Part shown: positions 1-64,000 of the stretch, piece after piece
Layout of the letters: every line of letters begins with the position of its first letter
Position numbering within the stretch: the first letter of the stretch is position 1
Source: Thermogemmata fonticola
GTDB taxonomy: Bacteria; Planctomycetota; Planctomycetia; Gemmatales; Gemmataceae
Direction of reading: 5' to 3'
Length of the DNA: 64,000 nucleotides
Assembly (NCBI RefSeq): GCF_013694095.1
Contig: NZ_JACEFB010000001.1
Coordinates: 124,001-188,000, forward strand
Translations under genes and position numbers: made by a program
Notes under the pieces: generated by a model
The model's database searches: none
Told to the model about the DNA's origin: nothing
Seen by the model: the letters and a program-made list of their open reading frames with translations, nothing else

Positions 1-449
1 GTGGTGGAGGAGAGAGAATCATTCAGTACCTACCTAAACGTTCTGTCACTCGTTCCGCAGGGCTGTAGGGGAGAGTTAGAAAAAGTGTAACTGCCTCGGC
101 GGAATGACAGCGCACTGGGTAGTACCCGGAGCTATATTATGAAGGCGGCATCATCAACTGTCAACTGATGTTTTTTGTTTTTTCTCAGGAGTCACGAGTC
201 CAGAGGAGGGTGGGTTGTTTTCTCCGTTCGAGGGAAGAAAGCAACATACTACGTGATGCTCCATAAGAAGGGAATGTGGCAGGACTGTACGCAGGCGGGC
301 CGGGGTTGCCCCCTAGCATTGGGCCACTCTGCGGTTAGGAGTAGTGAGGGATGGATGGTGTGGCAGCGAGAATGGTTTGTGGCTTCCTCCCGGTCTTGCC
401 ATTCGTTCATGTGTCGTTCACAATGCCGTAAGACAAGTAAGGAACGCCG
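1..449. other. Region upstream of hisA, no gene seen
   Basis: I see no supportable gene here. A long open frame crosses the region and continues into hisA in another frame, but it has no recognisable domain and no good ribosome binding site. A T-rich stretch near 169-186 is the only clear base-composition feature. The hisA promoter may lie here, but I cannot point to a convincing -35/-10 pair. Confidence 0.5.
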
Positions 450-1172
450 ATGTTTCTCTATCCAGCCATTGATTTGCGCGGCGGTCGTTGCGTGCGGCTC
501 CGTCAGGGGGATTATTCCCAAGAGACGGTGTTTGCGGATGATCCCGTGGCGGTGGCCCAAAGGTGGCAATCGGAAGGAGCGGACCGCTTGCATGTGGTGG
601 ACTTGGACGGCGCCCGCAGTGGCCATCCGGTTCATGAGGAGATCGTGCGGCAGATCGTTCGCTGCGGCATCCCTGTGCAACTGGGGGGAGGATTACGCAG
701 CGAGCAGGACATAGCTTCGGCCTTGGATTGGGGTGTACGCTGGGTGGTTCTGGGCACCCGGGCGTTGCAGGAACCGGGCTGGTTCCGCAAAGTGGCGGAG
801 CGTTGGCCTCAGAGAATTGTGCTGGGATTGGATGCCCGGGACGGTTATGTGGCAACGGAAGGGTGGTTGAATGTTTCGCGGTGCCGAGCTGTTGATCTCC
901 TCGAAGTTCTCCGGGGTGCCCCGTTGGCTGCCGTCGTTTACACCGATATACAGCGGGATGGCATGCTGAGCGGTCCCAACGAGACGGCCCTCGCAGAAAT
1001 CCGCGATATGTCGAGCTGGCCAGTCATCGCTTCGGGGGGAATTTCGACCCTGGATGACCTTCGTCGCTTGCACCGAGTGGGAGTATGGGGCTGCATCATT
1101 GGCCGTGCTCTCTACGAAGGAAGCATTCGCTTGTCTGAAGCCTTAGCCGTGGTAAGAGCCGCACCGGAATAA
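450..1172 (+). CDS. hisA: Phosphoribosylformimino-5-aminoimidazole carboxamide ribotide isomerase (HisA)
   Basis: HisA is the cytosolic isomerase of histidine biosynthesis that converts ProFAR to PRFAR by an Amadori rearrangement. The 240-residue product has the normal family length and is a single TIM barrel. It opens with the typical FLYPAIDLRGGRCVRL, whose Asp (residue 7) is the expected catalytic acid. It continues with VVDLDGA, QLGGGLRS, the TDIQRDGM segment that carries the second catalytic Asp, and the phosphate-binding ASGGIST near the C-terminus. GTAAGGAA sits just upstream of the ATG and supports this start. No other his gene is adjacent downstream. HisF is the closest alternative, but the start and the TDIQRDGM motif favour HisA. 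Confidence 0.95.
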   Translation: MFLYPAIDLRGGRCVRLRQGDYSQETVFADDPVAVAQRWQSEGADRLHVVDLDGARSGHPVHEEIVRQIVRCGIPVQLGGGLRSEQDIASALDWGVRWVVLGTRALQEPGWFRKVAERWPQRIVLGLDARDGYVATEGWLNVSRCRAVDLLEVLRGAPLAAVVYTDIQRDGMLSGPNETALAEIRDMSSWPVIASGGISTLDDLRRLHRVGVWGCIIGRALYEGSIRLSEALAVVRAAPE

Positions 1173-1273
1173 TAGCTGGGCGGAGGGTCGAACCTCCAGC
1201 CCAGGGAGATGGAAAGGATTTTTTCCGATTCGTGACCGTGGATTTGTCCTTTTCCCCAAGGGGAGACGAAGGC

Positions 1274-3418
1274 ATGGTGGTCAAACATTCGATGGAAAAT
1301 ATCCGGGACATTGCCTTGGTTGGGCATCGCGCCGCGGGAAAAACCACCTTAGCCGATGCCCTGTTGTATCAAGCCCGTGTTGTGGACCGGATGGGCAGTG
1401 TCGATGACGGTACCTCTGCGGTTGATGTCGATGAGGAAGAACGCAAGCATCATTTTTCCATCGATACGCATGTGCTTCACCTGAGTTATGACGGCAAACA
1501 CGTGAACATCCTCGATGCTCCCGGCTATCCCGATTTCATCGGGGCAGCTCTCGAATCCCTCGCCGCGGTCGAGACGGTATTGGTGGTCGTTTCAGCCCTC
1601 AATGGCGTGGAGATGAACACCCGCCGCATGTTCCAGGAAGCCACCAAACGGGGCCTGGCCCGAATGATTGTGATCAACAAGCTGGATGCCGAGAAGATCG
1701 ATTTTCCTGGCGTGGTCAAAAGCATCCAAACCGCTTTTGGCAAGAATTGCGTTCTCTTCAATGTTCCCAATGCTGTCGGCCCCGATTTTCGCGAAGTCAT
1801 CAACCTTCTCCGCTTGCCTGCTCAGATACCGCCGTCCTGTCCAGTCGATGTCCAGGCGGCGCGTACCCAACTCATCGACGCCGTGGTCGAATGTGACGAA
1901 TCCCTGATGGAAAAGTACCTCTCCGAGGGGACAGTATCTGAAGAGGAACTTGAAGCGGCAGTCCCGAAAGCGATTGATGCCGGCACTTTGATTCCGATCT
2001 TTTGCACCGCTGCCAAGAAAAACCTCGGCGTCCGCGAGTTGCTGGAGGCCCTTTGCCAATATGCCCTCTCACCCGTGTATGCCAAAAAACGGCTGGCCGA
2101 CCTCCAAAGCGGCAACAACGGTCAGAAACGTTCGCTGGAGCCAAGTGAAAGTGAGGAATTCCTCGGTCAAGTTTTCAAGGTGGTCAATGACAAGTTCGTG
2201 GGAAATCTGAGCTACATCCGCGTTCTGACCGGCAAGCTCCAGCCCAACCATCCGGTGATCAATCTCCGCAGCGGCCAGTCGTTGCGCATCTCACACATTT
2301 ACGAGGTTCAGGGAACCAAAACCTCTCCCATCAACGAAGCCGTTCCTGGAGATATCATCGCTGTTGCCAAAGTCGATGGCCTGGAAATCGGAGATACGCT
2401 GTCCTATTCCCCCCAAGCGCCCAAGCTGCCGGTGCCCGTGTTTCCGACACCGATGTTTGGCGTAGCGGTTGAGCCGAAAAACCGCGGGGACGAGCAGAAA
2501 ATCTCCACCAGTCTGCAAAAGGTCGCTGCGGAAGACCCGACCATCAAGGTGACCCATGATCCACAAACGAATGAACTAGTTGTCAGTGGTATCAGCCAAT
2601 TGCATCTGGATGTCATCCGGGAGCGCCTCAAGGCTCGCTTTGGCTTGGAAATCAACACCAAAGAACCGAAAATACCCTACCGGGAGACCGTGACAGCAGA
2701 AGGGCAGGGGGACTATCGCCATAAAAAGCAGACCGGCGGTCGCGGTCAGTTTGCCGAGGTGCATTTGCGGATTTACCCCCTCCCCCGGGACATCAAAGAC
2801 CAGGCTCAATGTGAAGCGGTGTTTGCCAACAAAAGCCGCTTCGAGAAGATGCGGGCCTGCCACTACGATCCGAATTTCAACTTCGCCTTCATTGACCACA
2901 TTGTCGGCGGCGTCATTCCGAACAACTTTATCCCTGCCGTGGAAAAAGGGTGCAAGGAAATGCTAGAACGGGGGGTACTGGCGGGCTATCGCATCCAAGA
3001 TGTGGCGGTGGAGGTGTACTTCGGGAAGCATCACGAAGTGGACTCCTCGGAAGCGGCCTTCAAAATCGCCACGCGGCAGGCCTTCAAAAAGGCGTTCCTC
3101 TCCGCCCGACCTGTCTTACTGGAACCGATTGTGCGCGTGGAAATCACGGTGCCCAGTAAATACACCGGTGCAGTTCTGAGTGATCTGCCCACCAAACGCG
3201 CTCAAGTCGAAAACCAGGAAAGTCTGCCAGGAGAACTGACTGTCATCTATGCGAAAGCTCCGCTCGCCGAGATGAGCCGCTACGCCGCCCAGCTCGGCGG
3301 CCTGACCCAAGGGAGCGGCTCCTATTCGATGGAATTCAGCCACTACGAAATTGTTCCCCCCAACATTCAGCAGCAAATTGTCAGCAAGGCCCAACTCAAA
3401 GAGGAAGAGGAAGAGTAA
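1274..3418 (+). CDS. Elongation factor G-like GTPase (EF-G2/FusA2-type paralogue)
   Basis: This is a translation-factor GTPase of about 714 residues with the full EF-G domain order: GTPase domain, domain II, then domains III-V. P-loop GHRAAGKT is at residues 17-24, the G3 motif is DAPGYPDF near residue 82, and G4 is NKLD. Canonical EF-G has DTPGHVDF; replacement of the His by Tyr and the altered switch I (GTSAVD...EERKHH) place it with the EF-G-like paralogues rather than the main ribosomal translocase. An upstream GTG at 1232 is in frame, but the ATG at 1274 has AAGGGGAG at good spacing and starts right before the GTPase domain, so I prefer it. It ends in a run of Glu. Confidence 0.85.
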   Translation: MVVKHSMENIRDIALVGHRAAGKTTLADALLYQARVVDRMGSVDDGTSAVDVDEEERKHHFSIDTHVLHLSYDGKHVNILDAPGYPDFIGAALESLAAVETVLVVVSALNGVEMNTRRMFQEATKRGLARMIVINKLDAEKIDFPGVVKSIQTAFGKNCVLFNVPNAVGPDFREVINLLRLPAQIPPSCPVDVQAARTQLIDAVVECDESLMEKYLSEGTVSEEELEAAVPKAIDAGTLIPIFCTAAKKNLGVRELLEALCQYALSPVYAKKRLADLQSGNNGQKRSLEPSESEEFLGQVFKVVNDKFVGNLSYIRVLTGKLQPNHPVINLRSGQSLRISHIYEVQGTKTSPINEAVPGDIIAVAKVDGLEIGDTLSYSPQAPKLPVPVFPTPMFGVAVEPKNRGDEQKISTSLQKVAAEDPTIKVTHDPQTNELVVSGISQLHLDVIRERLKARFGLEINTKEPKIPYRETVTAEGQGDYRHKKQTGGRGQFAEVHLRIYPLPRDIKDQAQCEAVFANKSRFEKMRACHYDPNFNFAFIDHIVGGVIPNNFIPAVEKGCKEMLERGVLAGYRIQDVAVEVYFGKHHEVDSSEAAFKIATRQAFKKAFLSARPVLLEPIVRVEITVPSKYTGAVLSDLPTKRAQVENQESLPGELTVIYAKAPLAEMSRYAAQLGGLTQGSGSYSMEFSHYEIVPPNIQQQIVSKAQLKEEEEE

Positions 3419-3455
3419 AACAGACCTCACCCCAATCGCTAGGGTTGCAAGGACG

Positions 3456-3484
3456 GCTCGCAAGCCGGTTGCCTCTTTGCGAGC
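3456..3484. other. Short inverted repeat between EF-G-like and TolQ-like genes
   Basis: An 8-bp perfect inverted repeat (GCTCGCAA at 3456-3463, TTGCGAGC at 3477-3484) with a 13-base loop lies 37 bases after the EF-G-like stop codon. It could end transcription of that gene or be an RNA processing site, but no T-run follows, so a classic intrinsic terminator is not supported. Confidence 0.25.
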
Positions 3485-3577
3485 TGCCGCCTGAGCCAGT
3501 ATCATGGGTATGGACTCAGGAAATTCGGCAATACCCGTTTGGGATGGGGAGTCAGCCTCCAAACTCTGAGAGAGCCT

Positions 3578-4387
3578 ATGCAAGCCGTCAAAGATTTTTT
3601 CATCGGTGAATGGTATTTTGCCTTGCCACTGGTGACGATGTCGCTCGTTGGGGCGGCGCTAGTCATCTGGCGGATTCTGCTCAATATGTCGGCCAACACC
3701 TCGATGGATGATTTTCTGCCTGTGTTTCAGGAGGTGCTCCGGAAGCATGGGATTCGAGGGGCGGTTGAGTTGTGCAAACAAGAAAAAGGGTTAATCCCCA
3801 GTCGGGTCTTTGTGGCGGGTTTAGAAGCGGCGGACCAGGGAGCGGCGGCCATGCGCCGCAGTATCGCCAACGAGGTCGAGCTGGAAGTACTCCCCCGCTT
3901 GCACTTCCTTTTACCGACGATTCTCGCCATCGCCAAAATTGCCACGATGGTCGGCCTCTTCTTCACCGTGATCTCGATGATCAACACGTTCGACGCGATT
4001 GGCCGCGAATCAGCGGCCGGCAAAGTCAAGGAAATCGGAGGTCATTCCTCCAAAATTGGCCTGGCTTTGTTTGCGACAGCCATCGGCCTATTTACCGCCA
4101 TCCCTCTCGTGTTCAGTCATGTCCTCTTCAAAGCTTGGATCACGAAGTTCGAGGTGAAAATCAAAGTGGCAACGCAGAAACTGATCACCTTGGTCACCAA
4201 CTACAAGAAAGACCCGAAGCTCCTGGATGGACCCATTCCTGGCGTGACAGATAGGGCCAGAGTCACGACGCCTACCCCTGTGGGGGCGGGAAAACCTCCT
4301 GTGGCAGTGGCCGCGGCAGCTCCCGTGGCAGCGCCGGCGACAGCGATACCCGTCAAACCTGTCCCGCAGGAACCGCGTGAACGATGA
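3578..4387 (+). CDS. MotA/TolQ/ExbB-family proton channel protein
   Basis: This is an inner-membrane protein of the MotA/TolQ/ExbB family, which pairs with ExbD/TolR proteins to use the proton gradient for work in the envelope. Membrane segments are visible at the N-terminus (YFALPLVTMSLVGAALVIW), in the centre (LPTILAIAKIATMVGLFFTV) and after it (IGLALFATAIGLFTAIPLVF). The C-terminus is an Ala/Pro-rich tail. An in-frame ATG at 3539 exists, but the ATG at 3578 follows a purine-rich GAGAGAG and starts at the expected family N-terminus. Two ExbD-like genes follow directly, so this is a TolQ-R-R type set. The cargo it energises is not evident. Confidence 0.85.
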   Translation: MQAVKDFFIGEWYFALPLVTMSLVGAALVIWRILLNMSANTSMDDFLPVFQEVLRKHGIRGAVELCKQEKGLIPSRVFVAGLEAADQGAAAMRRSIANEVELEVLPRLHFLLPTILAIAKIATMVGLFFTVISMINTFDAIGRESAAGKVKEIGGHSSKIGLALFATAIGLFTAIPLVFSHVLFKAWITKFEVKIKVATQKLITLVTNYKKDPKLLDGPIPGVTDRARVTTPTPVGAGKPPVAVAAAAPVAAPATAIPVKPVPQEPRER

Positions 4388-4518
4388 TATGCTGCGGCGG
4401 TCGCCCAGGGTCAAGCTCAAGCCTAATCCAAGTCCGAATCTAGGTGCGGACTTGGGATGGAAGCGCTGATCGTGCAATTCGTATACCCGATATTTGCGTT
4501 TTCGAGAGGAACGACCTC

Positions 4519-5364
4519 GTGGGCGGAGCACCGAAGAGTTTCGATGTCTGGTTCGTCACGGCGAATACCGTGTACAAAGGCGTGCCGTATCAAGTGGCGG
4601 CGGACTGGGTCCAGCAAGGCCGCTTGGCCGCGACCGATCACGTACGACCCAGCGGGACTGAGCTGTGGGTTGCAGTTCGGGATTATCCCTTACTCGCGGA
4701 TTATCTCCCCAAGGTTTTGACGCTGCCGACTGTAGCGGTCAGCAGTGTGGAATCCTCCTCTTCTTCCGCTCAGGAGCAACAGGCAGCCACTCAGGGACAC
4801 CAGGCAGCCTCTTCCTCCGGGCTCCCTCTCTCTTCCGATCGCCTCCCTGGAGAGGGAATGACTCCACGGGATGTGGATGAGTTGTTCGAGCATGCCCCGG
4901 CACCGCTCTTTCACCGCAGTGATGACGATGAAGAAGTGGATATGGTCCCCCTTATCGACATCAGCATGGTCTTGCTAGTATTCTTCATCATGATCCGAGC
5001 GGCGGGAGCGCTGGCACCTGTGGATGTGCCGGAAATGCGCTACGCTGGCTCCCTGGCGACTGATCCCGAAGCCATAACAATCGTCATCGACAAATACAAC
5101 GAGGAGCAAGTGTACTACGCCGTGCGCCACGGTAAGGCTGCTCCCAAACCTAGTCATGATCTGCTACACACTCCCGAAGCGGCGTTACGCGCCTTGGACG
5201 AAATCTTGGCCACAGTGTCTCGGCCGCCGGAGGTGCGTGTTGCTTGCCACAAAGACCTGCCTTACGAGCGGATTGTGGAATTGCAGCCGGAATTGGAGGC
5301 CCGACACAAGAAGAACATGATCAACTCGTTTGTGGCTACTGTTGTGGAAGCCCCGCGAGAATAA
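4519..5364 (+). CDS. ExbD/TolR-family protein with N-terminal GYF-like domain
   Basis: ExbD/TolR proteins are single-span partners of the TolQ-like channel. The 281-residue product has three parts: an N-terminal module of about 65 residues resembling GYF_2/DUF4339 (DVWFVTANTVYKGVPY... WVAVRDYP), a Ser/Gln-rich linker, and a transmembrane helix with the proton-carrying Asp in VPLIDISMVLLVFFIM, followed by a periplasmic domain. The frame is open from GTG 4444, but GTG 4519 begins the folded module and has GAGAGG upstream. It lies 131 bases after the TolQ-like gene and 72 bases before a second ExbD gene. The N-terminal module would face the cytoplasm; its ligand is unknown. Confidence 0.8.
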   Translation: MGGAPKSFDVWFVTANTVYKGVPYQVAADWVQQGRLAATDHVRPSGTELWVAVRDYPLLADYLPKVLTLPTVAVSSVESSSSSAQEQQAATQGHQAASSSGLPLSSDRLPGEGMTPRDVDELFEHAPAPLFHRSDDDEEVDMVPLIDISMVLLVFFIMIRAAGALAPVDVPEMRYAGSLATDPEAITIVIDKYNEEQVYYAVRHGKAAPKPSHDLLHTPEAALRALDEILATVSRPPEVRVACHKDLPYERIVELQPELEARHKKNMINSFVATVVEAPRE

Positions 5365-5436
5365 CATGGTGGATCAGAAGGCGGGAGGTCTGACGCCCAA
5401 TAAACTCTCGGCACGGCTGAAGCAAAGGTGTCTCCT

Positions 5437-6051
5437 ATGAGCAGTTGGCTGGTGCGACCGGAAGGATCACCCCAAGCTATTCGGTTAGCGAGTCCGGAAG
5501 AAGTGCTGGCCGGAATCCGGGAGGGGCACTGGCTGCCCAGCGATGAGGTCCAAGGGCCCGGCGAGAATCAGTGGCGGAGCATCGACACCCATCCCCAATT
5601 GGCCGACAGCGTGGCCGAGTGGCTCACCCCTCCGCGGCTGCAAGAGGATGAGACCCACCTCGATATGAATCCCCTCATCGACGTCTGCCTGGTCTTGCTC
5701 ATTTTTTTCATCCTGACCATCACCTATGCTTCCCTCGAACGGGCGATTGATGTCCCCCCGCTTAACCCGGATAAGAAGGGACCGGCTCAAGTCAACTACA
5801 AAGACATCAAAGACCAGGTGTTTGTTGTCACCGCTCGGATGGATGGGAATCGACCGGTGGTCCGTATTGAGAAGCAAGAAGTTCCGATCCATCAGATTGC
5901 TAAAGAAATGAAGCGTATCATTGACAGCACGGGGCGGCGCGAGATGGTCCTGGATGTGGACAAAGCCGTACCATGGGGTATCGTGACTGCTATTTTGGAC
6001 GCGGCTAAGGGGAACGGTGTCCGCAACATTCTCAACAACCGCCGGGGTTGA
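5437..6051 (+). CDS. Second ExbD/TolR-family protein with N-terminal GYF-like domain
   Basis: This 204-residue paralogue of the preceding gene has the same plan. A cytoplasmic N-terminal module of about 65 residues begins with WLVRPEG and ends near WLTPPRL. A single transmembrane helix carries the conserved Asp in NPLIDVCLVLLIFFIL, and a periplasmic ExbD domain follows (VDKAVPWGIV near the end). A GTG at 5428 is in frame, but ATG 5437 is better placed after AAAGG. TolQ-like channels usually work with an ExbD dimer; two different ExbD genes in a row suggest a heterodimer or two alternative complexes, which is inference. Confidence 0.82.
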   Translation: MSSWLVRPEGSPQAIRLASPEEVLAGIREGHWLPSDEVQGPGENQWRSIDTHPQLADSVAEWLTPPRLQEDETHLDMNPLIDVCLVLLIFFILTITYASLERAIDVPPLNPDKKGPAQVNYKDIKDQVFVVTARMDGNRPVVRIEKQEVPIHQIAKEMKRIIDSTGRREMVLDVDKAVPWGIVTAILDAAKGNGVRNILNNRRG

Positions 6052-6100
6052 GGTTCTGATGATAGCAGAATCCCTACTTGCACGGACTAGAGGAGGGTTT

Positions 6101-6148
6101 ATGGTAACAATGAGTAGCTCTGAGACGCGTAAACAGTTGCTCCAATAA
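6101..6148 (+). CDS. 15-codon leader ORF ahead of the sigma-54 activator gene
   Basis: A tiny ORF starts at ATG 6101 directly after a strong AGGAGGG site (6091-6097) and ends at TAA 6146-6148, two bases before the ATG of the next gene. It encodes 15 residues ([15 protein letters not shown]). The following gene has no ribosome binding site of its own, so termination here and re-initiation at 6151 would couple the two. The peptide resembles nothing I recognise and may matter only as a translation relay. Confidence 0.5.
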
Positions 6149-6150
6149 TC

Positions 6151-8124
6151 ATGTCCACCTTGGCGCGCGCATACCTGGTTGTTCGCCGTGATGATGGCTA
6201 CGGAGAAGTGTTTCCCCTACAGGAGGGTACACGGCATCGCTTAGGACGCGCTCCTTCCAACAAAATAGTCATCAAGGACGATCTTTGCAGCCGGGAACAC
6301 GCCGAGATATACCCGGAAGGGGCAGACTGGGCCATTCGGGACCTCGGCAGCCTCAATGGCACGCTGGTCAATGGGGAGCTGCTCCGCAAGGAACGCGTCC
6401 TTCGCCCATTGGATGAAATCCGCGTAGGCCGGACTCGGCTGGTGTTCGTCGAAGAACTCGGGCAGTTGCCGGAATGGACGCCGGAGAATCAGCCTCGTGA
6501 AGCGGAGGGAGATGGATTTGCTATCCGCAAACGGCTGGGACAGACCCGCTATCTCCCTCCGGCAGGCAGCACCTCCGATTCGACCCAAACCGGACCGCGC
6601 ATTGCTCCTGCCCAAGCGCTGGCCGTGCTGTACCGCTTGGCGCTGGACATGGCCAATTGTACGACTCCGGTGGAATTGTGCGAATTGGTCGTCGATGCTT
6701 TGTTCCGGGCAACACCCGCGGAAACGGCTGCTGTTCTGGCACTGAAAGAAGGGAACGAACTGGTTCCCGTGGTGTACCGTTGCCGCAATCCCAACGCTCC
6801 GCAAACCTACCATAAGGTCTCGAGTTTTGTCAGCCGCGAGGTGATGTCTGCCCGGCAGGCGATCCTGGCCGAGAACGTGGCCACGGATCAAACTCTCAAA
6901 ACCCGCGAGAGCATCGCCGAGTTGCGCGTGGCCAGTCTGATTTGCGCCCCAGTGTTTTTCGAGAATCAACTTCTGGGTTTGCTCCATCTGTACCGCACCT
7001 CGCCGACGGTACCTTTGAATGCTGATGATCTGGAGTTTACTCTGGCCGTCGCCCGGCAATTCGGAGTGGTTTGGCAGCGGCTGCGGCGCGAGGCCACTCT
7101 GACCACGGAAAACCAGAGTTTGCGGAGCCAACTGCGGCTGGAGTCTGAGCTGATTGGGGAAAGTCCGGCTTGGCAGCGCGTCTTGGAACAGGCCATGCGT
7201 GCTGCCTTGACCAAGGCTACTGTCCTCATCCGCGGTGAAAGCGGCGTGGGCAAAGAGCTGGTGGCACGGGCCATCCATCAGGCCAGTCCGCGGCGTCATG
7301 GACCGTTCGTGACCCTCAATTGTGCGGCTCTGACGGAAACCCTGCTGGAGAGCGAACTGTTCGGCCACGAGAAAGGGGCTTTTACCGGAGCGACGGAACG
7401 CCTCATCGGAAAATTCGAATCCGCCGATGAAGGAACCATTTTCCTGGATGAAATCGGAGAAATGTCCCTATCCACTCAGGCTAAGTTCCTGCGGGTGCTG
7501 GAGGGGCATCCCTTCGAGCGGGTCGGAGGGAATGTGCCAATTCACGTCGATGTTCGCGTGGTGGCAGCGACGAATCGGCCCTTGGAAGAGGCCGTACGGG
7601 CAGGAACATTCCGGCATGATCTCTTCTTCCGCTTGCAGGTCATCCAGTTGGATGTTCCACCTTTGCGGGAGCGGATGGAAGATGTCCCCCTGCTGGCCGA
7701 ACATTTTCTCAAACGCTTCAGCCGCGAGACGGGGCGGAAGTTCAAAGGATTTACCGCTGCCGCTTTAGACAAGCTCCAGCATTACCACTGGCCCGGTAAT
7801 GTCCGGGAATTGAAAAACGTCATCGAGCGAGCTGTCGCGTTGGCTACGGGCCACGTCATCGATGCTACGGACATTTGGCTATCGCAACTCGATCTACCCT
7901 CAAGAACAGGAACGGGGCCGTCAGGATCGGCACCTGCCCGCCCAGATTTGCCGGGGAGTTATCAACCTCTGTCTCTCGATGAGCTAGAAAAACGGCACAT
8001 CTGGGCTACGCTCCAGCACACCGACTGGAACAAATCCCAGGCGGCGGCTATTCTCGGTATCGAAAGGTCCACACTCGATCGCAAGATTAAAGCTTACGGC
8101 CTCACGCGTGAAGGAGGCCTCTAA
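6151..8124 (+). CDS. FHA-GAF-AAA+ sigma-54-dependent transcriptional activator
   Basis: This is a bacterial enhancer-binding protein that would open promoters held by RNA polymerase-sigma54. In order it has an FHA domain at residues 8-90 (Arg33, SREH at 47-50 and NGT at 69-71 are the phosphothreonine-binding signature), a GAF domain at about 150-310, an AAA+ domain with Walker A GESGVGKE near 361, the sigma-54 contact loop GAFTGA near 409 and Walker B FLDEIGEM near 430, and a C-terminal Fis-type HTH ([24 protein letters not shown]). An FHA domain in place of a receiver domain suggests control by a Ser/Thr kinase. It follows the TolQ/ExbD genes and probably shares their transcript. Its targets are unknown. 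Confidence 0.93.
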
Positions 8125-8232
8125 TTGCTTTCCCATCGGCCCTGACTTGAAGGCAATCTGTTCCTCCTGGCCGGATAACCGCCGGTTTGTTCCTGGATTG
8201 TTCCTGTTCCCTCTCTCGATTGTTTCTACTTC

Positions 8233-9246
8233 CTATCCATCACGGGAGTGCTTGAGGCTGTGGCGATTCCCACCAGATTTTTTGAGCTGCTGCAGAAAAC
8301 GAGACAAGTCGTCCGGCAAAGGCATACTCCAGTGGAGAGGTTGACCCGTTGTCGGGTGAAGGAAACCCAGCTCGGCGGCGTGCAGGGCCAGTCGCGGGGC
8401 ACCGCTCGGATCGTCCAGAATCTGGCCATCGAGAGTGTGGATGTAAACCTTCTCCCCGCAAACGGGATGTCCGGCTTCTGCAAGATGAATCCGAATCTGA
8501 TGGGTACGTCCCGTCTCCAATCGGCAAGATACGACGGTATAACCGGGCAAGTGTTCGATGACGTCCACGTGAGTGATGGCCTCTTTCCCTCGATGGGGGT
8601 TGCGAGTGCTACCCCGGCGTCCATCGCCTCGGTCGCGCACCAGCCGTGAACGGAATGTTTGTCCTTTCATTGTTCCCACCACAATGGCGATATAGCGGCG
8701 AAAGACAGTGTGAGCTTGGAACTGCTGGCCCAAGATGCGTTCCGCTTCCGCCGTGCGAGCGAAGACGAGCAAGCCGCTGGTTTCCCGATCCAGGCGCTGC
8801 ACCACTCGCAAACGTGGCAGCACATGGGGGGAATATTGGTAACGGGCCGCTATGGCCCATTGGGTCAGGTCTTCCAACGTTGGGCTTTGCCGACGGCGGC
8901 GTGAGGGCCAGGTGCGTTCCCGGGGATGCCGGACGGTGTTGATCCCCGCGGGCTTTTCCACCACGACAATTTGGTCATCCAAGTGGCGGAGGACGAGACG
9001 CTGCGGGTGCGCTGTTGCGGGAAGCGGCTGAGGGTGGCGAAGCAGTGTCACCGTTTCGCCTTCCTGGAGCCGCCGTGCATCATCGGTACAGACACTGCCG
9101 TTGATCTGGACGCGTCGCGCCGCGATGAGCCGCCGCACCTGGGTCCACGTCGGCCCACCTAAACGGGAACGCAGGACTTTGGCCAAAGTGTGGCCAGCTT
9201 CCTGTGGAGCCACGACAAAAGGAGCCAGCTCAAACTCTGTTGCCAT
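8233..9246 (-). CDS. RluA-family 23S/tRNA pseudouridine synthase
   Basis: This RNA-modifying enzyme isomerises uridine to pseudouridine in rRNA or tRNA. The 337-residue product has an N-terminal S4 RNA-binding domain (VRRLIAARRVQING...LQEGETVTLL, residues about 35-70) and a RluA catalytic domain with the signature RLDRETSGLLVFA around residue 150, in which Asp is the nucleophile. The later motifs RTHQIRIHLAEAGHPVCGE and LALHAAELGFLHP are also present. It starts 31 bases after the YgiQ-like gene on the same strand, so the two are probably cotranscribed. The family member (RluC, RluD or another) cannot be decided from sequence alone. Confidence 0.92.
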   Translation of the reverse strand: MATEFELAPFVVAPQEAGHTLAKVLRSRLGGPTWTQVRRLIAARRVQINGSVCTDDARRLQEGETVTLLRHPQPLPATAHPQRLVLRHLDDQIVVVEKPAGINTVRHPRERTWPSRRRRQSPTLEDLTQWAIAARYQYSPHVLPRLRVVQRLDRETSGLLVFARTAEAERILGQQFQAHTVFRRYIAIVVGTMKGQTFRSRLVRDRGDGRRGSTRNPHRGKEAITHVDVIEHLPGYTVVSCRLETGRTHQIRIHLAEAGHPVCGEKVYIHTLDGQILDDPSGAPRLALHAAELGFLHPTTGQPLHWSMPLPDDLSRFLQQLKKSGGNRHSLKHSRDG

Positions 9247-9277
9247 AACAAAGGCCTCGTCTCAGACCCGGCGCAGG

Positions 9278-11431
9278 TCACGAGTGGGAAGGGGGAGGAT
9301 TCGGGGCAGGGGAGGTTCTTTCCCGGCGGCGATGTCCCTTGCGTCCTGGACGATACCCGATGCTGGAGGCGGAGCCAGGTCCACTACGGCAGGGGGAATT
9401 CGTCCTTTGTTCTTCCCTGGCATGAGGCTGCGAGACCTGATGCTGGACAACAGCGTGGTAGTGATCATCCTCGACTGTCTTTAGCGGAGAAAACCGACGG
9501 CGGGCCAGAGCTTGGGGGGGCGGCTTGGCAGGGATCAGCCCGTCGCATCCCCCGATCAAATCGGCTCGACCGGCTTGGATCAGGGCTTCGCGGACCAAGA
9601 AGTAATTCTCTGGCTTGAAGAATTGCATCAAGGCACGCTGCCATTTCCTCTCGCGGAGCTTCCGAGCCACATAGACTGGCTGCATCGTCATCGGGTCTAT
9701 GCCGGTGTAATACATGCAGGTAGCGATGTCCATAGGAGCGGGGATGAAGTCCTGCACCTGGTCCGGGCGGTAGCCGCTCCGCTTGAGATACAATGCTAAT
9801 TCGATCATAGCCTGCAAGTCGCTTCCGGGATGCGAAGCGATGAAGTAGGGCACGATTTGTTGCTGGGGCTTTCCGGCGGCCCGCGACGCCGCACGGAACT
9901 GCTTCGTAAAGCGGTCGAAGTGAATCACGGGCGGCTTTTTCATGAGTTGGAGAACGCGAGGAGCCACATGTTCCGGGGCCACTTTGAGGCGGCCGCCGAC
10001 GTGATGGGAGGCTAGCTCCTGCACATACTCCGGCGATTTCTCAGCTAAGTCCATCCGAATTCCTGAAGCTACGAACACCTTGCGGACTCCGGGGACTTGC
10101 CGAACGCGGCGCAGCAACTCAATCAACGGGCCGTGGTTGGTATCCAGCAGCTTGCAAATCGTGGGATGGACGCAGGAGAGTCGCTTGCATTTTGCCGCCA
10201 CTTCCGGCCGGCTGCACCCCATGCGGTACATGTTAGCTGTCGGTCCGCCCACATCCGAAATGATTCCCTTAAACTGAGGGTCTTGAGTGAGGCGTTGGAC
10301 CTCTCGCTCGACCGATTCCACCGAACGGCTTTGGATGATCCGTCCCTGATGCGCCGTGATGGAACAGAACGTGCAGCCGCCGAAGCATCCGCGCATGATG
10401 GTGATCGAATCCTTGATCATCTCAAAAGCCGGGATGGGTTCCCGATAACTGGGATGCGGCCGGCGAGTAAAGGGCAAGTCATAGATGGCATCCATCTCCG
10501 CTTGGGTCAGGGGCAGGTCCGGTGGGTTTTGCACCACGGCCTGCCGTTCATGAAACTGAACCAAGCCGGCAGCATTGTAGGGATTGGTATGGAGATGGAT
10601 GAGGCGGGTCGCCCGCGCAAAAGCCACCTTATCCTCCCGGACTTCCTCATAGCTGGGCAGTTGTTCGTAGGTCCACGGATAGGGGCTGCGGTCGGGACAA
10701 AATTGCGACGCTTCTCGCGCCCCTAAAGGATACACGATCCCACGGAGGTCTCTCAGGTCACGTAAAGTTTGTCCGGCGGCCAGTCTCCGGGCGATCGTGA
10801 CGATATTCCGTTCCCCCATCCCATAAACGAGCAGATCGGCCTTGCTGTCCAACAGGATCGAGCGCTTCACGGTATCTGACCAGTAGTCGTAATGAGCCAG
10901 CCTCCGCAGAGAAGCTTCGACGCCGCCCGCGATGATCGGCACGCCGGGGAAGGCCTCCCGTGCGCGTTGGCAATAAACGATGGTGGCACGATCCGGTCGC
11001 AAACCGATCCGGCCGCCGGGTGAGTATGCATCGTCGTTACGCACCTTCTTGTTGGCCGTGTAGTGATTGATCATCGAATCCATGTTGCCGGCGCTGATGG
11101 CGAAGAAGAGCCGCGGGCGCCCGAATTGCCGCCAGGGTTCGGCACTGCGCCAATCCGGTTGGCTGAGCATGGCTACACGAAATCCCGCCGCCTCAAGCAC
11201 ACGGTGCAGGATCGCCATCGCAAAGCTCGGATGATCAACGTAAGCATCCCCGGTCACGAAGACGACATCCACCCAATCCCATCCCCGTTGCTTCATCTCC
11301 GCGGCGCTCATGGGGGCAAGGGGATGATCTTGCGATGGCCGACCCGAAACGGCAGCTCGTCCGGCGGTGTTCCGCGGCAGATCATCCCACATGGGCAGCG
11401 GTGTTCGTGTACCAGCATTGACCGTTGTCAT
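9278..11431 (-). CDS. ygiQ: YgiQ-family radical SAM protein
   Basis: The 717-residue product is a large radical SAM protein of the YgiQ family, whose cellular substrate is not firmly established. The [4Fe-4S]/SAM motif is GCFGGCTFC, with cysteines at 349, 353 and 356. The N-terminal half has a B12-binding-like region ([22 protein letters not shown] at 54-75) and GGVEASLRR, both typical of YgiQ. The last 75 or so residues, after the region ending [11 protein letters not shown], turn into a basic and proline-rich tail that does not look folded; a frameshift near the 3' end or natural low complexity could explain it. The gene is divergent from the DUF4380-like gene and precedes the RluA gene. 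Confidence 0.9.
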
Positions 11432-11639
11432 TGCTCAATCTCGTCCGAGGGGTGGAAAAGATCTTGTTGCTCCCCCGATGCTGACATTGTATGCCAGAAT
11501 ACGCTTGTACCGGATTTCCTCTTCTCTAGGCGGCGCGATAAGATGCTGTTCGTATCCTACAAGCCGGGCCGTCACGCGGTTGGATAGGCGTTCGTTGCCG
11601 ACCGCAACAGTTAGTTTCGAGAGTACAGTGGAGGCTACC

Positions 11640-12569
11640 GTGAAAATTGTCCCTTATCGTGGCTGGAACAACAATCTCTGTCTGAGCAATGATGTCGCGG
11701 AAGTGATCGTGACCCTGGATGTGGGACCGCGGATCATTTCCTACCGCCTGCTCAACGGAGTCAATGTGCTGAAAAATTACGACTCCCAAATGGGCGGAAC
11801 GGGTGAACCGGAATGGCAGATCCGAGGCGGGCATCGCTTTTGGATCGCCCCGGAGGACCTCACACGAACCTATTACCCTGACAATCGCCCCGTGCGATGG
11901 GAACCGTTGGGAGACTTGGCTGCTCGTTTTATACCGCCGCCAGAGGTGGAGTACGGCTTGCAAAAGATCATGGAAATCCAATTGGATCAGCGCTCGTCAC
12001 GCTTGGATGTCAAATTGCAGGTCACCAATATCGGGACGGCACCGACGGAACTCGCCCCTTGGGGACCGACTGTTTTGGCTCCGGGAGGTGTCGAGATCAT
12101 CCCTCTGCCGCCGAAGCGGCCCCATCCCGGCCATCCCCGCAATGCTCGCTCCCCGGCGGACTTTGCTCCCAATCAGGAACTCATCCTCTGGCCCTATTTC
12201 GACTTTGCGGACAACCGCTGGACCTTCGGCAGCCGCTACATTTTCCTCCGACAGGATGTCAATCGGGGGCCCACCAAAATCGGCTTGGCCCACCGGATGG
12301 GATGGGTCGGTTATCTCAATTCCGGCACACTTTTCGTCAAGCGCTTCGACTATCGGGAAGGGGCTGTCTATCCTGATCTGGGAACCCGATACCAAACCTT
12401 CAGCAATCAAGATATGCTGGAAATGGAAACAGTCGGTGAGTTGACCACGTTGCAAGTCGGTGAGTCAGCGACGTTGATCGAAAGCTGGGAGCTTTTCTCC
12501 CCCGTACCAGACATCCACAGCGAGGATGACGTGGATCGCTATATAGTCCCTCTGGTTGCAGGAACTTGA
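11640..12569 (+). CDS. DUF4380-like protein with aldose-epimerase-type fold
   Basis: The 309-residue product starts WNNNLCLSNDVAEVIVTLDVGPRIISYRL, which matches the start of DUF4380-type proteins, a relative of the galactose mutarotase fold. GGHRFWIAPED and later beta-rich segments fit that fold. No experimentally known substrate can be assigned; a carbohydrate ligand is inferred from the fold. The open frame extends upstream to 11367 over the divergent YgiQ gene, but GTG 11640 is preceded at five bases by GGAGG (11630-11634) and begins the conserved region, so I take it as the start. No signal peptide is seen, so it should be cytoplasmic. Confidence 0.7.
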   Translation: MKIVPYRGWNNNLCLSNDVAEVIVTLDVGPRIISYRLLNGVNVLKNYDSQMGGTGEPEWQIRGGHRFWIAPEDLTRTYYPDNRPVRWEPLGDLAARFIPPPEVEYGLQKIMEIQLDQRSSRLDVKLQVTNIGTAPTELAPWGPTVLAPGGVEIIPLPPKRPHPGHPRNARSPADFAPNQELILWPYFDFADNRWTFGSRYIFLRQDVNRGPTKIGLAHRMGWVGYLNSGTLFVKRFDYREGAVYPDLGTRYQTFSNQDMLEMETVGELTTLQVGESATLIESWELFSPVPDIHSEDDVDRYIVPLVAGT

Positions 12570-12720
12570 AGGCCACCAAGACCTGGGACCAAAAGTATCC
12601 TCGCTTGAACATTCCCTGGATTCGATCCTAGTAGGGTCCAATAACGTCTTGCCGCGCTCAGAGTGGTTCCAAAACGGAGGTAGGGGAGGGTCTTAAGGAT
12701 TAGATGGGGACGAAGAATTG

Positions 12721-13923
12721 ATGCAAGCGCCGTTGCTCAAGGTCCGTGACGTTATGGAATCTCAGCCAGTGACAGTTTCGCCCGACTGCCCCTTGCGCGA
12801 GGTGCTCCTTCTGATGAATGAGCGCCGCATCGGCTCCGTATTGGTTACAGATAGTGAACGACGCCTTCTCGGTATTTTCACGGAAAGGGACCTCTTGCGG
12901 CGGATCGTGGCAGCGCCCAGCGACTGGCTCTGCCATCCCGTCTCCGAATGGATGACCCCGCACCCCCACACGATTGGTCCGGACTTGGATTGGGAAGAAG
13001 CCATCGTGCGCATGGAACGGCTGCGCGTGCGCCATTTGCCGGTCGTAGAAAACGGAGTGGTAGTTGGTATTATCTCGACGCGATTGCTCATGGCACGCAG
13101 GACGGATTATCTCCACCGGCAGGTTGAAGCCCGTACCCGCGCTCTCAAGCAGTTGAACGACGAGTTACTGGCACGGGATGCCGAATTACGACACAATCTA
13201 AAAGCAGCAGCACGCTTTCAGACCCGCCTCTTGCTCCCTTCGGAACCGCCGACTTGGCCAGAGTTGAGTTGGGGAATTCACTATGCTCCCCTCGATCACC
13301 TGGGCGGCGATTATTACGATGTCGCCCGACCGGACCCTAACCACTTAGGCTTCCTCATCGCCGATGCCAGTGGCCACAGCATTGCTGCCATGATGGTGGC
13401 TATCATCTCCCGGATCGCCTTCAGCGAGGTCGCTCCGACAACGATTTCTCCGGGCCAGGTGCTAGCCGCCATGAACGAGCGCTTGCAAAATCTGGCCGAT
13501 GACCGGTTCGTCACGGCTTTCTATGGAGTGCTCGACCGCTCAACGGGTCAGTTGACCTTCGCCAATGCGGGCCATCCGTCACCTTTGCACTTTGTGGCAG
13601 CGATTGGTGAAGTCAAGCTTCTGCGTGCCACGGGTTTCATGTTGGGCATTATGCCAGGAGAGCAATTTCGGGAAAAATGCGTTCAGCTTGGAGCAGGCGA
13701 CCGCTTAGTCTTCTATACGGACGGACTGATCGAAGCTCGCAATGAGATCGGAGAAACATACGGCATGGAACGGTTGAAGGATTGTTTGCAACGCCATGGA
13801 TATGAGTCTCCGGATTTTCTCTGCCGGGCGATCCTGGAGGACCAGCGCCGCTTCTGTGGGCAACAGCCGCTCCAGGACGATTTGACGCTCGTAGTGACAG
13901 CTTATACCGGACAGCCTCGTTGA
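12721..13923 (+). CDS. CBS-pair and SpoIIE/RsbU-type PP2C phosphatase
   Basis: This 400-residue regulator has two CBS domains at about residues 8-60 (MESQPVTVSPDCPLREVLLLM) and 75-125 (WMTPHPHTIGPDLDWEEAIVRM), then a coiled-coil-like linker (VEARTRALKQLNDELLARDAEL), then a PP2C-type serine phosphatase domain. The metal-binding Asp residues appear in LGGDYYDVA, IADASGHSIAAMM and YTDGLIEARN, and the ending DDLTLVV is typical of RsbU/SpoIIE. CBS pairs usually sense adenine nucleotides, and such phosphatases usually act on anti-sigma antagonist pathways. No anti-sigma partner gene is next to it. ATG 12721 is preferred over TTG 12718. Confidence 0.9.
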   Translation: MQAPLLKVRDVMESQPVTVSPDCPLREVLLLMNERRIGSVLVTDSERRLLGIFTERDLLRRIVAAPSDWLCHPVSEWMTPHPHTIGPDLDWEEAIVRMERLRVRHLPVVENGVVVGIISTRLLMARRTDYLHRQVEARTRALKQLNDELLARDAELRHNLKAAARFQTRLLLPSEPPTWPELSWGIHYAPLDHLGGDYYDVARPDPNHLGFLIADASGHSIAAMMVAIISRIAFSEVAPTTISPGQVLAAMNERLQNLADDRFVTAFYGVLDRSTGQLTFANAGHPSPLHFVAAIGEVKLLRATGFMLGIMPGEQFREKCVQLGAGDRLVFYTDGLIEARNEIGETYGMERLKDCLQRHGYESPDFLCRAILEDQRRFCGQQPLQDDLTLVVTAYTGQPR

Positions 13924-14057
13924 AAATACCAATCTTACAAACATAGAGGTAAGGAAAATGAAATTTTTTCACCAATAGAGACAGATGGAACTGATGTATA
14001 AGGATTGTGCGGATCATTGATTCTCTGTCAAGGAGATGTGGCTAAGGGAGGTGTGCG

Positions 14058-16436
14058 ATGGAAACTTCGACACGTCGGGAGTTCCTCCAGCAAACAGGAG
14101 TTGGCCTCGCTGTAGCTACTTTAGGAGGAAGTTGGGAGGGGACACAAGCCGCAACTGATGCGGTTGGCGGATTGCCTCCTCATCGTCCCCTGGAGGTCCC
14201 CGGAGTCCATGCTTACCCTGCCGAACACTCCCTCCACGCCGGCGAGACGCTCCAGCTCCACGTGAGCGCCAGTGTCCCTTACGATTTGGCCATTTGCCGT
14301 TTGGGACCGCGCTTCGACGACCCCGCCGGGGAGGAGGTGCTCGCGGAGTTCCTTGCACAATCCCCCGCACCTCACCCCATCCATCCCGGTTCGTACATCT
14401 ATGTCCATAAATCATTATCGGAAGCGGTTCATTCTTTGAGTGTGGAATTGTGGATTCGTCCTTGGTATATATCGGAAACGCAAGCTATTCTTAGCCAATA
14501 TGATCACCCTGACCAATGCTCATTAGCATTGATGGTCAATGCGAAGGGCCAGATCGTTTTCTACCTGGGAGATGGAGGGAAATATCATGCGGATGGAGAA
14601 CATATATCCCCAGCGAAATCTCTGCATGTTCCTCAACCGAAAGGTCCATTGAATATACGTTGGCAACATCTAGTAGCAGTCTGGGATGGCCGGGTCAAGC
14701 GCATTTATGTCGATGGCCGAAAGATCGCCGAGTGGCGGTGGGAGGGAAAGGTAAACTGGTCTGCCGTACCCTTGCGTTGGGGGGCGGCAGGAGAGGCCGG
14801 TAAAGCCTCACACTTCCTGGATGCCGATGTGGCGATGCCGGCCATCTATTCTCGGGCTTTGAGTGAGGAGGAAATTCGCCAGCGATTTGCTGACAATGGA
14901 TTGACAGTGCCCAAGGATGCCAGCCTGTTGGGCTGTTGGCCGCTGCAAGAGGAAAAAGGCGAACATGTCGCTGATGTCAGTGCGCATCAACGTCACGGAA
15001 GAATTATCAATCAAGGTATATGGATGATCGGTGGTCCCTCGTTTGATGCCAATGTGGCGCGATTTGGAACTTACGATCCGGCACAAGATACAAAACGTGG
15101 TCACGGATTACGGTTGGCATCCGACGACCTTTATGATTGCCGTTGGCCCGTTCGACATACATGGAAAATTCCAGAGGATGCCAGGCCGGGTTTGTATGTA
15201 GCCCGCTTCCGGTTTGAGTATGGCAAAACGGAGAGATATCAGTATGTAACCTTCATTGTCAAGCGGAGCAAGAATCGGCCTGCGGCACCTCTGTTGGTGT
15301 TAGCCGCCACGAACACCTGGCGGGCCTACAGCAGCACGCCGTTTGCGATACCGCCCGCGTCACGCAAACAAGTTTGGGGAACGGGAGGGATTACAAATGG
15401 TCCGACCAATCCACCGGCTTATAGCTTTTATCGCGCTCATGCCGCAGGGCAGGGCACCTTGCAGTTGGGGTTGCGGATGCCGTGGCCAGTAGCTAGCCCG
15501 TATGTGCTTTATGGCGGCCCTACAGAATACAGCCACCTCGCGCGGGCCGAGCGCCCCCTGCATGTTTGGCTGGAACAGAATGGGTACCTCTACGACATCA
15601 TTAGCGATTACGATCTCCATAAACAACCCGATCTATTACGATCCTATCGTGCGGTCGTCATTGTCGGCCATAATGAGTATTGGTCCATCCCGATGTATGA
15701 AGGACTCCGCCAATACTTGCAGGGGGGCGGGCAAGTGATCAATCTGTCCGGGAACACTATCTTCTGGCGGGTCAGCTTCAATCCGGAGGGCACCATCATC
15801 GAATGCCGGAAGGTCGATGCTCCGGGAAATCAGATTCCTCCCCAGCGGCGTGGCGAAGCCTGGCATAGCCAGGATGGACGACGAGGGGGTTTGATGCGGG
15901 AATGCGGCTATCCCGGCTGGCAGCTCATCGGCTTGGAAAGCCTGGGTTGGAATAATCCGAGCAACCCGAAAAACTTCGGCCCTTTCGTCATTGAAGACCC
16001 CGACCATGCTTTGTTCCGGGCGCCGGAAAATCTCAAACTCCGCAAAGGGGATCGCATTGGCGAAGCTGGCGTGGGTAAGACCCCTGCTGTAAATGGGCAT
16101 GAATTTGATGTTCGCGTATCGACACTGGCCAAGTTACAACAGCAGCCCAATCCTCCCGGAGGAAAGGTTCCTGAAGATCCGCCGGGCATCCGCTTGCTGG
16201 CCAATGGCATTGTACCCTGGAAGGAAGGAGGCGCCGCCTTCGACTATTTCATGCGTCCGGTGAAACCTGCCACGGACCAAGGCGGCGAGATGATCTATTG
16301 GGAGCGTCCGGAAGGGGGACGCGTCTTCAACGCCGGTTGTATCGGGTATGCCTGGGCCATGCTTGCTGATCCGCGTTTGCAAGGGCTGCTACGCAACGTC
16401 CTGGCTCATTTTGGTATCAAACCTCAACCCGAATAA
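14058..16436 (+). CDS. Tat-exported N,N-dimethylformamidase-like protein with LamG domain
   Basis: The product has 792 residues. STRREFLQQTGVGLAVATLGG at the N-terminus is a twin-arginine signal, so folded export is expected. Residues about 125-300 are a LamG/concanavalin-like jelly roll (VELWIRPWYISETQAILSQY... FLDADVAMPAIYSRALSEEEI). The C-terminal half matches the large subunit of N,N-dimethylformamidase (AVVIVGHNEYWSIPMYEGLR, GGQVINLSGNTIFWR, FNAGCIGYAWAM). In characterised DMFase the large subunit binds iron and hydrolyses DMF with a small subunit; no small-subunit gene is visible here, so DMF as substrate is unproven. It is convergent with the TPR gene. Confidence 0.8.
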   Translation: METSTRREFLQQTGVGLAVATLGGSWEGTQAATDAVGGLPPHRPLEVPGVHAYPAEHSLHAGETLQLHVSASVPYDLAICRLGPRFDDPAGEEVLAEFLAQSPAPHPIHPGSYIYVHKSLSEAVHSLSVELWIRPWYISETQAILSQYDHPDQCSLALMVNAKGQIVFYLGDGGKYHADGEHISPAKSLHVPQPKGPLNIRWQHLVAVWDGRVKRIYVDGRKIAEWRWEGKVNWSAVPLRWGAAGEAGKASHFLDADVAMPAIYSRALSEEEIRQRFADNGLTVPKDASLLGCWPLQEEKGEHVADVSAHQRHGRIINQGIWMIGGPSFDANVARFGTYDPAQDTKRGHGLRLASDDLYDCRWPVRHTWKIPEDARPGLYVARFRFEYGKTERYQYVTFIVKRSKNRPAAPLLVLAATNTWRAYSSTPFAIPPASRKQVWGTGGITNGPTNPPAYSFYRAHAAGQGTLQLGLRMPWPVASPYVLYGGPTEYSHLARAERPLHVWLEQNGYLYDIISDYDLHKQPDLLRSYRAVVIVGHNEYWSIPMYEGLRQYLQGGGQVINLSGNTIFWRVSFNPEGTIIECRKVDAPGNQIPPQRRGEAWHSQDGRRGGLMRECGYPGWQLIGLESLGWNNPSNPKNFGPFVIEDPDHALFRAPENLKLRKGDRIGEAGVGKTPAVNGHEFDVRVSTLAKLQQQPNPPGGKVPEDPPGIRLLANGIVPWKEGGAAFDYFMRPVKPATDQGGEMIYWERPEGGRVFNAGCIGYAWAMLADPRLQGLLRNVLAHFGIKPQPE

Positions 16437-16471
16437 GTCCTTGAGTTCCCTGGGGACTGCACCTGGACGCT

Positions 16472-19400
16472 CTAGCGGGATGGTCCTGAACGGGCCATGT
16501 TGAGCCTATCGAAGAGCGGCCGATCGGCAGCATGGATTTGGCGGGGTTCCAGGCCATGCTTGAGGGCCAGGGCGAAAGCCTCTTGAGCTTGTGAGGTCTG
16601 AGGCGGCGACTGCTCGAGATGCAGAATGGCCTTGTGGAAGTAACGTAGGGCGGTGGCCTCCAAGCGCAAGGCTTCCTGCAAGTCTTGCTCCGCTTCGGCC
16701 CACTGCTTCAAACTGATGCGTGCCCGGGCGCGGGTGTCGAGCAGATCACCTGTCAGGCCGACCTTCTGGATCGCGCGATTGACGAGTTGAAGAGCCTTTT
16801 GCGCCTGTTGGGGATCGGCGGCCAGCAACCACGCCAAGTTATTGAGCACGATAACCTGATCCGGGAATTCCTGTAGCAGGAGTTCATACTCACGGATTGC
16901 TTGTTCCAACTCATGACGCAGAGCATGATATTCCGCACGATAGAGCCGCACTGTCACATTCCGGGGTTCCTGTTGCAGGGTCTGATCGATCCACAGAAGA
17001 ACACGCGATGCCACCGCTTCGCTGACTTGGGCATTGCGCACCAAGGCCAAGCCGGCTCCTGCTCGCACCTGCCCAGATAGGAAGGGTTCCAGACGTTGTA
17101 ACTGTTCGAGGGCTTGATCCACGCGACCGGCATAAGCCAGCAGACCCACTAGGCCGATGGCAGCTTCCGGATGTTGTGGGACGAGCGCGGCATAGCGTTC
17201 CACAGCGGCCTCAATCATCGCCTGACCGGCGGGGCTATTTCGCACTTGGGGCAAGCGGACCAATTCATCGAACAATGAGGCGACTTGTCCCATGCGAGTC
17301 CAATAGTCCCCGCTGTTGCCCTCGGCGGCATAGGCATAACGTTCGACCCACTGCTGGGCTTTGTCTACTTGGCCGGATCGGCACCAGTACCGGGCCAGGA
17401 CCGTGATGGCGCGCCAATCTGCGCCGTGGCGGAGTTCTAAGCGTTTGGCAAAAGTTTCCGCCGTCTCGTACTCCTCGGATTGGATCAGCTCTTCCAGGGC
17501 TGCGACCAGGTAATGCAGATTGTCGGGATCGTTGTTGAGCAGGGTTTGCAAGCAGCGGCGGCTTTCCGACCGGCGTCCCATCAGGCGGTAGAGCTGAGCC
17601 AGATCGTAAAGGTCTTTAGGGGCTTGACTTTTGCGCCAGGCTGCCTCCAAGGTTGATGCGGTCCGTTGCAGCAAGTGTTGCCGGGCCTCGCCGTCGAGAA
17701 AGCGGCTCAAGGTAGCGAAGACCTGGGCGGTGGCTCGCAATTCCGCCGCACTGGCCCCCTCATCCTCACGCGTTTGCTCCAAAAGATGGGCTGCTTGCTT
17801 GCGGCCCGCCTCAGTGCCTTGCAGGACATAGAGCAGTGCTAGTTGCCTCTGAGCCCAGACTCGCTCGCTGCGCTCCCGTGCCGGATGCCGGAGATAATCC
17901 TCCAGCAGTGTGATCGCCTCCGAATGGCGTTGTCGAGCCAGTTTCAGACTCAGCCTCGTTTGAAGGTAAACCCGCCGTTCCTCCGTACTCTCCAAGGCAT
18001 TGATATCGGTCCCATCGGGAGCAGAAGCCGAGAGCGCCTCCCGCAGTACAGCCAGTGAGGCGGCGTAGGTCGAGCCGGACAGTTTGGTCCGTGCTGCCTG
18101 CATTTGCTCCGGTCCAAGTATCAGGGCGGCGCGCAGCCAATCGTCGGCATTCGCCCGACGGCTTTGAACAGCTTCGCGGAGCAGGGCAGTCGCTTGGGGA
18201 AGTTGCCAGCGTGCTGCAATTTCGCCCAGCCAACTGAGGCCGCCGGCTTGCCGCTCGACCAAGGGGCGTAATTGGTCGATTGCCCAAGCCCGCTGTTCCG
18301 CGGGCAGGGAAGCCACCAGTGCCTGAATCATGCGCCGGATTGCCAAAACTCCCCAACGGGGATCGCAGCGCAGGCGTTGGATGACCGCTTCCACGCGGGT
18401 CGTATCCTGACGCATAAGTAATTGGCGGAGCCACTCGTATGCCACAGCGAAATGAGTGGGATGCCGCTGGAAGGTACTGGCGAGTAAACGCGCGGCCTGC
18501 TCGTGCTGCTCCATCTGCTGGTGCAAGCGAGCCAGAGCGAGAGCTGCATCGGGCTGGCGGGGCAGGGGACCGAAGCGGGTGGTTAGACGCGACAGCAACT
18601 CCGCCGCTGCGGAGCGATCGGCATCATAGGCTTGACAGAGAAGTACATGTTCACCATCCGGCCCTAGTCGCTCCAATAGTACCTGATACGCTTTTTGAGC
18701 GATGGATTTCTGACCGGTTTGGACTCCCTTCTGGTATAAGCGCAGCCATAGCGTAGGGTCTTGCGGACGGCGTGCGGCCAGTTGTTCCAACAGGGCGATG
18801 ACCTGGGATGTCTCCTCGGCCACCTCGAAGACATCGAGCAAACCGTGGAGCAAGCGAATCTGATCCCCGTCTGTCCAGCTTTCGACATGCTGGCAGAGCG
18901 TTAGCAAGGGCCGCATACGCCCCGGTTCGGAAACCATGATCGATCCGCGACCAAGCCGAATATCGAGTTGATCTCCACACGCGGCTTGAGCTTCTTCAGC
19001 CACTCCTAACGCCGCCGTACTGCCTTGCCACTCGGCTGTGGTGTGGATCAAGGCCAGCCAGAGGGGAATGTCGTTAGGCCGCCGTCCCAATTCGCGGCGC
19101 AACCGCTGGACCGCCTCGGCATATCGGCCCTGAGCACGCAGCACCTCGGACTGCAAAACCGCCGGTTCGCTACTGGACGGTGGAAAGCGGTTCGCCACCT
19201 CCTCAGCCACTTGTTCCAGACGCCGCCATTCGTCCGCTTTTCCCTGGTTGCAACGCAACAAGTGAGCTTGAAAGCGTACCCAATGCGCGACAATGGGACC
19301 CGACGAATAGGGGGAGTGGGCTGCTTGTTCCCACACCCGTTCCGCATCAGCGAATCGCCCGGAGTCGAGATAGAGTTGTCCCAATCCATGCAAAGCTTGC

Positions 19401-20677
19401 ACATTGTGGGGTTCGACAAGTAGGACGCTTTGGAAGGATTTCTCCGCTTCTTCCCGTTCTCCGATTTGTTCCGCACATACCGCGCGTAGGAGGTGCAACT
19501 GTATCCCCAAGGCCGTTAGGCGTTGCACCTCTGGCTGTAACTGGTCGATCAGTCGCATGGCTTCCGACCAGTTCTGATCACGCATCGCCAATCGGATTTG
19601 CAAATAGCGCCGGGGAATCGCGGCTGTGGAAGAACTCGGCAAGCGGCGGAGGATCTCCGCAGTTCGTGCCTTGTCCCCTTGTTGGATCAGCAGGTCTGCC
19701 AAAGGAATGAGCAAGTCCTGGGCTTCGGGAAGTTGCCGCAAGCCCTCTTCCAGGATGGCGATGGCTGCGGGGATGTTGCCACGACTGACTTCAAGCCAAG
19801 AAGCGGCTCGCACAACACGTATCTCGCGCGGATACAGATGGCGAGCTTCTCGTAGCAGATACTGAGCCACATCCCAGCGGAAGCGTCGCTGATAAATCTC
19901 GGCCAATAGCAGAGTCGCTTCGAGATTTTCTGGGTCCAACTCGCAGACTCGCTGCAAATGCTTTAGGGCGACGCCGCTATCCCCGCCCCCCGCGGTGCTG
20001 TCCTCCGCCAAGTACGTTTCAAACCGCGCCCGTGTTAGATGGGCTTCTGGGTCGGATGGTATAGCCTTGACCATCTGTTCCAGGACTTCCCGTGCTGCCG
20101 AGGGGTCATTCAGATTTCGCCACAACAATTGAGCCAACCGCTGGTAGGCGAGCAATTCCTGAGGAGCTAGTTGCACGGCTTTTTCATAACAGCGGCGAGC
20201 TTCAAGCAGCCGGTTCAAGCCAGCTTGGGCGGCTCCCAATTGCTGCCAAAGTAGTGGGTCTTCGGGGTAGGTCTTCAGCAGGGTTTCCGCATGGACCAAG
20301 GCATCGGAATAGCGGCCAATCCGCAGAGCTGTTGCCAGTGCTTCCCGGCGGATATCGTGACGTTGGGGGTCGGCGTGCAGAATCTGATCGTACAGGAAAA
20401 GCACTTCCGCGAGTGTGCGCCCTTGGGAGTGGCGCTGCCGTAGCAGTTGGGCCAAGCGGATTCGGGCCTCGACATCGTCCCTGCGAAACTCCAGATACTG
20501 GCGGTAATAATGGATGGCAGCATCGAGCCGATGTTCGTCCTCGGCCCGCTGGGCTTGTGTCAAGAGGGCTTCGGGAATCCGTTCGGCCTGCAACTGATGC
20601 AAACCCCACAGTGCCCCCGTGAACAGGAGCAAGATGAGGGTCAAACGGATCAGGAAGCGCTTGTTGATTGTCGGCAT
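16472..20677 (-). CDS. Large membrane-anchored tetratricopeptide-repeat protein
   Basis: The 1401-residue product has one N-terminal hydrophobic segment (FLIRLTLILLLFTGALWGL, residues 8-26) and then TPR-type helical repeats through almost all of the rest. Recognisable units include AEDEHRLDAAIHYYRQYLEF, LLWQQLGAAQAGLNRLLEAR and ALHGLGQLYLDSGRFADAERVWEQA. The segment is more like an uncleaved anchor than a signal peptide, so most of the protein should lie outside the inner membrane as a protein-interaction scaffold. It is downstream of two HtrA-like genes on the same strand, after a 195-base gap, which weakly suggests an envelope quality-control theme. No enzymatic domain is seen. Confidence 0.88.
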   Translation of the reverse strand: MPTINKRFLIRLTLILLLFTGALWGLHQLQAERIPEALLTQAQRAEDEHRLDAAIHYYRQYLEFRRDDVEARIRLAQLLRQRHSQGRTLAEVLFLYDQILHADPQRHDIRREALATALRIGRYSDALVHAETLLKTYPEDPLLWQQLGAAQAGLNRLLEARRCYEKAVQLAPQELLAYQRLAQLLWRNLNDPSAAREVLEQMVKAIPSDPEAHLTRARFETYLAEDSTAGGGDSGVALKHLQRVCELDPENLEATLLLAEIYQRRFRWDVAQYLLREARHLYPREIRVVRAASWLEVSRGNIPAAIAILEEGLRQLPEAQDLLIPLADLLIQQGDKARTAEILRRLPSSSTAAIPRRYLQIRLAMRDQNWSEAMRLIDQLQPEVQRLTALGIQLHLLRAVCAEQIGEREEAEKSFQSVLLVEPHNVQALHGLGQLYLDSGRFADAERVWEQAAHSPYSSGPIVAHWVRFQAHLLRCNQGKADEWRRLEQVAEEVANRFPPSSSEPAVLQSEVLRAQGRYAEAVQRLRRELGRRPNDIPLWLALIHTTAEWQGSTAALGVAEEAQAACGDQLDIRLGRGSIMVSEPGRMRPLLTLCQHVESWTDGDQIRLLHGLLDVFEVAEETSQVIALLEQLAARRPQDPTLWLRLYQKGVQTGQKSIAQKAYQVLLERLGPDGEHVLLCQAYDADRSAAAELLSRLTTRFGPLPRQPDAALALARLHQQMEQHEQAARLLASTFQRHPTHFAVAYEWLRQLLMRQDTTRVEAVIQRLRCDPRWGVLAIRRMIQALVASLPAEQRAWAIDQLRPLVERQAGGLSWLGEIAARWQLPQATALLREAVQSRRANADDWLRAALILGPEQMQAARTKLSGSTYAASLAVLREALSASAPDGTDINALESTEERRVYLQTRLSLKLARQRHSEAITLLEDYLRHPARERSERVWAQRQLALLYVLQGTEAGRKQAAHLLEQTREDEGASAAELRATAQVFATLSRFLDGEARQHLLQRTASTLEAAWRKSQAPKDLYDLAQLYRLMGRRSESRRCLQTLLNNDPDNLHYLVAALEELIQSEEYETAETFAKRLELRHGADWRAITVLARYWCRSGQVDKAQQWVERYAYAAEGNSGDYWTRMGQVASLFDELVRLPQVRNSPAGQAMIEAAVERYAALVPQHPEAAIGLVGLLAYAGRVDQALEQLQRLEPFLSGQVRAGAGLALVRNAQVSEAVASRVLLWIDQTLQQEPRNVTVRLYRAEYHALRHELEQAIREYELLLQEFPDQVIVLNNLAWLLAADPQQAQKALQLVNRAIQKVGLTGDLLDTRARARISLKQWAEAEQDLQEALRLEATALRYFHKAILHLEQSPPQTSQAQEAFALALKHGLEPRQIHAADRPLFDRLNMARSGPSR

Positions 20678-20872
20678 AGATGCTGCATCCTTGCGAGAAT
20701 CTGCGGTGTCAGGCGGCTGGATTGTGCACAGCCTCGTCGTCCTTGCTCCCCTACAACGCGGTATCCTACGCCGTCCGCGAGGATGAAATCAAGACTGGAA
20801 ACGCAGGTGGAAGAGGCTGGGAACCGGTAATAGGTTCCGAATTAGACTTGACCTGCTGGCGCGGCAATCGCG

Positions 20873-21955
20873 TCACTTATCTTGTCCGTTTTTTTCGTCT
20901 TTACGAGGTGGAGTGGAGGTGGAAGTTCCAGAGGAGGACGGCGCGAATTTGCCCGCTTTGAACTCGGCTATCAGCGGAACAATAATCTCCGCCGGCAGAA
21001 CATGGGTCTCGACCCGCCCGGCGCGAGCAATACACAAGCCGAGGACATTGCCATCGAGGTCCACTACAGGTCCGCCGCAGTCGCTGGGCTTGAGGAACAT
21101 ATCGGTTTGTAGAATCAGTGGAAAGCCGGTCCGCCGACCGGAGAGTGTTCCGCCTAAGCGATTCTGAATATCGCTACGATCAGGCATGGTTTGTTCGCCG
21201 AGTGTGACTTCGACAGTGTGTTCCTTTCCGTCACGCAAGTATGTCACCCGAACCTTATCGTTAGGGCGAGAATTTTCCAAAGCATCGCGTAGGGCTTGCC
21301 GTCCCGGTGTTTTCACTCCGTTGACGGCGACGATGATATCCCCTTCTTTCAGGCCAGCTTTGGCCGCCGCGCTATTCCGCTCGACGCGGGTGACCTTCGC
21401 CCCAATCACCTTCCCCGTGTCATCCGTCGGGTCTTCCGCCGTCATGAACACACCCAAATAGCCGCGATTGAGATTGTCGATCATGGCGTCAGGACCTGTA
21501 GGTTTACGGGTGACCGCACTGACAATCCCCACCGCGACCGGCTCGCTTTTGATGTCAATAGCTGCGACCCAAGCTCCAGGCTTGACCTTCCGACTGTCTC
21601 CGAAACGCAGCGGTTTGAGGTTACGCACATCGACATGGAGCATCGCCAAATCCGTCGGCCGATGCGATCCCACAATCCGAGCTGGAAACTCGGTGCCATC
21701 CACGAACCGGACCGTGATATTCTCCCCGGATCGTAATTCGCTGGCCTTGGTTAAGATGTAACCGTCTGCGGCAACAATTGCTCCGATCGCCACGTCCTGA
21801 TCATTGACCCGCACGCGTACTGTAGAGTCCCGTACAGGCTCAATCACGCTGCGGAATGGGGCTAGCAAGCGGGAGTTATTGGACAGTTGCGCCCACCCCG
21901 GTGCGGACCACAACCCAGCAATGGCGAGAGCAAACAGGAAGCGATACATCATCAT
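20873..21955 (-). CDS. HtrA-like pseudoprotease with PDZ domain nested in the protease fold
   Basis: The 360-residue exported protein has signal peptide MMMYRFLFALAIAGLWSAPG. Its fold is split: residues 40-160 resemble the first HtrA barrel half (GAIVAADGYILTKASEL, PTDLAMLHV, GIVSAV), residues about 163-253 form a PDZ domain (GYLGVF... AAAKAGLKEGDIIVAVNG), and residues 278-330 resume the second barrel half (LILQTDMFLKPSDCGGPVVDL). The catalytic positions read Ser72 for His, Asp102 kept, and Cys293 for Ser, so serine-protease activity is not expected. ATG 21955, with TGAGG upstream, is a better start than 22024 because it begins the signal peptide and avoids overlapping the upstream gene. It lies 58 bases after an intact HtrA gene. 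Confidence 0.82.
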   Translation of the reverse strand: MMMYRFLFALAIAGLWSAPGWAQLSNNSRLLAPFRSVIEPVRDSTVRVRVNDQDVAIGAIVAADGYILTKASELRSGENITVRFVDGTEFPARIVGSHRPTDLAMLHVDVRNLKPLRFGDSRKVKPGAWVAAIDIKSEPVAVGIVSAVTRKPTGPDAMIDNLNRGYLGVFMTAEDPTDDTGKVIGAKVTRVERNSAAAKAGLKEGDIIVAVNGVKTPGRQALRDALENSRPNDKVRVTYLRDGKEHTVEVTLGEQTMPDRSDIQNRLGGTLSGRRTGFPLILQTDMFLKPSDCGGPVVDLDGNVLGLCIARAGRVETHVLPAEIIVPLIAEFKAGKFAPSSSGTSTSTPPRKDEKNGQDK

Positions 21956-22013
21956 GGGAACCTCACACACGATGCCACCTTTTCTAAGGGAACAGGAACC
22001 GAACCTGTGATGC

Positions 22014-23093
22014 TTAACTGCCACCGGGACGCCGACCGAGTTTCACGGACAGCGTCATGATGGTCGTGCCCCGGCGGATCGTCAGCTTGATTTCATCCCC
22101 GGGTTTATATTTCGCCATCATTTCTCGAAATTGTTTCACGGATTTAATTGGCTGGCCATTGAACTTGGTGATAGTGTCTCCCGCTTTCAGGCCCGCTTGA
22201 CCCGCCGGGGTGTTCGGCTCCACTTCTTCCGTAATCCAGGCATCGTCTTCCTCGTCGTCCGGGAACACCACCCCCAGGAATGGTGGACTCTGTGCAGGTT
22301 GACCGGGTCGCGAAGGCCGACCCACAACTTCGCCAGCCACCAAAGCCTTCCACTCCATTTGGAATTTCTCGATGGGAACATGGATGTTCTGATTTAAGGT
22401 CAAACCAATGCGGCTATGGATACCCACGACTCGGCCATCCAAGTCAAAAAGCGGACCTCCCGAATCTCCGCCTACGAGGGCACAGTTGGTTCTGACCAGC
22501 TCGGAAATGACATTTTCCACGCGCCCCAAACGAGCTACGGGCGGCCGATCCGTTTTCGGACCGCCGGGATGTCCCAATGCGACCACCCATTGACCTCGCT
22601 TCAACTCCTCGGATTTGCCCAACGGGACGGCTGGCCATTTGCCCCCAATCGGACCAGGATCCGTGATTTGGACCATCCCCGCATCGGTTTTCGGATTGAT
22701 CCCCAACGTCTTGCCATTCACTTTCCGTCCGTCCGATAACACGATCTTGCAGGCACGCCCAGCTTTGTAGTCCGCACCCTTGGTGAAGGGACTATCACCC
22801 GCAATCACATGGGCGGCCGTCAGAACCAAGCCATCCTCGCTGACAATCACACCGCTGCCGGCTCCGATGCCGATGAGTATGCCCACCGTCGAGGGGGTGC
22901 ACTTTTCGATGACCTGTTGAACCCGATTCTGCAAAGCACGCAGTTGTGAGACATCGGTCGGAAAATCAGTGCGATCTGTTGGCCAAGTGGTGTCTTCAGC
23001 CACAAAAGCCCCCGATCGGGTTGGCAGCAAGGCAATACCCAGCCCCAGCACCGCAAGGGCTTGGATCATGCGCCACTTCATATGTGGGATCAT
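22014..23093 (-). CDS. HtrA/DegP-like serine protease with one PDZ domain
   Basis: The 359-residue exported protease belongs to the trypsin-like S1C group. The N-terminal hydrophobic segment (ALAVLGLGIALLPTRSGAF) is a signal peptide or anchor. The triad is complete: His95 in LTAAHVI, Asp137 in KTDAGMV, Ser211 in VGGDSGGPL. A PDZ domain occupies about residues 270-352 (PAGQAGLKAGDTITKFNGQPI). AAGGAG stands six bases before the ATG. The family degrades or refolds damaged envelope proteins. It is followed on the same strand by the triad-less paralogue, so the two may act together. Confidence 0.92.
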   Translation of the reverse strand: MIPHMKWRMIQALAVLGLGIALLPTRSGAFVAEDTTWPTDRTDFPTDVSQLRALQNRVQQVIEKCTPSTVGILIGIGAGSGVIVSEDGLVLTAAHVIAGDSPFTKGADYKAGRACKIVLSDGRKVNGKTLGINPKTDAGMVQITDPGPIGGKWPAVPLGKSEELKRGQWVVALGHPGGPKTDRPPVARLGRVENVISELVRTNCALVGGDSGGPLFDLDGRVVGIHSRIGLTLNQNIHVPIEKFQMEWKALVAGEVVGRPSRPGQPAQSPPFLGVVFPDDEEDDAWITEEVEPNTPAGQAGLKAGDTITKFNGQPIKSVKQFREMMAKYKPGDEIKLTIRRGTTIMTLSVKLGRRPGGS

Positions 23094-23335
23094 TTCAACT
23101 CCTTACAATCTCCCAAACTCGCGCACGGCTTTTATCGTGCCAACGGCGGAATAATTATCCGGCGCCATTTCCTCCGTTATCCATTTTTCCGCTCAATCTG
23201 CCCTGTTGCAACACCTCTTATGAATTTTCGGCGAAAATGGCCCCTTACAGTCCACCCCTTCAGCGTTTACTAGCGAGAATGACCGGCGTGCACGTAAAAT
23301 CTCCCGGAAGTCGTCGCACTTACCTGGAGTTACCA

Positions 23336-24472
23336 TTATCCGGGATAGCGCTTACCGGAAGCATTGGGTGCACGAACCGCTCTTGGTACCCGCTCCGTAC
23401 CGAGAGGAACGAGGTGGGCGGCTTCTGGAACAGGTGGCTTGGTCCATCGACCGACTTGGCCGCCGCCGCCAGGAACTCCCTTCACGAGTCCACGAGTCAA
23501 AATGTACCAGCAGAAAAAACAGTGATTGCTAGTCGCACCGGGCAACGCCGCGGGATTCTCTGCCAATATCTGATCCCGCAATGCTGACAACCCGTGGCGG
23601 AAGATGGTACCCACCACCGGGTGCCGCCGAGCACGCCGTATGATAGTCCGGACATCATCACGGTAGATATTGCCGATGGTGAGTTGATCCAGGTCCGAGG
23701 CAAAGCCACAGCACGGCTTGACGTCTCCGCGAGGATTGACGATCAGGGCTTGACCTGGACCCTCGCAATAATCTTCGATGAACCATTTGCCATCCCACGG
23801 CTGGCCCGGCAAGTTTTCGGCTCGTTCCACGGGCGCCAAATGGTTCCAGCACAGCGTCATCGTCAGGGTGTCACTCACCAGCAAATAACGGCCGAGCACA
23901 GGGGAATATTCCACCACGGCGTTGAGTGCACGGGCTAAACGCTGAATAGGTTCCAAACCGGTATCGGGACTCCTACTGGCATAACTGAGAGAAAGTATTG
24001 TATCGGAGGCAAATACGTCCCGCACAATGCGACAGAATTGTGCCAGCTTTTCGGTGTGAACGCCATGGAATTTATCGACGGAAAGCCCGATTTTGCCGTG
24101 GTAGCCAGCGTCGCGTAATTGGGTCAGCACCCGGCGCAAATGCTGCTCCTCCTCGAACCACACGCCGTTAGTCATGAGCTTATCGAAGCGGAATCCGAGT
24201 TTGGCAGCACGACGGGTGATCGTGATGAGAAAGTCTGGGCAGAGAAAGGGTTCGCCTCCAGTGAAGCCCAAACGTCGGATACCTTCGCTGGGACATTGTT
24301 CTAGAAAGCGGAGGGCAGCGGTAACATCCAATTGGTCCGTCCATTCGATCGGTACGCAGCAGTGAGGGCAAGCCAGATTGCACTGATAGGTAGGGGCGAA
24401 AGAAAGATAGTCGGGTCGAAACGTGCGGCGTTTCGAGCAGCGGCTATCGTGCTGAATCCAATCTCGGCTCAA
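23336..24472 (-). CDS. Radical SAM protein with SPASM-like C-terminal cysteines
   Basis: The 378-residue product has the radical SAM motif CNLACPHC with cysteines at 31, 35 and 38, followed by LGFTGGEPFLCPD, which matches the SAM-binding GGEP element. A later NPRGDVKPCCGFA segment resembles the auxiliary-cluster (SPASM/twitch) region of the MoaA/PqqE/NifB-like branch. No precursor peptide gene is evident next to it, so peptide maturation is only one possibility. The assigned start is a TTG without a clear ribosome binding site; a start slightly downstream is possible. The C-terminal 50 residues are rich in Pro, Gly and Arg. Confidence 0.85.
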   Translation of the reverse strand: MSRDWIQHDSRCSKRRTFRPDYLSFAPTYQCNLACPHCCVPIEWTDQLDVTAALRFLEQCPSEGIRRLGFTGGEPFLCPDFLITITRRAAKLGFRFDKLMTNGVWFEEEQHLRRVLTQLRDAGYHGKIGLSVDKFHGVHTEKLAQFCRIVRDVFASDTILSLSYASRSPDTGLEPIQRLARALNAVVEYSPVLGRYLLVSDTLTMTLCWNHLAPVERAENLPGQPWDGKWFIEDYCEGPGQALIVNPRGDVKPCCGFASDLDQLTIGNIYRDDVRTIIRRARRHPVVGTIFRHGLSALRDQILAENPAALPGATSNHCFFCWYILTRGLVKGVPGGGGQVGRWTKPPVPEAAHLVPLGTERVPRAVRAPNASGKRYPG

Positions 24473-24785
24473 AGTTGACCCCAGCTTTCAGAAATTAGAC
24501 ACATCTGATGGCCCAAGTATAGTTTACGGAATGTTCCGAGCGAAACCGAGTCGATGGACATTTTATCAGAATAAACTAGAAGGTGAAGGTGAGGTTATCC
24601 GGGAAAGCAGGGAGGAAGGCGGAGATGGAGGTATCCCAGAAGGGACGAGGCGAGGCAAGGCGCAAGGACACGGCAGAATTCATAAAGCGAAGGGTGGGAG
24701 GCTGGTGATTTAATCAAACATAATGATCATTATCGGACGTTAAACCTCCCCACACTCGATCCCCACCCACCGCCCGAACCGCTTC
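24473..24785. other. Intergenic stretch, no gene seen
   Basis: About 313 bases lie between the radical SAM start and the acylphosphatase end. The middle (24,590-24,710) is purine-rich on the + strand (GGAAGGCGGAGATGG-like), and the end near 24,713-24,745 is AT-rich. A 60-codon frame on the + strand has no family resemblance and I do not call it. The promoter of the leftward radical SAM gene is probably at the right of its start, but I cannot define it. Confidence 0.4.
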
Positions 24786-25049
24786 CTACGTCACAATCTG
24801 AAAACCTTCCATCGCTTCATCCGCAACTGCGTAGCTTTCCTCCCCTTCGATGTATCCCCGCATTGCCTGCCGTAGATGTGATAAAAATTGCTCCACGCCC
24901 TCATCATCCCCTTGGACCCACAATTGCACTCTCCCGTCGGCCAAATTCCGCACCCATCCCTGTACGCCGTATCTCCTCGCAAGTCCCGCTGCTGTAACGC
25001 GGAATCCGACCCCTTGCACCCGGCCACAATAATAGATTATTCAGGCCAT
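24786..25049 (-). pseudogene. Acylphosphatase gene with in-frame TGA at codon 3
   Basis: Acylphosphatases hydrolyse carboxyl-phosphate bonds in small metabolites. The reading frame gives CGRVQGVGFR with the phosphate-binding Arg, then GWVRNLADGRVQLWVQG with the catalytic Asn, and a normal C-terminus. The natural start appears to be ATG 25049, with AGGGGGAG just upstream, but the frame reads ATG GCC TGA. Changing that TGA to CGA would give MARIIYYCGRVQGVGF, a standard family N-terminus. An in-frame GTG at 25019 could give a 77-residue product lacking the first strand. Either this is a real nonsense mutation (leaky or reinitiating) or a base error. Confidence 0.7.
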
Positions 25050-25126
25050 TGTCTCCCCCTCCCGATCGGGATGATTTCCGCTGGCCATATAGCACTTGTT
25101 GCTTACCGAGCTGGCAAGTCTGCTGT

Positions 25127-26713
25127 CTATCTGTCGCGGAGCATTTCCCGGGCGGCGTTGTATCCGCAGGCCCCCATCACGCCCCCTCCGGGATGCGTCC
25201 CCGCCCCGCACAAATACAGGCCACGTATAGGTGTCCGATAATTCGCATATCCCCCCACAGGACGGAAGCTGAACATCTTATGCAAGCTCATGGCCCCGTG
25301 CATGATGTTTCCACCTGTGATTCCCCAAACCTTTTCCATATCCGGAGGAGGTATGACCATCCGGTGCAACACGCTGGCCTTGAATCCCGGAGCATACTCC
25401 TCCATCACGTCAAAGCAGCGGTCTGCGAAGCGATCTTTTTCCTGATCCCACGTCGTGCCTTTGAGGTGATACGGTGCGTATTGGACAAACATGCTCAAAA
25501 TGTGTTTTCCCGGCGGAGCGAGGGAGTCGTCCAAGGCCGTGGCCATGGTGCATTCCAGCATCGGATTTTCCGCCCAACGGCCGTATTTGGCATCATCATA
25601 CGCCCGCTCGATGTAGTCCAGGTCCGGGCAGATGTGCATCGTGCCGTGGTGCTGCGGGCCAACCCCCTCACCCGGCAAGCAGCGAAAGTTCGGAGGCCGG
25701 TCCAAAGCTACGTTGATTTTCACCGTAGCGGAACTGAAGTCGATGCGGCGGATGGCCGCTACGAAATCCGGGGGCAGTTCCTTTTCCTCAACGAGGCGTA
25801 GAAAGGTGACGTGAGGGTCGGCATTGGAGGCGATTTGCCGCGCCCGCAGCTCGGTTCCATCACGCAACGCCACCCCATAAGCTTGGCCGTCTCGTATCAG
25901 AATACGGATCACTTCCGCGTCTGTGCGGATCTCCGCCCCAAAACTTCTGGCAGCCGCCGCCAAGCTCTGGGCGATCATCCCCATCCCACCGCGAACATAC
26001 CCCCACACCCCCCGCACGCCATTGCATTCCCCCATGACATGATGGAACAGCACGTAGGCGGTTCCCGGCTGCGAAGGGGAAGCAAAGGCACCAATCACCG
26101 CATCGGTGGCCAAGGTGGCTTTGAGCGGCTCGGATTCGAACCAGCGTTCCAGTATAGGGCGAGCTGCGCCAGTCAGAATCTCGACAGCTTCATTCGCTAG
26201 CGGTATCCCCAACTTGCGGAACTTCCAGCCCAATTCCGCGATTCTCCAGAGATTCCCCGGTCGGATTGAGAACGGATCCGGCGGTGTTTGCATCAACCAC
26301 GGTTCCAGAAAATGGGCAAGGCGGCTAAGCATTTCTTCGTAGCGTGGGTAATTCTCAGCGTCTTTCGGAGAGAATTTGGCAATCTCTTTCAAGGTTAGGT
26401 TCCGATCCGGACCCATCATGAGATAACGGCCATCGAGCAATGGTGTGAAGGAGGACGGGTTCCTCGGAATCATCTCGAAACCGTGGCGTTTGAGGTCTAA
26501 GTCCCGAATGATTTCCGGGCGCAAGAGACTGTTGACATAGGCGGCGGTTGAGACTTTGAACCCGGGCCATAACTCCTCGGTAATGCAACAGCCGCCGAGA
26601 ATCGAGCGGCGTTCCAGCACCAGCACGCGGCGCCCTGCCCTCGCCAAGTAGGCAGCGCAGACTAGACCGTTATGACCACCGCCAATGATGATGACATCGT
26701 AGTCGGATGGCAT
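25127..26713 (-). CDS. FAD-dependent oxidoreductase, phytoene desaturase/PYROXD2-like
   Basis: The 528-residue flavoprotein has the N-terminal dinucleotide-binding motif DVIIIGGGHNGLVCAAYLARAG, a following ERR acidic end of strand 2, and the C-terminal flavin signature (YRTPIRGLYLCGAGTHPGGGVMGACG) of the carotenoid desaturase/PYROXD2 group. The substrate is not known; no other carotenoid gene is adjacent, which argues against simply calling it CrtI. ATG 26713 follows AAGGGGGG at five bases and begins right at the FAD motif; an ATG at 26734 is less well supported. It stands 77 bases upstream of the acylphosphatase start on the same strand. Confidence 0.87.
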   Translation of the reverse strand: MPSDYDVIIIGGGHNGLVCAAYLARAGRRVLVLERRSILGGCCITEELWPGFKVSTAAYVNSLLRPEIIRDLDLKRHGFEMIPRNPSSFTPLLDGRYLMMGPDRNLTLKEIAKFSPKDAENYPRYEEMLSRLAHFLEPWLMQTPPDPFSIRPGNLWRIAELGWKFRKLGIPLANEAVEILTGAARPILERWFESEPLKATLATDAVIGAFASPSQPGTAYVLFHHVMGECNGVRGVWGYVRGGMGMIAQSLAAAARSFGAEIRTDAEVIRILIRDGQAYGVALRDGTELRARQIASNADPHVTFLRLVEEKELPPDFVAAIRRIDFSSATVKINVALDRPPNFRCLPGEGVGPQHHGTMHICPDLDYIERAYDDAKYGRWAENPMLECTMATALDDSLAPPGKHILSMFVQYAPYHLKGTTWDQEKDRFADRCFDVMEEYAPGFKASVLHRMVIPPPDMEKVWGITGGNIMHGAMSLHKMFSFRPVGGYANYRTPIRGLYLCGAGTHPGGGVMGACGYNAAREMLRDR

Positions 26714-26891
26714 GGCAGCCCCCTTGTGGCACAATATGCCCCGTGAGTAAGCACAACCGCGGGATAGTGCCCGACACTCTCAGTGATAGCAGGGGCCAAG
26801 GCGAAAGCCTACCGGCACGAGCTGTACCGGCACGACCTTCCGATGAGTAGCAGTAGGATTGGTAATAGCGGATCGCCTAATTCGAGCGGAA

Positions 26892-28772
26892 TCAGTAATC
26901 GCGGGTTTCGTGCTCCGCTCCGCCATGTTGTAGATGGACCTGTTTATACCCTCCCAGCAGCCAGAAGTAAAGGATCAGGACCAGGAAACCGGCGGCCAAG
27001 GTGGCGGGCACGACGGCTGTATAAAGCAAGGCCATCTTGGCGCCGTAGAGCCGAGCTTGGGGCAGAATGTGTTGGTCCTCTGAGAAGTGGGGCAACCCTT
27101 CCTGCACCCACCATTGATACAGCTTGCGGAGATTTTCTTCGAGTTTGGGTTCGACGGGCCGGCCTTGGCGCTTGAGGGTCTCGATGGTTTCCAGATCGCT
27201 TTCCAATGTCGTCTTCTGTTGGGGTCGGGGTTTACCATTCTCATCCAGAATGGCCGCGTAGTCTTGAAAGACTTTCAGCCGAGCGTTGTCGATGCCTGCC
27301 ACCTTCGGCGCCACCTGTGGGAAGAGAGAGGAGAGAATGGGGAAACCTTTGAGGTCGGGTTGTCCGGACTCCGTGCGGGCCTTATAGCGCTCGTAAGTCT
27401 GCTGCCGTTCGGGTGTCTCCTGCAAGTAGGACACGGCAAAGTAGTCTTGCTTATAGCCGATTCCTGGTCCTCCGAGGATACCGGCACTGATCATGCCAAT
27501 CCCCCCACTCAAGCCTAATGCCAAGGCGCCTCCCTTGGGAAACCGCTCGGAGATTACCCCCAGCAGTGTTGGCCAGTAGAACGTCTTGCCGATGCCGTAG
27601 ATGGTGACGGCCAAAAGCCAGGGCCAGATGGAATTGATCGCGGGATTGCCGAGCAGATACAAACCGACGACCCCCAACACCGCGCTGAAGAAGAGCAAGC
27701 CCACAGGGTTGATCTTGTGCACGATGGGACCTGCGAAGAAACGGAGGGTAAACATCAGGATGTTAGTCCAGATGAAGGCCAAAGTGGCTTGCGTCTGATT
27801 CTGAACCACTTGATCGGTGATGTTGGTGATCCAGCTATCGGTCCCCAACTCCACGTAGCCGACCAAGGCATGCATGATGTAGAGTAAGGCCAGTACCCAA
27901 CTGCCAATGCTGAAGTTGGTGTACCAAGCGAAGACCAACCAAATGACCAAGGCAATCCCGCCGCCGAGATAACTCAGAATCATATCCCGTTTTTCCGGAT
28001 CATCAGTGCTTATGGCTGGACCGACCACACTGGGTAGAAAACTGGCCAACGCCATAGCAATCATGACAGCGGCGAAGGTAAAGCCGAACAAGCCGATGGT
28101 CTTCATCATGTCCGAGACGGACACACCAGCACTCTTGGCTTCAGAACTGGGGAAGCGCCGGCCGACCATCATGATTCCGTAGATGAAAACCGGGATCAGA
28201 AAAACTCCGAGTTTATATTCCCAGCGGATGTCCGGCGCAAACTGTTTGAAACCGAGCATGATGACAGCACCGAGAATCAGCCCTCCCGGCCAGCCGGCGT
28301 GCAGAATGTTGAGCCAGTGTGTCTTGTTCTTGGGAAAGAGGGTGGCGGTCAGGGGGTTGATCACCGCTTCGCAGGTTCCGTTGCCCAGGGCAAAGAGCCA
28401 CATGCCCAAGTTGAGACAGTAGAAGGCCCCTTCCTTGCCGTACTGATTGAAAACAGGCGTGGCGGCAAAGGTGACCACGGCGGAGAGTGTATGGAGCAGA
28501 AACGCCACCACCATGAGCTTGCCGTAGCCGAAACGGTCGGCCAAAAAGCTGAAGAAAATGATGGCGAGGCCGAAGCCGACGAGTCCTCCCCCGGTGATGG
28601 TTCCCAATTCGGTTTGGGTGAACCCAAATTGATTGCCCCAATCTTTGAGGATTTCCACCCCGCGGACCGAAAACCCGATCCCCGCAGCAATCAGGGTGAA
28701 AAAACTGGCCCAAAACAAGATTTTGTCATTCAGGGTGGGGCCGTTGGACGCAGCAGGAGCTGTCGTGCTCAC
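26892..28772 (-). CDS. Major facilitator superfamily transporter with long C-terminal soluble loop
   Basis: This is a membrane carrier of about 626 residues with roughly twelve hydrophobic helices. It opens with LFWASFFTLIAAGIGFSVRGVEI and has the family loop FLADRFGYGKL between helices 2 and 3. A hydrophilic stretch of about 120 residues (YKQDYFAVSYLQETPERQQ... HFSEDQHILPQ) lies before the final helix (ALLYTAVVPATLAAGFLVLILYFWLL), which is longer than in normal MFS carriers. GTG 28772 has GGAG upstream and is preferred over GTG 28802. The substrate is not clear; sugar or organic acid uptake is a guess. Confidence 0.8.
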   Translation of the reverse strand: MSTTAPAASNGPTLNDKILFWASFFTLIAAGIGFSVRGVEILKDWGNQFGFTQTELGTITGGGLVGFGLAIIFFSFLADRFGYGKLMVVAFLLHTLSAVVTFAATPVFNQYGKEGAFYCLNLGMWLFALGNGTCEAVINPLTATLFPKNKTHWLNILHAGWPGGLILGAVIMLGFKQFAPDIRWEYKLGVFLIPVFIYGIMMVGRRFPSSEAKSAGVSVSDMMKTIGLFGFTFAAVMIAMALASFLPSVVGPAISTDDPEKRDMILSYLGGGIALVIWLVFAWYTNFSIGSWVLALLYIMHALVGYVELGTDSWITNITDQVVQNQTQATLAFIWTNILMFTLRFFAGPIVHKINPVGLLFFSAVLGVVGLYLLGNPAINSIWPWLLAVTIYGIGKTFYWPTLLGVISERFPKGGALALGLSGGIGMISAGILGGPGIGYKQDYFAVSYLQETPERQQTYERYKARTESGQPDLKGFPILSSLFPQVAPKVAGIDNARLKVFQDYAAILDENGKPRPQQKTTLESDLETIETLKRQGRPVEPKLEENLRKLYQWWVQEGLPHFSEDQHILPQARLYGAKMALLYTAVVPATLAAGFLVLILYFWLLGGYKQVHLQHGGAEHETRDY

Positions 28773-29057
28773 GGATTCTCTCCGGTTTGCGGGCGACGCC
28801 ACTTACTGGCTCGTCGACCCAAAGCCTGGTACGCCGATGACTTCAGGGAAAAGCGTGCGAAAGTTTACCCATGTGTCAAGAGGGAAGCTAGGGAAATACG
28901 CCACCCTTGGGAAAAAATCGCCGCCTCGCAGAGCCAATTGCGGAAATTGTAGCGATTCTGCCAGGCGTAGCGATTTTAACTTGGCCAAAATGGGTACACC
29001 AGCTGACTTATTCAATCCCAGGGAAGTTGCTCTGCCACAAACTCCGATGGCAGAGAT

Positions 29058-29348
29058 ATGAGACGGACATGGCCAGACAATGGCGATCCGCTACAAACCT
29101 GGAACGTCGTGGCCCTGATCAAGGGACACGAACGGTTTATATTCGTTTACGACGCGATGAGCCGGGAGATGCTCATCGACGAGATCCGCTACCGGGCAGC
29201 GGACCCGGACTCGCCGATCAATTGGCAGGATGCCACATTACTCACGCAGCGCATTCGCCAGGACTCCGAAGGCTTGCATCCCCACCACCCCTTTATCTCG
29301 TCACACTCCGACGAATCCTACCGCTTCGATTCTCCGGAAAGCCCATAA
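29058..29348 (+). CDS. Small conserved planctomycete-type protein
   Basis: The 96-residue product opens MRRTWPDNGDPLQTWNVVAL and contains KGHERFIFVYDAMSREMLIDEIRYRAADPDSPINWQDATLLTQRIR. I recall similar short proteins with a KGxERYVFVYD segment from Gemmata-type genomes, but no function is known to me. It is soluble with no signal peptide or metal motif. The ribosome binding site is weak (AGAG). It is divergent from the MFS transporter and upstream of the Xer recombinase gene. Confidence 0.6.
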   Translation: MRRTWPDNGDPLQTWNVVALIKGHERFIFVYDAMSREMLIDEIRYRAADPDSPINWQDATLLTQRIRQDSEGLHPHHPFISSHSDESYRFDSPESP

Positions 29349-29456
29349 GGGGGAATAGAGCAACTTCGGCGATGAAAGGGTGGTTTCAGGAGGTGCTGAC
29401 GGCTAGGAAACCTGGGTGAGAGTGTCATTGAAGTACCGCAACCGGGATGGAATTCC

Positions 29457-30365
29457 TTGACTCTTGAACAGCATCTGGCGGACTTTTTCCTGCATCTGAG
29501 CATAGAGCGGAACGCCTCTGCGATGACGATCAAGTCCTACCGCGAGGACTTGATGCAATTGGTGTCCTATCTCCGGGAGCAGCGCCGGAAAACTGCCTTG
29601 GAGGTGGCAGACTGGTCGATGCGAGCCTTGCGTGGCTGGCTCGTCTGGCTGCATGAGCAGGGGTATTCGCGCAGTACGATTGCCCGGCGGCTGGCTGCGG
29701 CGCGCGCCTTTGGCCGGTTTCTCTGCCGCCAGGGAGCACTTCAGATCAATCCAGCTCAAAGCCTGCGGGGGCCGCGCCAAGAGCGGAAACTGCCCCAGTT
29801 CCTCACCCAAGAACAGATCCGCCGACTTTTGCAGGCCCCCTTCCCCGGAACGTGGCAGGGTGTGCGGGATCGCGCCATCTTGGAGGTGCTTTATTCGGCA
29901 GGACTGCGCGTCAGCGAACTCGTGGGACTGGATTTGGACGATGTCGAGCTTCGGGAAGGTTTTCTGCATGTTCGGGGGAAAGGAAAGCGGGAACGGCTGG
30001 CGCTCTTAGGACCGGCAGCCCAGCAGGCCCTGACGGAGTGGCTGACGGCTCGTGAGGCGTTTTTGCAACAGCGGAGAACTCGTCAGACACCCGCCGTTTT
30101 CGTGAACCGCTTCGGGACCCGGCTGAGCAGCCGCAGCGTCGGACGGCTTTTGCAAACCTATTTGCGACGAGCCGGCATCGAGACTCGAACCAGCCCGCAC
30201 ACACTACGGCACACCTTCGCTACTCATTTGTTGGATGCGGGTGCCGACATCCGAGGTGTTCAGGAACTACTCGGCCACAAGCAATTGACAACGACGCAAA
30301 TCTACACCCACGTATCGACCCGCCGCCTGCGAGACAGCTACCGCCAAGCGCATCCGCGAGCTTAG
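29457..30365 (+). CDS. xerC: XerC/XerD-type tyrosine recombinase
   Basis: The 302-residue product has the length and two-domain form of XerC/XerD, which resolve chromosome dimers at dif with FtsK. The N-terminal SAM-like core-binding domain starts HLADFFLHLSIERNASAMTI. The catalytic set is complete: Arg151 (AGLRVSEL), Lys175, His248 and Arg251 (HTLRHTF), His274 (LGHKQL) and Tyr283 (QIYTHV). The start is a TTG at 29457; a nearby ATG is in another frame and closes at once. Whether it is XerC or XerD cannot be fixed without its partner. It is distinct from the element integrase at 50 kb. Confidence 0.9.
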   Translation: MTLEQHLADFFLHLSIERNASAMTIKSYREDLMQLVSYLREQRRKTALEVADWSMRALRGWLVWLHEQGYSRSTIARRLAAARAFGRFLCRQGALQINPAQSLRGPRQERKLPQFLTQEQIRRLLQAPFPGTWQGVRDRAILEVLYSAGLRVSELVGLDLDDVELREGFLHVRGKGKRERLALLGPAAQQALTEWLTAREAFLQQRRTRQTPAVFVNRFGTRLSSRSVGRLLQTYLRRAGIETRTSPHTLRHTFATHLLDAGADIRGVQELLGHKQLTTTQIYTHVSTRRLRDSYRQAHPRA

Positions 30366-30436
30366 CATGCCTACACGGAGGACGGACCGGCTCAAGGAAT
30401 GACACACCCCGACAGTTTGACACCGAGGAATGTTGT

Positions 30437-31621
30437 ATGAAAATCCTGCACCGGCCCCTCTGGCCTACCGTGACACTGGGGTTCCTCATCGCTCTTCCCT
30501 CCTCCGCTTGGCCGCAATGGTTTCGCAACACCACTGAGGTTGTCCGGTGGGAAACGGACTACAATGCGGCACGTCAGAAAGCGGCGGAGAAGGGCTTGCC
30601 GCTCTTTGTGATCATCGGGACGGAACATTGTTTTTATTGCCGCAAACTGGAACATGGCCCCTTGCGGGAAGCGTCAATCGTTGCTCACCTCCAGCGGCAT
30701 TTCGTTCCCTTGAAAATCGACGCGCAGCGGGAGGTGGAACTAGCCCGTGCCCTGCGCGTGCAAGTTTACCCGACGATCGTACTCGCCGGACCTGATGGCA
30801 AAATTCATGCCTTCATCGAGGGATACCAGGACAGCCAGCGGTTGGAGGAACATTGCAAGCGGACGCTGTTGGCCGTCCATACGCCTCAAGGTCCCGCGCG
30901 GGATTTTGAGCAAGCCTCTCAAGCGCTCTCCAGCGGGGATTATCCGCGGGCCATCGCTTTGTTGCGCCAGGTGAGCCGGGAAGCCAGAGATCAACCGGTC
31001 GCTCACAAAGCCCGGCAGTTGCTCGAACAGATTGAAAAGCAGGCCGCTCAGAAACAGCAACAAGCGCAGGAGTTTCTAACTCAAGGCCAGACCCGCGAAG
31101 CGCTAGAACTTTTGAGCGAAGTCGTCCGGCGCTACGCCGGGACGACCGCTGCGGAGAGTGCGGCCGAGCAGATGCAACGCCTGACGGCTCGAACGGAGGT
31201 CCAGCAGCAGTTACGCCAGCGCAGTGCTCAGGAACTTCTCGCCGCGGCACGGGAGGATTTCCGACGGCAGCAGTACTACGATTGCCTGCTCAAATGCGAA
31301 CAATTGCAAAGCGGATTCCCCGGCCAGCCGGAGGCCCAAGAAGCGGGGCGACTGGCGGCGGAGATCAAAAAACATCCCCAATATCTCTCCCGTGCCTGCG
31401 AACAATTGCAGCAGCGAACCGTGCAGTTGTCCCTCGACTTGGCCGAGGCCTGGCTAGCTCAAGGGCAAACGGCCGAAGCCATCGCTTGTTACGAGCGCGT
31501 GGTCCGCCTGGCTCCCGGTTCGCCTCAGGCCCAAGCGGCGTCTACCGCCCTGAACCGCCTCAAGACCCAAGGGACGGGAACACCAGCGGGGGGGACTCCC
31601 ACAGGCATGGTCAAACCCTGA
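30437..31621 (+). CDS. Exported thioredoxin-fold protein with TPR repeats
   Basis: The 394-residue product starts with a signal peptide (LWPTVTLGFLIALPSSAWP). A thioredoxin-like domain at about residues 35-145 contains CFYC at 65-68 and the cis-Pro segment VYPTIVLAGPDG. The rest is helical with TPR-like repeats, ending in LAQGQTAEAIACYERVVRLAPG, plus Gln-rich coiled-coil-like stretches. The two cysteines suggest a periplasmic disulfide or reductase role, with the repeats binding a partner. ATG 30437 begins a clear signal peptide. It lies 71 bases after the Xer gene. Confidence 0.8.
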   Translation: MKILHRPLWPTVTLGFLIALPSSAWPQWFRNTTEVVRWETDYNAARQKAAEKGLPLFVIIGTEHCFYCRKLEHGPLREASIVAHLQRHFVPLKIDAQREVELARALRVQVYPTIVLAGPDGKIHAFIEGYQDSQRLEEHCKRTLLAVHTPQGPARDFEQASQALSSGDYPRAIALLRQVSREARDQPVAHKARQLLEQIEKQAAQKQQQAQEFLTQGQTREALELLSEVVRRYAGTTAAESAAEQMQRLTARTEVQQQLRQRSAQELLAAAREDFRRQQYYDCLLKCEQLQSGFPGQPEAQEAGRLAAEIKKHPQYLSRACEQLQQRTVQLSLDLAEAWLAQGQTAEAIACYERVVRLAPGSPQAQAASTALNRLKTQGTGTPAGGTPTGMVKP

Positions 31622-31674
31622 TGAAGGTAGCTGCCCGTCTTGTCGGAGATACCTGCCCCTGATGAAATGACCGT

Positions 31675-32472
31675 GTGGATGCATTCGGACGGGGACAACG
31701 GCGGTTCATTTTTCTCGGCACCGGCACCTCGGTGGGTGTTCCCGTCATTGGTTGCTCCTGTCCTGTCTGCCGTTCATCCAATCCCCGCAATCAACGTTAC
31801 CGGGCTTCCGCTCTCATTCGCACGCCTCAGGGAAATATCCTGATCGATACCACACCGGAGCTGCGCTTGCAATTGCTGCGGGAGCAGGTCGATTTGGTCC
31901 ACGCGGTTTTGTACACCCACTATCATGCTGATCATCTTTTCGGCCTCGACGATGTGCGCCTGTTTCCCCTCCACTTGAAAGGCCCGTTACCGATCTACTG
32001 CACCGACGAAGTGGAAGAAGTTATCCGCCAGGCCTTTGCCTATGCCTTCCATCCGGCGGGGGAAGAGTTGCCCGCGGGGGTGTTACCCAAGCTAATCTTT
32101 CACCGCATCGCCACGGAACCGTTCCGGGTCTTGGAGGAGTGGGTCACGCCGATTCCCCTGCACCACGGCCGCTTCAACGTGTTAGGATTCCGCATCGGCA
32201 ATATGGCCTACTGCACCGATGTCAGCGGAATACCGGACCGGAGTTGGCCCCTCCTAGAGGGACTGGATGTTTTGATCCTGGATGCCTTGCGTCCGGGGAA
32301 ACCGCACCCGTCGCACTTTTCCTTAGAGGAAGCCCTAGGTGTGATCGAGCGGGTTCGGCCACGGCAAGCCTACCTGACCCATATGAGCCACGCGATGGAC
32401 TACGACGTTCTGATCCGCCAACTCCCCCCGCATATTGCCCCGGCTTACGACGGGCTGAGCTTTGACTTTTAG
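31675..32472 (+). CDS. PhnP-like metallo-beta-lactamase-fold hydrolase
   Basis: The 265-residue metallohydrolase has FLGTGTSVGVPVIGCSCPVC near its N-terminus, the start typical of the PhnP/cyclic phosphodiesterase branch, including its extra cysteines. The metal motif HxHxDH is seen as YTHYHADHLFGL around residue 80, with further ligands in YCTDVSG and near THMSHAMD. PhnP hydrolyses cyclic ribose phosphates in phosphonate use, but no phn genes are nearby, so the substrate here is open. The start is GTG 31675. Confidence 0.85.
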   Translation: MDAFGRGQRRFIFLGTGTSVGVPVIGCSCPVCRSSNPRNQRYRASALIRTPQGNILIDTTPELRLQLLREQVDLVHAVLYTHYHADHLFGLDDVRLFPLHLKGPLPIYCTDEVEEVIRQAFAYAFHPAGEELPAGVLPKLIFHRIATEPFRVLEEWVTPIPLHHGRFNVLGFRIGNMAYCTDVSGIPDRSWPLLEGLDVLILDALRPGKPHPSHFSLEEALGVIERVRPRQAYLTHMSHAMDYDVLIRQLPPHIAPAYDGLSFDF

Positions 32473-32580
32473 CTGAGAGTAACTGGACTTTCAAGGAAAA
32501 GTAACTGACAGGCAGCGGGCAGCACTCTAAGAGTTCTCCGATAAGCCGGTAAAATTTTCTCCGAGGGAGGAGTTAGGCAC

Positions 32581-33963
32581 ATGCGGGAAGCACCGGCAGA
32601 CCTGCGAGAGCGATTGGAACGGCAGAACCAACTCCATGTGCTTTACGGCTGGGAGAAGCTCAGCGGCGTGCAGCGAGCCGGTTTGATCCGACAGTTAACC
32701 GAGGTACCTTGGGAGAAAGTCCTAGGCTTGGCCGCTTCCGGAGCAAAGCTTGCCCCTTCCCTCTCCTGGCAAGAGTTGCAACCGGCACCCTGGACACCTG
32801 CAGTGGCGACTGCGGAGGAACGCGCCGCCGGGGAAGCGGCCTTACGCCAAGGCCTGATCGCGGCCCTCGTGGTAGCCGGTGGACAAGGCACTCGCTTGGG
32901 CACCGATCAACCCAAAGGGACTTTCCCCATCGGTCCGCTCTCCCGTGCGTCCCTCTTCCAAATTCATGCCGAGAAAATCGCGGCGCTATCGCGGCAATAC
33001 GGCCAGCCGCTTCCCTGGCTGATCATGACCAGTCCCGCGACGGATGCCGCAACGCGCGAGTTCTTCGAGCGGCACAGCTATTTCGGTTTGGCCCGTGACC
33101 AAGTCCGCTTCTTCCTTCAAGGGACGATGCCCGTCGTCTGTGCCCGAACGCGCCGGCTACTCCTGGAGGCTCCTGGCCAGCTTCTCCTCAGTCCCAACGG
33201 CCACGGCGGCACCCTGAGCGCTCTGGCAGAACATGGTTTGCTGGACGAATTAGAAAGCCGGGGTATTGAGCACATTTTTTACTTCCAAGTGGACAATCCT
33301 CTGGTGCGGGTCTGCGATCCCGGGTTTGTGGGACGGCATGTACTGTCCCGTGCTGAGGTCTCCTCCAAAGTCGTGCTCAAAGACCAACCGCAGGAAAAGG
33401 TCGGTATTTTTGCCCGCCACCAGGGCCGATGCGTGTTGATTGAGTACAGCGATCTGCCGGCGGAACTCGCTCAGGAGCGGGAAGCTAACGGGCGACTGCG
33501 TTATGCCGCAGGGAACCCCGCCATTCATATTTTCCGCCGGGACTTTCTGCAACGTGTCCTGAGCTTGGGGGAATTGCCGCTGCATGTGGCGCATAAGGTG
33601 GCAGCCCACTTCGACCCGGATACGGGCCAATGGGTGACACCCCCGACCCCCAACGCTTTCAAGTTCGAGCAATTCATCTTCGATGTCCTGCCCCACGCAC
33701 GCCAGTGGCTGCTGATGGAAACCCCCCGCTCGGACGAATTCGCCCCCCTGAAGAACGCCGAAGGGCCGGATTCGCCCCTGACGGTCCAGCAAGCAATGGT
33801 GGCACTTCACCGCCGCTGGTTGCTCCAAGCCGGCGTCCCAGTGCAGGATTGGCCGGTGGAAATATCGCCTCTGTTTGCCCTGAGTGCTGAGGAAGTGATG
33901 CAACGGATCCCTCCGGGCTTCCGCTTGACAGGTCCGACTTACTTGCGTGAGGATACGAAGTAA
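32581..33963 (+). CDS. UDP-sugar pyrophosphorylase (UDPGP family)
   Basis: The 460-residue nucleotidyltransferase belongs to the eukaryotic-like UDPGP family, which makes UDP-GlcNAc or UDP-glucose from UTP and a sugar 1-phosphate. The nucleotide-binding signature VVAGGQGTRLGTDQPKGTF is at about residues 97-115, followed by LFQIHAEKI. LLSPNGHGGTLSAL and FYFQVDNPL are the expected uridine- and metal-binding segments, and the C-terminal KFEQFIFDVLP matches UAP-type enzymes. The arrangement with the adjacent mannose-1-phosphate guanylyltransferase suggests a nucleotide-sugar supply cluster for envelope glycans. Confidence 0.88.
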   Translation: MREAPADLRERLERQNQLHVLYGWEKLSGVQRAGLIRQLTEVPWEKVLGLAASGAKLAPSLSWQELQPAPWTPAVATAEERAAGEAALRQGLIAALVVAGGQGTRLGTDQPKGTFPIGPLSRASLFQIHAEKIAALSRQYGQPLPWLIMTSPATDAATREFFERHSYFGLARDQVRFFLQGTMPVVCARTRRLLLEAPGQLLLSPNGHGGTLSALAEHGLLDELESRGIEHIFYFQVDNPLVRVCDPGFVGRHVLSRAEVSSKVVLKDQPQEKVGIFARHQGRCVLIEYSDLPAELAQEREANGRLRYAAGNPAIHIFRRDFLQRVLSLGELPLHVAHKVAAHFDPDTGQWVTPPTPNAFKFEQFIFDVLPHARQWLLMETPRSDEFAPLKNAEGPDSPLTVQQAMVALHRRWLLQAGVPVQDWPVEISPLFALSAEEVMQRIPPGFRLTGPTYLREDTK

Positions 33964-34002
33964 CATCGTTTCACCCGAAGTTGAGGACCGACAGAGTCGA
34001 TC

Positions 34003-35106
34003 ATGGAAGCTGTGGAATTGCATGCGTTGGTGATGGCGGGGGGAGGAGGGACGCGGTTCTGGCCCCGCAGCCGGCAGTCTCATCCCAAGCAGTTCCTGCG
34101 CTTTCGCGGCGAACGGACCTTGCTTCAGGAGACTGTGGAGCGGTTAGCCGCCCAAATCCCACCGGAGCGGACTTGGGTGATCACTTCCGCCGCTCATCGT
34201 GCTCAAGCCGTGGAACAGTTAGCGGAATGGCTGGGCGCCGAGCAAGTGATTGGCGAACCGTCAGGCCGTGATACGGCGGCTTGTGTGGGGTTGGGAGCCG
34301 CGTTGGTCAGCCGCCGGAATCCTCAGGCTGCACTGCTCGTTGTTCCCGCCGACCATATCATCGAGCCGGTCCAGGAATTCCGCCGGGCCGTCCATGCCGC
34401 GGTGCAATTCCTGCGGGATTATCCGGACCGGTTGATCACGTTCGGAATCCGGCCGACCTATCCCGCCACGGGGTACGGTTACATCCGCCGGGGGGAACTT
34501 TTGGGCACGCGGCAGGAAGTGTACGCCTCGCAAGTGCGTGAATTCCGGGAAAAACCGAATTTTGCCACGGCGGAACAATTCCTGGCCTGCGGGGAGTATT
34601 TCTGGAACAGCGGCATTTTCCTCTGGCGGGTTGAGACTATTCTGGATGAGTTGGCGCAGCGCCGACCAGCTTTGCATGCGGCAGTGCGCGAGATTGCTGC
34701 CGCTTGGAATACCCCACAGCGTGACGCCGTGTTCCAGTCGCTTTATAGCAATTTGGAACGTATCAGCATCGATTACGCCGTGATGCAAGATGCCGGACAA
34801 GCCGGGCGGGTTCTCGTGGTCCATGCGCCCTTCCAATGGGATGATGTCGGCTCCTGGCTGGCTCTGGAGCGCCACAACCCCCAAGATGGAGACGGCAACA
34901 CCGTGCAGGGACTCCACTGCGGCGTCGATACCTCCCGGTGTGTTATCGTTAGCGATGCCGGGCACTTGATCGCAACGTTGGGGGTGCGCGATCTGGTCAT
35001 CGTACAATGTGGTGCGGCCACTCTGGTCACCACACGCCAAAGTGAAGCCGATGTCAAAAAATTGGTCGAAGCCCTGAAAAAGCGCGGACTGGACAAGTAT
35101 TTATAG
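34003..35106 (+). CDS. manC: Mannose-1-phosphate guanylyltransferase
   Basis: The 367-residue enzyme makes GDP-mannose from GTP and mannose 1-phosphate. It has VMAGGGGTRFWPRSRQSHPKQFL at residues 10-32, VVPADHIIEP, PATGYGYIRRGE and FREKPNFATAEQFL, all standard for the family. The closing WDDVGSW segment (about residues 282-288) is also present. It is the single-domain form with no phosphomannose isomerase fusion. It lies 39 bases after the UDPGP gene, so cotranscription is likely. Confidence 0.92.
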   Translation: MEAVELHALVMAGGGGTRFWPRSRQSHPKQFLRFRGERTLLQETVERLAAQIPPERTWVITSAAHRAQAVEQLAEWLGAEQVIGEPSGRDTAACVGLGAALVSRRNPQAALLVVPADHIIEPVQEFRRAVHAAVQFLRDYPDRLITFGIRPTYPATGYGYIRRGELLGTRQEVYASQVREFREKPNFATAEQFLACGEYFWNSGIFLWRVETILDELAQRRPALHAAVREIAAAWNTPQRDAVFQSLYSNLERISIDYAVMQDAGQAGRVLVVHAPFQWDDVGSWLALERHNPQDGDGNTVQGLHCGVDTSRCVIVSDAGHLIATLGVRDLVIVQCGAATLVTTRQSEADVKKLVEALKKRGLDKYL

Positions 35107-35175
35107 CCGGTATCTATAGCCGAATTCCCTGAAGCCGGATGTTCGGTGCTTTCGTGAGACGTTGAGGTTATCACC

Positions 35176-35736
35176 GTGGAATCTGTGCCGCAGGAACGCA
35201 ACCCCTCCCCTGCTCTTCCTCCGCATGGCGTGCTGCTCGGCATCGACTACGGTGCGGTCCGGATCGGGGTCGCCATGTGTGATCCCGAACGGCGGATTGC
35301 CTCACCTTTGCAAACATACGTCCGGCGTGATCCTCTGGCAGACGCCGGGCATTTCGCGCACTTGGCCGCCGAGGTGCGAGCGGTGGGGATCGTCGTCGGT
35401 TTACCGCTCCATGCTGATGGCCGGGAGAGTCGTTCGTCCCAAGAGACCCGCGACTTCGCCGGCTGGCTGGCCCACGTCACAGCTTTGCCTGTCGTCTTTT
35501 GGGATGAACGCTTTACCACCGGAGCGGCAGAAGCCGTCCTGATCCAGGCCCGCCTCACCCACAAGCAGCGCCGCCAACGCCGAGATCGCGTCGCCGCTCA
35601 GATGATTCTGCAAAGCTTCCTCGATGCCGGTTGCCCTCCCCAGGGCTTCTCCCCTCCTTCCCCTCTAGGTTCATCCCACTCCCTTCTCCCTCCCTCCTAT
35701 GAGGAGGTCGCTGACGACTCTGATCCACCGATTTGA
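35176..35736 (+). CDS. ruvX: RuvX/YqgF-family putative Holliday junction resolvase
   Basis: The 186-residue protein has the RNase H-like fold of RuvX/YqgF. LLGIDYGAVRIGVAMCD holds the first catalytic Asp, VGLPLHADG the middle element, and FWDERFTTGAAEA the later acid. A Pro/Ser-rich C-terminal extension of about 40 residues lies beyond the core domain, which is unusual. The family acts in pre-16S rRNA maturation and has been linked to recombination. The start is GTG 35176. It follows manC after 69 bases. Confidence 0.88.
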   Translation: MESVPQERNPSPALPPHGVLLGIDYGAVRIGVAMCDPERRIASPLQTYVRRDPLADAGHFAHLAAEVRAVGIVVGLPLHADGRESRSSQETRDFAGWLAHVTALPVVFWDERFTTGAAEAVLIQARLTHKQRRQRRDRVAAQMILQSFLDAGCPPQGFSPPSPLGSSHSLLPPSYEEVADDSDPPI

Positions 35737-35943
35737 CCAATCCATCGTCTTGCACTAGCGTTTTTCGTAAGGAGGTCCTACTGAAAGCTCAAGAGATCCC
35801 TAACGGAACCTGAGGTGGGTGCAAAGTGTCCAACCTAATGTGGGCTTGACGTGAGAGTGGGCCTTGGTGCTGTAATGCGATCCCATCACGTTCCGGCCCG
35901 TAAGCGATGCTCGGACCCTGGAGCAGGTTAAGAGGGTTAGCCC

Positions 35944-36810
35944 ATGCCCCGCAAAGCAACCGCGAAGGTGCAACCTCCGCCCGCAGCTAATCACGCGGAG
36001 TCGGATTCCTTGGATTTCTCCATAGGTGCCCCTCCTTCCCCCCGCTCCGGAGGTTACCAGCCGCTCTCGGAAAACGGACAGCTTTACGCCTGGCTTATCT
36101 TCGGCGGAATGATCGCGGGCGGTTTTTTCTTCGGCATCGTGGCCGGATATCAACGTGCTCCCATCATCGTCCAGGCAAGCGCGGAATCGAAGGCCAACTC
36201 CGGGGAAAAGGCACCTGCGACACCCGGCAGCACGGACAAGACGGAGAACAAGGAGCCGACCCCCAAGACTGGTTCTACGCCCACACTGCCGCCGACTCCG
36301 CCTAACGGCAACGAGAAGGGCACTTCGTCTGGTTCCTCCGGCACAACGGGGGATATTCCACCTCCCAAAAATGAAGTGGCCAGCAACGTTCCGCCTCCCC
36401 CTCCGCCTCAACCCCCAAAAAATCCACCGCCGCCGAAAAACTCCGATCCTCCGCCCAAGAAAGAGGCGTCACCGCCACCGCCAGCAAACCTGACGCCGGT
36501 CTCCTTCCAAAAGGACGTGCTGCCCATCTTCCGCACCTACTGCCTCAACTGTCACGGCGCCGGCAGCGGCAAACCCAAAGGGGGTGTGGACCTGCGTACC
36601 GTGGCGGCCATCATGAAGGGCGGCGGTGCTCCCATTCTCGTGGTCGGCCAGCCTGAAAAGAGCGCGATCTACACCACGATTGAAGACATGTCCATGCCTC
36701 CGGAAGGAAAGCGTCCGACACCCCAAGAGTTGGCGATTATCCGCAATTGGATTCTCACCGGCGCCAAGGAACGCCGCCGCCGCTGGTCTCAACAGCATCT
36801 GTCCTGCTGA
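35944..36810 (+). CDS. Membrane-anchored planctomycete cytochrome c domain protein
   Basis: The 288-residue product has a short cytoplasmic N-terminus, one membrane helix at about 47-69 (LYAWLIFGGMIAGGFFFGIVAGY), a periplasmic spacer of about 100 residues very rich in Pro, Lys and Ser, and a C-terminal one-heme domain. Heme attachment is CLNCH at 200-204, and the likely Met ligand is in MSMPPEGKRPT. FQKDVLPIFRTYCLNCHG is the hallmark of the planctomycete cytochrome C domain. No oxidase gene is adjacent, so its electron partners are unknown. A GAGGG stands before the ATG. Confidence 0.88.
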   Translation: MPRKATAKVQPPPAANHAESDSLDFSIGAPPSPRSGGYQPLSENGQLYAWLIFGGMIAGGFFFGIVAGYQRAPIIVQASAESKANSGEKAPATPGSTDKTENKEPTPKTGSTPTLPPTPPNGNEKGTSSGSSGTTGDIPPPKNEVASNVPPPPPPQPPKNPPPPKNSDPPPKKEASPPPPANLTPVSFQKDVLPIFRTYCLNCHGAGSGKPKGGVDLRTVAAIMKGGGAPILVVGQPEKSAIYTTIEDMSMPPEGKRPTPQELAIIRNWILTGAKERRRRWSQQHLSC

Positions 36811-37114
36811 TTTCGCGGTGAAACATGCCTATCGCCTGCTAAAACCTCCCGACCGCCCTACCTACTGTCAGCCGTACAACCTCAGCGATTCTTTACCGCG
36901 TGGGAGAGGATGGCCCACGAGAACTCCCACGCCTTCCACTATTCCGTTCGCCGCAGAGAGGGCCGCTCGAAGGCACCGGAATCCGAGGGTGCCGTCGGGA
37001 ATGATAGACTTAGTGGAAATTCCGCCGGGAAATGGTAACAATGAGGAAGGGTCATCCGCGTTATCAGCGCGGGATGGCGGTACCCCGGCAGGCGACTGAG
37101 ATCGGGTTAAACCC
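36811..37114. other. Intergenic stretch, no gene seen
   Basis: About 304 bases between the cytochrome c and UvrC-like genes. There are open frames on both strands, but none has a family resemblance or good ribosome binding site. The promoter for the UvrC-like gene probably lies here; I cannot point to boxes with confidence. Confidence 0.4.
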
Positions 37115-38314
37115 ATGGAAGGGAACTTTCTGTTTTCCATCGCATCCGATCGAGAGCCGGGATTTGGACCGAGCCGCTTTCGTCCTCCCGATGAAAAACC
37201 GCTTGTGGGCCTGTGTTCCGGTCGGGGCCGGCGTTTGGAACGTGAGGTCCGCGCGAAAGCTCCTCGCTATCCCGGCGTCTATGGTATGTACGACGCGCAA
37301 GGACGATTGCTTTATGTGGGGAAAGCCAAGAATCTACGGCAGCGTCTTTTGAGCTATTTCCGGCCTCAGAGTCGCCCTGCGAAAGCTGAGAAAATCATCG
37401 ACCAGACACGGCGGTTGGTCTGGGAGAGTAGCGGTGATGAATTGGCTGCCCTGTTGCGGGAGCTGGAGCTGATTCAAACCCTTTTGCCGCGGTACAACGT
37501 CTCCGGTCGGCCTGGGCGGCAACGCTATCACTACATCTGTCTTACGTCGCCCCCCGCTCCGTTCCTGGTGGTGACTCCGAAGCCGCCCGCCCGTGCCTTG
37601 GCCATTTACGGTCCCCTCTCCTTACGCCGCCGCTCTGAGGAGGCAGTTCGCCGACTCAATGACTGGTTCGGACTGCGGGATTGCTCCAGCCGCATCCCTT
37701 TGCATTTTCGCGACCAAGCAGAATTATTCGCCGAAGCGCTCTCGCCCGGTTGCCTGCGTTGGGAGCTGCGGCACTGTCTCGGCCCGTGTGTCGCGGCCTG
37801 CACCCGCCAGGAATACCATGCCGCTGTCGAACGATTGCGGGCATTTCTCGACGGGCGTGATCCGGGCCTCCTGAAACAAATCCGCCGCCGCATGGAGGAG
37901 GCCGCCGAACAATTGCACTTTGAGAAAGCCCTCGCTCTGCGGGATCGCTTGCTGGCCTTGGAGTGGCTGGATGCTCGCTTGCGCCTGCTGCGCCAGGCTC
38001 GCTCCGGTCCCGCCTGGATTTATCCTTTGCAAGGATGGGATGGCCGCCAACGCTGGTATCTCATTCAGCACGGCCAAGTCCGCTCTGTCTGCTTTGCCCC
38101 CTCGAGCGCTGAGGACTGGACTGACGCGTTGCGGCTTTGCCGGGCGGCTTTCCGTGCGGCACATGCCTCCGTCTTTGAGGGGAAACGCTTGGAGACTGTG
38201 GACAGCGTCTTGCTCGTGGCCGCCTGGTTTCGACGGTATCCTCAGGAACAAAAGCGGTTGCTCGCTCCCCGACAAATTCGCCTCTTACGCCGCTCCCTCG
38301 TGACACCGGAGTGA
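37115..38314 (+). CDS. UvrC-like GIY-YIG nuclease lacking the C-terminal RNase H-like half
   Basis: The 399-residue protein resembles the first half of UvrC. The GIY-YIG domain (PGVYGMYDAQGRLLYVGKAKNLRQRL, ELELIQTLLPRYNV) makes the 3' incision in UvrC. It is followed by a cysteine cluster (CLRWELRHCLGPCVAAC) and a UVR motif (IRRRMEEAAEQLHFEKALALRDRL), which in UvrC contacts UvrB. UvrC is about 600 residues; the endonuclease V/RNase H-like domain and HhH motifs that make the 5' cut are missing. This resembles the E. coli Cho idea but retains the UVR motif. It is either a dedicated 3' nicking nuclease or a degraded UvrC. The start has no strong ribosome binding site. Confidence 0.85.
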   Translation: MEGNFLFSIASDREPGFGPSRFRPPDEKPLVGLCSGRGRRLEREVRAKAPRYPGVYGMYDAQGRLLYVGKAKNLRQRLLSYFRPQSRPAKAEKIIDQTRRLVWESSGDELAALLRELELIQTLLPRYNVSGRPGRQRYHYICLTSPPAPFLVVTPKPPARALAIYGPLSLRRRSEEAVRRLNDWFGLRDCSSRIPLHFRDQAELFAEALSPGCLRWELRHCLGPCVAACTRQEYHAAVERLRAFLDGRDPGLLKQIRRRMEEAAEQLHFEKALALRDRLLALEWLDARLRLLRQARSGPAWIYPLQGWDGRQRWYLIQHGQVRSVCFAPSSAEDWTDALRLCRAAFRAAHASVFEGKRLETVDSVLLVAAWFRRYPQEQKRLLAPRQIRLLRRSLVTPE

Positions 38315-38367
38315 CGCAAACACCGAGGTTTGGACTGTTCCGACGACTCCTGTTCGTTCTGTTTTTC

Positions 38368-38880
38368 TCAGGTGTAAAGCTGTGGCATCCACGGCCAGAG
38401 ATGCACACTGAAGATCATACAGGCGGAGATGATCGCTGCGAAACCGCCGATCATGATCGCAAACACACTGTGGAAGTTCCCGGAGTAACGCCCCCGCTGG
38501 CGTTCAATGACTGCCATAGCCTGGCTTCCCATCCAGACAGCCGACAACCCCAAAATGCCTGGGAGGTAGAAGGCCACAGCTTGGAGGGAGTAGCGAGCCA
38601 CGCGAGAGCGTTCCGTCCACGCTAGTACGATTCGGTCCACTTGCGTGCCGAACAGGGCCACTTCCAGCCGGTCCACGACTCGCTCGTACCAGTTGTTCGG
38701 TTGCGCCGGCAGACCGGCACTCCCGCGAGCCTGGCGCAACGGGCTGCCTGCAATGTGCTTTTCCGCATGGAGAGAGCCATACCAGCCGAGGATGAGTGCC
38801 ATCAGCGATAGGGTGAACGCCCAGCGGGCCAAGGGATGCACTGGGCTAATTCCCGGTTTACTCTGCATACTCGTGCTCAT
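38368..38880 (-). CDS. Unknown membrane protein with three helices
   Basis: I do not recognise this 170-residue product. It has hydrophobic segments at ARWAFTLSLMALILGWYGSL, AFYLPGILGLSAVWMGSQAMAV and VFAIMIGGFAAIISACMIFSV, and a loop of about 60 residues between the first two with WYERVVDRLEVALFG. The frame is open to 38940, but ATG 38880 is the better start since it precedes the first helix and avoids a long unstructured lead. It is convergent with the UvrC-like gene and divergent from the MFS gene. Confidence 0.6.
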   Translation of the reverse strand: MSTSMQSKPGISPVHPLARWAFTLSLMALILGWYGSLHAEKHIAGSPLRQARGSAGLPAQPNNWYERVVDRLEVALFGTQVDRIVLAWTERSRVARYSLQAVAFYLPGILGLSAVWMGSQAMAVIERQRGRYSGNFHSVFAIMIGGFAAIISACMIFSVHLWPWMPQLYT

Positions 38881-39137
38881 CGGGGAGTATCCTGCGATTG
38901 TCTGCGGAAATTGTTTGCTTAGGTTTATGCACTGGTTCATGTATCCAGAGAGATTGCGCAGTTATACTACGGAAAGAGTGGCGGGCGGCGCAGGGGTCGC
39001 GACGACTCCTTCGGCAGGTGGTATCCTCCCTCAAAACATCACCGGGGCCGGACTCCTGTGCGCAACCTCTTTCAACCTCGAAAGTCCTGCCCAGTTGCCG
39101 TTGGAAGCAATCGCTTTTGACTCCTAGCGAGACGGAC

Positions 39138-40448
39138 ATGACTGCCCCTGAATCCTCGCTTCGTTCTCCCTGGCGTTGGTGGGTGTGCCTGCTACTCATG
39201 CTGGCCACGATTATCAACTACATGGACCGGCTCGCCCTGAATCAACTGGCCTTGCGCATCAAGATTTACTTCGATTTGTCCCATCAGCAATACAGCTTTT
39301 TGGAAAGTGCCTTCTCGCTGGCGTTTGCTCTGGGCGCGGTGATGACAGGGATTCTGGTGGACCGTATCAGTGTCCGCTGGGTTTATCCCATCATGGTGTT
39401 GGGCTGGTCGCTGGCCGGCGTGCTGACCGGTTTTGCGGTGCACTTTTGGATGCTGTTGGCCTGCCGTTTTGCCCTGGGATTATTCGAGGCGGGCAACTGG
39501 CCTTGCGGGATCCGGACTACACGGGCTGTACTGCCGCCGGAAGAACGCTCGCTGGGGAACTCGATTTTCCAAAGCGGTACGGCCTTGGGGGCGGTGATCA
39601 CCCCTTTGACCGTACTGGCCTTGTTGCGTTCGGCGGACCCGCAGGAGGGCTTTCGCCACGCTGTCATCGCGGTGACCGGCGGGACCTATGCCGCTGTCAG
39701 CCAAGCTCCGGCGGACGCCTGGAAGTATCCTTTCCGCGTCATCGGTTCTCTCGGTGTGGTCTGGATCGTCCTCTGGTTTGTCACCGTGCCGCGGCGTTGG
39801 TTGCATACCCCTCAGCGAACGCAGCTCCCGACTGCCCCGCCTCCCCCTCCCTTCCGGCTCATCCTGGCGGATCGCCGCTTTTGGGTTCTACTCGTTTTGG
39901 TGGTGGCTATCAACGTGGCCTGGCATGGCTACCGCGCGTGGCTGCCCCTGTACCTGCAAGAGCAAAGGAATTACAGCGAAGTTGGGATGAGCCAACTTAC
40001 CACAGCTTACTACCTCGTGGCCGACATTGGGGCGTGGACCCTAGGCGGATTGACCCTCGTGCTGTGCCGCTGGGGGATGCCGGTCAGTCAGGCCCGGATC
40101 GTCGCTTTGGGATTGGCGTCCATCGCCACCCTTGCGACTCTCCTGATCCCCTGGCTGCCGGAGGGGACGCCTCTGCTTGTGGGTTTGCTCCTCGTCGCCT
40201 TCGGTGCCATGGGTGCTTTCCCGACCTACTTCGCCCTATCGCAAGACTTGTCACTGCAACATCAGGGCAAGGTTTCCGGCTTCCTCGGAGCCTCCGCCCA
40301 TGTATCCTTGGCTTTGATCTACCCCTTAGAAGGGTGGATCATCGCCTGGACGGATTCCTACGAAAGTGTGCTCGCCGTGATCGGCTTGGCTCCGGCCTTG
40401 GCTTGGCTAATTGTCTGGTGGTATTGGCCGCGGGAACAACGGTCTTAA
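39138..40448 (+). CDS. MFS transporter, anion:cation symporter type
   Basis: The 436-residue carrier has about 12 membrane helices. The start WVCLLLMLATIINYMDRLALNQLALRI is typical of the ACS group (hexuronate, glucarate and phosphate symporters), as is VLGWSLAGVLTGFAVHFWMLLACRFALGLFEAGNWP. Hexuronate or another organic anion is therefore a possible substrate, unproven. The frame is open from 38898, but ATG 39138 is the natural start. A second frame is open across the whole gene and has no protein-like features. Confidence 0.85.
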   Translation: MTAPESSLRSPWRWWVCLLLMLATIINYMDRLALNQLALRIKIYFDLSHQQYSFLESAFSLAFALGAVMTGILVDRISVRWVYPIMVLGWSLAGVLTGFAVHFWMLLACRFALGLFEAGNWPCGIRTTRAVLPPEERSLGNSIFQSGTALGAVITPLTVLALLRSADPQEGFRHAVIAVTGGTYAAVSQAPADAWKYPFRVIGSLGVVWIVLWFVTVPRRWLHTPQRTQLPTAPPPPPFRLILADRRFWVLLVLVVAINVAWHGYRAWLPLYLQEQRNYSEVGMSQLTTAYYLVADIGAWTLGGLTLVLCRWGMPVSQARIVALGLASIATLATLLIPWLPEGTPLLVGLLLVAFGAMGAFPTYFALSQDLSLQHQGKVSGFLGASAHVSLALIYPLEGWIIAWTDSYESVLAVIGLAPALAWLIVWWYWPREQRS

Positions 40449-40783
40449 CACCTTCCCCCAAAGCTCCCGTTAAAGCCCCTCACGGGCATAGGTCCGTTTT
40501 TTCTTGGTCAGCATGGGATAGAAAGCGGAAGTGGTATATTCCGGCTAGTCCATCGCGTCGGATTGGTACCATTGTTTTCTTCCCTCTCTCCCTTAGGATC
40601 GGCAATTTCACCGCATCGCAAGCAACAGGGAGGGTTGGACGGTGTACCGCGGCTTGTGCCCGTGCCGGAAGTGTTTATAATGGGGTAGTAACGGAGTTGG
40701 GAAAACGCAAACAACGGGCGGTGAGAGGTTCAAGCAGGGAGGTGGTCGCCGCCAAGACACTTGCAATCTATGAGGGCCAGCCT
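40449..40783. other. Intergenic stretch upstream of the acidic HTH protein
   Basis: No independent gene is supported in these 335 bases. A frame in phase with the following gene remains open through the whole stretch and far into the MFS gene, so part of it could code if a GTG near 40,686 is used, but the ATG at 40784 is better supported. I see no terminator-like hairpin with a T-run. Confidence 0.4.
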
Positions 40784-42265
40784 ATGGCCGCTGTGCACTT
40801 GACTTTGGAAGAAGCCGCGGAACGGTTGGGGATCACACCGGACGAGTTGAAGCGGCGACTCAAGACGGACCCCGCATTCAAGATTCTTACGCCGATTCGT
40901 GATGGAGCGACGCTCCGATTCAAGGCCAGCGCGGTAGACGAGCTAGCGCGGCAACTCGGCGCTGCGAGTGATCCGGGACTGATGCTCGCGCCGATGACGG
41001 GTAGGGAAGAATTGGACTCGGACGATTTCCGTGTTCCCACTCTCCTCCATTCCAGCTCGACATCCCCGTCCTCCTCTCCCAGCGATGACGCTGACATTTT
41101 CTCTCTGTCCAAGGAAGAAGTCCCGTTGGACAAATCGAAGGGCAAACCCGATAGCGATGTCCGCTTGGAGGCTTCGGACCGGAGGACGTCTAGCGCGCAG
41201 GACAAAAACGCGTCCGTGCCCACCGAAGAGATCGATGTGGATGTGATCAGTTCCCAGAGTGCCATTATCCGGGGGGCAAGCTCTTCCAAGTTGGTTCCTC
41301 CTGCTCCTTCCTCTGGCAAAATCTTGGCCACAGAAGCGGCTGCGAGCTTGCCCTCCGATAGTGATAGCAGCGAGTTCGAGCTGAGCCTGGATTCCGACAG
41401 CGATGATTTCCAACTCAATCTGAACGCGGATGCGAGTGATGAGGTGAAGCTCGGTCAAGAGGCCCCCGCTAGCCCGGCCCGTGGAGCAAGTGGCATCAAT
41501 TTGCGCCAGCCGGCGGACAGTGGCATTTCCTTAGAGAAAGATTCCGCCGCCTCACCCAAACCAGCCCAGGAGAAACCCAGCGACGAAGAGCTGGATTTCG
41601 AGCTGACCTTGGATTCCAACACAGCGGCTTCCGGAATCAAACTGAGCGGCCTGACCTCCAAGCCCAGCACGGCGCCGGACTCCGATAGCGAATTCGAGTT
41701 GACTCTGGACGACTCGTCCGGCAGCGGAGCGAGTATGGAACACGCCGTGCTCGAAGAACTCGGCGAGATCGTTGAGGCTAGCGAAGAAGAGAAGGAGTCT
41801 AAGGGGGACATTTTTGAAACGGACTTCGAGGTGCCGCCGCTGGAAGAGAGCGGGTCAGCCTCGGAAGCCGTCGCGCTGGAAACCGACACCGACATCGCCG
41901 AAGGGGAATTGTCCGAAGTTGTCGTGGAGGAAACGTCGGAGGAGCAGCTTGCGGAGGCAGAGGTGGATCTAGCCGAGGCAGAGCTGGAAGAGGGACCGTC
42001 CGCGTCGCAAGCACTGCGTGGCGTACCCACAACTTTGCCGGAGGAAGAGCTAGCCGCCGTCGCCGCCGCTCCGTACCAACCGGTGCCGTGGGGACCGCTG
42101 CCGGCTATCCTCCTTCTGCTGGCCCTGCCCTTCATGTTCCTGGGCGTCCTCATGGGCTACCAGGCCGTGGAGACAATGGTCGGGTATCAACAACCACAAA
42201 AGCCAGTCGCTCCCCTCCTGCGTTCCATTGCCTCGACTTTGGATATGGAGTTGAAGGACCAATAA
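40784..42265 (+). CDS. HTH/excisionase-like protein with acidic linker and C-terminal membrane helix
   Basis: The 493-residue protein has three parts. Residues 1-65 (AVHLTLEEAAERLGITPDELKRRL) look like a helix-turn-helix of the excisionase/MerR type. About 350 residues of Ser/Asp/Glu-rich, probably disordered linker follow, with recurring SDSxSEFELSLD- and DSDSEFELTLDD-like units. Near the C-terminus is one strong membrane helix (LPAILLLLALPFMFLGVLMGYQAV). A GAGGG precedes the ATG. The plan suggests a membrane-tethered DNA- or protein-binding factor. I know of no function for it. Confidence 0.72.
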   Translation: MAAVHLTLEEAAERLGITPDELKRRLKTDPAFKILTPIRDGATLRFKASAVDELARQLGAASDPGLMLAPMTGREELDSDDFRVPTLLHSSSTSPSSSPSDDADIFSLSKEEVPLDKSKGKPDSDVRLEASDRRTSSAQDKNASVPTEEIDVDVISSQSAIIRGASSSKLVPPAPSSGKILATEAAASLPSDSDSSEFELSLDSDSDDFQLNLNADASDEVKLGQEAPASPARGASGINLRQPADSGISLEKDSAASPKPAQEKPSDEELDFELTLDSNTAASGIKLSGLTSKPSTAPDSDSEFELTLDDSSGSGASMEHAVLEELGEIVEASEEEKESKGDIFETDFEVPPLEESGSASEAVALETDTDIAEGELSEVVVEETSEEQLAEAEVDLAEAELEEGPSASQALRGVPTTLPEEELAAVAAAPYQPVPWGPLPAILLLLALPFMFLGVLMGYQAVETMVGYQQPQKPVAPLLRSIASTLDMELKDQ

Positions 42266-42687
42266 GGTTCAGAGCACTGAAGAGTCCGCGGTGGTACACC
42301 GTTCCCTATCTTCTCCGACGGACGGCTAACCTTTCCCACTTCCTCTCTTCCAGTCGATTCCCGACCGATTTCTGATCATTCGCTGACCTCCAGGCGGCGG
42401 CTGATCGCCGATGAGGTTGTCGTTCCTGGGAAGTTGTAGGACGTGCTCTTTGACCCGATTTCTTTTGCCCTATACCATTAGCTCATTTGGTCCTGGCAGT
42501 TATCCGTGTGGCCTCGGCAAGTTGTTGCAGTCACGACTCCCCCTGGAAGCAATATGGGAGCCGCTGAATCAGAACCGGCCCACGAGAGCCAGTCCGCAGG
42601 AGATGCAGGCTGCTGTTGACGCGATGGGGGAGCCTGCCGTAATGTCCTAGGTCCGCGGATGAATGGCGTTTAGGGCAAGGATGGGCC
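42266..42687. other. Intergenic stretch, no gene seen
   Basis: About 422 bases. Short open frames occur, but none resembles a known family or has a good ribosome binding site. No tRNA-like or hairpin structure stands out by eye. The region may hold the promoter of the following glycosyltransferase gene. Confidence 0.4.
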
Positions 42688-44403
42688 ATGATTCGCTACA
42701 ACATGCAGCCAGTGAGTCTATCATCCGGTGCGGTGGCGGAGGTGGGAGGACGGCTAGAAATGACCGCGGTTCGCCCTCTACTGAAGGGGAAGGATTACGC
42801 GGCACTGGCGGTATTGTTGTTGATCGCTATAGCCGTTCACCTCTGGCTGATCCATCACACAGCAGTACCGGCACGGGACAGCCTGGGCTACGCACGGATC
42901 GCTTTGAACCTGTCGGACCCACAGGCGGGTTGGCAGGGGGCGGAACGGCGCAGCCGGATCGAGGTGATCCGCACAGCCGAGCAACCGCCGGGTTATCCCC
43001 TGGTCATTTGGTGTGTGGAGAAAACCCTCCGCGGGGTGTCCGGGGGGTCGCTGGCTGAACGTGCTCTTCAGGCGGCCCAATACGCTAACGGGGTGGCAGC
43101 CGTTTTGTGCGTTATTCCCCTGTATTTGTTGGGGCGAATGCTTTTCGGCTTCTGGGTGGCAGCGGTGGGAACGTTGTTGTTCCAGGTATTGCCCGTCCCC
43201 GCCCATGTGACCAGCGATGGCGTTTCGGAAGGGTTGTATCTACTGTTCATGAGCATCGCTTTGGCCGCGGGGGTCTGGGGGGTACGGCGTCCTACGGTGG
43301 GCCGCTTCTTGATCAGTGGTGGAGCCATCGGAGCGGCGTATCTGGTTCGCCCCGAAGGAGTGCTGCTGGTTCTCCCACTCAGCCTGATCATTCTGGGAAC
43401 TTGGCGGGGTCGGCCGCTGGCCTACCGCCTGGGTTGGGTGGCAGCTCTGACGGTGGGGGTCGCCGCCTTTGGTCTGCCGTATATGCTTCTGATCGGCAAG
43501 TTGACCAATAAGCCGACGGGGAAACACTTGACCAATCCTTTTGACGATCAATTGCCCCCGATTTGGCGCGGGCAACCTCTTTCGCAGGGCTTGGGGAGGC
43601 ATCATGGCGTTTGCCTTTGGGCGGAGTGGTGGAATCCGCAACAGAATGATCAGAGCCGGCGCAGCCTGTGGGCCATGCAGGCCGTCGGTAAGGAAATGCT
43701 CAAGAGTCTGCATTATGCCGTGGCCCTTCTGGCGCTTCTGGGAGTGGCCTGCCAGTATCGGCGGCTTCAATGGGGCGAACCGGGAACCCTGCTCCTATTG
43801 GCTGTGGCATCTCTCTATCTTGGCCTGTTGGTGTATCTGGCCATGCGGATTGGCTACGTCTCGGAACGGCATACTTTACTCGTGACAGGCTTGGGCTGCT
43901 TGTTTGCCGCCACCAGCCTTCCTGCCTTGGGCCGATGGTTGAGTATAGCACCTGCCATACGCCATCTAGTCATCTGGCCGCATCTTATGCCTACGGGTTT
44001 GGCTAGTATGCTCGTGGTGACAGCTCTGCCCCAAACTCTTCAACCCCTCCATGCTCATCGCGAGGGGCATAAACACGCCGGTTTGTGGCTGGCCGGGCAA
44101 TTGCACGATCAGGACTGGCTGGTCGATCCGTTCTGCTGGGCCGAATGGTATGCTGGCCGCACGCTCTATCGCACCACTGAATATCGTGGCCGACCTCAGA
44201 GGACCTGGGTGGTGGTCGAGGAAGGGAAGGTTTCGCCCCATTCGCGCTTGCCCCAGTGGGAACAGGCGCAGGAATTGGCCCGGCACGGCCAAGCGGTGTA
44301 CCAATGGCCGCCGCAAGCCGACGCGGATCAACCCAGAGTCGTCGTCTATCGCGTCGATGATGCCCGGCTCGTCCAGCGCATCCTGGCAGGGGGACCCCGC
44401 TGA
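42688..44403 (+). CDS. GT39/ArnT-like membrane glycosyltransferase
   Basis: The 571-residue polytopic membrane protein has the plan of the GT39/PMT/ArnT group, which moves sugars from polyprenyl phosphate donors on the outer face of the membrane. An N-terminal helix (YAALAVLLLIAIAVHLWLIHH) leads into a loop containing ARDSLGYARIALNL, with the early acidic residues expected near the active site, then about ten more helices and a soluble C-terminal part. Starts at 42688 (AAGGATGG upstream) or 42760 are both possible; I use the first. The acceptor is unknown. Confidence 0.75.
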   Translation: MIRYNMQPVSLSSGAVAEVGGRLEMTAVRPLLKGKDYAALAVLLLIAIAVHLWLIHHTAVPARDSLGYARIALNLSDPQAGWQGAERRSRIEVIRTAEQPPGYPLVIWCVEKTLRGVSGGSLAERALQAAQYANGVAAVLCVIPLYLLGRMLFGFWVAAVGTLLFQVLPVPAHVTSDGVSEGLYLLFMSIALAAGVWGVRRPTVGRFLISGGAIGAAYLVRPEGVLLVLPLSLIILGTWRGRPLAYRLGWVAALTVGVAAFGLPYMLLIGKLTNKPTGKHLTNPFDDQLPPIWRGQPLSQGLGRHHGVCLWAEWWNPQQNDQSRRSLWAMQAVGKEMLKSLHYAVALLALLGVACQYRRLQWGEPGTLLLLAVASLYLGLLVYLAMRIGYVSERHTLLVTGLGCLFAATSLPALGRWLSIAPAIRHLVIWPHLMPTGLASMLVVTALPQTLQPLHAHREGHKHAGLWLAGQLHDQDWLVDPFCWAEWYAGRTLYRTTEYRGRPQRTWVVVEEGKVSPHSRLPQWEQAQELARHGQAVYQWPPQADADQPRVVVYRVDDARLVQRILAGGPR

Positions 44404-44559
44404 GAGCCTATGCCTGGCGTCCCCACCGGGAGATAAAGGACTGCCCCCTGAACGCTCCTGGAAGTGCGAATCACGACAAGCGGCACGTTCCCTGGCTTGA
44501 ATTGTCGGTCGCCCCCTGTCCCGAATTGTCGGTCTTTCTGGTCAAGACTGGTCCAGCAA

Positions 44560-45954
44560 TCAAGACTTGTCCAGCAACCGCATCAGTTCTGTGACGGAGT
44601 TCAACTGTTCAAGGTTCCAGCAACATGAGAGTATAGCCTGGGCCTTTTCCGGACCGTAATGCGGTTCCACCAGACGGCGGAACTTGGCCTCGACTTCCTG
44701 ATCCGTCATGGGATTGGCGGCGTGTCCTCTAGGAAACTCCACTTCCCGGACCAGGGTGGTACCATCGTCGAGAGTCAACGTGATGCGGTTGGGAATCCCG
44801 CGCGGGTATCGGGCATCGAGAGCCGGGTCATGCACCACTTGGACCCGTTGAGTGAAGCGGATAAGGTCCGGGTCAGTGAAGCGACGTTCCTCGAAGGTTT
44901 CCAGAGTGACATCGCCGTCGTAAAGGGCAGCGGCCGTGCAGTAGGGCAAGCTGTGATCGGCTGTTTCCCGCGTCTGCGGCGCCCAAGCCTGGGGGTATTT
45001 CCCGATGATGTTGTAGCTGGCCTCGAAGGTGTCCACCCGAATGGATTGAATCCGCTGGATATTACCCTGAAGCTGGCGGCGCAATTGCAGGGCCGCATCG
45101 ATAGCGCTTTGGGAGTGGTATTCTGCTGGCCAGTATTTGATGTAAGTTTTGCCAATCATGAAACCATCGCGATTCTCGGCTTCTCCACCCATGGGAGGCA
45201 GGGTAAAGGGCTGGCGGGTCACAAGGCGGAAAAAGCCTAAATCTCCCTCGAAGATGGGCGCCGGACCAGTGAGTCCTTCCGCAGCCACTAGCGCTGCAAA
45301 AACACCATTGCGGGCGGCGTTGGCAAAAGCGCATCCCTTCCATTCGCTCAGTTCGCCGGAGCGGGTCTGCCGCAAGGCGATGTTGCACACACCCGCGATG
45401 CCGACGGCATGGCTCAAGCGTTCGCTGTCCAGGCGTAAGAGGCGTCCCGCGGCCAAGGTGGATGAAATTGCACCGTAGGTGACGTGATCGATACCGTGTC
45501 GGCGTAAACTGGCGGCATCGCAGAGGCGGCATTGGACCTCATACGCCAGCACGGCAGCAGTGATCAGTTCCGGCCCTTTCGCTCCCGCGGCTTCTCCCAC
45601 GGCCAGCACTGCCGACCAATTGTCGCTGGGATGAGCAGGTTCCAAACTCAGATAGGTATCATTGTAGTCCAGATAACGGATCAGCAGGCCGTTGACAAAA
45701 GTGGCCCACTCCACGCTGCTCTGCCCTCCGCCGATCAGACTGGCTGGCGGTTGGCTGCTCACGCGGCAGGCGCACCGCTTCACCTTGGCGTAGGCCGGAG
45801 CGGGTAAGGCCCCGACTGCCGTGGCCAGTGAATCGATGAGGCGCCGCTTGGCCTCATGAACGACCTCCGGCGGGAGGTCCTCAAAGCGGAGCGTGGCGGC
45901 ATACCGCGCGAGTCGCTGAGCTAACGTGGTTGTTGCAGAACTTGGTTCCGCCAT
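44560..45954 (-). CDS. MmgE/PrpD-family dehydratase-like protein
   Basis: The 464-residue product belongs to the MmgE/PrpD family, which includes 2-methylcitrate dehydratase. It starts TTLAQRLARYAATLRFEDLPPEVVHEAKRRLIDSLATAVGA, a standard family opening, and has KGCAFANAARNGVFAALVA, IKYWPAEYHSQSAID and DHSLPYCTAAAL, all typical. No other methylcitrate-cycle gene is nearby, so the substrate is not fixed. The frame is open much further upstream, but ATG 45954, with AAGGA at eight bases, begins the conserved domain. It lies 116 bases after the SDR-like gene. Confidence 0.85.
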   Translation of the reverse strand: MAEPSSATTTLAQRLARYAATLRFEDLPPEVVHEAKRRLIDSLATAVGALPAPAYAKVKRCACRVSSQPPASLIGGGQSSVEWATFVNGLLIRYLDYNDTYLSLEPAHPSDNWSAVLAVGEAAGAKGPELITAAVLAYEVQCRLCDAASLRRHGIDHVTYGAISSTLAAGRLLRLDSERLSHAVGIAGVCNIALRQTRSGELSEWKGCAFANAARNGVFAALVAAEGLTGPAPIFEGDLGFFRLVTRQPFTLPPMGGEAENRDGFMIGKTYIKYWPAEYHSQSAIDAALQLRRQLQGNIQRIQSIRVDTFEASYNIIGKYPQAWAPQTRETADHSLPYCTAAALYDGDVTLETFEERRFTDPDLIRFTQRVQVVHDPALDARYPRGIPNRITLTLDDGTTLVREVEFPRGHAANPMTDQEVEAKFRRLVEPHYGPEKAQAILSCCWNLEQLNSVTELMRLLDKS

Positions 45955-46070
45955 TGGTGGATTCCTTCCGCAGCAGGTTTGGAAGAAGATCGCACACCCG
46001 GTGTTGCCCATTCCAACGCACACTCGGTGCTGACCATGTTGTAGGCTTCCCACGCTGGAAGTGTACCTCT

Positions 46071-46925
46071 TCAGGCGGCGCGGCGTCGGGAGGATCGAGG
46101 CAAAGAGGATCGTGCACGGGCAGCAGAGGCGGAATCGGAGCCAAAACTGGCCTGAAGGGCTTCCCGGAGGGTTTGCTGGGGGTGCCAGCCAAGAGGATGC
46201 ATGGGGGTCTCCGGGGCAAGCCTGTAGGGTTCCCCTGCTTCTACCTTGTCCTGCAATGTGTGCCATTCCCTCGTCGTGAATTGCCAACCGCTTCGGAAGG
46301 GCAGACAAATGGACTGCCGACGTGCTGTCACCTCCTGGGCGAGGAGGCGGAGAGCTAGCGCCGCATCGCTCACATACACATAGTCCCGCTTAACTTCTGG
46401 TCCCTGTTCTTCCTTTGAACCGCTCGTTTCCGGCCAATCCAAGGCTGACTCGTTTCGCTTCTCCTGGAGGTCTGTCGTGGTCAACGGCAGTTCTGGTCCG
46501 AATAGCTCCTCGACCTCGGCGATTCCGTAAAGGAGCGAAGCAGCTTCCAGGAATTGCCGGGCATACATGACATGGGAAGGCTGCTGGAGGGTGACGACAG
46601 GAAGCTCAGGGTGATAGCGCCGTACGGCTTGGACCAGAGACGATCCCATCGCGTCCGTCAGGGTGCCGAGGTGAAATAGCAGTGTCACTTCATGGATCGC
46701 CAACAGCGAGTAAAGTCGTGCCGAGTCTTCTCCGCGCCCCCAGACCAGTTGCAGGCGTCCCTGCTGAATTTCCGTCGCAAAGGCTGCCGCAAGAAACCTC
46801 TGACCCAGCAAAGCAACTAAGGTGTCTCCCGCCCGGAGCAACTCTCGCAGCAGGGATGGCCCCCAGAGGCTCTCGATTCCGGTGACCGCCACGATACGCT
46901 TCGAGCTGCTGCCATACTCCGGCAT
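46071..46925 (-). CDS. NAD-dependent epimerase/SDR-like protein
   Basis: The 284-residue product has an extended SDR look: a first strand IVAVTGIESLWGPSLLRELL in place of the canonical GxxGxxG, LLFHLGTLTDAMG where epimerases have a similar turn, and DYVYVSDAALALRLLAQE late in the protein. The catalytic YxxxK is not clear to me, so it may be an atypical or non-catalytic SDR. AAAGGAGG stands upstream of ATG 46925. The C-terminus is rich in Ser and Arg. It is followed on the same strand by the PrpD-like gene. Confidence 0.6.
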   Translation of the reverse strand: MPEYGSSSKRIVAVTGIESLWGPSLLRELLRAGDTLVALLGQRFLAAAFATEIQQGRLQLVWGRGEDSARLYSLLAIHEVTLLFHLGTLTDAMGSSLVQAVRRYHPELPVVTLQQPSHVMYARQFLEAASLLYGIAEVEELFGPELPLTTTDLQEKRNESALDWPETSGSKEEQGPEVKRDYVYVSDAALALRLLAQEVTARRQSICLPFRSGWQFTTREWHTLQDKVEAGEPYRLAPETPMHPLGWHPQQTLREALQASFGSDSASAARARSSLPRSSRRRAA

Positions 46926-47160
46926 CCTTCTTCCTCCTTTGGTTTCGTTTGGAGATGCTCCCACTGTACCCTTCCCACACGCGACGGGTCAATTGCACCC
47001 CTGCCCATGCAGTCTGGTTGGCCAGAGCAGTTTTCCAGGATACACTCTCCCGCTTGATCTGGAAAAAACTTTACCCTCACGGTGAGAATAGCTATCCTGA
47101 AGGTGTTTCGCTGCGAGTGTCAGGTCTTGTCCACCCTTTCATTAGCCCGGAGACGCTGCC

Positions 47161-49890
47161 ATGCTCCGCTTTCCTGCCGCTATTGTCCTGGTGACTTTCC
47201 TGAGCTTGATCGTTTACGTGGGTTCCCCGCAAGCTCCTGCAGTTCGCGGCCAATCGCCTGTTCAGAAGGCCCAGACGCCGGCGCGCCCCGTGGACCTGCG
47301 TCAGGTTTTCCTTCAGGGATTGCCAGCTCGCTGCATTGGACCCGCGAACATGGGAGGGCGCATCTGCGATCTCGCCGTAGTGGAGTCGAACCCGGATGTC
47401 TTCTATGTGGCCAGTGCAGGGGGCGGAGTGTGGAAAACTCACGACGGCGGGCAATCGTTTACGCCAATCTTTGACGATCAGCCGACCCAATGCATCGGGG
47501 CAGTCGCCGTGTGCCGGGACCAACCCCACGTGGTTTATGTGGGGACAGGCGAGGCCAACCCGCGCAATTCCGTGAGCTGGGGGTGTGGTGTTTTTCGTTC
47601 GGGAGACGGCGGGCGCACGTGGTTCCATTGCGGTTTGGAAGACACGCATCACATCGGGCGGATCGTCGTTCACCCCACGGATCCCAACATCGCTTATGTC
47701 GCGGCGTTGGGTCACGTATGGGGTCCCAATCGCGCCCGGGGCTTGTACAAAACCACTGACGGGGGGGTCACCTGGCAACACAGTCTCTTCATTGACGAAA
47801 ACACCGGTTGCATCGACGTGCAGATGGACCCTCTCAATCCGGACATCCTCTATGCTGCTTTCTGGCCGATGCGGCGCGACGCCTTCTCCGGAGGCAGTCC
47901 GATCCGTCAAACGGGGCCGACTGGCGGCCTCTTCAAAACCACCGATGGCGGTAAAACCTGGAAAAAGCTCACCCGTGGATTGCCGGAAAATGTGGGCTAC
48001 GGACGTTGTGGCATCAGCATCTATCGGAAAGACCCGCGCATCGTTTATGCCGTCGTTCACACCAGTGAAACCGCGGGCCAGAATAGCAATGTAGGCCAGT
48101 CCGCTACCCCTGTCGGCAAGGATGGCAAACCCGGTTCGCCTGGACCGATCAACCGAGGTGGTATCTTCCGCTCCGAGGACTACGGCGAAACTTGGCGCAA
48201 AGTCAACGACCTTGTCCCGCGCCCCTTCTACTACGGACAAATCCGCGTGGATCCCAATGATGATAAGGTGATCTATGTCCTCGGCGTCGCCTTTCATGTT
48301 TCCAGGGATGGAGGACGTACATTTCCGCCATTCCGTCACTCCATGCATCCCGATCATCATGCTTTATGGATTAATCCGAAAGATTCTCAACATATGATTG
48401 TGGGTAACGATGGTGGCTTGTATATAACCAAGGATGGCAAAAATTTCGAGGCCAAACGTGGATTGGTCATCAGTCAATTCTATGGTGTGGCTGTGGATTC
48501 CCGTGTGCCTTATCATGTGTATGGCGGCTTGCAGGACAACGGTTCCTGGGCGGGTCCCAGCGCCACCGTCTACAAAGATGGAATCACCTTGGCCGATTGG
48601 CGTCGGCTTTTAGGGGGGGATGGCTTCCAGGCTGCGGTGGACCCCGAAGACAACAACATCGTTTATGTGGAAAGCCAATATGGCAATCTCGTTCGTGTCA
48701 AGCTGGATGCACCACCGGGACCTACGGGAAAGGGAGCCAACAAAAGTATCCGGCCTCCCGGTGTCAAGCAAGATAAGACCCGCAAAGAACCGAGTCCCTA
48801 TCGCTTCAACTGGAACTCACCGATTCTCATCTCTCCCCATGATGCGAAGACTATATACTACGGTGCACAATATCTCTTCAAATCAACAAATCGAGGTGAT
48901 AGTTGGCAAAAGATCAGTCCGGACTTGACAGCATATCCACGTGATGGAAGCGTTCCGGCTCCCGGAGGGCATACCATCCTCAGTCTGGCAGCCTCACCGC
49001 GACAAGCGGGTGTCATCTGGGTCGGCACCGATGATGGCAAGCTGTGGCTCACCCGCGACGATGGCCGGACCTGGATCGATCTGACCGACAAACTTCCGGA
49101 TATTCCCCGGCAGCGCGCCATTCCCAAAATTGAATGTTCGTATTTTGACGCCGGGACGGCCTATGTAGCCGTGGATCGCCATCGGAACGACGACTTTCGC
49201 CCCTACATTTTCAAGACCACAGATTACGGCCAGACCTGGACCGCTCTGGCTTCCAATCTTCCGCTGCACGCTGTGGTCGGAGTGGTCCGCCAGTCCTCTC
49301 GCAATAAGGACCTGCTATTCGCTGGCACCGAACGCGGCCTCTTTGTCACCTTCAATGATGGGAAATTCTGGTATCCTCTGCGCTGTGTCGGAATGCCGGC
49401 GGCTGTGCGTGTGGACGATCTGGTGATTCATCCCCGCGAGCGCGAACTGGTGGTAGCAACTCACGGGCGAGGTATTTGGATCATTCCCATCGCCCCGTTG
49501 GAAGAGCTGAAAGATGCTCACCTAACGGCGGATGCGGTTCTGTTCCCCTTCCCGGCCCCTGTACCGGTGATGGAGCGCCGTGATCGTCCGCCTCCGTCTG
49601 GTAAAGCGGCTCCCATACCGCGCGATGCTTTCGTGGCTCCCAATCCGCCGCTGGGCCCCGTGGCTGCCTTTTACTTGACTGGTGAGGGACCCGAACGAGT
49701 CAAATTCACCTATCAATCCCCGCAACACTCCGGAAGTGTGGAGATGACCATCCCTGGTCCCGGCCTGTATTTCCGGCCTTTGGGCCAACTGCCGCCGGGG
49801 GAGTACGAGGTGGCGCTACACGCACGCGGGGTCGTTGTCCGCCAGCCCTTACGGGTCGTGGCTCCACCACAAGCCTCGCCAGAACAATAA
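47161..49890 (+). CDS. Exported BNR/VPS10-type beta-propeller protein
   Basis: The 909-residue product has an N-terminal signal peptide (FPAAIVLVTFLSLIVYVGSP) and repeated BNR/sortilin-like units, for example GVWKTHDGGQSF, GVFRSGDGGRTWF, GLYKTTDGGVTW, GLFKTTDGGKTW and LWLTRDDGRTW. It matches the glycosyl-hydrolase-like BNR proteins often annotated in planctomycetes. The asp-box repeats mark a multi-bladed propeller; no catalytic site can be assigned. The C-terminal 100 residues are Pro-rich and may serve cell-wall or partner contact. It is the last chromosomal gene before the displaced tRNA end. Confidence 0.85.
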   Translation: MLRFPAAIVLVTFLSLIVYVGSPQAPAVRGQSPVQKAQTPARPVDLRQVFLQGLPARCIGPANMGGRICDLAVVESNPDVFYVASAGGGVWKTHDGGQSFTPIFDDQPTQCIGAVAVCRDQPHVVYVGTGEANPRNSVSWGCGVFRSGDGGRTWFHCGLEDTHHIGRIVVHPTDPNIAYVAALGHVWGPNRARGLYKTTDGGVTWQHSLFIDENTGCIDVQMDPLNPDILYAAFWPMRRDAFSGGSPIRQTGPTGGLFKTTDGGKTWKKLTRGLPENVGYGRCGISIYRKDPRIVYAVVHTSETAGQNSNVGQSATPVGKDGKPGSPGPINRGGIFRSEDYGETWRKVNDLVPRPFYYGQIRVDPNDDKVIYVLGVAFHVSRDGGRTFPPFRHSMHPDHHALWINPKDSQHMIVGNDGGLYITKDGKNFEAKRGLVISQFYGVAVDSRVPYHVYGGLQDNGSWAGPSATVYKDGITLADWRRLLGGDGFQAAVDPEDNNIVYVESQYGNLVRVKLDAPPGPTGKGANKSIRPPGVKQDKTRKEPSPYRFNWNSPILISPHDAKTIYYGAQYLFKSTNRGDSWQKISPDLTAYPRDGSVPAPGGHTILSLAASPRQAGVIWVGTDDGKLWLTRDDGRTWIDLTDKLPDIPRQRAIPKIECSYFDAGTAYVAVDRHRNDDFRPYIFKTTDYGQTWTALASNLPLHAVVGVVRQSSRNKDLLFAGTERGLFVTFNDGKFWYPLRCVGMPAAVRVDDLVIHPRERELVVATHGRGIWIIPIAPLEELKDAHLTADAVLFPFPAPVPVMERRDRPPPSGKAAPIPRDAFVAPNPPLGPVAAFYLTGEGPERVKFTYQSPQHSGSVEMTIPGPGLYFRPLGQLPPGEYEVALHARGVVVRQPLRVVAPPQASPEQ

Positions 49891-50068
49891 GGGATTAAAC
49901 CGTTGGACCTCCCCACCCTGCTGAAGGAAAGCCGCGATTTCTTCGGAGGAATACCAAACCAACCTGGGGGAAAGACCTTCGGCGGGCCCGGGCCTCACTT
50001 CGGGAAACAGGACGGGGCGCTCGTCAGTCTGAATCCTCAGCTTTGGAACCGGCAAGGTGATGGGTCAA

Positions 50069-50129
50069 CGGAAGGGGCGGGATTCGAACCCGCGGTGGGG
50101 CATAACCCCACGCCGGTTTTCAAGACCAG
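50069..50129 (-). tRNA. Displaced 3' half of tRNA-Ser(TGA), likely attachment site
   Basis: On the minus strand the sequence folds as an anticodon arm (stem CTGGT/ACCGG at 50125-50129 and 50113-50117, loop CTTGAAA with anticodon TGA at 50122-50120), a long class II variable arm at 50094-50112, a T-arm (stem GCGGG/CCCGC, loop TTCGAAT) and the 3' acceptor strand with discriminator G at 50069. The D-arm and a normal 5' part are absent: integrase-side DNA begins right after the anticodon stem. This is what remains when an element integrates into a tRNA gene. No CCA is encoded. It is probably non-functional as it stands. Confidence 0.85.
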
Positions 50130-50217
50130 TGCAAGCACCCCCTCCGGAGCCGTTCTTCACCGTCTTTTTCGCACTTTCGGAGCCTTCCGGCAACCTCGGA
50201 TACGCCTTGGGATACGC

Positions 50218-51486
50218 CTATGCGGGCTTATTCTTGAGGGCGGACAGGTCCGGCGTGGGCAGCCGCTGGGCCACTTCCGCCAGGCGGCCAAGCTCCCGGT
50301 GCGTGTACCGCTCGACGACCTGGGCCGTCGCCCGCGACAGTTGGCCACGCAGCCCGTCCGTCACGTCCGCCCGCTCCAGGTTGCTGATGTAGGTGTGCCG
50401 GAACGAGTGGAAGTCGAGCACCCGCCCGCCGTTCGCCTCCTTGCCCTTCCGCCCGATGACGATGCCGACCAGGGCGGCGTCCGCCCGCAGGAAGTCGCCC
50501 GCCCTGCCATCCTTGATCCAGCCGTCAGGCACCCACTCCCGCTTCTCGTTCTGCTTCCACCCGCACGGCCAGAGGAACTCATCCGGGGCGAGCTTCGCCG
50601 CGTACTCGGCCAGGACTTCCCGCAGCCCCGGCGGGATGGGCAGCGTGGCCCGCTTACGATTTTTCGTGAACAGGCCCGACAGGGTGACGAAGGCGAAGTC
50701 CTCGGTGAAGTCCTGCCGGCGGATGGCGGCACACTCGCGTGCCCGAAACCCGGTGCTGGCTGCGAAGGCGTAGAGCAACGCCCGCTGCCGGCCCGTCAGT
50801 CCGGCCAGCGGGGCTGCCCCGGTCGCGGCCTGAATAATCCGGGTCATCTCCTCCAGCGTGAACTCGCTACGGGTGTGTACCACGTCTCGCTCCTCGTCCA
50901 CGTAGGTCACGTCCAGCCGGCTCAGGGAGTCCCGGTCGAGCCGTTCCGTGGTCTGGCCCCATCGTGTGAATGCCTTGATCGCTCGCTCGTGGTGCTTTCT
51001 GGTCTGGTTCGTTCGGATCGTCCCGTTCGCCTGGCAGCGGTCGAGGAAAGCGTTGACCATCTCAACAGTTAGCTGGTCGATGGTCTTGACGCCGCAGCCG
51101 GTGGTGATGCGGCGGATGCGGGCCATCGTGGTGTCCGCATAGCCCTCGCCAACCGCCTGTCGCCGGCCCCGCTTGCGGATTCTCCCGGCTCGCAGATCAA
51201 CCTCGAAGGCAGTCAGGCAGGCTTCGATCTCTCGCCGGTCAGACGACTGTTTCTCCCTCTCCTGCCGCAACCGCACCAGGAACGGGTTCTCCAGCCCGAC
51301 CTCTCCCCGCTCCAGCAGGTTGCAGAACTCCCGCAGGCATCGTTCGGCGTTCTTCCGGTTGCGGCAGCGGGTCGAGATGGCGTGGGAGCGTCGGCGGATA
51401 GGGCACCAGTACCGAATGAACCACACGCTCGATGTGCGGGTCGGCTTGCCCTTCGGCTTGGCTTTCGGTCGGAAAAGACTTGGCAT
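50218..51486 (-). CDS. int: Element tyrosine integrase
   Basis: The 422-residue tyrosine recombinase would catalyse integration at the tRNA-Ser site 90 bases away. The core-binding region is at about 120-200. Catalytic residues seen are Arg248 (STGFRARECAAI), a likely Lys275 (LFTKNRKRATLPI), His360 and Arg363 (HSFRHTYIS), and Tyr394 (ERYTHRE). The second His of the usual LGH motif is not evident; the aligned segment reads LSRATAQ. The frame is open to 51735, but ATG 51486 starts the family-like region (VWFIRYWCPIRRRSHAIST). It is more GC-rich than the chromosomal Xer gene. Confidence 0.92.
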   Translation of the reverse strand: MPSLFRPKAKPKGKPTRTSSVWFIRYWCPIRRRSHAISTRCRNRKNAERCLREFCNLLERGEVGLENPFLVRLRQEREKQSSDRREIEACLTAFEVDLRAGRIRKRGRRQAVGEGYADTTMARIRRITTGCGVKTIDQLTVEMVNAFLDRCQANGTIRTNQTRKHHERAIKAFTRWGQTTERLDRDSLSRLDVTYVDEERDVVHTRSEFTLEEMTRIIQAATGAAPLAGLTGRQRALLYAFAASTGFRARECAAIRRQDFTEDFAFVTLSGLFTKNRKRATLPIPPGLREVLAEYAAKLAPDEFLWPCGWKQNEKREWVPDGWIKDGRAGDFLRADAALVGIVIGRKGKEANGGRVLDFHSFRHTYISNLERADVTDGLRGQLSRATAQVVERYTHRELGRLAEVAQRLPTPDLSALKNKPA

Positions 51487-51554
51487 GGTGGTCAGCCTCA
51501 AAAGGAACAAGGCCGGTGCTGCTCCGTGGGGCACCGGCCTTGTGACTGTCGAGA

Positions 51555-51842
51555 TTACTTCGAGTCGCGGTCGCGTTGAGCCTTGACGCGGCGGAACGTG
51601 GTCATGTCGCCGCAGACGACGAACAGATCGATGTCCGCCCGCAACCAGCGGGTGGTACGCGACCGCTTCTGGCCGTTGGCGAGGCGGATGACCCCGACCC
51701 TTTTCGGCTCGGGTAGCAACCCGGCGTCGAGCCACTTCCAGACGGTCGCCCGGTCGATGCCCAAGCGGACCGCCACGTCCACGTCGGCCAACCAGTCGGG
51801 CATGGCCTCGGGGTCACGTCGTCGTACTGCGAAGGTCAGCAT
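51555..51842 (-). CDS. Excisionase-like HTH protein
   Basis: The 95-residue protein has a MerR/AlpA-like helix-turn-helix (VDVAVRLGIDRATVWKWLDAGLLPEPKRVG), the plan of recombination directionality factors and their relatives. Its position directly upstream of the integrase on the same strand supports an excisionase role. GGGGAGG stands seven bases before ATG 51842. The gene upstream ends inside this start region (ATGCTGA overlap), so translation is probably coupled. A simple transcriptional regulator is the alternative. Confidence 0.72.
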   Translation of the reverse strand: MLTFAVRRRDPEAMPDWLADVDVAVRLGIDRATVWKWLDAGLLPEPKRVGVIRLANGQKRSRTTRWLRADIDLFVVCGDMTTFRRVKAQRDRDSK

Positions 51843-52078
51843 GTGGCGGCCTCCCCAGAGACGGTTTGGTGTGGCAGTGGGGCCTCGTCGGTAAAGGAAT
51901 CGTCCTCCTGCTCGAAGATGGCCCGGAGCAGGCAGCCGAAATGGAAGGCCCGTTTCTCAGCCTCCCAGCGGTTGGGGGTGCCGAGCGGATAGAGGCGGTT
52001 GCGGTAGCGGTAGAACCAGTTCGTCAAGAGCCGCCGCTCGCCGGTGTCCAAGTTGATGAGTCGAACCTTGGTCAGCAT
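51836..52078 (-). CDS. Small hypothetical protein of the integration module
   Basis: The 80-residue product (LINLDTGERRLLTNWFYRYRNRLYPLG, then a short acidic tail) is not recognised. AGGAG is six bases before ATG 52078. Its stop overlaps the start of the excisionase-like gene, which indicates translational coupling and a shared operon with int. There is no signal peptide or metal motif. The Tyr/Arg-rich centre could bind nucleic acid, which is a guess. Confidence 0.65.
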   Translation of the reverse strand: MLTKVRLINLDTGERRLLTNWFYRYRNRLYPLGTPNRWEAEKRAFHFGCLLRAIFEQEDDSFTDEAPLPHQTVSGEAATC

Positions 52079-52166
52079 GTGCTTCTCCTGTTGGTGAATG
52101 GGATTGGTTGGAAGAGGCGGGGCGGGGAAGAAACCTCCCCGCCCCTGCTGCTATGAACTTGATGGA

Positions 52167-53330
52167 TCAGCGGGCCTTCGCTTTCGACCGCTTCACAGTC
52201 ATCGGCGGCTGCTGCGGGGCCGGCGGTTCAGGCGGCTGAGTCTCGACCACGGGGTTCTTGGCTGGGACGGGCCTGCCATCGCGGATCGCTTCGAGGACGC
52301 TCCGCAAGTAGTCCCAGTCACCCAGCACGTCGTCGAGATCCTTCGGGTCCACTTCCTCGATCTTCTTGCCGAACAGGCCGTACAGGGCGTATTCCTTCGA
52401 CCACTCGCTCACGTCGCCGATGCGGACGCCGGACTTGCCGACTCTACTGGCCGCCCCGTCGATGCGTAGGACGAGTTGCCCGTCCCTGTTCTCGATGCCC
52501 TCGTCGTCCTCCAGAGCATCGACCCAGGCCGACCAGTCGGTGTCCCGAAAGTAGGTGGCGATGCGGGCCTTGTCCTTGGTCTTCTTGTCCCACCTCTTCT
52601 TGCTGGACTTGATCTTGTTCTCCCAGAACTTGGCCTTGCCTTCCGCCTCCTGGTACTTGCGGGCGAAGGTGTTCCGCAGGGCGATCATCTTGTCGCGGTT
52701 CTCCTTGCAGGCGTCCACCAGCTTGCCCGCCATCCCCAGGCCGATGACGCCCTTCTGCACGGCCTTGTAGAGGTACTCGACCTCGGGGCTGGCGACCTTC
52801 GCCAGGCGAGACACGCGGCTCTCGTCGTAGCCGGTCAGCCGGGCGATCTGGGCCTGTAGGAGTTCCCCGGAGCGGATGAGCGACACCACGTCCTGCTCGG
52901 TCGTTTCGTAGCGGGCAAACTGGACGCTGACCGCACCCTCCAGGGCGGCCTTCACACTGTCCCAGCGGGCCATGTACTGCACGGTGATCCGTTCGTCGCC
53001 GTTTTCCTTGGCGGACTGGAGTCGTTGGTGGCCGTCTGCGATATAGACTGCCAGGCTGTTCGTGGCGAGCTTCTCGATGTAGACGCAGGGCATGTAGACC
53101 GGCCCCTCGGTCTTCTTCATCGAGTCCCGCAGCAGCGACAGGTCCGACGGGTCCTTGCCGCGAATCGTCACCAGGGCGGGGTGCCTTTGGATCAGGTCGA
53201 TGGGCACGTCGAGGATGTGCCGGTCGCCGCTGATCTCGGCAATGTAGCGGATGCCCTGCGGGTTCTTCCACAGCAACTCCACGATGGGCTGGGTGGGCAG
53301 GGCGGGCTTGGCGTTGTCGGTCTTGGTCAT
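52167..53330 (-). CDS. ParB-like protein
   Basis: The 387-residue protein has a ParB/Srx-type N-terminal domain: VPIDLIQRHPALVTIRG near residue 42, then DGHQRLQSAKENG at 99-111, the place of the family's GxxR-type motif. A likely HTH follows at about 155-180 (LLQAQIARLTGYDESRVSRLAKVA). The C-terminal half is Lys/Asp-rich with a Pro-rich end. ParB-like proteins in such elements serve in plasmid-type partition or in transcriptional control; no ParA ATPase is seen in the window, so partition is unproven. AGGAGG is seven bases before the ATG. Confidence 0.82.
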   Translation of the reverse strand: MTKTDNAKPALPTQPIVELLWKNPQGIRYIAEISGDRHILDVPIDLIQRHPALVTIRGKDPSDLSLLRDSMKKTEGPVYMPCVYIEKLATNSLAVYIADGHQRLQSAKENGDERITVQYMARWDSVKAALEGAVSVQFARYETTEQDVVSLIRSGELLQAQIARLTGYDESRVSRLAKVASPEVEYLYKAVQKGVIGLGMAGKLVDACKENRDKMIALRNTFARKYQEAEGKAKFWENKIKSSKKRWDKKTKDKARIATYFRDTDWSAWVDALEDDEGIENRDGQLVLRIDGAASRVGKSGVRIGDVSEWSKEYALYGLFGKKIEEVDPKDLDDVLGDWDYLRSVLEAIRDGRPVPAKNPVVETQPPEPPAPQQPPMTVKRSKAKAR

Positions 53331-53404
53331 CTCGGTCCTCCTATCGGCTGGAAGGGGTTGTGGGCCGGCGACCGTCGCCGGCCCAATGGCTTCCTGGTGA
53401 TCGC

Positions 53405-53647
53405 TCAGTCGTGCTCATCTCCGGCCCACCCTTCGAGGTGGTCCTGGATGTAGTCCTTGAGTTCTCGGTCCGTCATTTGGGCGAGCAGGCTGTCAACGGC
53501 TTCCATCCTCCGGCGTTTCTCTCCCTCCCACTGCTTTCGCCTCAACGCCCGCTGCTCATCCTCGTCGGCGGGGCTGGGCTTGGGCGGTCGATCTTGCCGC
53601 GTCGCGTGGCTGGCTGCGTCCGCGGGTTCAGGGCGGTCGCTGTGCAT
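53405..53647 (-). CDS. Small charged hypothetical protein
   Basis: The 80-residue product (RALRRKQWEGEKRRRMEAVDSLLAQM, then an acidic tail) is strongly charged and probably helical. It starts at ATG 53647 with AGGAG at seven bases. It is the first gene of the leftward operon, 55 bases after the predicted leftward start site. No family is recognised. Its small size and place suggest an accessory to the ParB-like protein, but this is only context. Confidence 0.6.
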   Translation of the reverse strand: MHSDRPEPADAASHATRQDRPPKPSPADEDEQRALRRKQWEGEKRRRMEAVDSLLAQMTDRELKDYIQDHLEGWAGDEHD

Positions 53648-53672
53648 GGTTTTCTCCTGCAACGCCACTTGA

Positions 53673-53687
53673 GCGATGGGGCATCGC
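53673..53687. promoter_or_regulatory. Left operator-like palindrome
   Basis: The sequence GCGATGGGGCATCGC is a 6-bp inverted repeat (GCGATG/CATCGC) around GGG. It lies just downstream of the predicted leftward -10 box, in the 5' leader of the leftward transcript, where a bound repressor would block elongation or start. Its 13-base core recurs inverted at 53733-53745. Confidence 0.6.
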
Positions 53688-53701
53688 TAACAACGCATTA
53701 C

Positions 53702-53730
53702 AGCATACCTAGAGGGGGACTGCTTGACAA
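53702..53730 (-). promoter_or_regulatory. Predicted leftward sigma70-type promoter
   Basis: On the minus strand, TTGTCA (53730-53725) and TATGCT (53707-53702) are separated by exactly 17 bases. Each matches consensus at 5 and 4 of 6 positions. This would drive the small charged gene, ParB-like, the two next genes and int. The -35 overlaps the -35 of the rightward promoter. Confidence 0.5.
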
Positions 53731-53752
53731 TAGATGCCCCATCGCATAAAGT
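53724..53752 (+). promoter_or_regulatory. Predicted rightward sigma70-type promoter
   Basis: TTGACA (53724-53729, perfect consensus) and TAAAGT (53747-53752) are 17 bases apart. Transcription would start near 53759, about 25 bases before the ribbon-helix-helix ATG at 53784, whose GGGAGG site lies within that leader. This supports that start and argues against the upstream TTG in the same frame. Confidence 0.55.
53733..53745. promoter_or_regulatory. Right operator-like palindrome, in the rightward promoter spacer
   Basis: GATGCCCCATCGC at this place is the exact reverse complement of 13 bases in the left operator-like site. It contains GATG/CATC around CCC and lies between the -35 and -10 of the rightward promoter, the standard place for a repressor. 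The ribbon-helix-helix protein encoded just downstream is the obvious candidate to bind it. Confidence 0.6.
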
Positions 53753-53783
53753 GAAACCTGCCGCACACGGGAGGGCTAAGGCG

Positions 53784-54122
53784 ATGGCAGATCGGGACTT
53801 GCCGCGAGACAGAAAATTCGTGACGTTCCGGCTTTTGCCGGACGATCGAGAGTTGCTCCAGAACCTCGGGAGAGGTCGGGCCGACATCCCGGACCGTCAC
53901 GCGGCCCTGCTCGAACTGGTCGGAATCGTGCAGCGGCAGGAGTACCCCGAGGAGCAGCCGGAACCGGAGCGGCGGTCGATCCGGCTGGGCATCCCGACCG
54001 AACTGGACGAGGCGATCAAGGCCGAGGCAGAGCGGACGGGATCGACCTACATCTCCCTCCTCTTGCGGGCTGCCCGCGAGTACAGGCGGCGGCATCCACT
54101 GCGACGGGGAAGGAGGGATTAG
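53784..54122 (+). CDS. Ribbon-helix-helix-like regulator
   Basis: The 112-residue product ends with SIRLGIPTELDEAIKAEAERTG followed by STYISLLLRAAREYRRR, the strand-helix-helix pattern of CopG/Arc-type DNA-binding proteins. The N-terminal half has another strand-like KFVTFRLLPDDRELLQNLG unit that may also be a ribbon. It is the first gene of the rightward operon, beside two palindromic sites, and may repress both promoters. GGGAGG precedes ATG 53784. The next gene starts 2 bases after its stop codon, so the pair is tightly coupled. Confidence 0.7.
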   Translation: MADRDLPRDRKFVTFRLLPDDRELLQNLGRGRADIPDRHAALLELVGIVQRQEYPEEQPEPERRSIRLGIPTELDEAIKAEAERTGSTYISLLLRAAREYRRRHPLRRGRRD

Positions 54123-54123
54123 G

Positions 54124-56703
54124 GTGGAGAGCGGTTTTGCAACCCTGCCTGGCAGTCTTGCAATTTGCCAGAGTGAAACGGTGCATGAGGTCCCCGAGGC
54201 CCTCGACGTGGACCTGGCCGAGCTTCGTCAGGAGTTGGCCGGCTCGGAGCTAGTGGTGTTCGACTTCGAGACTTCGGGGGTCAGGCCCCGCTTCGCGGTG
54301 GTTGCGGGGATCGGCTTCTACTTCCCGGCATCGCGGCGAGTCTTCTACATCAACTGCAACCACGGCCTGCACGACCCGGACATCCCCCGCTATCCCGAAA
54401 AGAAGGTCGCCGCCGCGATCCGCCCCTTCTTCCGCGACCGGACCAAGCACGCCGTCGCCCACAACGCCACGTTCGATGTCCGCATGCTTTACCGCCTGGG
54501 GATCGACGTGCGGTGCCGCGTCTCCTGCACGATGGTCCTTACCCACCGACTCGATGAGAACCTACGGTCCTTCGGCAGCGGGCAAACCACGCACTACCAC
54601 CTGCCCGCCGTGACTTACGGGTTGAAGGAACTGACCCAGGTATTCTTCCGCTGTAAGCCACCGACACTCCATGACGTGATCGGCGAGCGGAACACCTTGA
54701 ACGCCCCGCCCCGGCTCGTCGCCGACTACTGCCGAATCGACGTGGTAAACACCTATAACCTCTTCAGCCGCTTCCATGCGGTTCTCGGCGTAGGTGACCC
54801 TCTGAACCCGTCGCCTCGCGACCTGCTGCGGCGGCACCTTGACCCGGTGTACCGGCTGGCCGCTGAGATCGACGACCCGAACAACTTGGTGCTGGCTCGC
54901 ATGATGTGGGAAGGCGTCGGCATCGACGCCGCCGAGGCCGTCCGTCAAAGGGACCGCTATCAGCGGTCCATCCAGGCGTGCCGCGACGAAATATGGCGAA
55001 GCCTCAATGTCCGCTGGCCGCTCGAAACTCCGGCGAACGTGCTGCGGGTGATGCGGAGCTTGGGCGTCAAGGACGACCTGAGTTACGACCCCTTCGCCGC
55101 CTACCCGGACCCGAGCGTGGACTGGCGGGTATCGGTCGCCAGTGAAGTCTTGCTCGACGTTTACGAGAGCGTCAACGACCCGTTCAAGCGGCGGATCATG
55201 GCCCTGCTGCTGTCCATGTCACTCATGAAGCAGCGGCTGTCGGCGTTCCTCGACACCCTGCCGGCCAAGGCCCGCTACAGCGGCGACCGGCTCTACCCGG
55301 ACCGCTTCGACAGCACGCTGGTGACGACACGGTTCTCGTCCTCGCCGAACCTCCAGAACCTTCCGGGTAAGGCCGACAAGGAGGAGGCTTGGCAGAGGGA
55401 ACTTCCCAACCCGTGCAAGGAGTACAGCCGAACCCGGAACCTGTTCGTCGCCCGGCCTGGCTGCGTACTGGTGTCCATCGACCTCAAGGCCGCCGAGCCG
55501 AGGTACATGGCCCTCTTGTTCCAGCGGGCCTTGCGAAGCAGGAGCGAGGACTATCTGGATAAGCGTCGGCGTGCCCGTCGGGAGCGGCAGGAACGTTACC
55601 CGGACCTGATGGCCGCCATGCGGCGGTTGCAGGACAAGAGGCCGACGCAGCCCTTCGAGGTCCAGTGGCCGAACATCACCGACGACCCACTCTGGCGGGT
55701 CTTCAAGCACGGCGTGCCCACCGACGACCCCTACAACGCCCTGCTGATCGCGATGGACCCTGCCGGCCACCAGCAGGCCATCGCTCAAGGGTCCGAAAAG
55801 AAGTGGCTCAAGGACAACCGGAATCGAGGCAAGACGGCATTCCTGGCCTTTGCCTACGGGGCGTCCGCCGCAAACCTGGCCCCCCAACTCGGCTGGAGCC
55901 TGGCCCAAACGGAGCAGGCCATCCGCAACATTGAAACCTCCTACCCTACGCTCATCCCGCTGCGGCAACTGACCCTCCTGGAGATGATCCACCTGGGTCA
56001 GGTCGAAAACCTGTGGGGACGCCCCCGCCGGATCAACGGCTACTACCAACTGGCCCGGCCCGAGCCGGTCACGGTCCGCTTCCGGCTCCGGCGACCTACT
56101 CCCCGGTCCTACGTCGCCCGCATCATCCCCCTGGGATCGACCTCACCCGCCCTGAGCCAGAGCGGCAGCCTGGCGGGCGGTGGCGTGCAAGCATTCGTGG
56201 AGCAGTGCTACATCGAGTTGGAGGAGGGAGTTCGCGGCGAGGTCGTCTTGGCCGGCAACCCGGACGGCACACTGGCCTACGCCGCCCGGTCCGACCCGTT
56301 CGTGCGTGCCCCGCACTTCAACAACCCGCCGTTCCGCAACATCAGCTTCTCGCTCATCCGCTGGGTCGAGGACGGCGATGGTCTGCGGCGGCTATTCCCC
56401 CGGCAGGCCCACGCCTGGCGGATGGCGTTCAACTCGCTCTGCCAGGCGACCGGGGCCGACCACCTTCGCTGGATCATGAACAACGTGGACCGGGAGGTTT
56501 CCCTCAAGCCCCGATTCCGGGACTGCAAGCTCGTGCTGACCGTCCACGATTCGCTGGTCTACGAGGTTCCCGAAGAGAAGCTGCAACCGTTCGTGAAGTC
56601 TGCCCGGCAAGTCGCCTGCCGCCAGCCGCCGTGGGCCGACATCGACTTCAAAGTCGAGGTTGAGTGGGGCCGCCGCTTCGGCGAAATGAAGGAATTGCCC
56701 TAA
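54124..56703 (+). CDS. Family A DNA polymerase with 3'-5' exonuclease domain, phage type
   Basis: The 859-residue replicative-type polymerase has no 5'-3' exonuclease domain. The proofreading motifs are VVFDFETSG near 45-53, HNATFDVRMLY near 114-124 and YCRIDVVNTYNL near 205. The polymerase motifs are A: SIDLKAAEPRYMA near 450; B: KTAFLAFAYG near 575; C: LTVHDSLVYEV near 805. The residue four after the motif B Lys, equivalent to E. coli Phe762, appears to be Leu. Inserts occur between motifs A-B and B-C. The GTG start at 54124 follows AAGGAGG. It is the likely replication enzyme of the element, together with the helicase downstream. Confidence 0.9.
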   Translation: MESGFATLPGSLAICQSETVHEVPEALDVDLAELRQELAGSELVVFDFETSGVRPRFAVVAGIGFYFPASRRVFYINCNHGLHDPDIPRYPEKKVAAAIRPFFRDRTKHAVAHNATFDVRMLYRLGIDVRCRVSCTMVLTHRLDENLRSFGSGQTTHYHLPAVTYGLKELTQVFFRCKPPTLHDVIGERNTLNAPPRLVADYCRIDVVNTYNLFSRFHAVLGVGDPLNPSPRDLLRRHLDPVYRLAAEIDDPNNLVLARMMWEGVGIDAAEAVRQRDRYQRSIQACRDEIWRSLNVRWPLETPANVLRVMRSLGVKDDLSYDPFAAYPDPSVDWRVSVASEVLLDVYESVNDPFKRRIMALLLSMSLMKQRLSAFLDTLPAKARYSGDRLYPDRFDSTLVTTRFSSSPNLQNLPGKADKEEAWQRELPNPCKEYSRTRNLFVARPGCVLVSIDLKAAEPRYMALLFQRALRSRSEDYLDKRRRARRERQERYPDLMAAMRRLQDKRPTQPFEVQWPNITDDPLWRVFKHGVPTDDPYNALLIAMDPAGHQQAIAQGSEKKWLKDNRNRGKTAFLAFAYGASAANLAPQLGWSLAQTEQAIRNIETSYPTLIPLRQLTLLEMIHLGQVENLWGRPRRINGYYQLARPEPVTVRFRLRRPTPRSYVARIIPLGSTSPALSQSGSLAGGGVQAFVEQCYIELEEGVRGEVVLAGNPDGTLAYAARSDPFVRAPHFNNPPFRNISFSLIRWVEDGDGLRRLFPRQAHAWRMAFNSLCQATGADHLRWIMNNVDREVSLKPRFRDCKLVLTVHDSLVYEVPEEKLQPFVKSARQVACRQPPWADIDFKVEVEWGRRFGEMKELP

Positions 56704-56706
56704 CCC

Positions 56707-56734
56707 CACGCGGGCACGCCCGCACGCCCGCGTG
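56707..56734. repeat. 9-bp inverted repeat after the polymerase gene
   Basis: CACGCGGGC (56707-56715) and GCCCGCGTG (56726-56734) pair perfectly around a 10-base loop. It is the first of three inverted repeats in the 230-base gap after the polymerase stop. It could be part of a terminator or of an origin-like structure. Confidence 0.55.
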
Positions 56735-56749
56735 CGTTCCCATACTCTA

Positions 56750-56802
56750 GGCGGGTTGCCGCCCGGACCCGACATTCGGTCGGGTCCGGGCGGCAACCCG
56801 CC
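56750..56802. repeat. 24-bp perfect hairpin
   Basis: Arms at 56750-56773 and 56779-56802 are perfect reverse complements around the 5-base loop ATTCG. This is far longer than a normal intrinsic terminator stem, and no T-run follows. It may stop transcription after the polymerase gene, but a perfect long hairpin can also be a single-strand origin or a recognition site for a replication or recombination protein. Confidence 0.85.
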
Positions 56803-56882
56803 GCGTCAGCATCCGGCTGACGCCGCTAACCGCGATACCGAGTCTTGCCAAACTCCCGTGAAAAAGACTCGCTCCCAGCGAG

Positions 56883-56910
56883 GCAGTGGCACGCAAGAGC
56901 ATGCCACTGC
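56883..56910. repeat. 9-bp inverted repeat before the 56.9-kb small gene
   Basis: GCAGTGGCA (56883-56891) and TGCCACTGC (56902-56910) pair perfectly around a 10-base loop. It ends 27 bases before the ATG at 56937, so it lies in or near the 5' leader of that gene and may be an operator. Confidence 0.55.
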
Positions 56911-56936
56911 ACAACTCTGACACGGGAGGGCTTCAC

Positions 56937-57311
56937 ATGGCGAAAACAGGCACCGTACACCGGGTCGTTCCGCTGCCCGAACCACTCCGCGAGGCGATGC
57001 AGAAGGCCCGCGATGCCAAGGGCGAGACGAACGCGGCGTTCGTAGCCGGGGCGGTAGCCGACCACCTTGCCCGCCTGGTCGAGGGGCTGGAGGCCCTCGG
57101 GTATGGCAGGCTTCGGGGGAAACGACGACCCGCCCGGCTACCGTTCTCGGAGGAGGCGGGGACGCTCCAAGCCTTGCGGGAGGCCAGTGACAAGGTACAA
57201 ATTCCGGCAATTCAACTCCTGCTTCTCTGCCTGGCAGCGGCGACGACCGATCAGCCCGCGAAGCCGAAGCGGCGGGGCCGGCGGAAGGCTGTTCGCCCTG
57301 ATGACGAATGA
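56937..57311 (+). CDS. Small hypothetical protein, possible DNA-binding
   Basis: The 124-residue product is not recognised. It begins MAKTGTVHRVVPLPEPLREAMQKA, resembling the strand-helix opening of ribbon-helix-helix proteins, and ends in a basic KPKRRGRRKAVRP tail that could bind DNA. GGGAGGG precedes the ATG at a good distance; a GTG-like upstream extension is less likely. It comes after the hairpin cluster and is followed by a DUF6908-like gene. Confidence 0.6.
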   Translation: MAKTGTVHRVVPLPEPLREAMQKARDAKGETNAAFVAGAVADHLARLVEGLEALGYGRLRGKRRPARLPFSEEAGTLQALREASDKVQIPAIQLLLLCLAAATTDQPAKPKRRGRRKAVRPDDE

Positions 57312-57480
57312 CAGGCAGACGAATCGCTCCCTTCCGAGCGGCCAGTCCGCAGCCGATTCGCCCATCGTCGGCCAGGACCTTCACGCCGAAACCGCTCGCC
57401 GCCACACCCGACTCGGAGACGTGAGGAGTGTCTGGCCCCCTGCCTCTCATCGGTGCCAGTACGGCAAACAGGAGGAGCGG

Positions 57481-57903
57481 ATGAACAATGTCAAACAGAT
57501 CATTGAGCTTCTGGGCGGCTTCGAGCGGCTGATGCACGAGCCAATTCGGCTCACGGTCGAAGGGTTCATGCCCCTGAACATCGAGTACATCGGTACGGGG
57601 CCGCGAGGCGGCCTGCTCTTGTCCATCATGCATCACTACACGCAGCACGGCGACCTCATGCGGGACCCCGACCTAGTGGTAGAGGTCATCCAGGCCGAGG
57701 ATCGGTGGCTGCCGGTGTCGTACCAGCAGGATTCGCTCGGGATCTACCAAGAGGCGGTCAGCGTCGAGGGGGAAAAGCTGGTCGAGCGGTCGCGGCTGGT
57801 GGCCGACCTGCTGCGATTCATGGGGCAGTGGGACCGGAACCTGGGCGAGCAGAGCTTCGTCGAGGCGGCCCGGTCGCTTGGCAAGTCGGAGTCGCCAGAC
57901 TGA
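57481..57903 (+). CDS. DUF6908-like small protein
   Basis: The 140-residue product opens MNNVKQIIELLGGFERLMHE and continues with VEGFMPLNIEYIG, LLLSIMHHYTQHGDLMRDPDLVVEV and VSYQQDSLGIYQEA. It looks like the DUF6908 family known from mobile elements, an identification by memory only. No catalytic motif is evident. AGGAGGAGCGG stands directly before the ATG. The function is unknown. Confidence 0.6.
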   Translation: MNNVKQIIELLGGFERLMHEPIRLTVEGFMPLNIEYIGTGPRGGLLLSIMHHYTQHGDLMRDPDLVVEVIQAEDRWLPVSYQQDSLGIYQEAVSVEGEKLVERSRLVADLLRFMGQWDRNLGEQSFVEAARSLGKSESPD

Positions 57904-58005
57904 AATCGGGCAAGTTTTCGCCATTTTCCGGGCATTCTCGTCGCCGTCTGCCGCTTAAGACAGGGCCGCCCATTGGTTCCTTCGCCTTGAAAGGAGATGC
58001 AGACG

Positions 58006-58266
58006 ATGACGAGTGCGATGCAGACGGTCCTGGAAGTGGCTGAGTGGTGCGACCGGCGAGGGCATCCCCTGCCGGTCCGGGTCCTGGCCGGCATCCTCAA
58101 CGCCGCCGGGCACCGCACATCCTACGGCACGCCCTACCGGGGCCGCCGGGGGACGTACCGGCTGGTCAAGGCGACCTACCGCCGCCTGATGCAGGCCGGG
58201 CGGTCGGCGGAGGCGGCGATGGTCGCCCGGACGTTCACCCGCCCCAACGGGGCCTACGCCTACTGA
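58006..58266 (+). CDS. Small hypothetical protein A, copy 1
   Basis: The 86-residue basic protein (MTSAMQTVLEVAEWCDRRGHPL, then RTSYGTPYRGRRGTYRLVKATYRRL) is not recognised. The motif NAAGHRTSYGTPY recalls a short recombinase-type helix-turn-helix, with Arg-rich character fitting DNA or RNA binding. ATG 57997 touches the AAAGGAG site itself, so ATG 58006 is the usable start. An identical copy is at 58791-59051. Confidence 0.65.
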   Translation: MTSAMQTVLEVAEWCDRRGHPLPVRVLAGILNAAGHRTSYGTPYRGRRGTYRLVKATYRRLMQAGRSAEAAMVARTFTRPNGAYAY

Positions 58267-58291
58267 CGGCCAGCGGGTGATCTAACGAGCC

Positions 58292-58320
58292 GGGGCCGGG
58301 GGACAGCTTACCCCGGCCCC
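58292..58320 (+). other. GC-rich hairpin between genes A and B, copy 1
   Basis: GGGGCCGGGG (58292-58301) and CCCCGGCCCC (58311-58320) form a 10-bp perfect stem with a 9-base loop, 26 bases after gene A. There is no T-run. It may reduce readthrough into gene B. Confidence 0.5.
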
Positions 58321-58348
58321 ATCGCTTTCCTGCAGTTGAGCGTCACCC

Positions 58349-58618
58349 ATGAAGCACGCGATCTACGTCGAGGAAGCCGAAGGGCAGAATCGGTCGGTCG
58401 TCCTCATCGAGGCCGACGATCCGCGAATGGCCCTCCACGCCGCCGCCGACCGCATCATCGCGGTCTACGCCGGGATGCCGCAGAACAGTGGCGTTCCTTA
58501 CGGCAAGCGAGAGGAGAACTGGACGGGCTACCCGCACCCCGCCCTGATCGTGACCGCCTACGGCGGCGACCTGGAGCGGCTCACCGCCTGCACGCTCTGG
58601 GAGGAACTGAGCGACTGA
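58349..58618 (+). CDS. Small hypothetical protein B, copy 1
   Basis: The 89-residue acidic protein (MKHAIYVEEAEGQNRSVVLIEADDPRMAL, then LIVTAYGGDLERLTACTLWEELSD) is soluble and unrecognised. The alternating strand-helix look at the start recalls small antirestriction or dNTP-type accessory folds, but no motif supports this. The upstream region is the GC-rich hairpin. An identical copy is at 59134-59403. Confidence 0.6.
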   Translation: MKHAIYVEEAEGQNRSVVLIEADDPRMALHAAADRIIAVYAGMPQNSGVPYGKREENWTGYPHPALIVTAYGGDLERLTACTLWEELSD

Positions 58619-58790
58619 CCACTTAACGCCGCCCGGTTCGCGGCCACAAGCCGGTGGCCTTGCCGGGTATCGCTCCCCCGAATACTTGACGGCGGGCAGC
58701 CGCTCCCCGAAAATCAACCCTGGAAAGCACTGTCCCCGCTCGCGGGGGCGATCTGGCTTGGTTCCTTCGCCTTGAAAGGAGATGCAGACG

Positions 58791-59051
58791 ATGACGAGTG
58801 CGATGCAGACGGTCCTGGAAGTGGCTGAGTGGTGCGACCGGCGAGGGCATCCCCTGCCGGTCCGGGTCCTGGCCGGCATCCTCAACGCCGCCGGGCACCG
58901 CACATCCTACGGCACGCCCTACCGGGGCCGCCGGGGGACGTACCGGCTGGTCAAGGCGACCTACCGCCGCCTGATGCAGGCCGGGCGGTCGGCGGAGGCG
59001 GCGATGGTCGCCCGGACGTTCACCCGCCCCAACGGGGCCTACGCCTACTGA
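58791..59051 (+). CDS. Small hypothetical protein A, copy 2
   Basis: This gene is identical in protein sequence to the copy at 58006-58266, with the same AAAGGAG site and start choice. Both copies are intact, so gene dosage is doubled if both are expressed. Nothing in its flank differs from copy 1 until after 59542. Confidence 0.65.
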   Translation: MTSAMQTVLEVAEWCDRRGHPLPVRVLAGILNAAGHRTSYGTPYRGRRGTYRLVKATYRRLMQAGRSAEAAMVARTFTRPNGAYAY

Positions 59052-59076
59052 CGGCCAGCGGGTGATCTAACGAGCC

Positions 59077-59105
59077 GGGGCCGGGGGACAGCTTACCCCG
59101 GCCCC
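59077..59105 (+). other. GC-rich hairpin between genes A and B, copy 2
   Basis: This is the same 10-bp GGGGCCGGGG/CCCCGGCCCC stem as in copy 1, shifted by 785 bases. Confidence 0.5.
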
Positions 59106-59133
59106 ATCGCTTTCCTGCAGTTGAGCGTCACCC

Positions 59134-59403
59134 ATGAAGCACGCGATCTACGTCGAGGAAGCCGAAGGGCAGAATCGGTCGGTCGTCCTCATCGAGGCCG
59201 ACGATCCGCGAATGGCCCTCCACGCCGCCGCCGACCGCATCATCGCGGTCTACGCCGGGATGCCGCAGAACAGTGGCGTTCCTTACGGCAAGCGAGAGGA
59301 GAACTGGACGGGCTACCCGCACCCCGCCCTGATCGTGACCGCCTACGGCGGCGACCTGGAGCGGCTCACCGCCTGCACGCTCTGGGAGGAACTGAGCGAC
59401 TGA
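59134..59403 (+). CDS. Small hypothetical protein B, copy 2
   Basis: This gene is identical in protein sequence to the copy at 58349-58618. It is followed by a 354-base stretch without a gene, made of the rest of the repeat and about 214 bases of unique DNA. In the latter, AAGGCCGT (59543-59550) can pair with ACGGCCTT (59588-59595), which is followed by T residues; this might be a weak terminator with a large loop. Confidence 0.6.
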   Translation: MKHAIYVEEAEGQNRSVVLIEADDPRMALHAAADRIIAVYAGMPQNSGVPYGKREENWTGYPHPALIVTAYGGDLERLTACTLWEELSD

Positions 59404-59756
59404 CCACTTAACGCCGCCCGGTTCGCGGCCACAAGCCGGTGGCCTTGCCGGGTATCGCTCCCCCGAATACTTGACGGCGGGCAGCCGCTCCCCGAAAATC
59501 AACCCTGGAAAGCACTGTCCCCGCTCGCGGGGGCGATCTGGCAAGGCCGTTCACACGGCTCCGGCTTTTGCGGCTGGGGGCGGGTGTACGGCCTTTTTGC
59601 GTCTCCGGGCCTTGCGGTCCGGGAAGACGGGAGGGGCCGTCCTGCCTGGGCCTTGCCAGTGCTTTCCACACGACGCAGGACCAGCGGACGGTCCCCTCCC
59701 ACCATTTATGGTACGGCAGCCGAGAGACTAACGCCATTTGGAAGGGAGGGGTTCGC

Positions 59757-60188
59757 ATGGCTCACTTGCCGCCGAAGTTTGCGGTCAAGCTCGGCCTTCA
59801 AGTCGTCGCACTCATCAGCTTCACCCTCCTGGCCGGCTGCGGTTCCTCCGTAGACCCGAAGCGAGCTATCGTCGGCACCTGGCAGGTGGGCGACACCGCC
59901 GAGTGGGTCTTCAACGCGGACGGAACGTCGGTGCAGAAGATGCTCAAGGACGGCAAGGAATCGAAAGGGACGTACAAGATCATCGACGGCGACAAGATCG
60001 ACATGACCTCCGAAAGCGGCGGGCACGTGGTCCAGAGCCAGTACCGTTTCGACGGGAATGATCGACTCATCATCCTCATGGGCGTTTCGGAACGTCCGAC
60101 ACGAATCAGCGAAGCGGCTGGGGCAACTGGACCCCGCCTCCACGGCAAGGGCGGTGGGATCATCGTCAAGCTCAGTCGCAAGGGGTAG
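59757..60188 (+). CDS. Predicted lipoprotein with lipocalin-like small domain
   Basis: The 143-residue product has a lipoprotein signal peptide ending in the lipobox LLAGC, so it should be anchored by lipid at that Cys. The mature part (IVGTWQVGDTAEWVFNADGTSVQKM, then GTYKIIDGDKIDMTSESGG and QSQYRFDGNDRLIIL) has the repeated beta pattern of small lipocalin-like DUF proteins found widely in planctomycetes. GGGAGGGG precedes ATG 59757. It is followed by another lipoprotein gene after 26 bases. It is probably envelope cargo; no partner is evident. Confidence 0.75.
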   Translation: MAHLPPKFAVKLGLQVVALISFTLLAGCGSSVDPKRAIVGTWQVGDTAEWVFNADGTSVQKMLKDGKESKGTYKIIDGDKIDMTSESGGHVVQSQYRFDGNDRLIILMGVSERPTRISEAAGATGPRLHGKGGGIIVKLSRKG

Positions 60189-60214
60189 GGTTCAAACACA
60201 AGAGAGGGGTTCAT

Positions 60215-60610
60215 ATGATGCGATTTGGCTTCTCTGCAACTCGCGATGTTCGGTCGTCATTGGTCGGCTACTGTCTCCTCATCTGCGTCCTGCTGGTAGC
60301 CACCGGCTGCAGCAGTCAGTCGGGGAACGGGAAGGACGGCGGGGGCACGAAAGGCGGACAGAAGGGCCACGTCAACATGACGTTCGAGGAGTTCAAGAAG
60401 AGCCTGTACGGCGATAACTTCGATCCGAAGTCCTGGACGCCCCGGCAGAAGTTCTACGACCAGTTCGGCGAGCCGCTGAAGATCACGGACGTGGGCGACT
60501 CGACGTACCTGTACTATCAGTGCAAGGACGCCACCGCCCGCATCGAGTGCGGTAAGGGCGAATTCAACTACCAGGACACAATCCGGCCCCTGTCCGTGGA
60601 CCGGCAGTAG
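60215..60610 (+). CDS. Predicted lipoprotein
   Basis: The 131-residue product has a hydrophobic signal (LVGYCLLICVLLVATGC) with lipobox VATGC. A Gly/Ser/Lys-rich spacer follows, then a folded part with MTFEEFKKSLYGDNFDPKSWTPRQKFYDQFGEP and YLYYQCKDATARIECGKGEF. The region FDPKSWTPRQKFYDQFGEP suggests a small SmpA/BamE-like fold (short-lipoprotein scaffold), but I am not sure. AGAGAGGGG precedes the ATG. It forms a pair with the lipoprotein just upstream. Confidence 0.7.
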   Translation: MMRFGFSATRDVRSSLVGYCLLICVLLVATGCSSQSGNGKDGGGTKGGQKGHVNMTFEEFKKSLYGDNFDPKSWTPRQKFYDQFGEPLKITDVGDSTYLYYQCKDATARIECGKGEFNYQDTIRPLSVDRQ

Positions 60611-60699
60611 CAGGATTACCGGCCCCAGACCGCACCTGAGCCGCTCGGCACATCTCCTCCTGTTGCGGTCGCCTTTCTGCCGCGACTGTCCTCCGCTCC

Positions 60700-60750
60700 C
60701 GACGCAGAATCGATCACGGCTGACACAGCAGCGTGGCCGATTCTGCGTCG
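60700..60750. repeat. 13-bp inverted repeat
   Basis: CGACGCAGAATCG (60700-60712) and CGATTCTGCGTCG (60738-60750) are perfect reverse complements with a 25-base loop, inside which CACG and CGTG can extend the pairing. It lies 90-140 bases after the second lipoprotein gene and 46 bases before the next start, so it may be a bidirectional operator or a termination or processing hairpin. Confidence 0.65.
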
Positions 60751-60795
60751 TGGACGCGAAGGCCAAAGTGCAAGTAGATTGGCCGAGGAGGGATC

Positions 60796-61590
60796 ATGCC
60801 TAGCTACCACGACTGGAAAGACCTTGCCGATGAGTGGGCCGCTCTGGGGGATGTCGCGACCGACGAGTTCCGGGATCGCGACCTCGAAATCCGCCCGGCC
60901 TGGGAGGACTTTGCCGCCATCGACAGGCAGGTACGTGATCTGACTGAGTCCGAGCAGCCGGCGAGCTTCCACGATCTGTGGCTGCTGCTCACAAAGCACC
61001 TGGAACTCGGCGACAAAGACGACCGCAGTCGCTGGGAGACTCGCTGCCTGGCCGAGTTGAGTTGGTTCCTCCTGCAGGGGAGCGATGACGCGGGCTTCCG
61101 GGTGTGGGACGCGGACAAACTGCGGGAACACCTGCGGCGGCTGAAGGCCCTGGACTTACCGGTACGGGAGCACGAAACGGAGGGCATCGCATTCGTTCGA
61201 GAGGCCATGTACTGGCCGGGGGAAAGCCTCGCCGCCTGGGAGCGGCTGATCGAAGTGACGGGCAGTGAGTCCAGCATGGAGGCCCTGAACGCGGCCCTCA
61301 CCTCTCTGGCCCGGTCGCGGTGCTCGGACTGGCCGGAGGCGTCCATTGACGACAAGCTGTTCGGCTACTACTCGCTGACCAGTCCGGATGGCGGGGGTAT
61401 CCTGATCGACCTGGCCCACGATTGGAATGCCCGGACGATGTGCCAAATCGGCTGGGAGTACGGGCCGGACTGGTCGGGCTATGAAAGCTGGTTACTGGAT
61501 TACGCTGACCCCGACTTGCTGGCCGCGTTTACCGAGAGGCTGCGAGACGTGGGCCTCGACCCTCGGCCCCCGGAATGGCCGTTGGAGTAG
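60796..61590 (+). CDS. Unknown soluble protein
   Basis: I do not recognise this 264-residue product. It is acidic, Trp-rich and probably mostly helical (YHDWKDLADEWAALGDVATDEF, FHDLWLLLTKHLELGDKDD, EGIAFVREAMYWPGESLAAWERLIEV), with no membrane segment or catalytic motif visible to me. The start ATG 60796 is preceded by GAGGAGG. It is followed 4 bases later by the small Cys-rich gene, and the two are probably coupled. Confidence 0.6.
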   Translation: MPSYHDWKDLADEWAALGDVATDEFRDRDLEIRPAWEDFAAIDRQVRDLTESEQPASFHDLWLLLTKHLELGDKDDRSRWETRCLAELSWFLLQGSDDAGFRVWDADKLREHLRRLKALDLPVREHETEGIAFVREAMYWPGESLAAWERLIEVTGSESSMEALNAALTSLARSRCSDWPEASIDDKLFGYYSLTSPDGGGILIDLAHDWNARTMCQIGWEYGPDWSGYESWLLDYADPDLLAAFTERLRDVGLDPRPPEWPLE

Positions 61591-61594
61591 TCTG

Positions 61595-61825
61595 ATGTCA
61601 TCGCCAAAAACACCAGACCCCAAGAAGCGTGTTTGCATGAACTGTGAGCACATGCTTTGGGGGGTCGCCCTCGGCGTGGGCGTCCGCTGCGGGCACCCGG
61701 CCAACAAGAAGGACGGCAAGCTCTTCAAGATTCCCTACCGCAACTACACTTGCGAGCACTTCAGCGAAAAACAGCCCCCGGAGCGACAGGACACCGGTGA
61801 GCCGGTCGAGCCGACCGGGAGTTGA
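61595..61825 (+). CDS. Small Cys-rich putative metal-binding protein
   Basis: The 76-residue product contains CMNCEHMLWGVALGVGVRCGHPAN and later NYTCEHF, giving four or five cysteines with nearby His, a likely zinc or iron-sulfur site. ATG 61595 follows GGAG that overlaps the end of the previous gene. It is too small for an enzyme; a nucleic-acid or protein adaptor is a reasonable guess. It precedes the helicase gene. Confidence 0.65.
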   Translation: MSSPKTPDPKKRVCMNCEHMLWGVALGVGVRCGHPANKKDGKLFKIPYRNYTCEHFSEKQPPERQDTGEPVEPTGS

Positions 61826-61914
61826 TTGCCCGTCGGAATGGTCCTGATTAACTGCACCCCTCCCCCTGACACATCGGCACCGAATCACGAATCGCCGATT
61901 GCAGGAGGAGAATC

Positions 61915-63057
61915 GTGTCAGACCTGGCAGCCGTCGAAACGATCCTGGGGCAGACCCGCATTGAGCCTCGGCCCTACCAGGCCCGGATCGTCGCCAAGAC
62001 GCTCGGGATGTTTCTCGGAAGCCACCGCAACGGGGCCGGCGAGGTCGAGCCAGCGGCCCGGTCGGTGATGATCGAGTCGCCGACCGGCAGCGGCAAGACG
62101 GTCATGGGGCTCTTGGTCGCCCGGGCGTTGCAGGACCTGGCCGGAGTCCGCGTCGGCTGGGTCGCCATGCGGCGGAACCTGCTCCAGCAGGCCGAGGCCG
62201 AGAACCGGGCCAAGGGCATCGGCGTCGATCCCATCCGCTTCATCTCGATGTTCGAGAAGGACCCGCCTACCGACATCGACCTGCTGGTGCTGGACGAGGG
62301 GCACCACGACGCCGCCGGCTCGATGGCCCATTTGCACAACGTCATCCGGCCCCGCTGGATTCTCGGCCTGACCGCCACGCCGTTCCGAACCGACCGGGTG
62401 CAACTCTGCTTCGACAAGACGGTGAAGGACGCCGGCATCCATCGGCTCATCCAGGACGGCTTCCTGAGCCAGTACGACCACTACACCGTGCCCAAGTGGG
62501 ACGTGGGCCAACTCGCCGACCTGTACTGCTCCGACCAGCAACGGTGGGGCAAGTCCGTGTTCTTCTTCCACTCAGTAGCCGACTGCCACGCCCTGGACCG
62601 CCTACTCAGGGAGCGGGGCGTCCGCAGCGACGTGGTGACTGGGACGAGCGACCGGGAATCACAACTCGAAGCCTTCCGGCAGGGCGACTTGCAGGTGCTG
62701 GCAAATTGCATGGTGCTGACCGAGGGATTTGACGACCCGAGCTTGCAGACCGCCTGGGTCCGCCCCTCCGGTCGCGGCCCGACGATCCAGATGGCAGGCC
62801 GTGCCCTGCGGAAGTGCCCCGGCCTGGAGGCCAAGCAGGTCGTCCAATGCAAGCAGACCCGACATCCGTTCCTCAAAACGGCCCGGCCCCGTCAGCAATT
62901 CCTATGGGAGCCAGACGGCTGGAAGTCGCTGACCATCAACCCCAAGATTCAAACCTGTGCCGAGAACGCATGCCGCGTCATCGCCCAGACGGTCGTGGAA
63001 CTGCCCGCCTTCCTCCAGCAGAAGCAGCCTCGCCGCCCCCGCCGGCTGCGGTTCTGA
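61915..63057 (+). CDS. SF2 DEAD/DEAH-type helicase
   Basis: The 380-residue helicase has Walker A SPTGSGKT at about 55-62, Walker B/motif II LLVLDEGHHDAAG near 125, motif III-like ILGLTATPFR, and motif VI QMAGRALRKCPG near 292. These match the compact ResIII/DEAD-like helicases of phages and elements. There is no nuclease or methylase domain, so it is not by itself a restriction enzyme. The GTG start follows AGGAGGAG. With the family A polymerase it probably serves element replication. Confidence 0.88.
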   Translation: MSDLAAVETILGQTRIEPRPYQARIVAKTLGMFLGSHRNGAGEVEPAARSVMIESPTGSGKTVMGLLVARALQDLAGVRVGWVAMRRNLLQQAEAENRAKGIGVDPIRFISMFEKDPPTDIDLLVLDEGHHDAAGSMAHLHNVIRPRWILGLTATPFRTDRVQLCFDKTVKDAGIHRLIQDGFLSQYDHYTVPKWDVGQLADLYCSDQQRWGKSVFFFHSVADCHALDRLLRERGVRSDVVTGTSDRESQLEAFRQGDLQVLANCMVLTEGFDDPSLQTAWVRPSGRGPTIQMAGRALRKCPGLEAKQVVQCKQTRHPFLKTARPRQQFLWEPDGWKSLTINPKIQTCAENACRVIAQTVVELPAFLQQKQPRRPRRLRF

Positions 63058-63146
63058 CGTGGGGAATCCCTGGATTTTACTCCCCTCCCCAGCTTGTCAC
63101 AGCGAACCAAGGTTTCGGGGATTCCTTCTCGATTGGAGGTCTAAAG

Positions 63147-64000
63147 ATGGTCGCTTCGGGCAAGCGTTTCGACTACACCTTCTCCGCCGTCAACGACCTA
63201 GTGGTGCAGACCAAGCAGGACGAGCGGTCGGGCCAGCCGGTCGTGGCCGCCGTGCTGGTGAACGGCGAGCCACTGGAGCCAACCGAGCGGTTCTGGACGA
63301 GCCTCTACGCCCGCTACGGGTTCAACGGCTCGGTCTTCAAGTATTTCCGGCATGATGAGGTCTTCGAGCGGATCGCCCAGGCCGAGTCCGACCGCCTGCG
63401 GCTGTGCGTCGAGCGGGACGAGGCCGGCGGCAAGAACCGGCTCCTGGCCGTCAGCAGCCCGACCAAGCCCATCGTCCGCCACGACGACCTGATGGACACG
63501 CTCACCCGTTACGGCGGGCAAGGGGTCCGCTACGCGGATGGGATCGTGGAGTCCACCCACGCTCCGCGAGCCGGGTCCGGCAGCTTCCAGATCGCCGGTG
63601 ATGACTTCAGCAACCGTTTCGTGCTGGCCACCCCCATCGACGGGTACGGCCTGCCGAACGTCTACCTGTCACTCCTGCGGCATGTCTGCACCAACGGTGC
63701 GGTCGGCTACGCCAAGGCTTTCCGTTCCTCCCTCGCCATCGGCAGGGGCAATGACGATGTGAACTACTCCATCGTCCGTGCCCTGGATGGGTTCAACAAC
63801 GAGGAGGGGTTCGCGGCCCTGCGTCAGCGGTTCGACGCGGCGGCGAAGTCCTGGGCCAGCGTTTACGAGGCCCAGAGTCTCTACAAGCACCTGGTCAAGC
63901 TGCTGGCCCACCGGCACGTGGGCTGGGACGGGGCGGCGTTGGTCGGGTCGGCGAGCATCGCCCGCCTGCTCCACGCGACCGAGGCCATGGCAGGTCAGGC
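63147..64000 (+). CDS. DUF932-like protein, 3' end beyond the window
   Basis: The frame is open from ATG 63147, after TTGGAGG, to the window end, giving at least 284 residues. Segments such as FVLATPIDGYGLPNVYLSLLRHVCTNGAVGYAKAF fit the DUF932/phage-plasmid protein family, whose members often sit near replication genes; the function is unknown. The stop codon lies outside the window, so length and C-terminus are not known. The family assignment is by resemblance only. Confidence 0.6.
   Translation, partial: MVASGKRFDYTFSAVNDLVVQTKQDERSGQPVVAAVLVNGEPLEPTERFWTSLYARYGFNGSVFKYFRHDEVFERIAQAESDRLRLCVERDEAGGKNRLLAVSSPTKPIVRHDDLMDTLTRYGGQGVRYADGIVESTHAPRAGSGSFQIAGDDFSNRFVLATPIDGYGLPNVYLSLLRHVCTNGAVGYAKAFRSSLAIGRGNDDVNYSIVRALDGFNNEEGFAALRQRFDAAAKSWASVYEAQSLYKHLVKLLAHRHVGWDGAALVGSASIARLLHATEAMAGQ

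Follow-up and report, generated by a model that had tools for sequence, protein, structure and literature searches.

A catalytically dead HtrA paralogue with a PDZ domain nested in its barrel, a candidate regulatory partner of an intact HtrA in planctomycetes

Bacteria, plants, and humans all use HtrA proteases to sense stress. In Thermogemmata fonticola, a 64,000-nucleotide stretch of contig NZ_JACEFB010000001.1 (positions 124,001 to 188,000), referred to here as the window, carries two neighboring genes of this type. An initial annotation described one of them as an HtrA paralogue with a PDZ domain inside its barrel and a lost catalytic triad, and suggested that it pairs, as regulator or scaffold, with the active HtrA directly upstream. 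Is this a real gene, and do its two half-barrels close around the PDZ domain? If the protein is no longer a protease, what might it do beside one that is? Here we investigate this gene, its relatives, and its neighbor. All coordinates are those of the window.

The open reading frame, which had been described without a strand, lies on the minus strand at 20873–21955 and encodes 360 aa, with an ATG at 21955 and a stop at 20873. Its translation, its Pfam matches, and an AlphaFold2 model identify an HtrA-fold pseudoprotease with a nested PDZ domain. There is an in-frame alternative start, GTG at 22024, which is less likely since a Shine-Dalgarno-like GAGG precedes the ATG by six bases and the signal peptide begins at this ATG. 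This Sec-type signal peptide, MMMYRFLFALAIAGLWSAPGWA (residues 1–22; 21890–21955, minus strand), was read by eye from its hydrophobic core and GWA cleavage motif. A chance reading frame is excluded by 217 relatives and by a layout that is kept in all of those examined. The possibility of a decayed pseudogene was rejected, as the frame is intact and there are invariant residues in 109 relatives; the comparison with the nearest relative (L102; dN 0.19, dS saturated) also counts against it. Scanning for promoters and terminators gave a signal no higher than that in shuffled sequence. Downstream on the same strand is a gene for a 1401-aa TPR-repeat protein (16472–20677), which is not conserved beside the pair in relatives.

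The domain borders that had been proposed for the protein are borne out. The first half-barrel (residues 40–160; 21476–21838, minus strand) contains Ser72, Asp102, and Arg150 and has modeled strands over residues 45–150. Pfam Trypsin_2 matches this N-terminal half only (58–150) and is followed by a PDZ match at 165–252. The nested PDZ (residues 163–253; 21197–21469, minus strand) lies within loop L3 and is recognized both in the model and by PDZ_2 (E 4.6e-17, from about 163/165 to 252). The second half-barrel (residues 270–338; 20942–21148, minus strand) contains Cys293 and a conserved IARAGR; its residues 282–298, LQTDMFLKPSDCGGPVV, correspond to the HtrA motif that surrounds the catalytic Ser. 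Thus, there is no PDZ C-terminal to the protease domain, the only position for it being mid-barrel. The NCBIfam Do-family model gives the protein 140.7 bits against a cut-off of 416.2. When HMMER was run against solved DegP-like HtrA chains, query residues 52–150, 280–308, and 162–268 matched chain residues 94–195, 204–232, and 267–375, respectively, and the non-linear order of these three blocks indicates a relocated PDZ.

Does the barrel close? An AlphaFold2 model of the window pseudoprotease, computed with 73 relatives, has a pLDDT of 90.1 and a pTM of 0.82 and contains an HtrA-type double beta-barrel, with VIA-align Z scores of 22–25 to HtrA chains. Model residues 32–337 align with the barrels of AlgW (Z 24.6, rmsd 2.0 Å, 184 residues) and MucD (Z 24.6, 2.3 Å, 181 residues). 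This range covers both flanks of the PDZ, which indicates that the C-terminal segment completes the barrel. In the predicted structure the PDZ is therefore truly nested between two half-barrels of a closed barrel, and the suspicion that the C-terminal piece might not complete the fold is answered. Homologues without the insertion, which would have spoken against the arrangement, were not found among the 109 sequences on which our family alignment counts rest; in all of them 108–147 residues separate the columns of Gly143 and Gln283, and the insertion bears a PDZ in 109/109.

These relatives make up an old, coherent family of dead HtrA paralogues with a nested PDZ, mostly from Planctomycetota, with a few records labeled Verrucomicrobiota. 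A single-sequence query found them in 27 of 246 genomes of the phylum and a profile in 33; the 217 relatives come from a scan of the GTDB collection, of which 80 were retained. No Pfam or NCBIfam model names the family. In a tree of the barrels the pseudoproteases form one fully supported branch and their partners another, and the arrangement has changed between fused and separate genes at least 3 times. The single pseudoprotease branch points, within these data, to one origin of the nested architecture. Whether the nested PDZ derives from that of the partner was addressed with a tree of 84 columns, which gave no resolved branching. Two contigs titled Akkermansia muciniphila (L133 and L136) have the pair, whose other carriers are planctomycetes and environmental Verrucomicrobia; these record names look doubtful.

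The residue assignments for the active site proved exact. The His position is occupied by Ser72 (codon 21740–21742, minus strand), Asp102 is kept (21650–21652, minus strand), and the Ser position is occupied by Cys293 (21077–21079, minus strand), leaving no His-Asp-Ser triad. The catalytic His and Ser are missing in every relative examined. Ser72, Asp102, and Lys70 are each present in 109/109 sequences; Cys293 is present in 103/108, being otherwise Met, Val, Gln, or Ile and never Ser. Arg311 and Arg314 are found in 108/108 family members and His284 in 101/108. Across the alignment the catalytic machinery is thus replaced in a fixed way, His always by Ser and Ser mostly by Cys. The window copy has peculiarities of its own: residue 284 in the QHD motif, nearly always His, is Thr, and residue 308 is Cys instead of Asn, a Cys present in only two of 108 relatives. 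Cys293 and Cys308 may form a pair in members that have the latter.

The gene for the intact HtrA, said to be directly upstream, is indeed there. It encodes 359 aa (22014–23093, minus strand; 58 bp from the pseudoprotease) with a short L3, a C-terminal PDZ, and an intact triad of His95, Asp137, and Ser211. An intact HtrA is directly upstream on the same strand at 81 of the 109 loci, mostly within 100 bp and often overlapping. At 16/109 the two are fused in a single chain, while the window copies are separate genes. No partner is within reach at the remaining 12, three of which have <1 kb of upstream DNA. The initial annotation had called for a search of planctomycete genomes for the same domain order next to an intact HtrA; the two are adjacent or fused at 97/109 loci, and all 97 partners have H-D-S. 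The next most conserved neighbor is found at only 14/109 loci, and an operon with further genes was rejected on this basis. In family f26, the fused proteins (L058:4902-7784, L169, and L170) have two tandem PDZ domains inside the nested insertion and additional ones between the active barrel and the dead one. A Thermoguttaceae fusion (L066:4272-6524) has a long Lys/Glu/Gln-rich extension after the pseudo-barrel, probably a coiled-coil, and one pair is directly followed by a third HtrA/PDZ-like open reading frame (L117:5907-6998).

The association extends to genomes in which the genes are apart. Five genomes have an unlinked pseudoprotease copy and all have the partner type elsewhere, and in two genomes of the same class that lack the pseudoprotease the partner is likewise absent. 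Among the 246 genomes of the phylum, 33 have the pseudoprotease, 44 the partner, and 32 both (Fisher 4e-29, uncorrected for kinship). The sole pseudoprotease genome without a counted partner (G046) has a fusion that scores below the cut-off. The 12 partner-only genomes comprise six with weak matches near the threshold and six in family f26, whose long open reading frames, judged by their length, probably resemble the fusions of that family. When a Thermogutta natural fusion was folded, two complete barrels and the PDZ were predicted in one chain (pLDDT 93.1, pTM 0.74; whole-chain scores only). The pairing of dead and active HtrA is therefore well supported by gene order, natural fusion, and co-occurrence even when unlinked.

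Loop L3, into which the PDZ is inserted, suggests what the pairing may be for. In HtrA1 this loop comprises about residues 298–310, 18–30 residues before Ser328; it takes part in an L3-LD relay between subunits in which Arg302 is essential (PMC5666011). In the window pseudoprotease, Arg150 (codon 21506–21508, minus strand) matches HtrA1 Arg302 by position and is aligned by HMMER to an Arg of the DegP-like chain. It is seven residues past the conserved strand Gly, and the PDZ begins about 15 residues further. The L3 Arg is found in 98/109 pseudoproteases, in 4/4 ordinary HtrA paralogues of the source genome, and in only 5/97 partners. The strand Gly and the catalytic Ser are 21 residues apart in 85/97 partners and 32–34 in the four ordinary paralogues; the partners also have an LD region of fixed length with invariant Arg183 and Arg188. 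At the level of sequence, then, the HtrA relay is divided between dead and live proteins, each having the half that the other lacks. Among pairs in which the pseudoprotease is one of the 11/109 without the relay Arg, 4/10 partners have a longer L3, versus 5/87 of the others (Fisher p 0.006, uncorrected for kinship). A tendency for L3 to be longer in partners of Arg-less pseudoproteases is only suggested by these counts. Since the L3 Arg is kept in the dead protein and L3 is lost in the partner, allosteric regulation seems more likely to us than a passive scaffolding role.

On balance, and with moderate confidence, we propose that the pseudoprotease is secreted and acts as a regulatory subunit of the upstream HtrA without being proteolytic itself, with sensor and blade on two gene products. 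By sequence and model, the HtrA barrel and the L3 Arg are retained in it, as is a PDZ whose ligand-binding loop is recognizable. The partner is its complement, with an intact triad and a conserved LD loop but a shortened L3 that has no Arg. We infer a relay mechanism from these features. Dead and active subunits would join through their barrels into a mixed oligomer, and a misfolded or C-terminal peptide ligand would bind the nested PDZ. With ligand bound, the PDZ would then push the dead subunit's L3, including Arg150, onto the LD loop of its active neighbor, and the neighbor's oxyanion loop would become ordered. The sensor and blade of a normal HtrA would thus have been divided over two genes and re-fused in some lineages. 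Some observations count against this proposal. Separate partners retain a PDZ of their own and might therefore be regulated on their own, a 1:1 pairing is at odds with a simple trimer, and 11/109 pseudoproteases are without the relay Arg. A stricter form, in which an obligate mixed ring has catalysis in the L3-less subunit and L3-PDZ sensing in the dead one, with the PDZ ligand as the only on-switch, is possible and is put forward more tentatively.

Might the dead HtrA instead be an adaptor? As a substrate receptor, it would bind client C-termini through its PDZ and hand them over by tethering, with no L3 relay. The same adjacency, fusion, and co-occurrence would be expected, the PDZ is present in all members, and many fusions have the pseudo-barrel following directly on the partner barrel, which leaves the nested PDZ as the sole PDZ of the chain. 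However, an adaptor leaves unexplained why the L3 Arg is kept in the dead protein (98/109) and lost in the live subunit, and why the dead active-site region is so strictly conserved; we consider this role rather unlikely. Even less probable is a structural scaffold, in which the pseudo-barrel only builds the oligomer and the PDZ serves cage assembly. Here the model is plant DEG7, in which active and degenerated HtrA domains cooperate and the inactive domain mediates trimerization (PMC3473262), and the natural fusions are likewise ordered with the active barrel before the inactive one. A plain scaffold, however, needs neither a PDZ in L3 nor a relay Arg, and the active-site remnants are conserved beyond its requirements. 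It is very improbable that Cys293 acts as nucleophile in a rebuilt cysteine protease together with His284, Lys70, or Ser72. These residues are conserved (103/108, 101/108, and 109/109 for both Lys70 and Ser72), but residue 284 is Thr in the window copy, Cys is replaced by Met, Val, Gln, or Ile in five members, and no base stands in for the catalytic His.

The regulatory subunit that we favor can be compared with known systems. In magnetotactic bacteria, MamO is an HtrA-fold pseudoprotease that activates the active HtrA MamE non-catalytically (PMC4794232). As in the window pair, a degenerate triad in an HtrA fold is encoded with an active HtrA, and by analogy the window pseudoprotease would work most like MamO among known systems. 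However, MamO keeps its His and has Thr for Ser, whereas the window family has Ser for His and Cys for Ser. MamO also requires a TauE transporter domain for activation, and no PDZ is mentioned in the text of that paper (PMC4794232), whereas the window protein has a PDZ nested in L3 and ends after the barrel, with no TauE Pfam match. The 16/109 relatives that join active and dead barrels in one chain resemble DEG7. Unlike the family, whose PDZ is nested throughout, fusions included, DEG7 has the order PD-PDZ-PDZ-PDia-PDZ-PDZ with none inside a barrel; it is one chain, whereas the window pseudoprotease is a separate gene. By the features tested, the window pseudoprotease belongs to neither the MamO type nor the DEG7 type. 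With HtrA, DegP, DegS, and AlgW (peptidase family S1C) it shares the double beta-barrel, PDZ, secretion signal, and L3 arginine, yet these have the triad and a PDZ after the barrel. Insect clip-domain serine protease homologues are inactive trypsin-fold cofactors of active proteases; they belong to another, eukaryotic family without PDZ, and the likeness is in role only. The parts of a survey of microbial PDZ proteins consulted here report high copy numbers in planctomycetes and do not contain the nested-PDZ layout (PMC6411480). Open-licence papers, a body that leaves most subscription journals outside, yielded no literature describing an HtrA with an inserted PDZ, or an HtrA pseudoprotease from planctomycetes.

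Signaling from L3 to LD runs between identical subunits in HtrA1 and DegS, and identical subunits make the passage of the PDZ signal to the next active site hard to dissect. In these pairs sensor and blade seem to be on different polypeptides, so that each step could be mutated separately, and the signal-carrying loop itself tolerates an inserted PDZ. The proposal also provides a hypothesis of function for a family, mostly of Planctomycetota, that has no Pfam or NCBIfam name.
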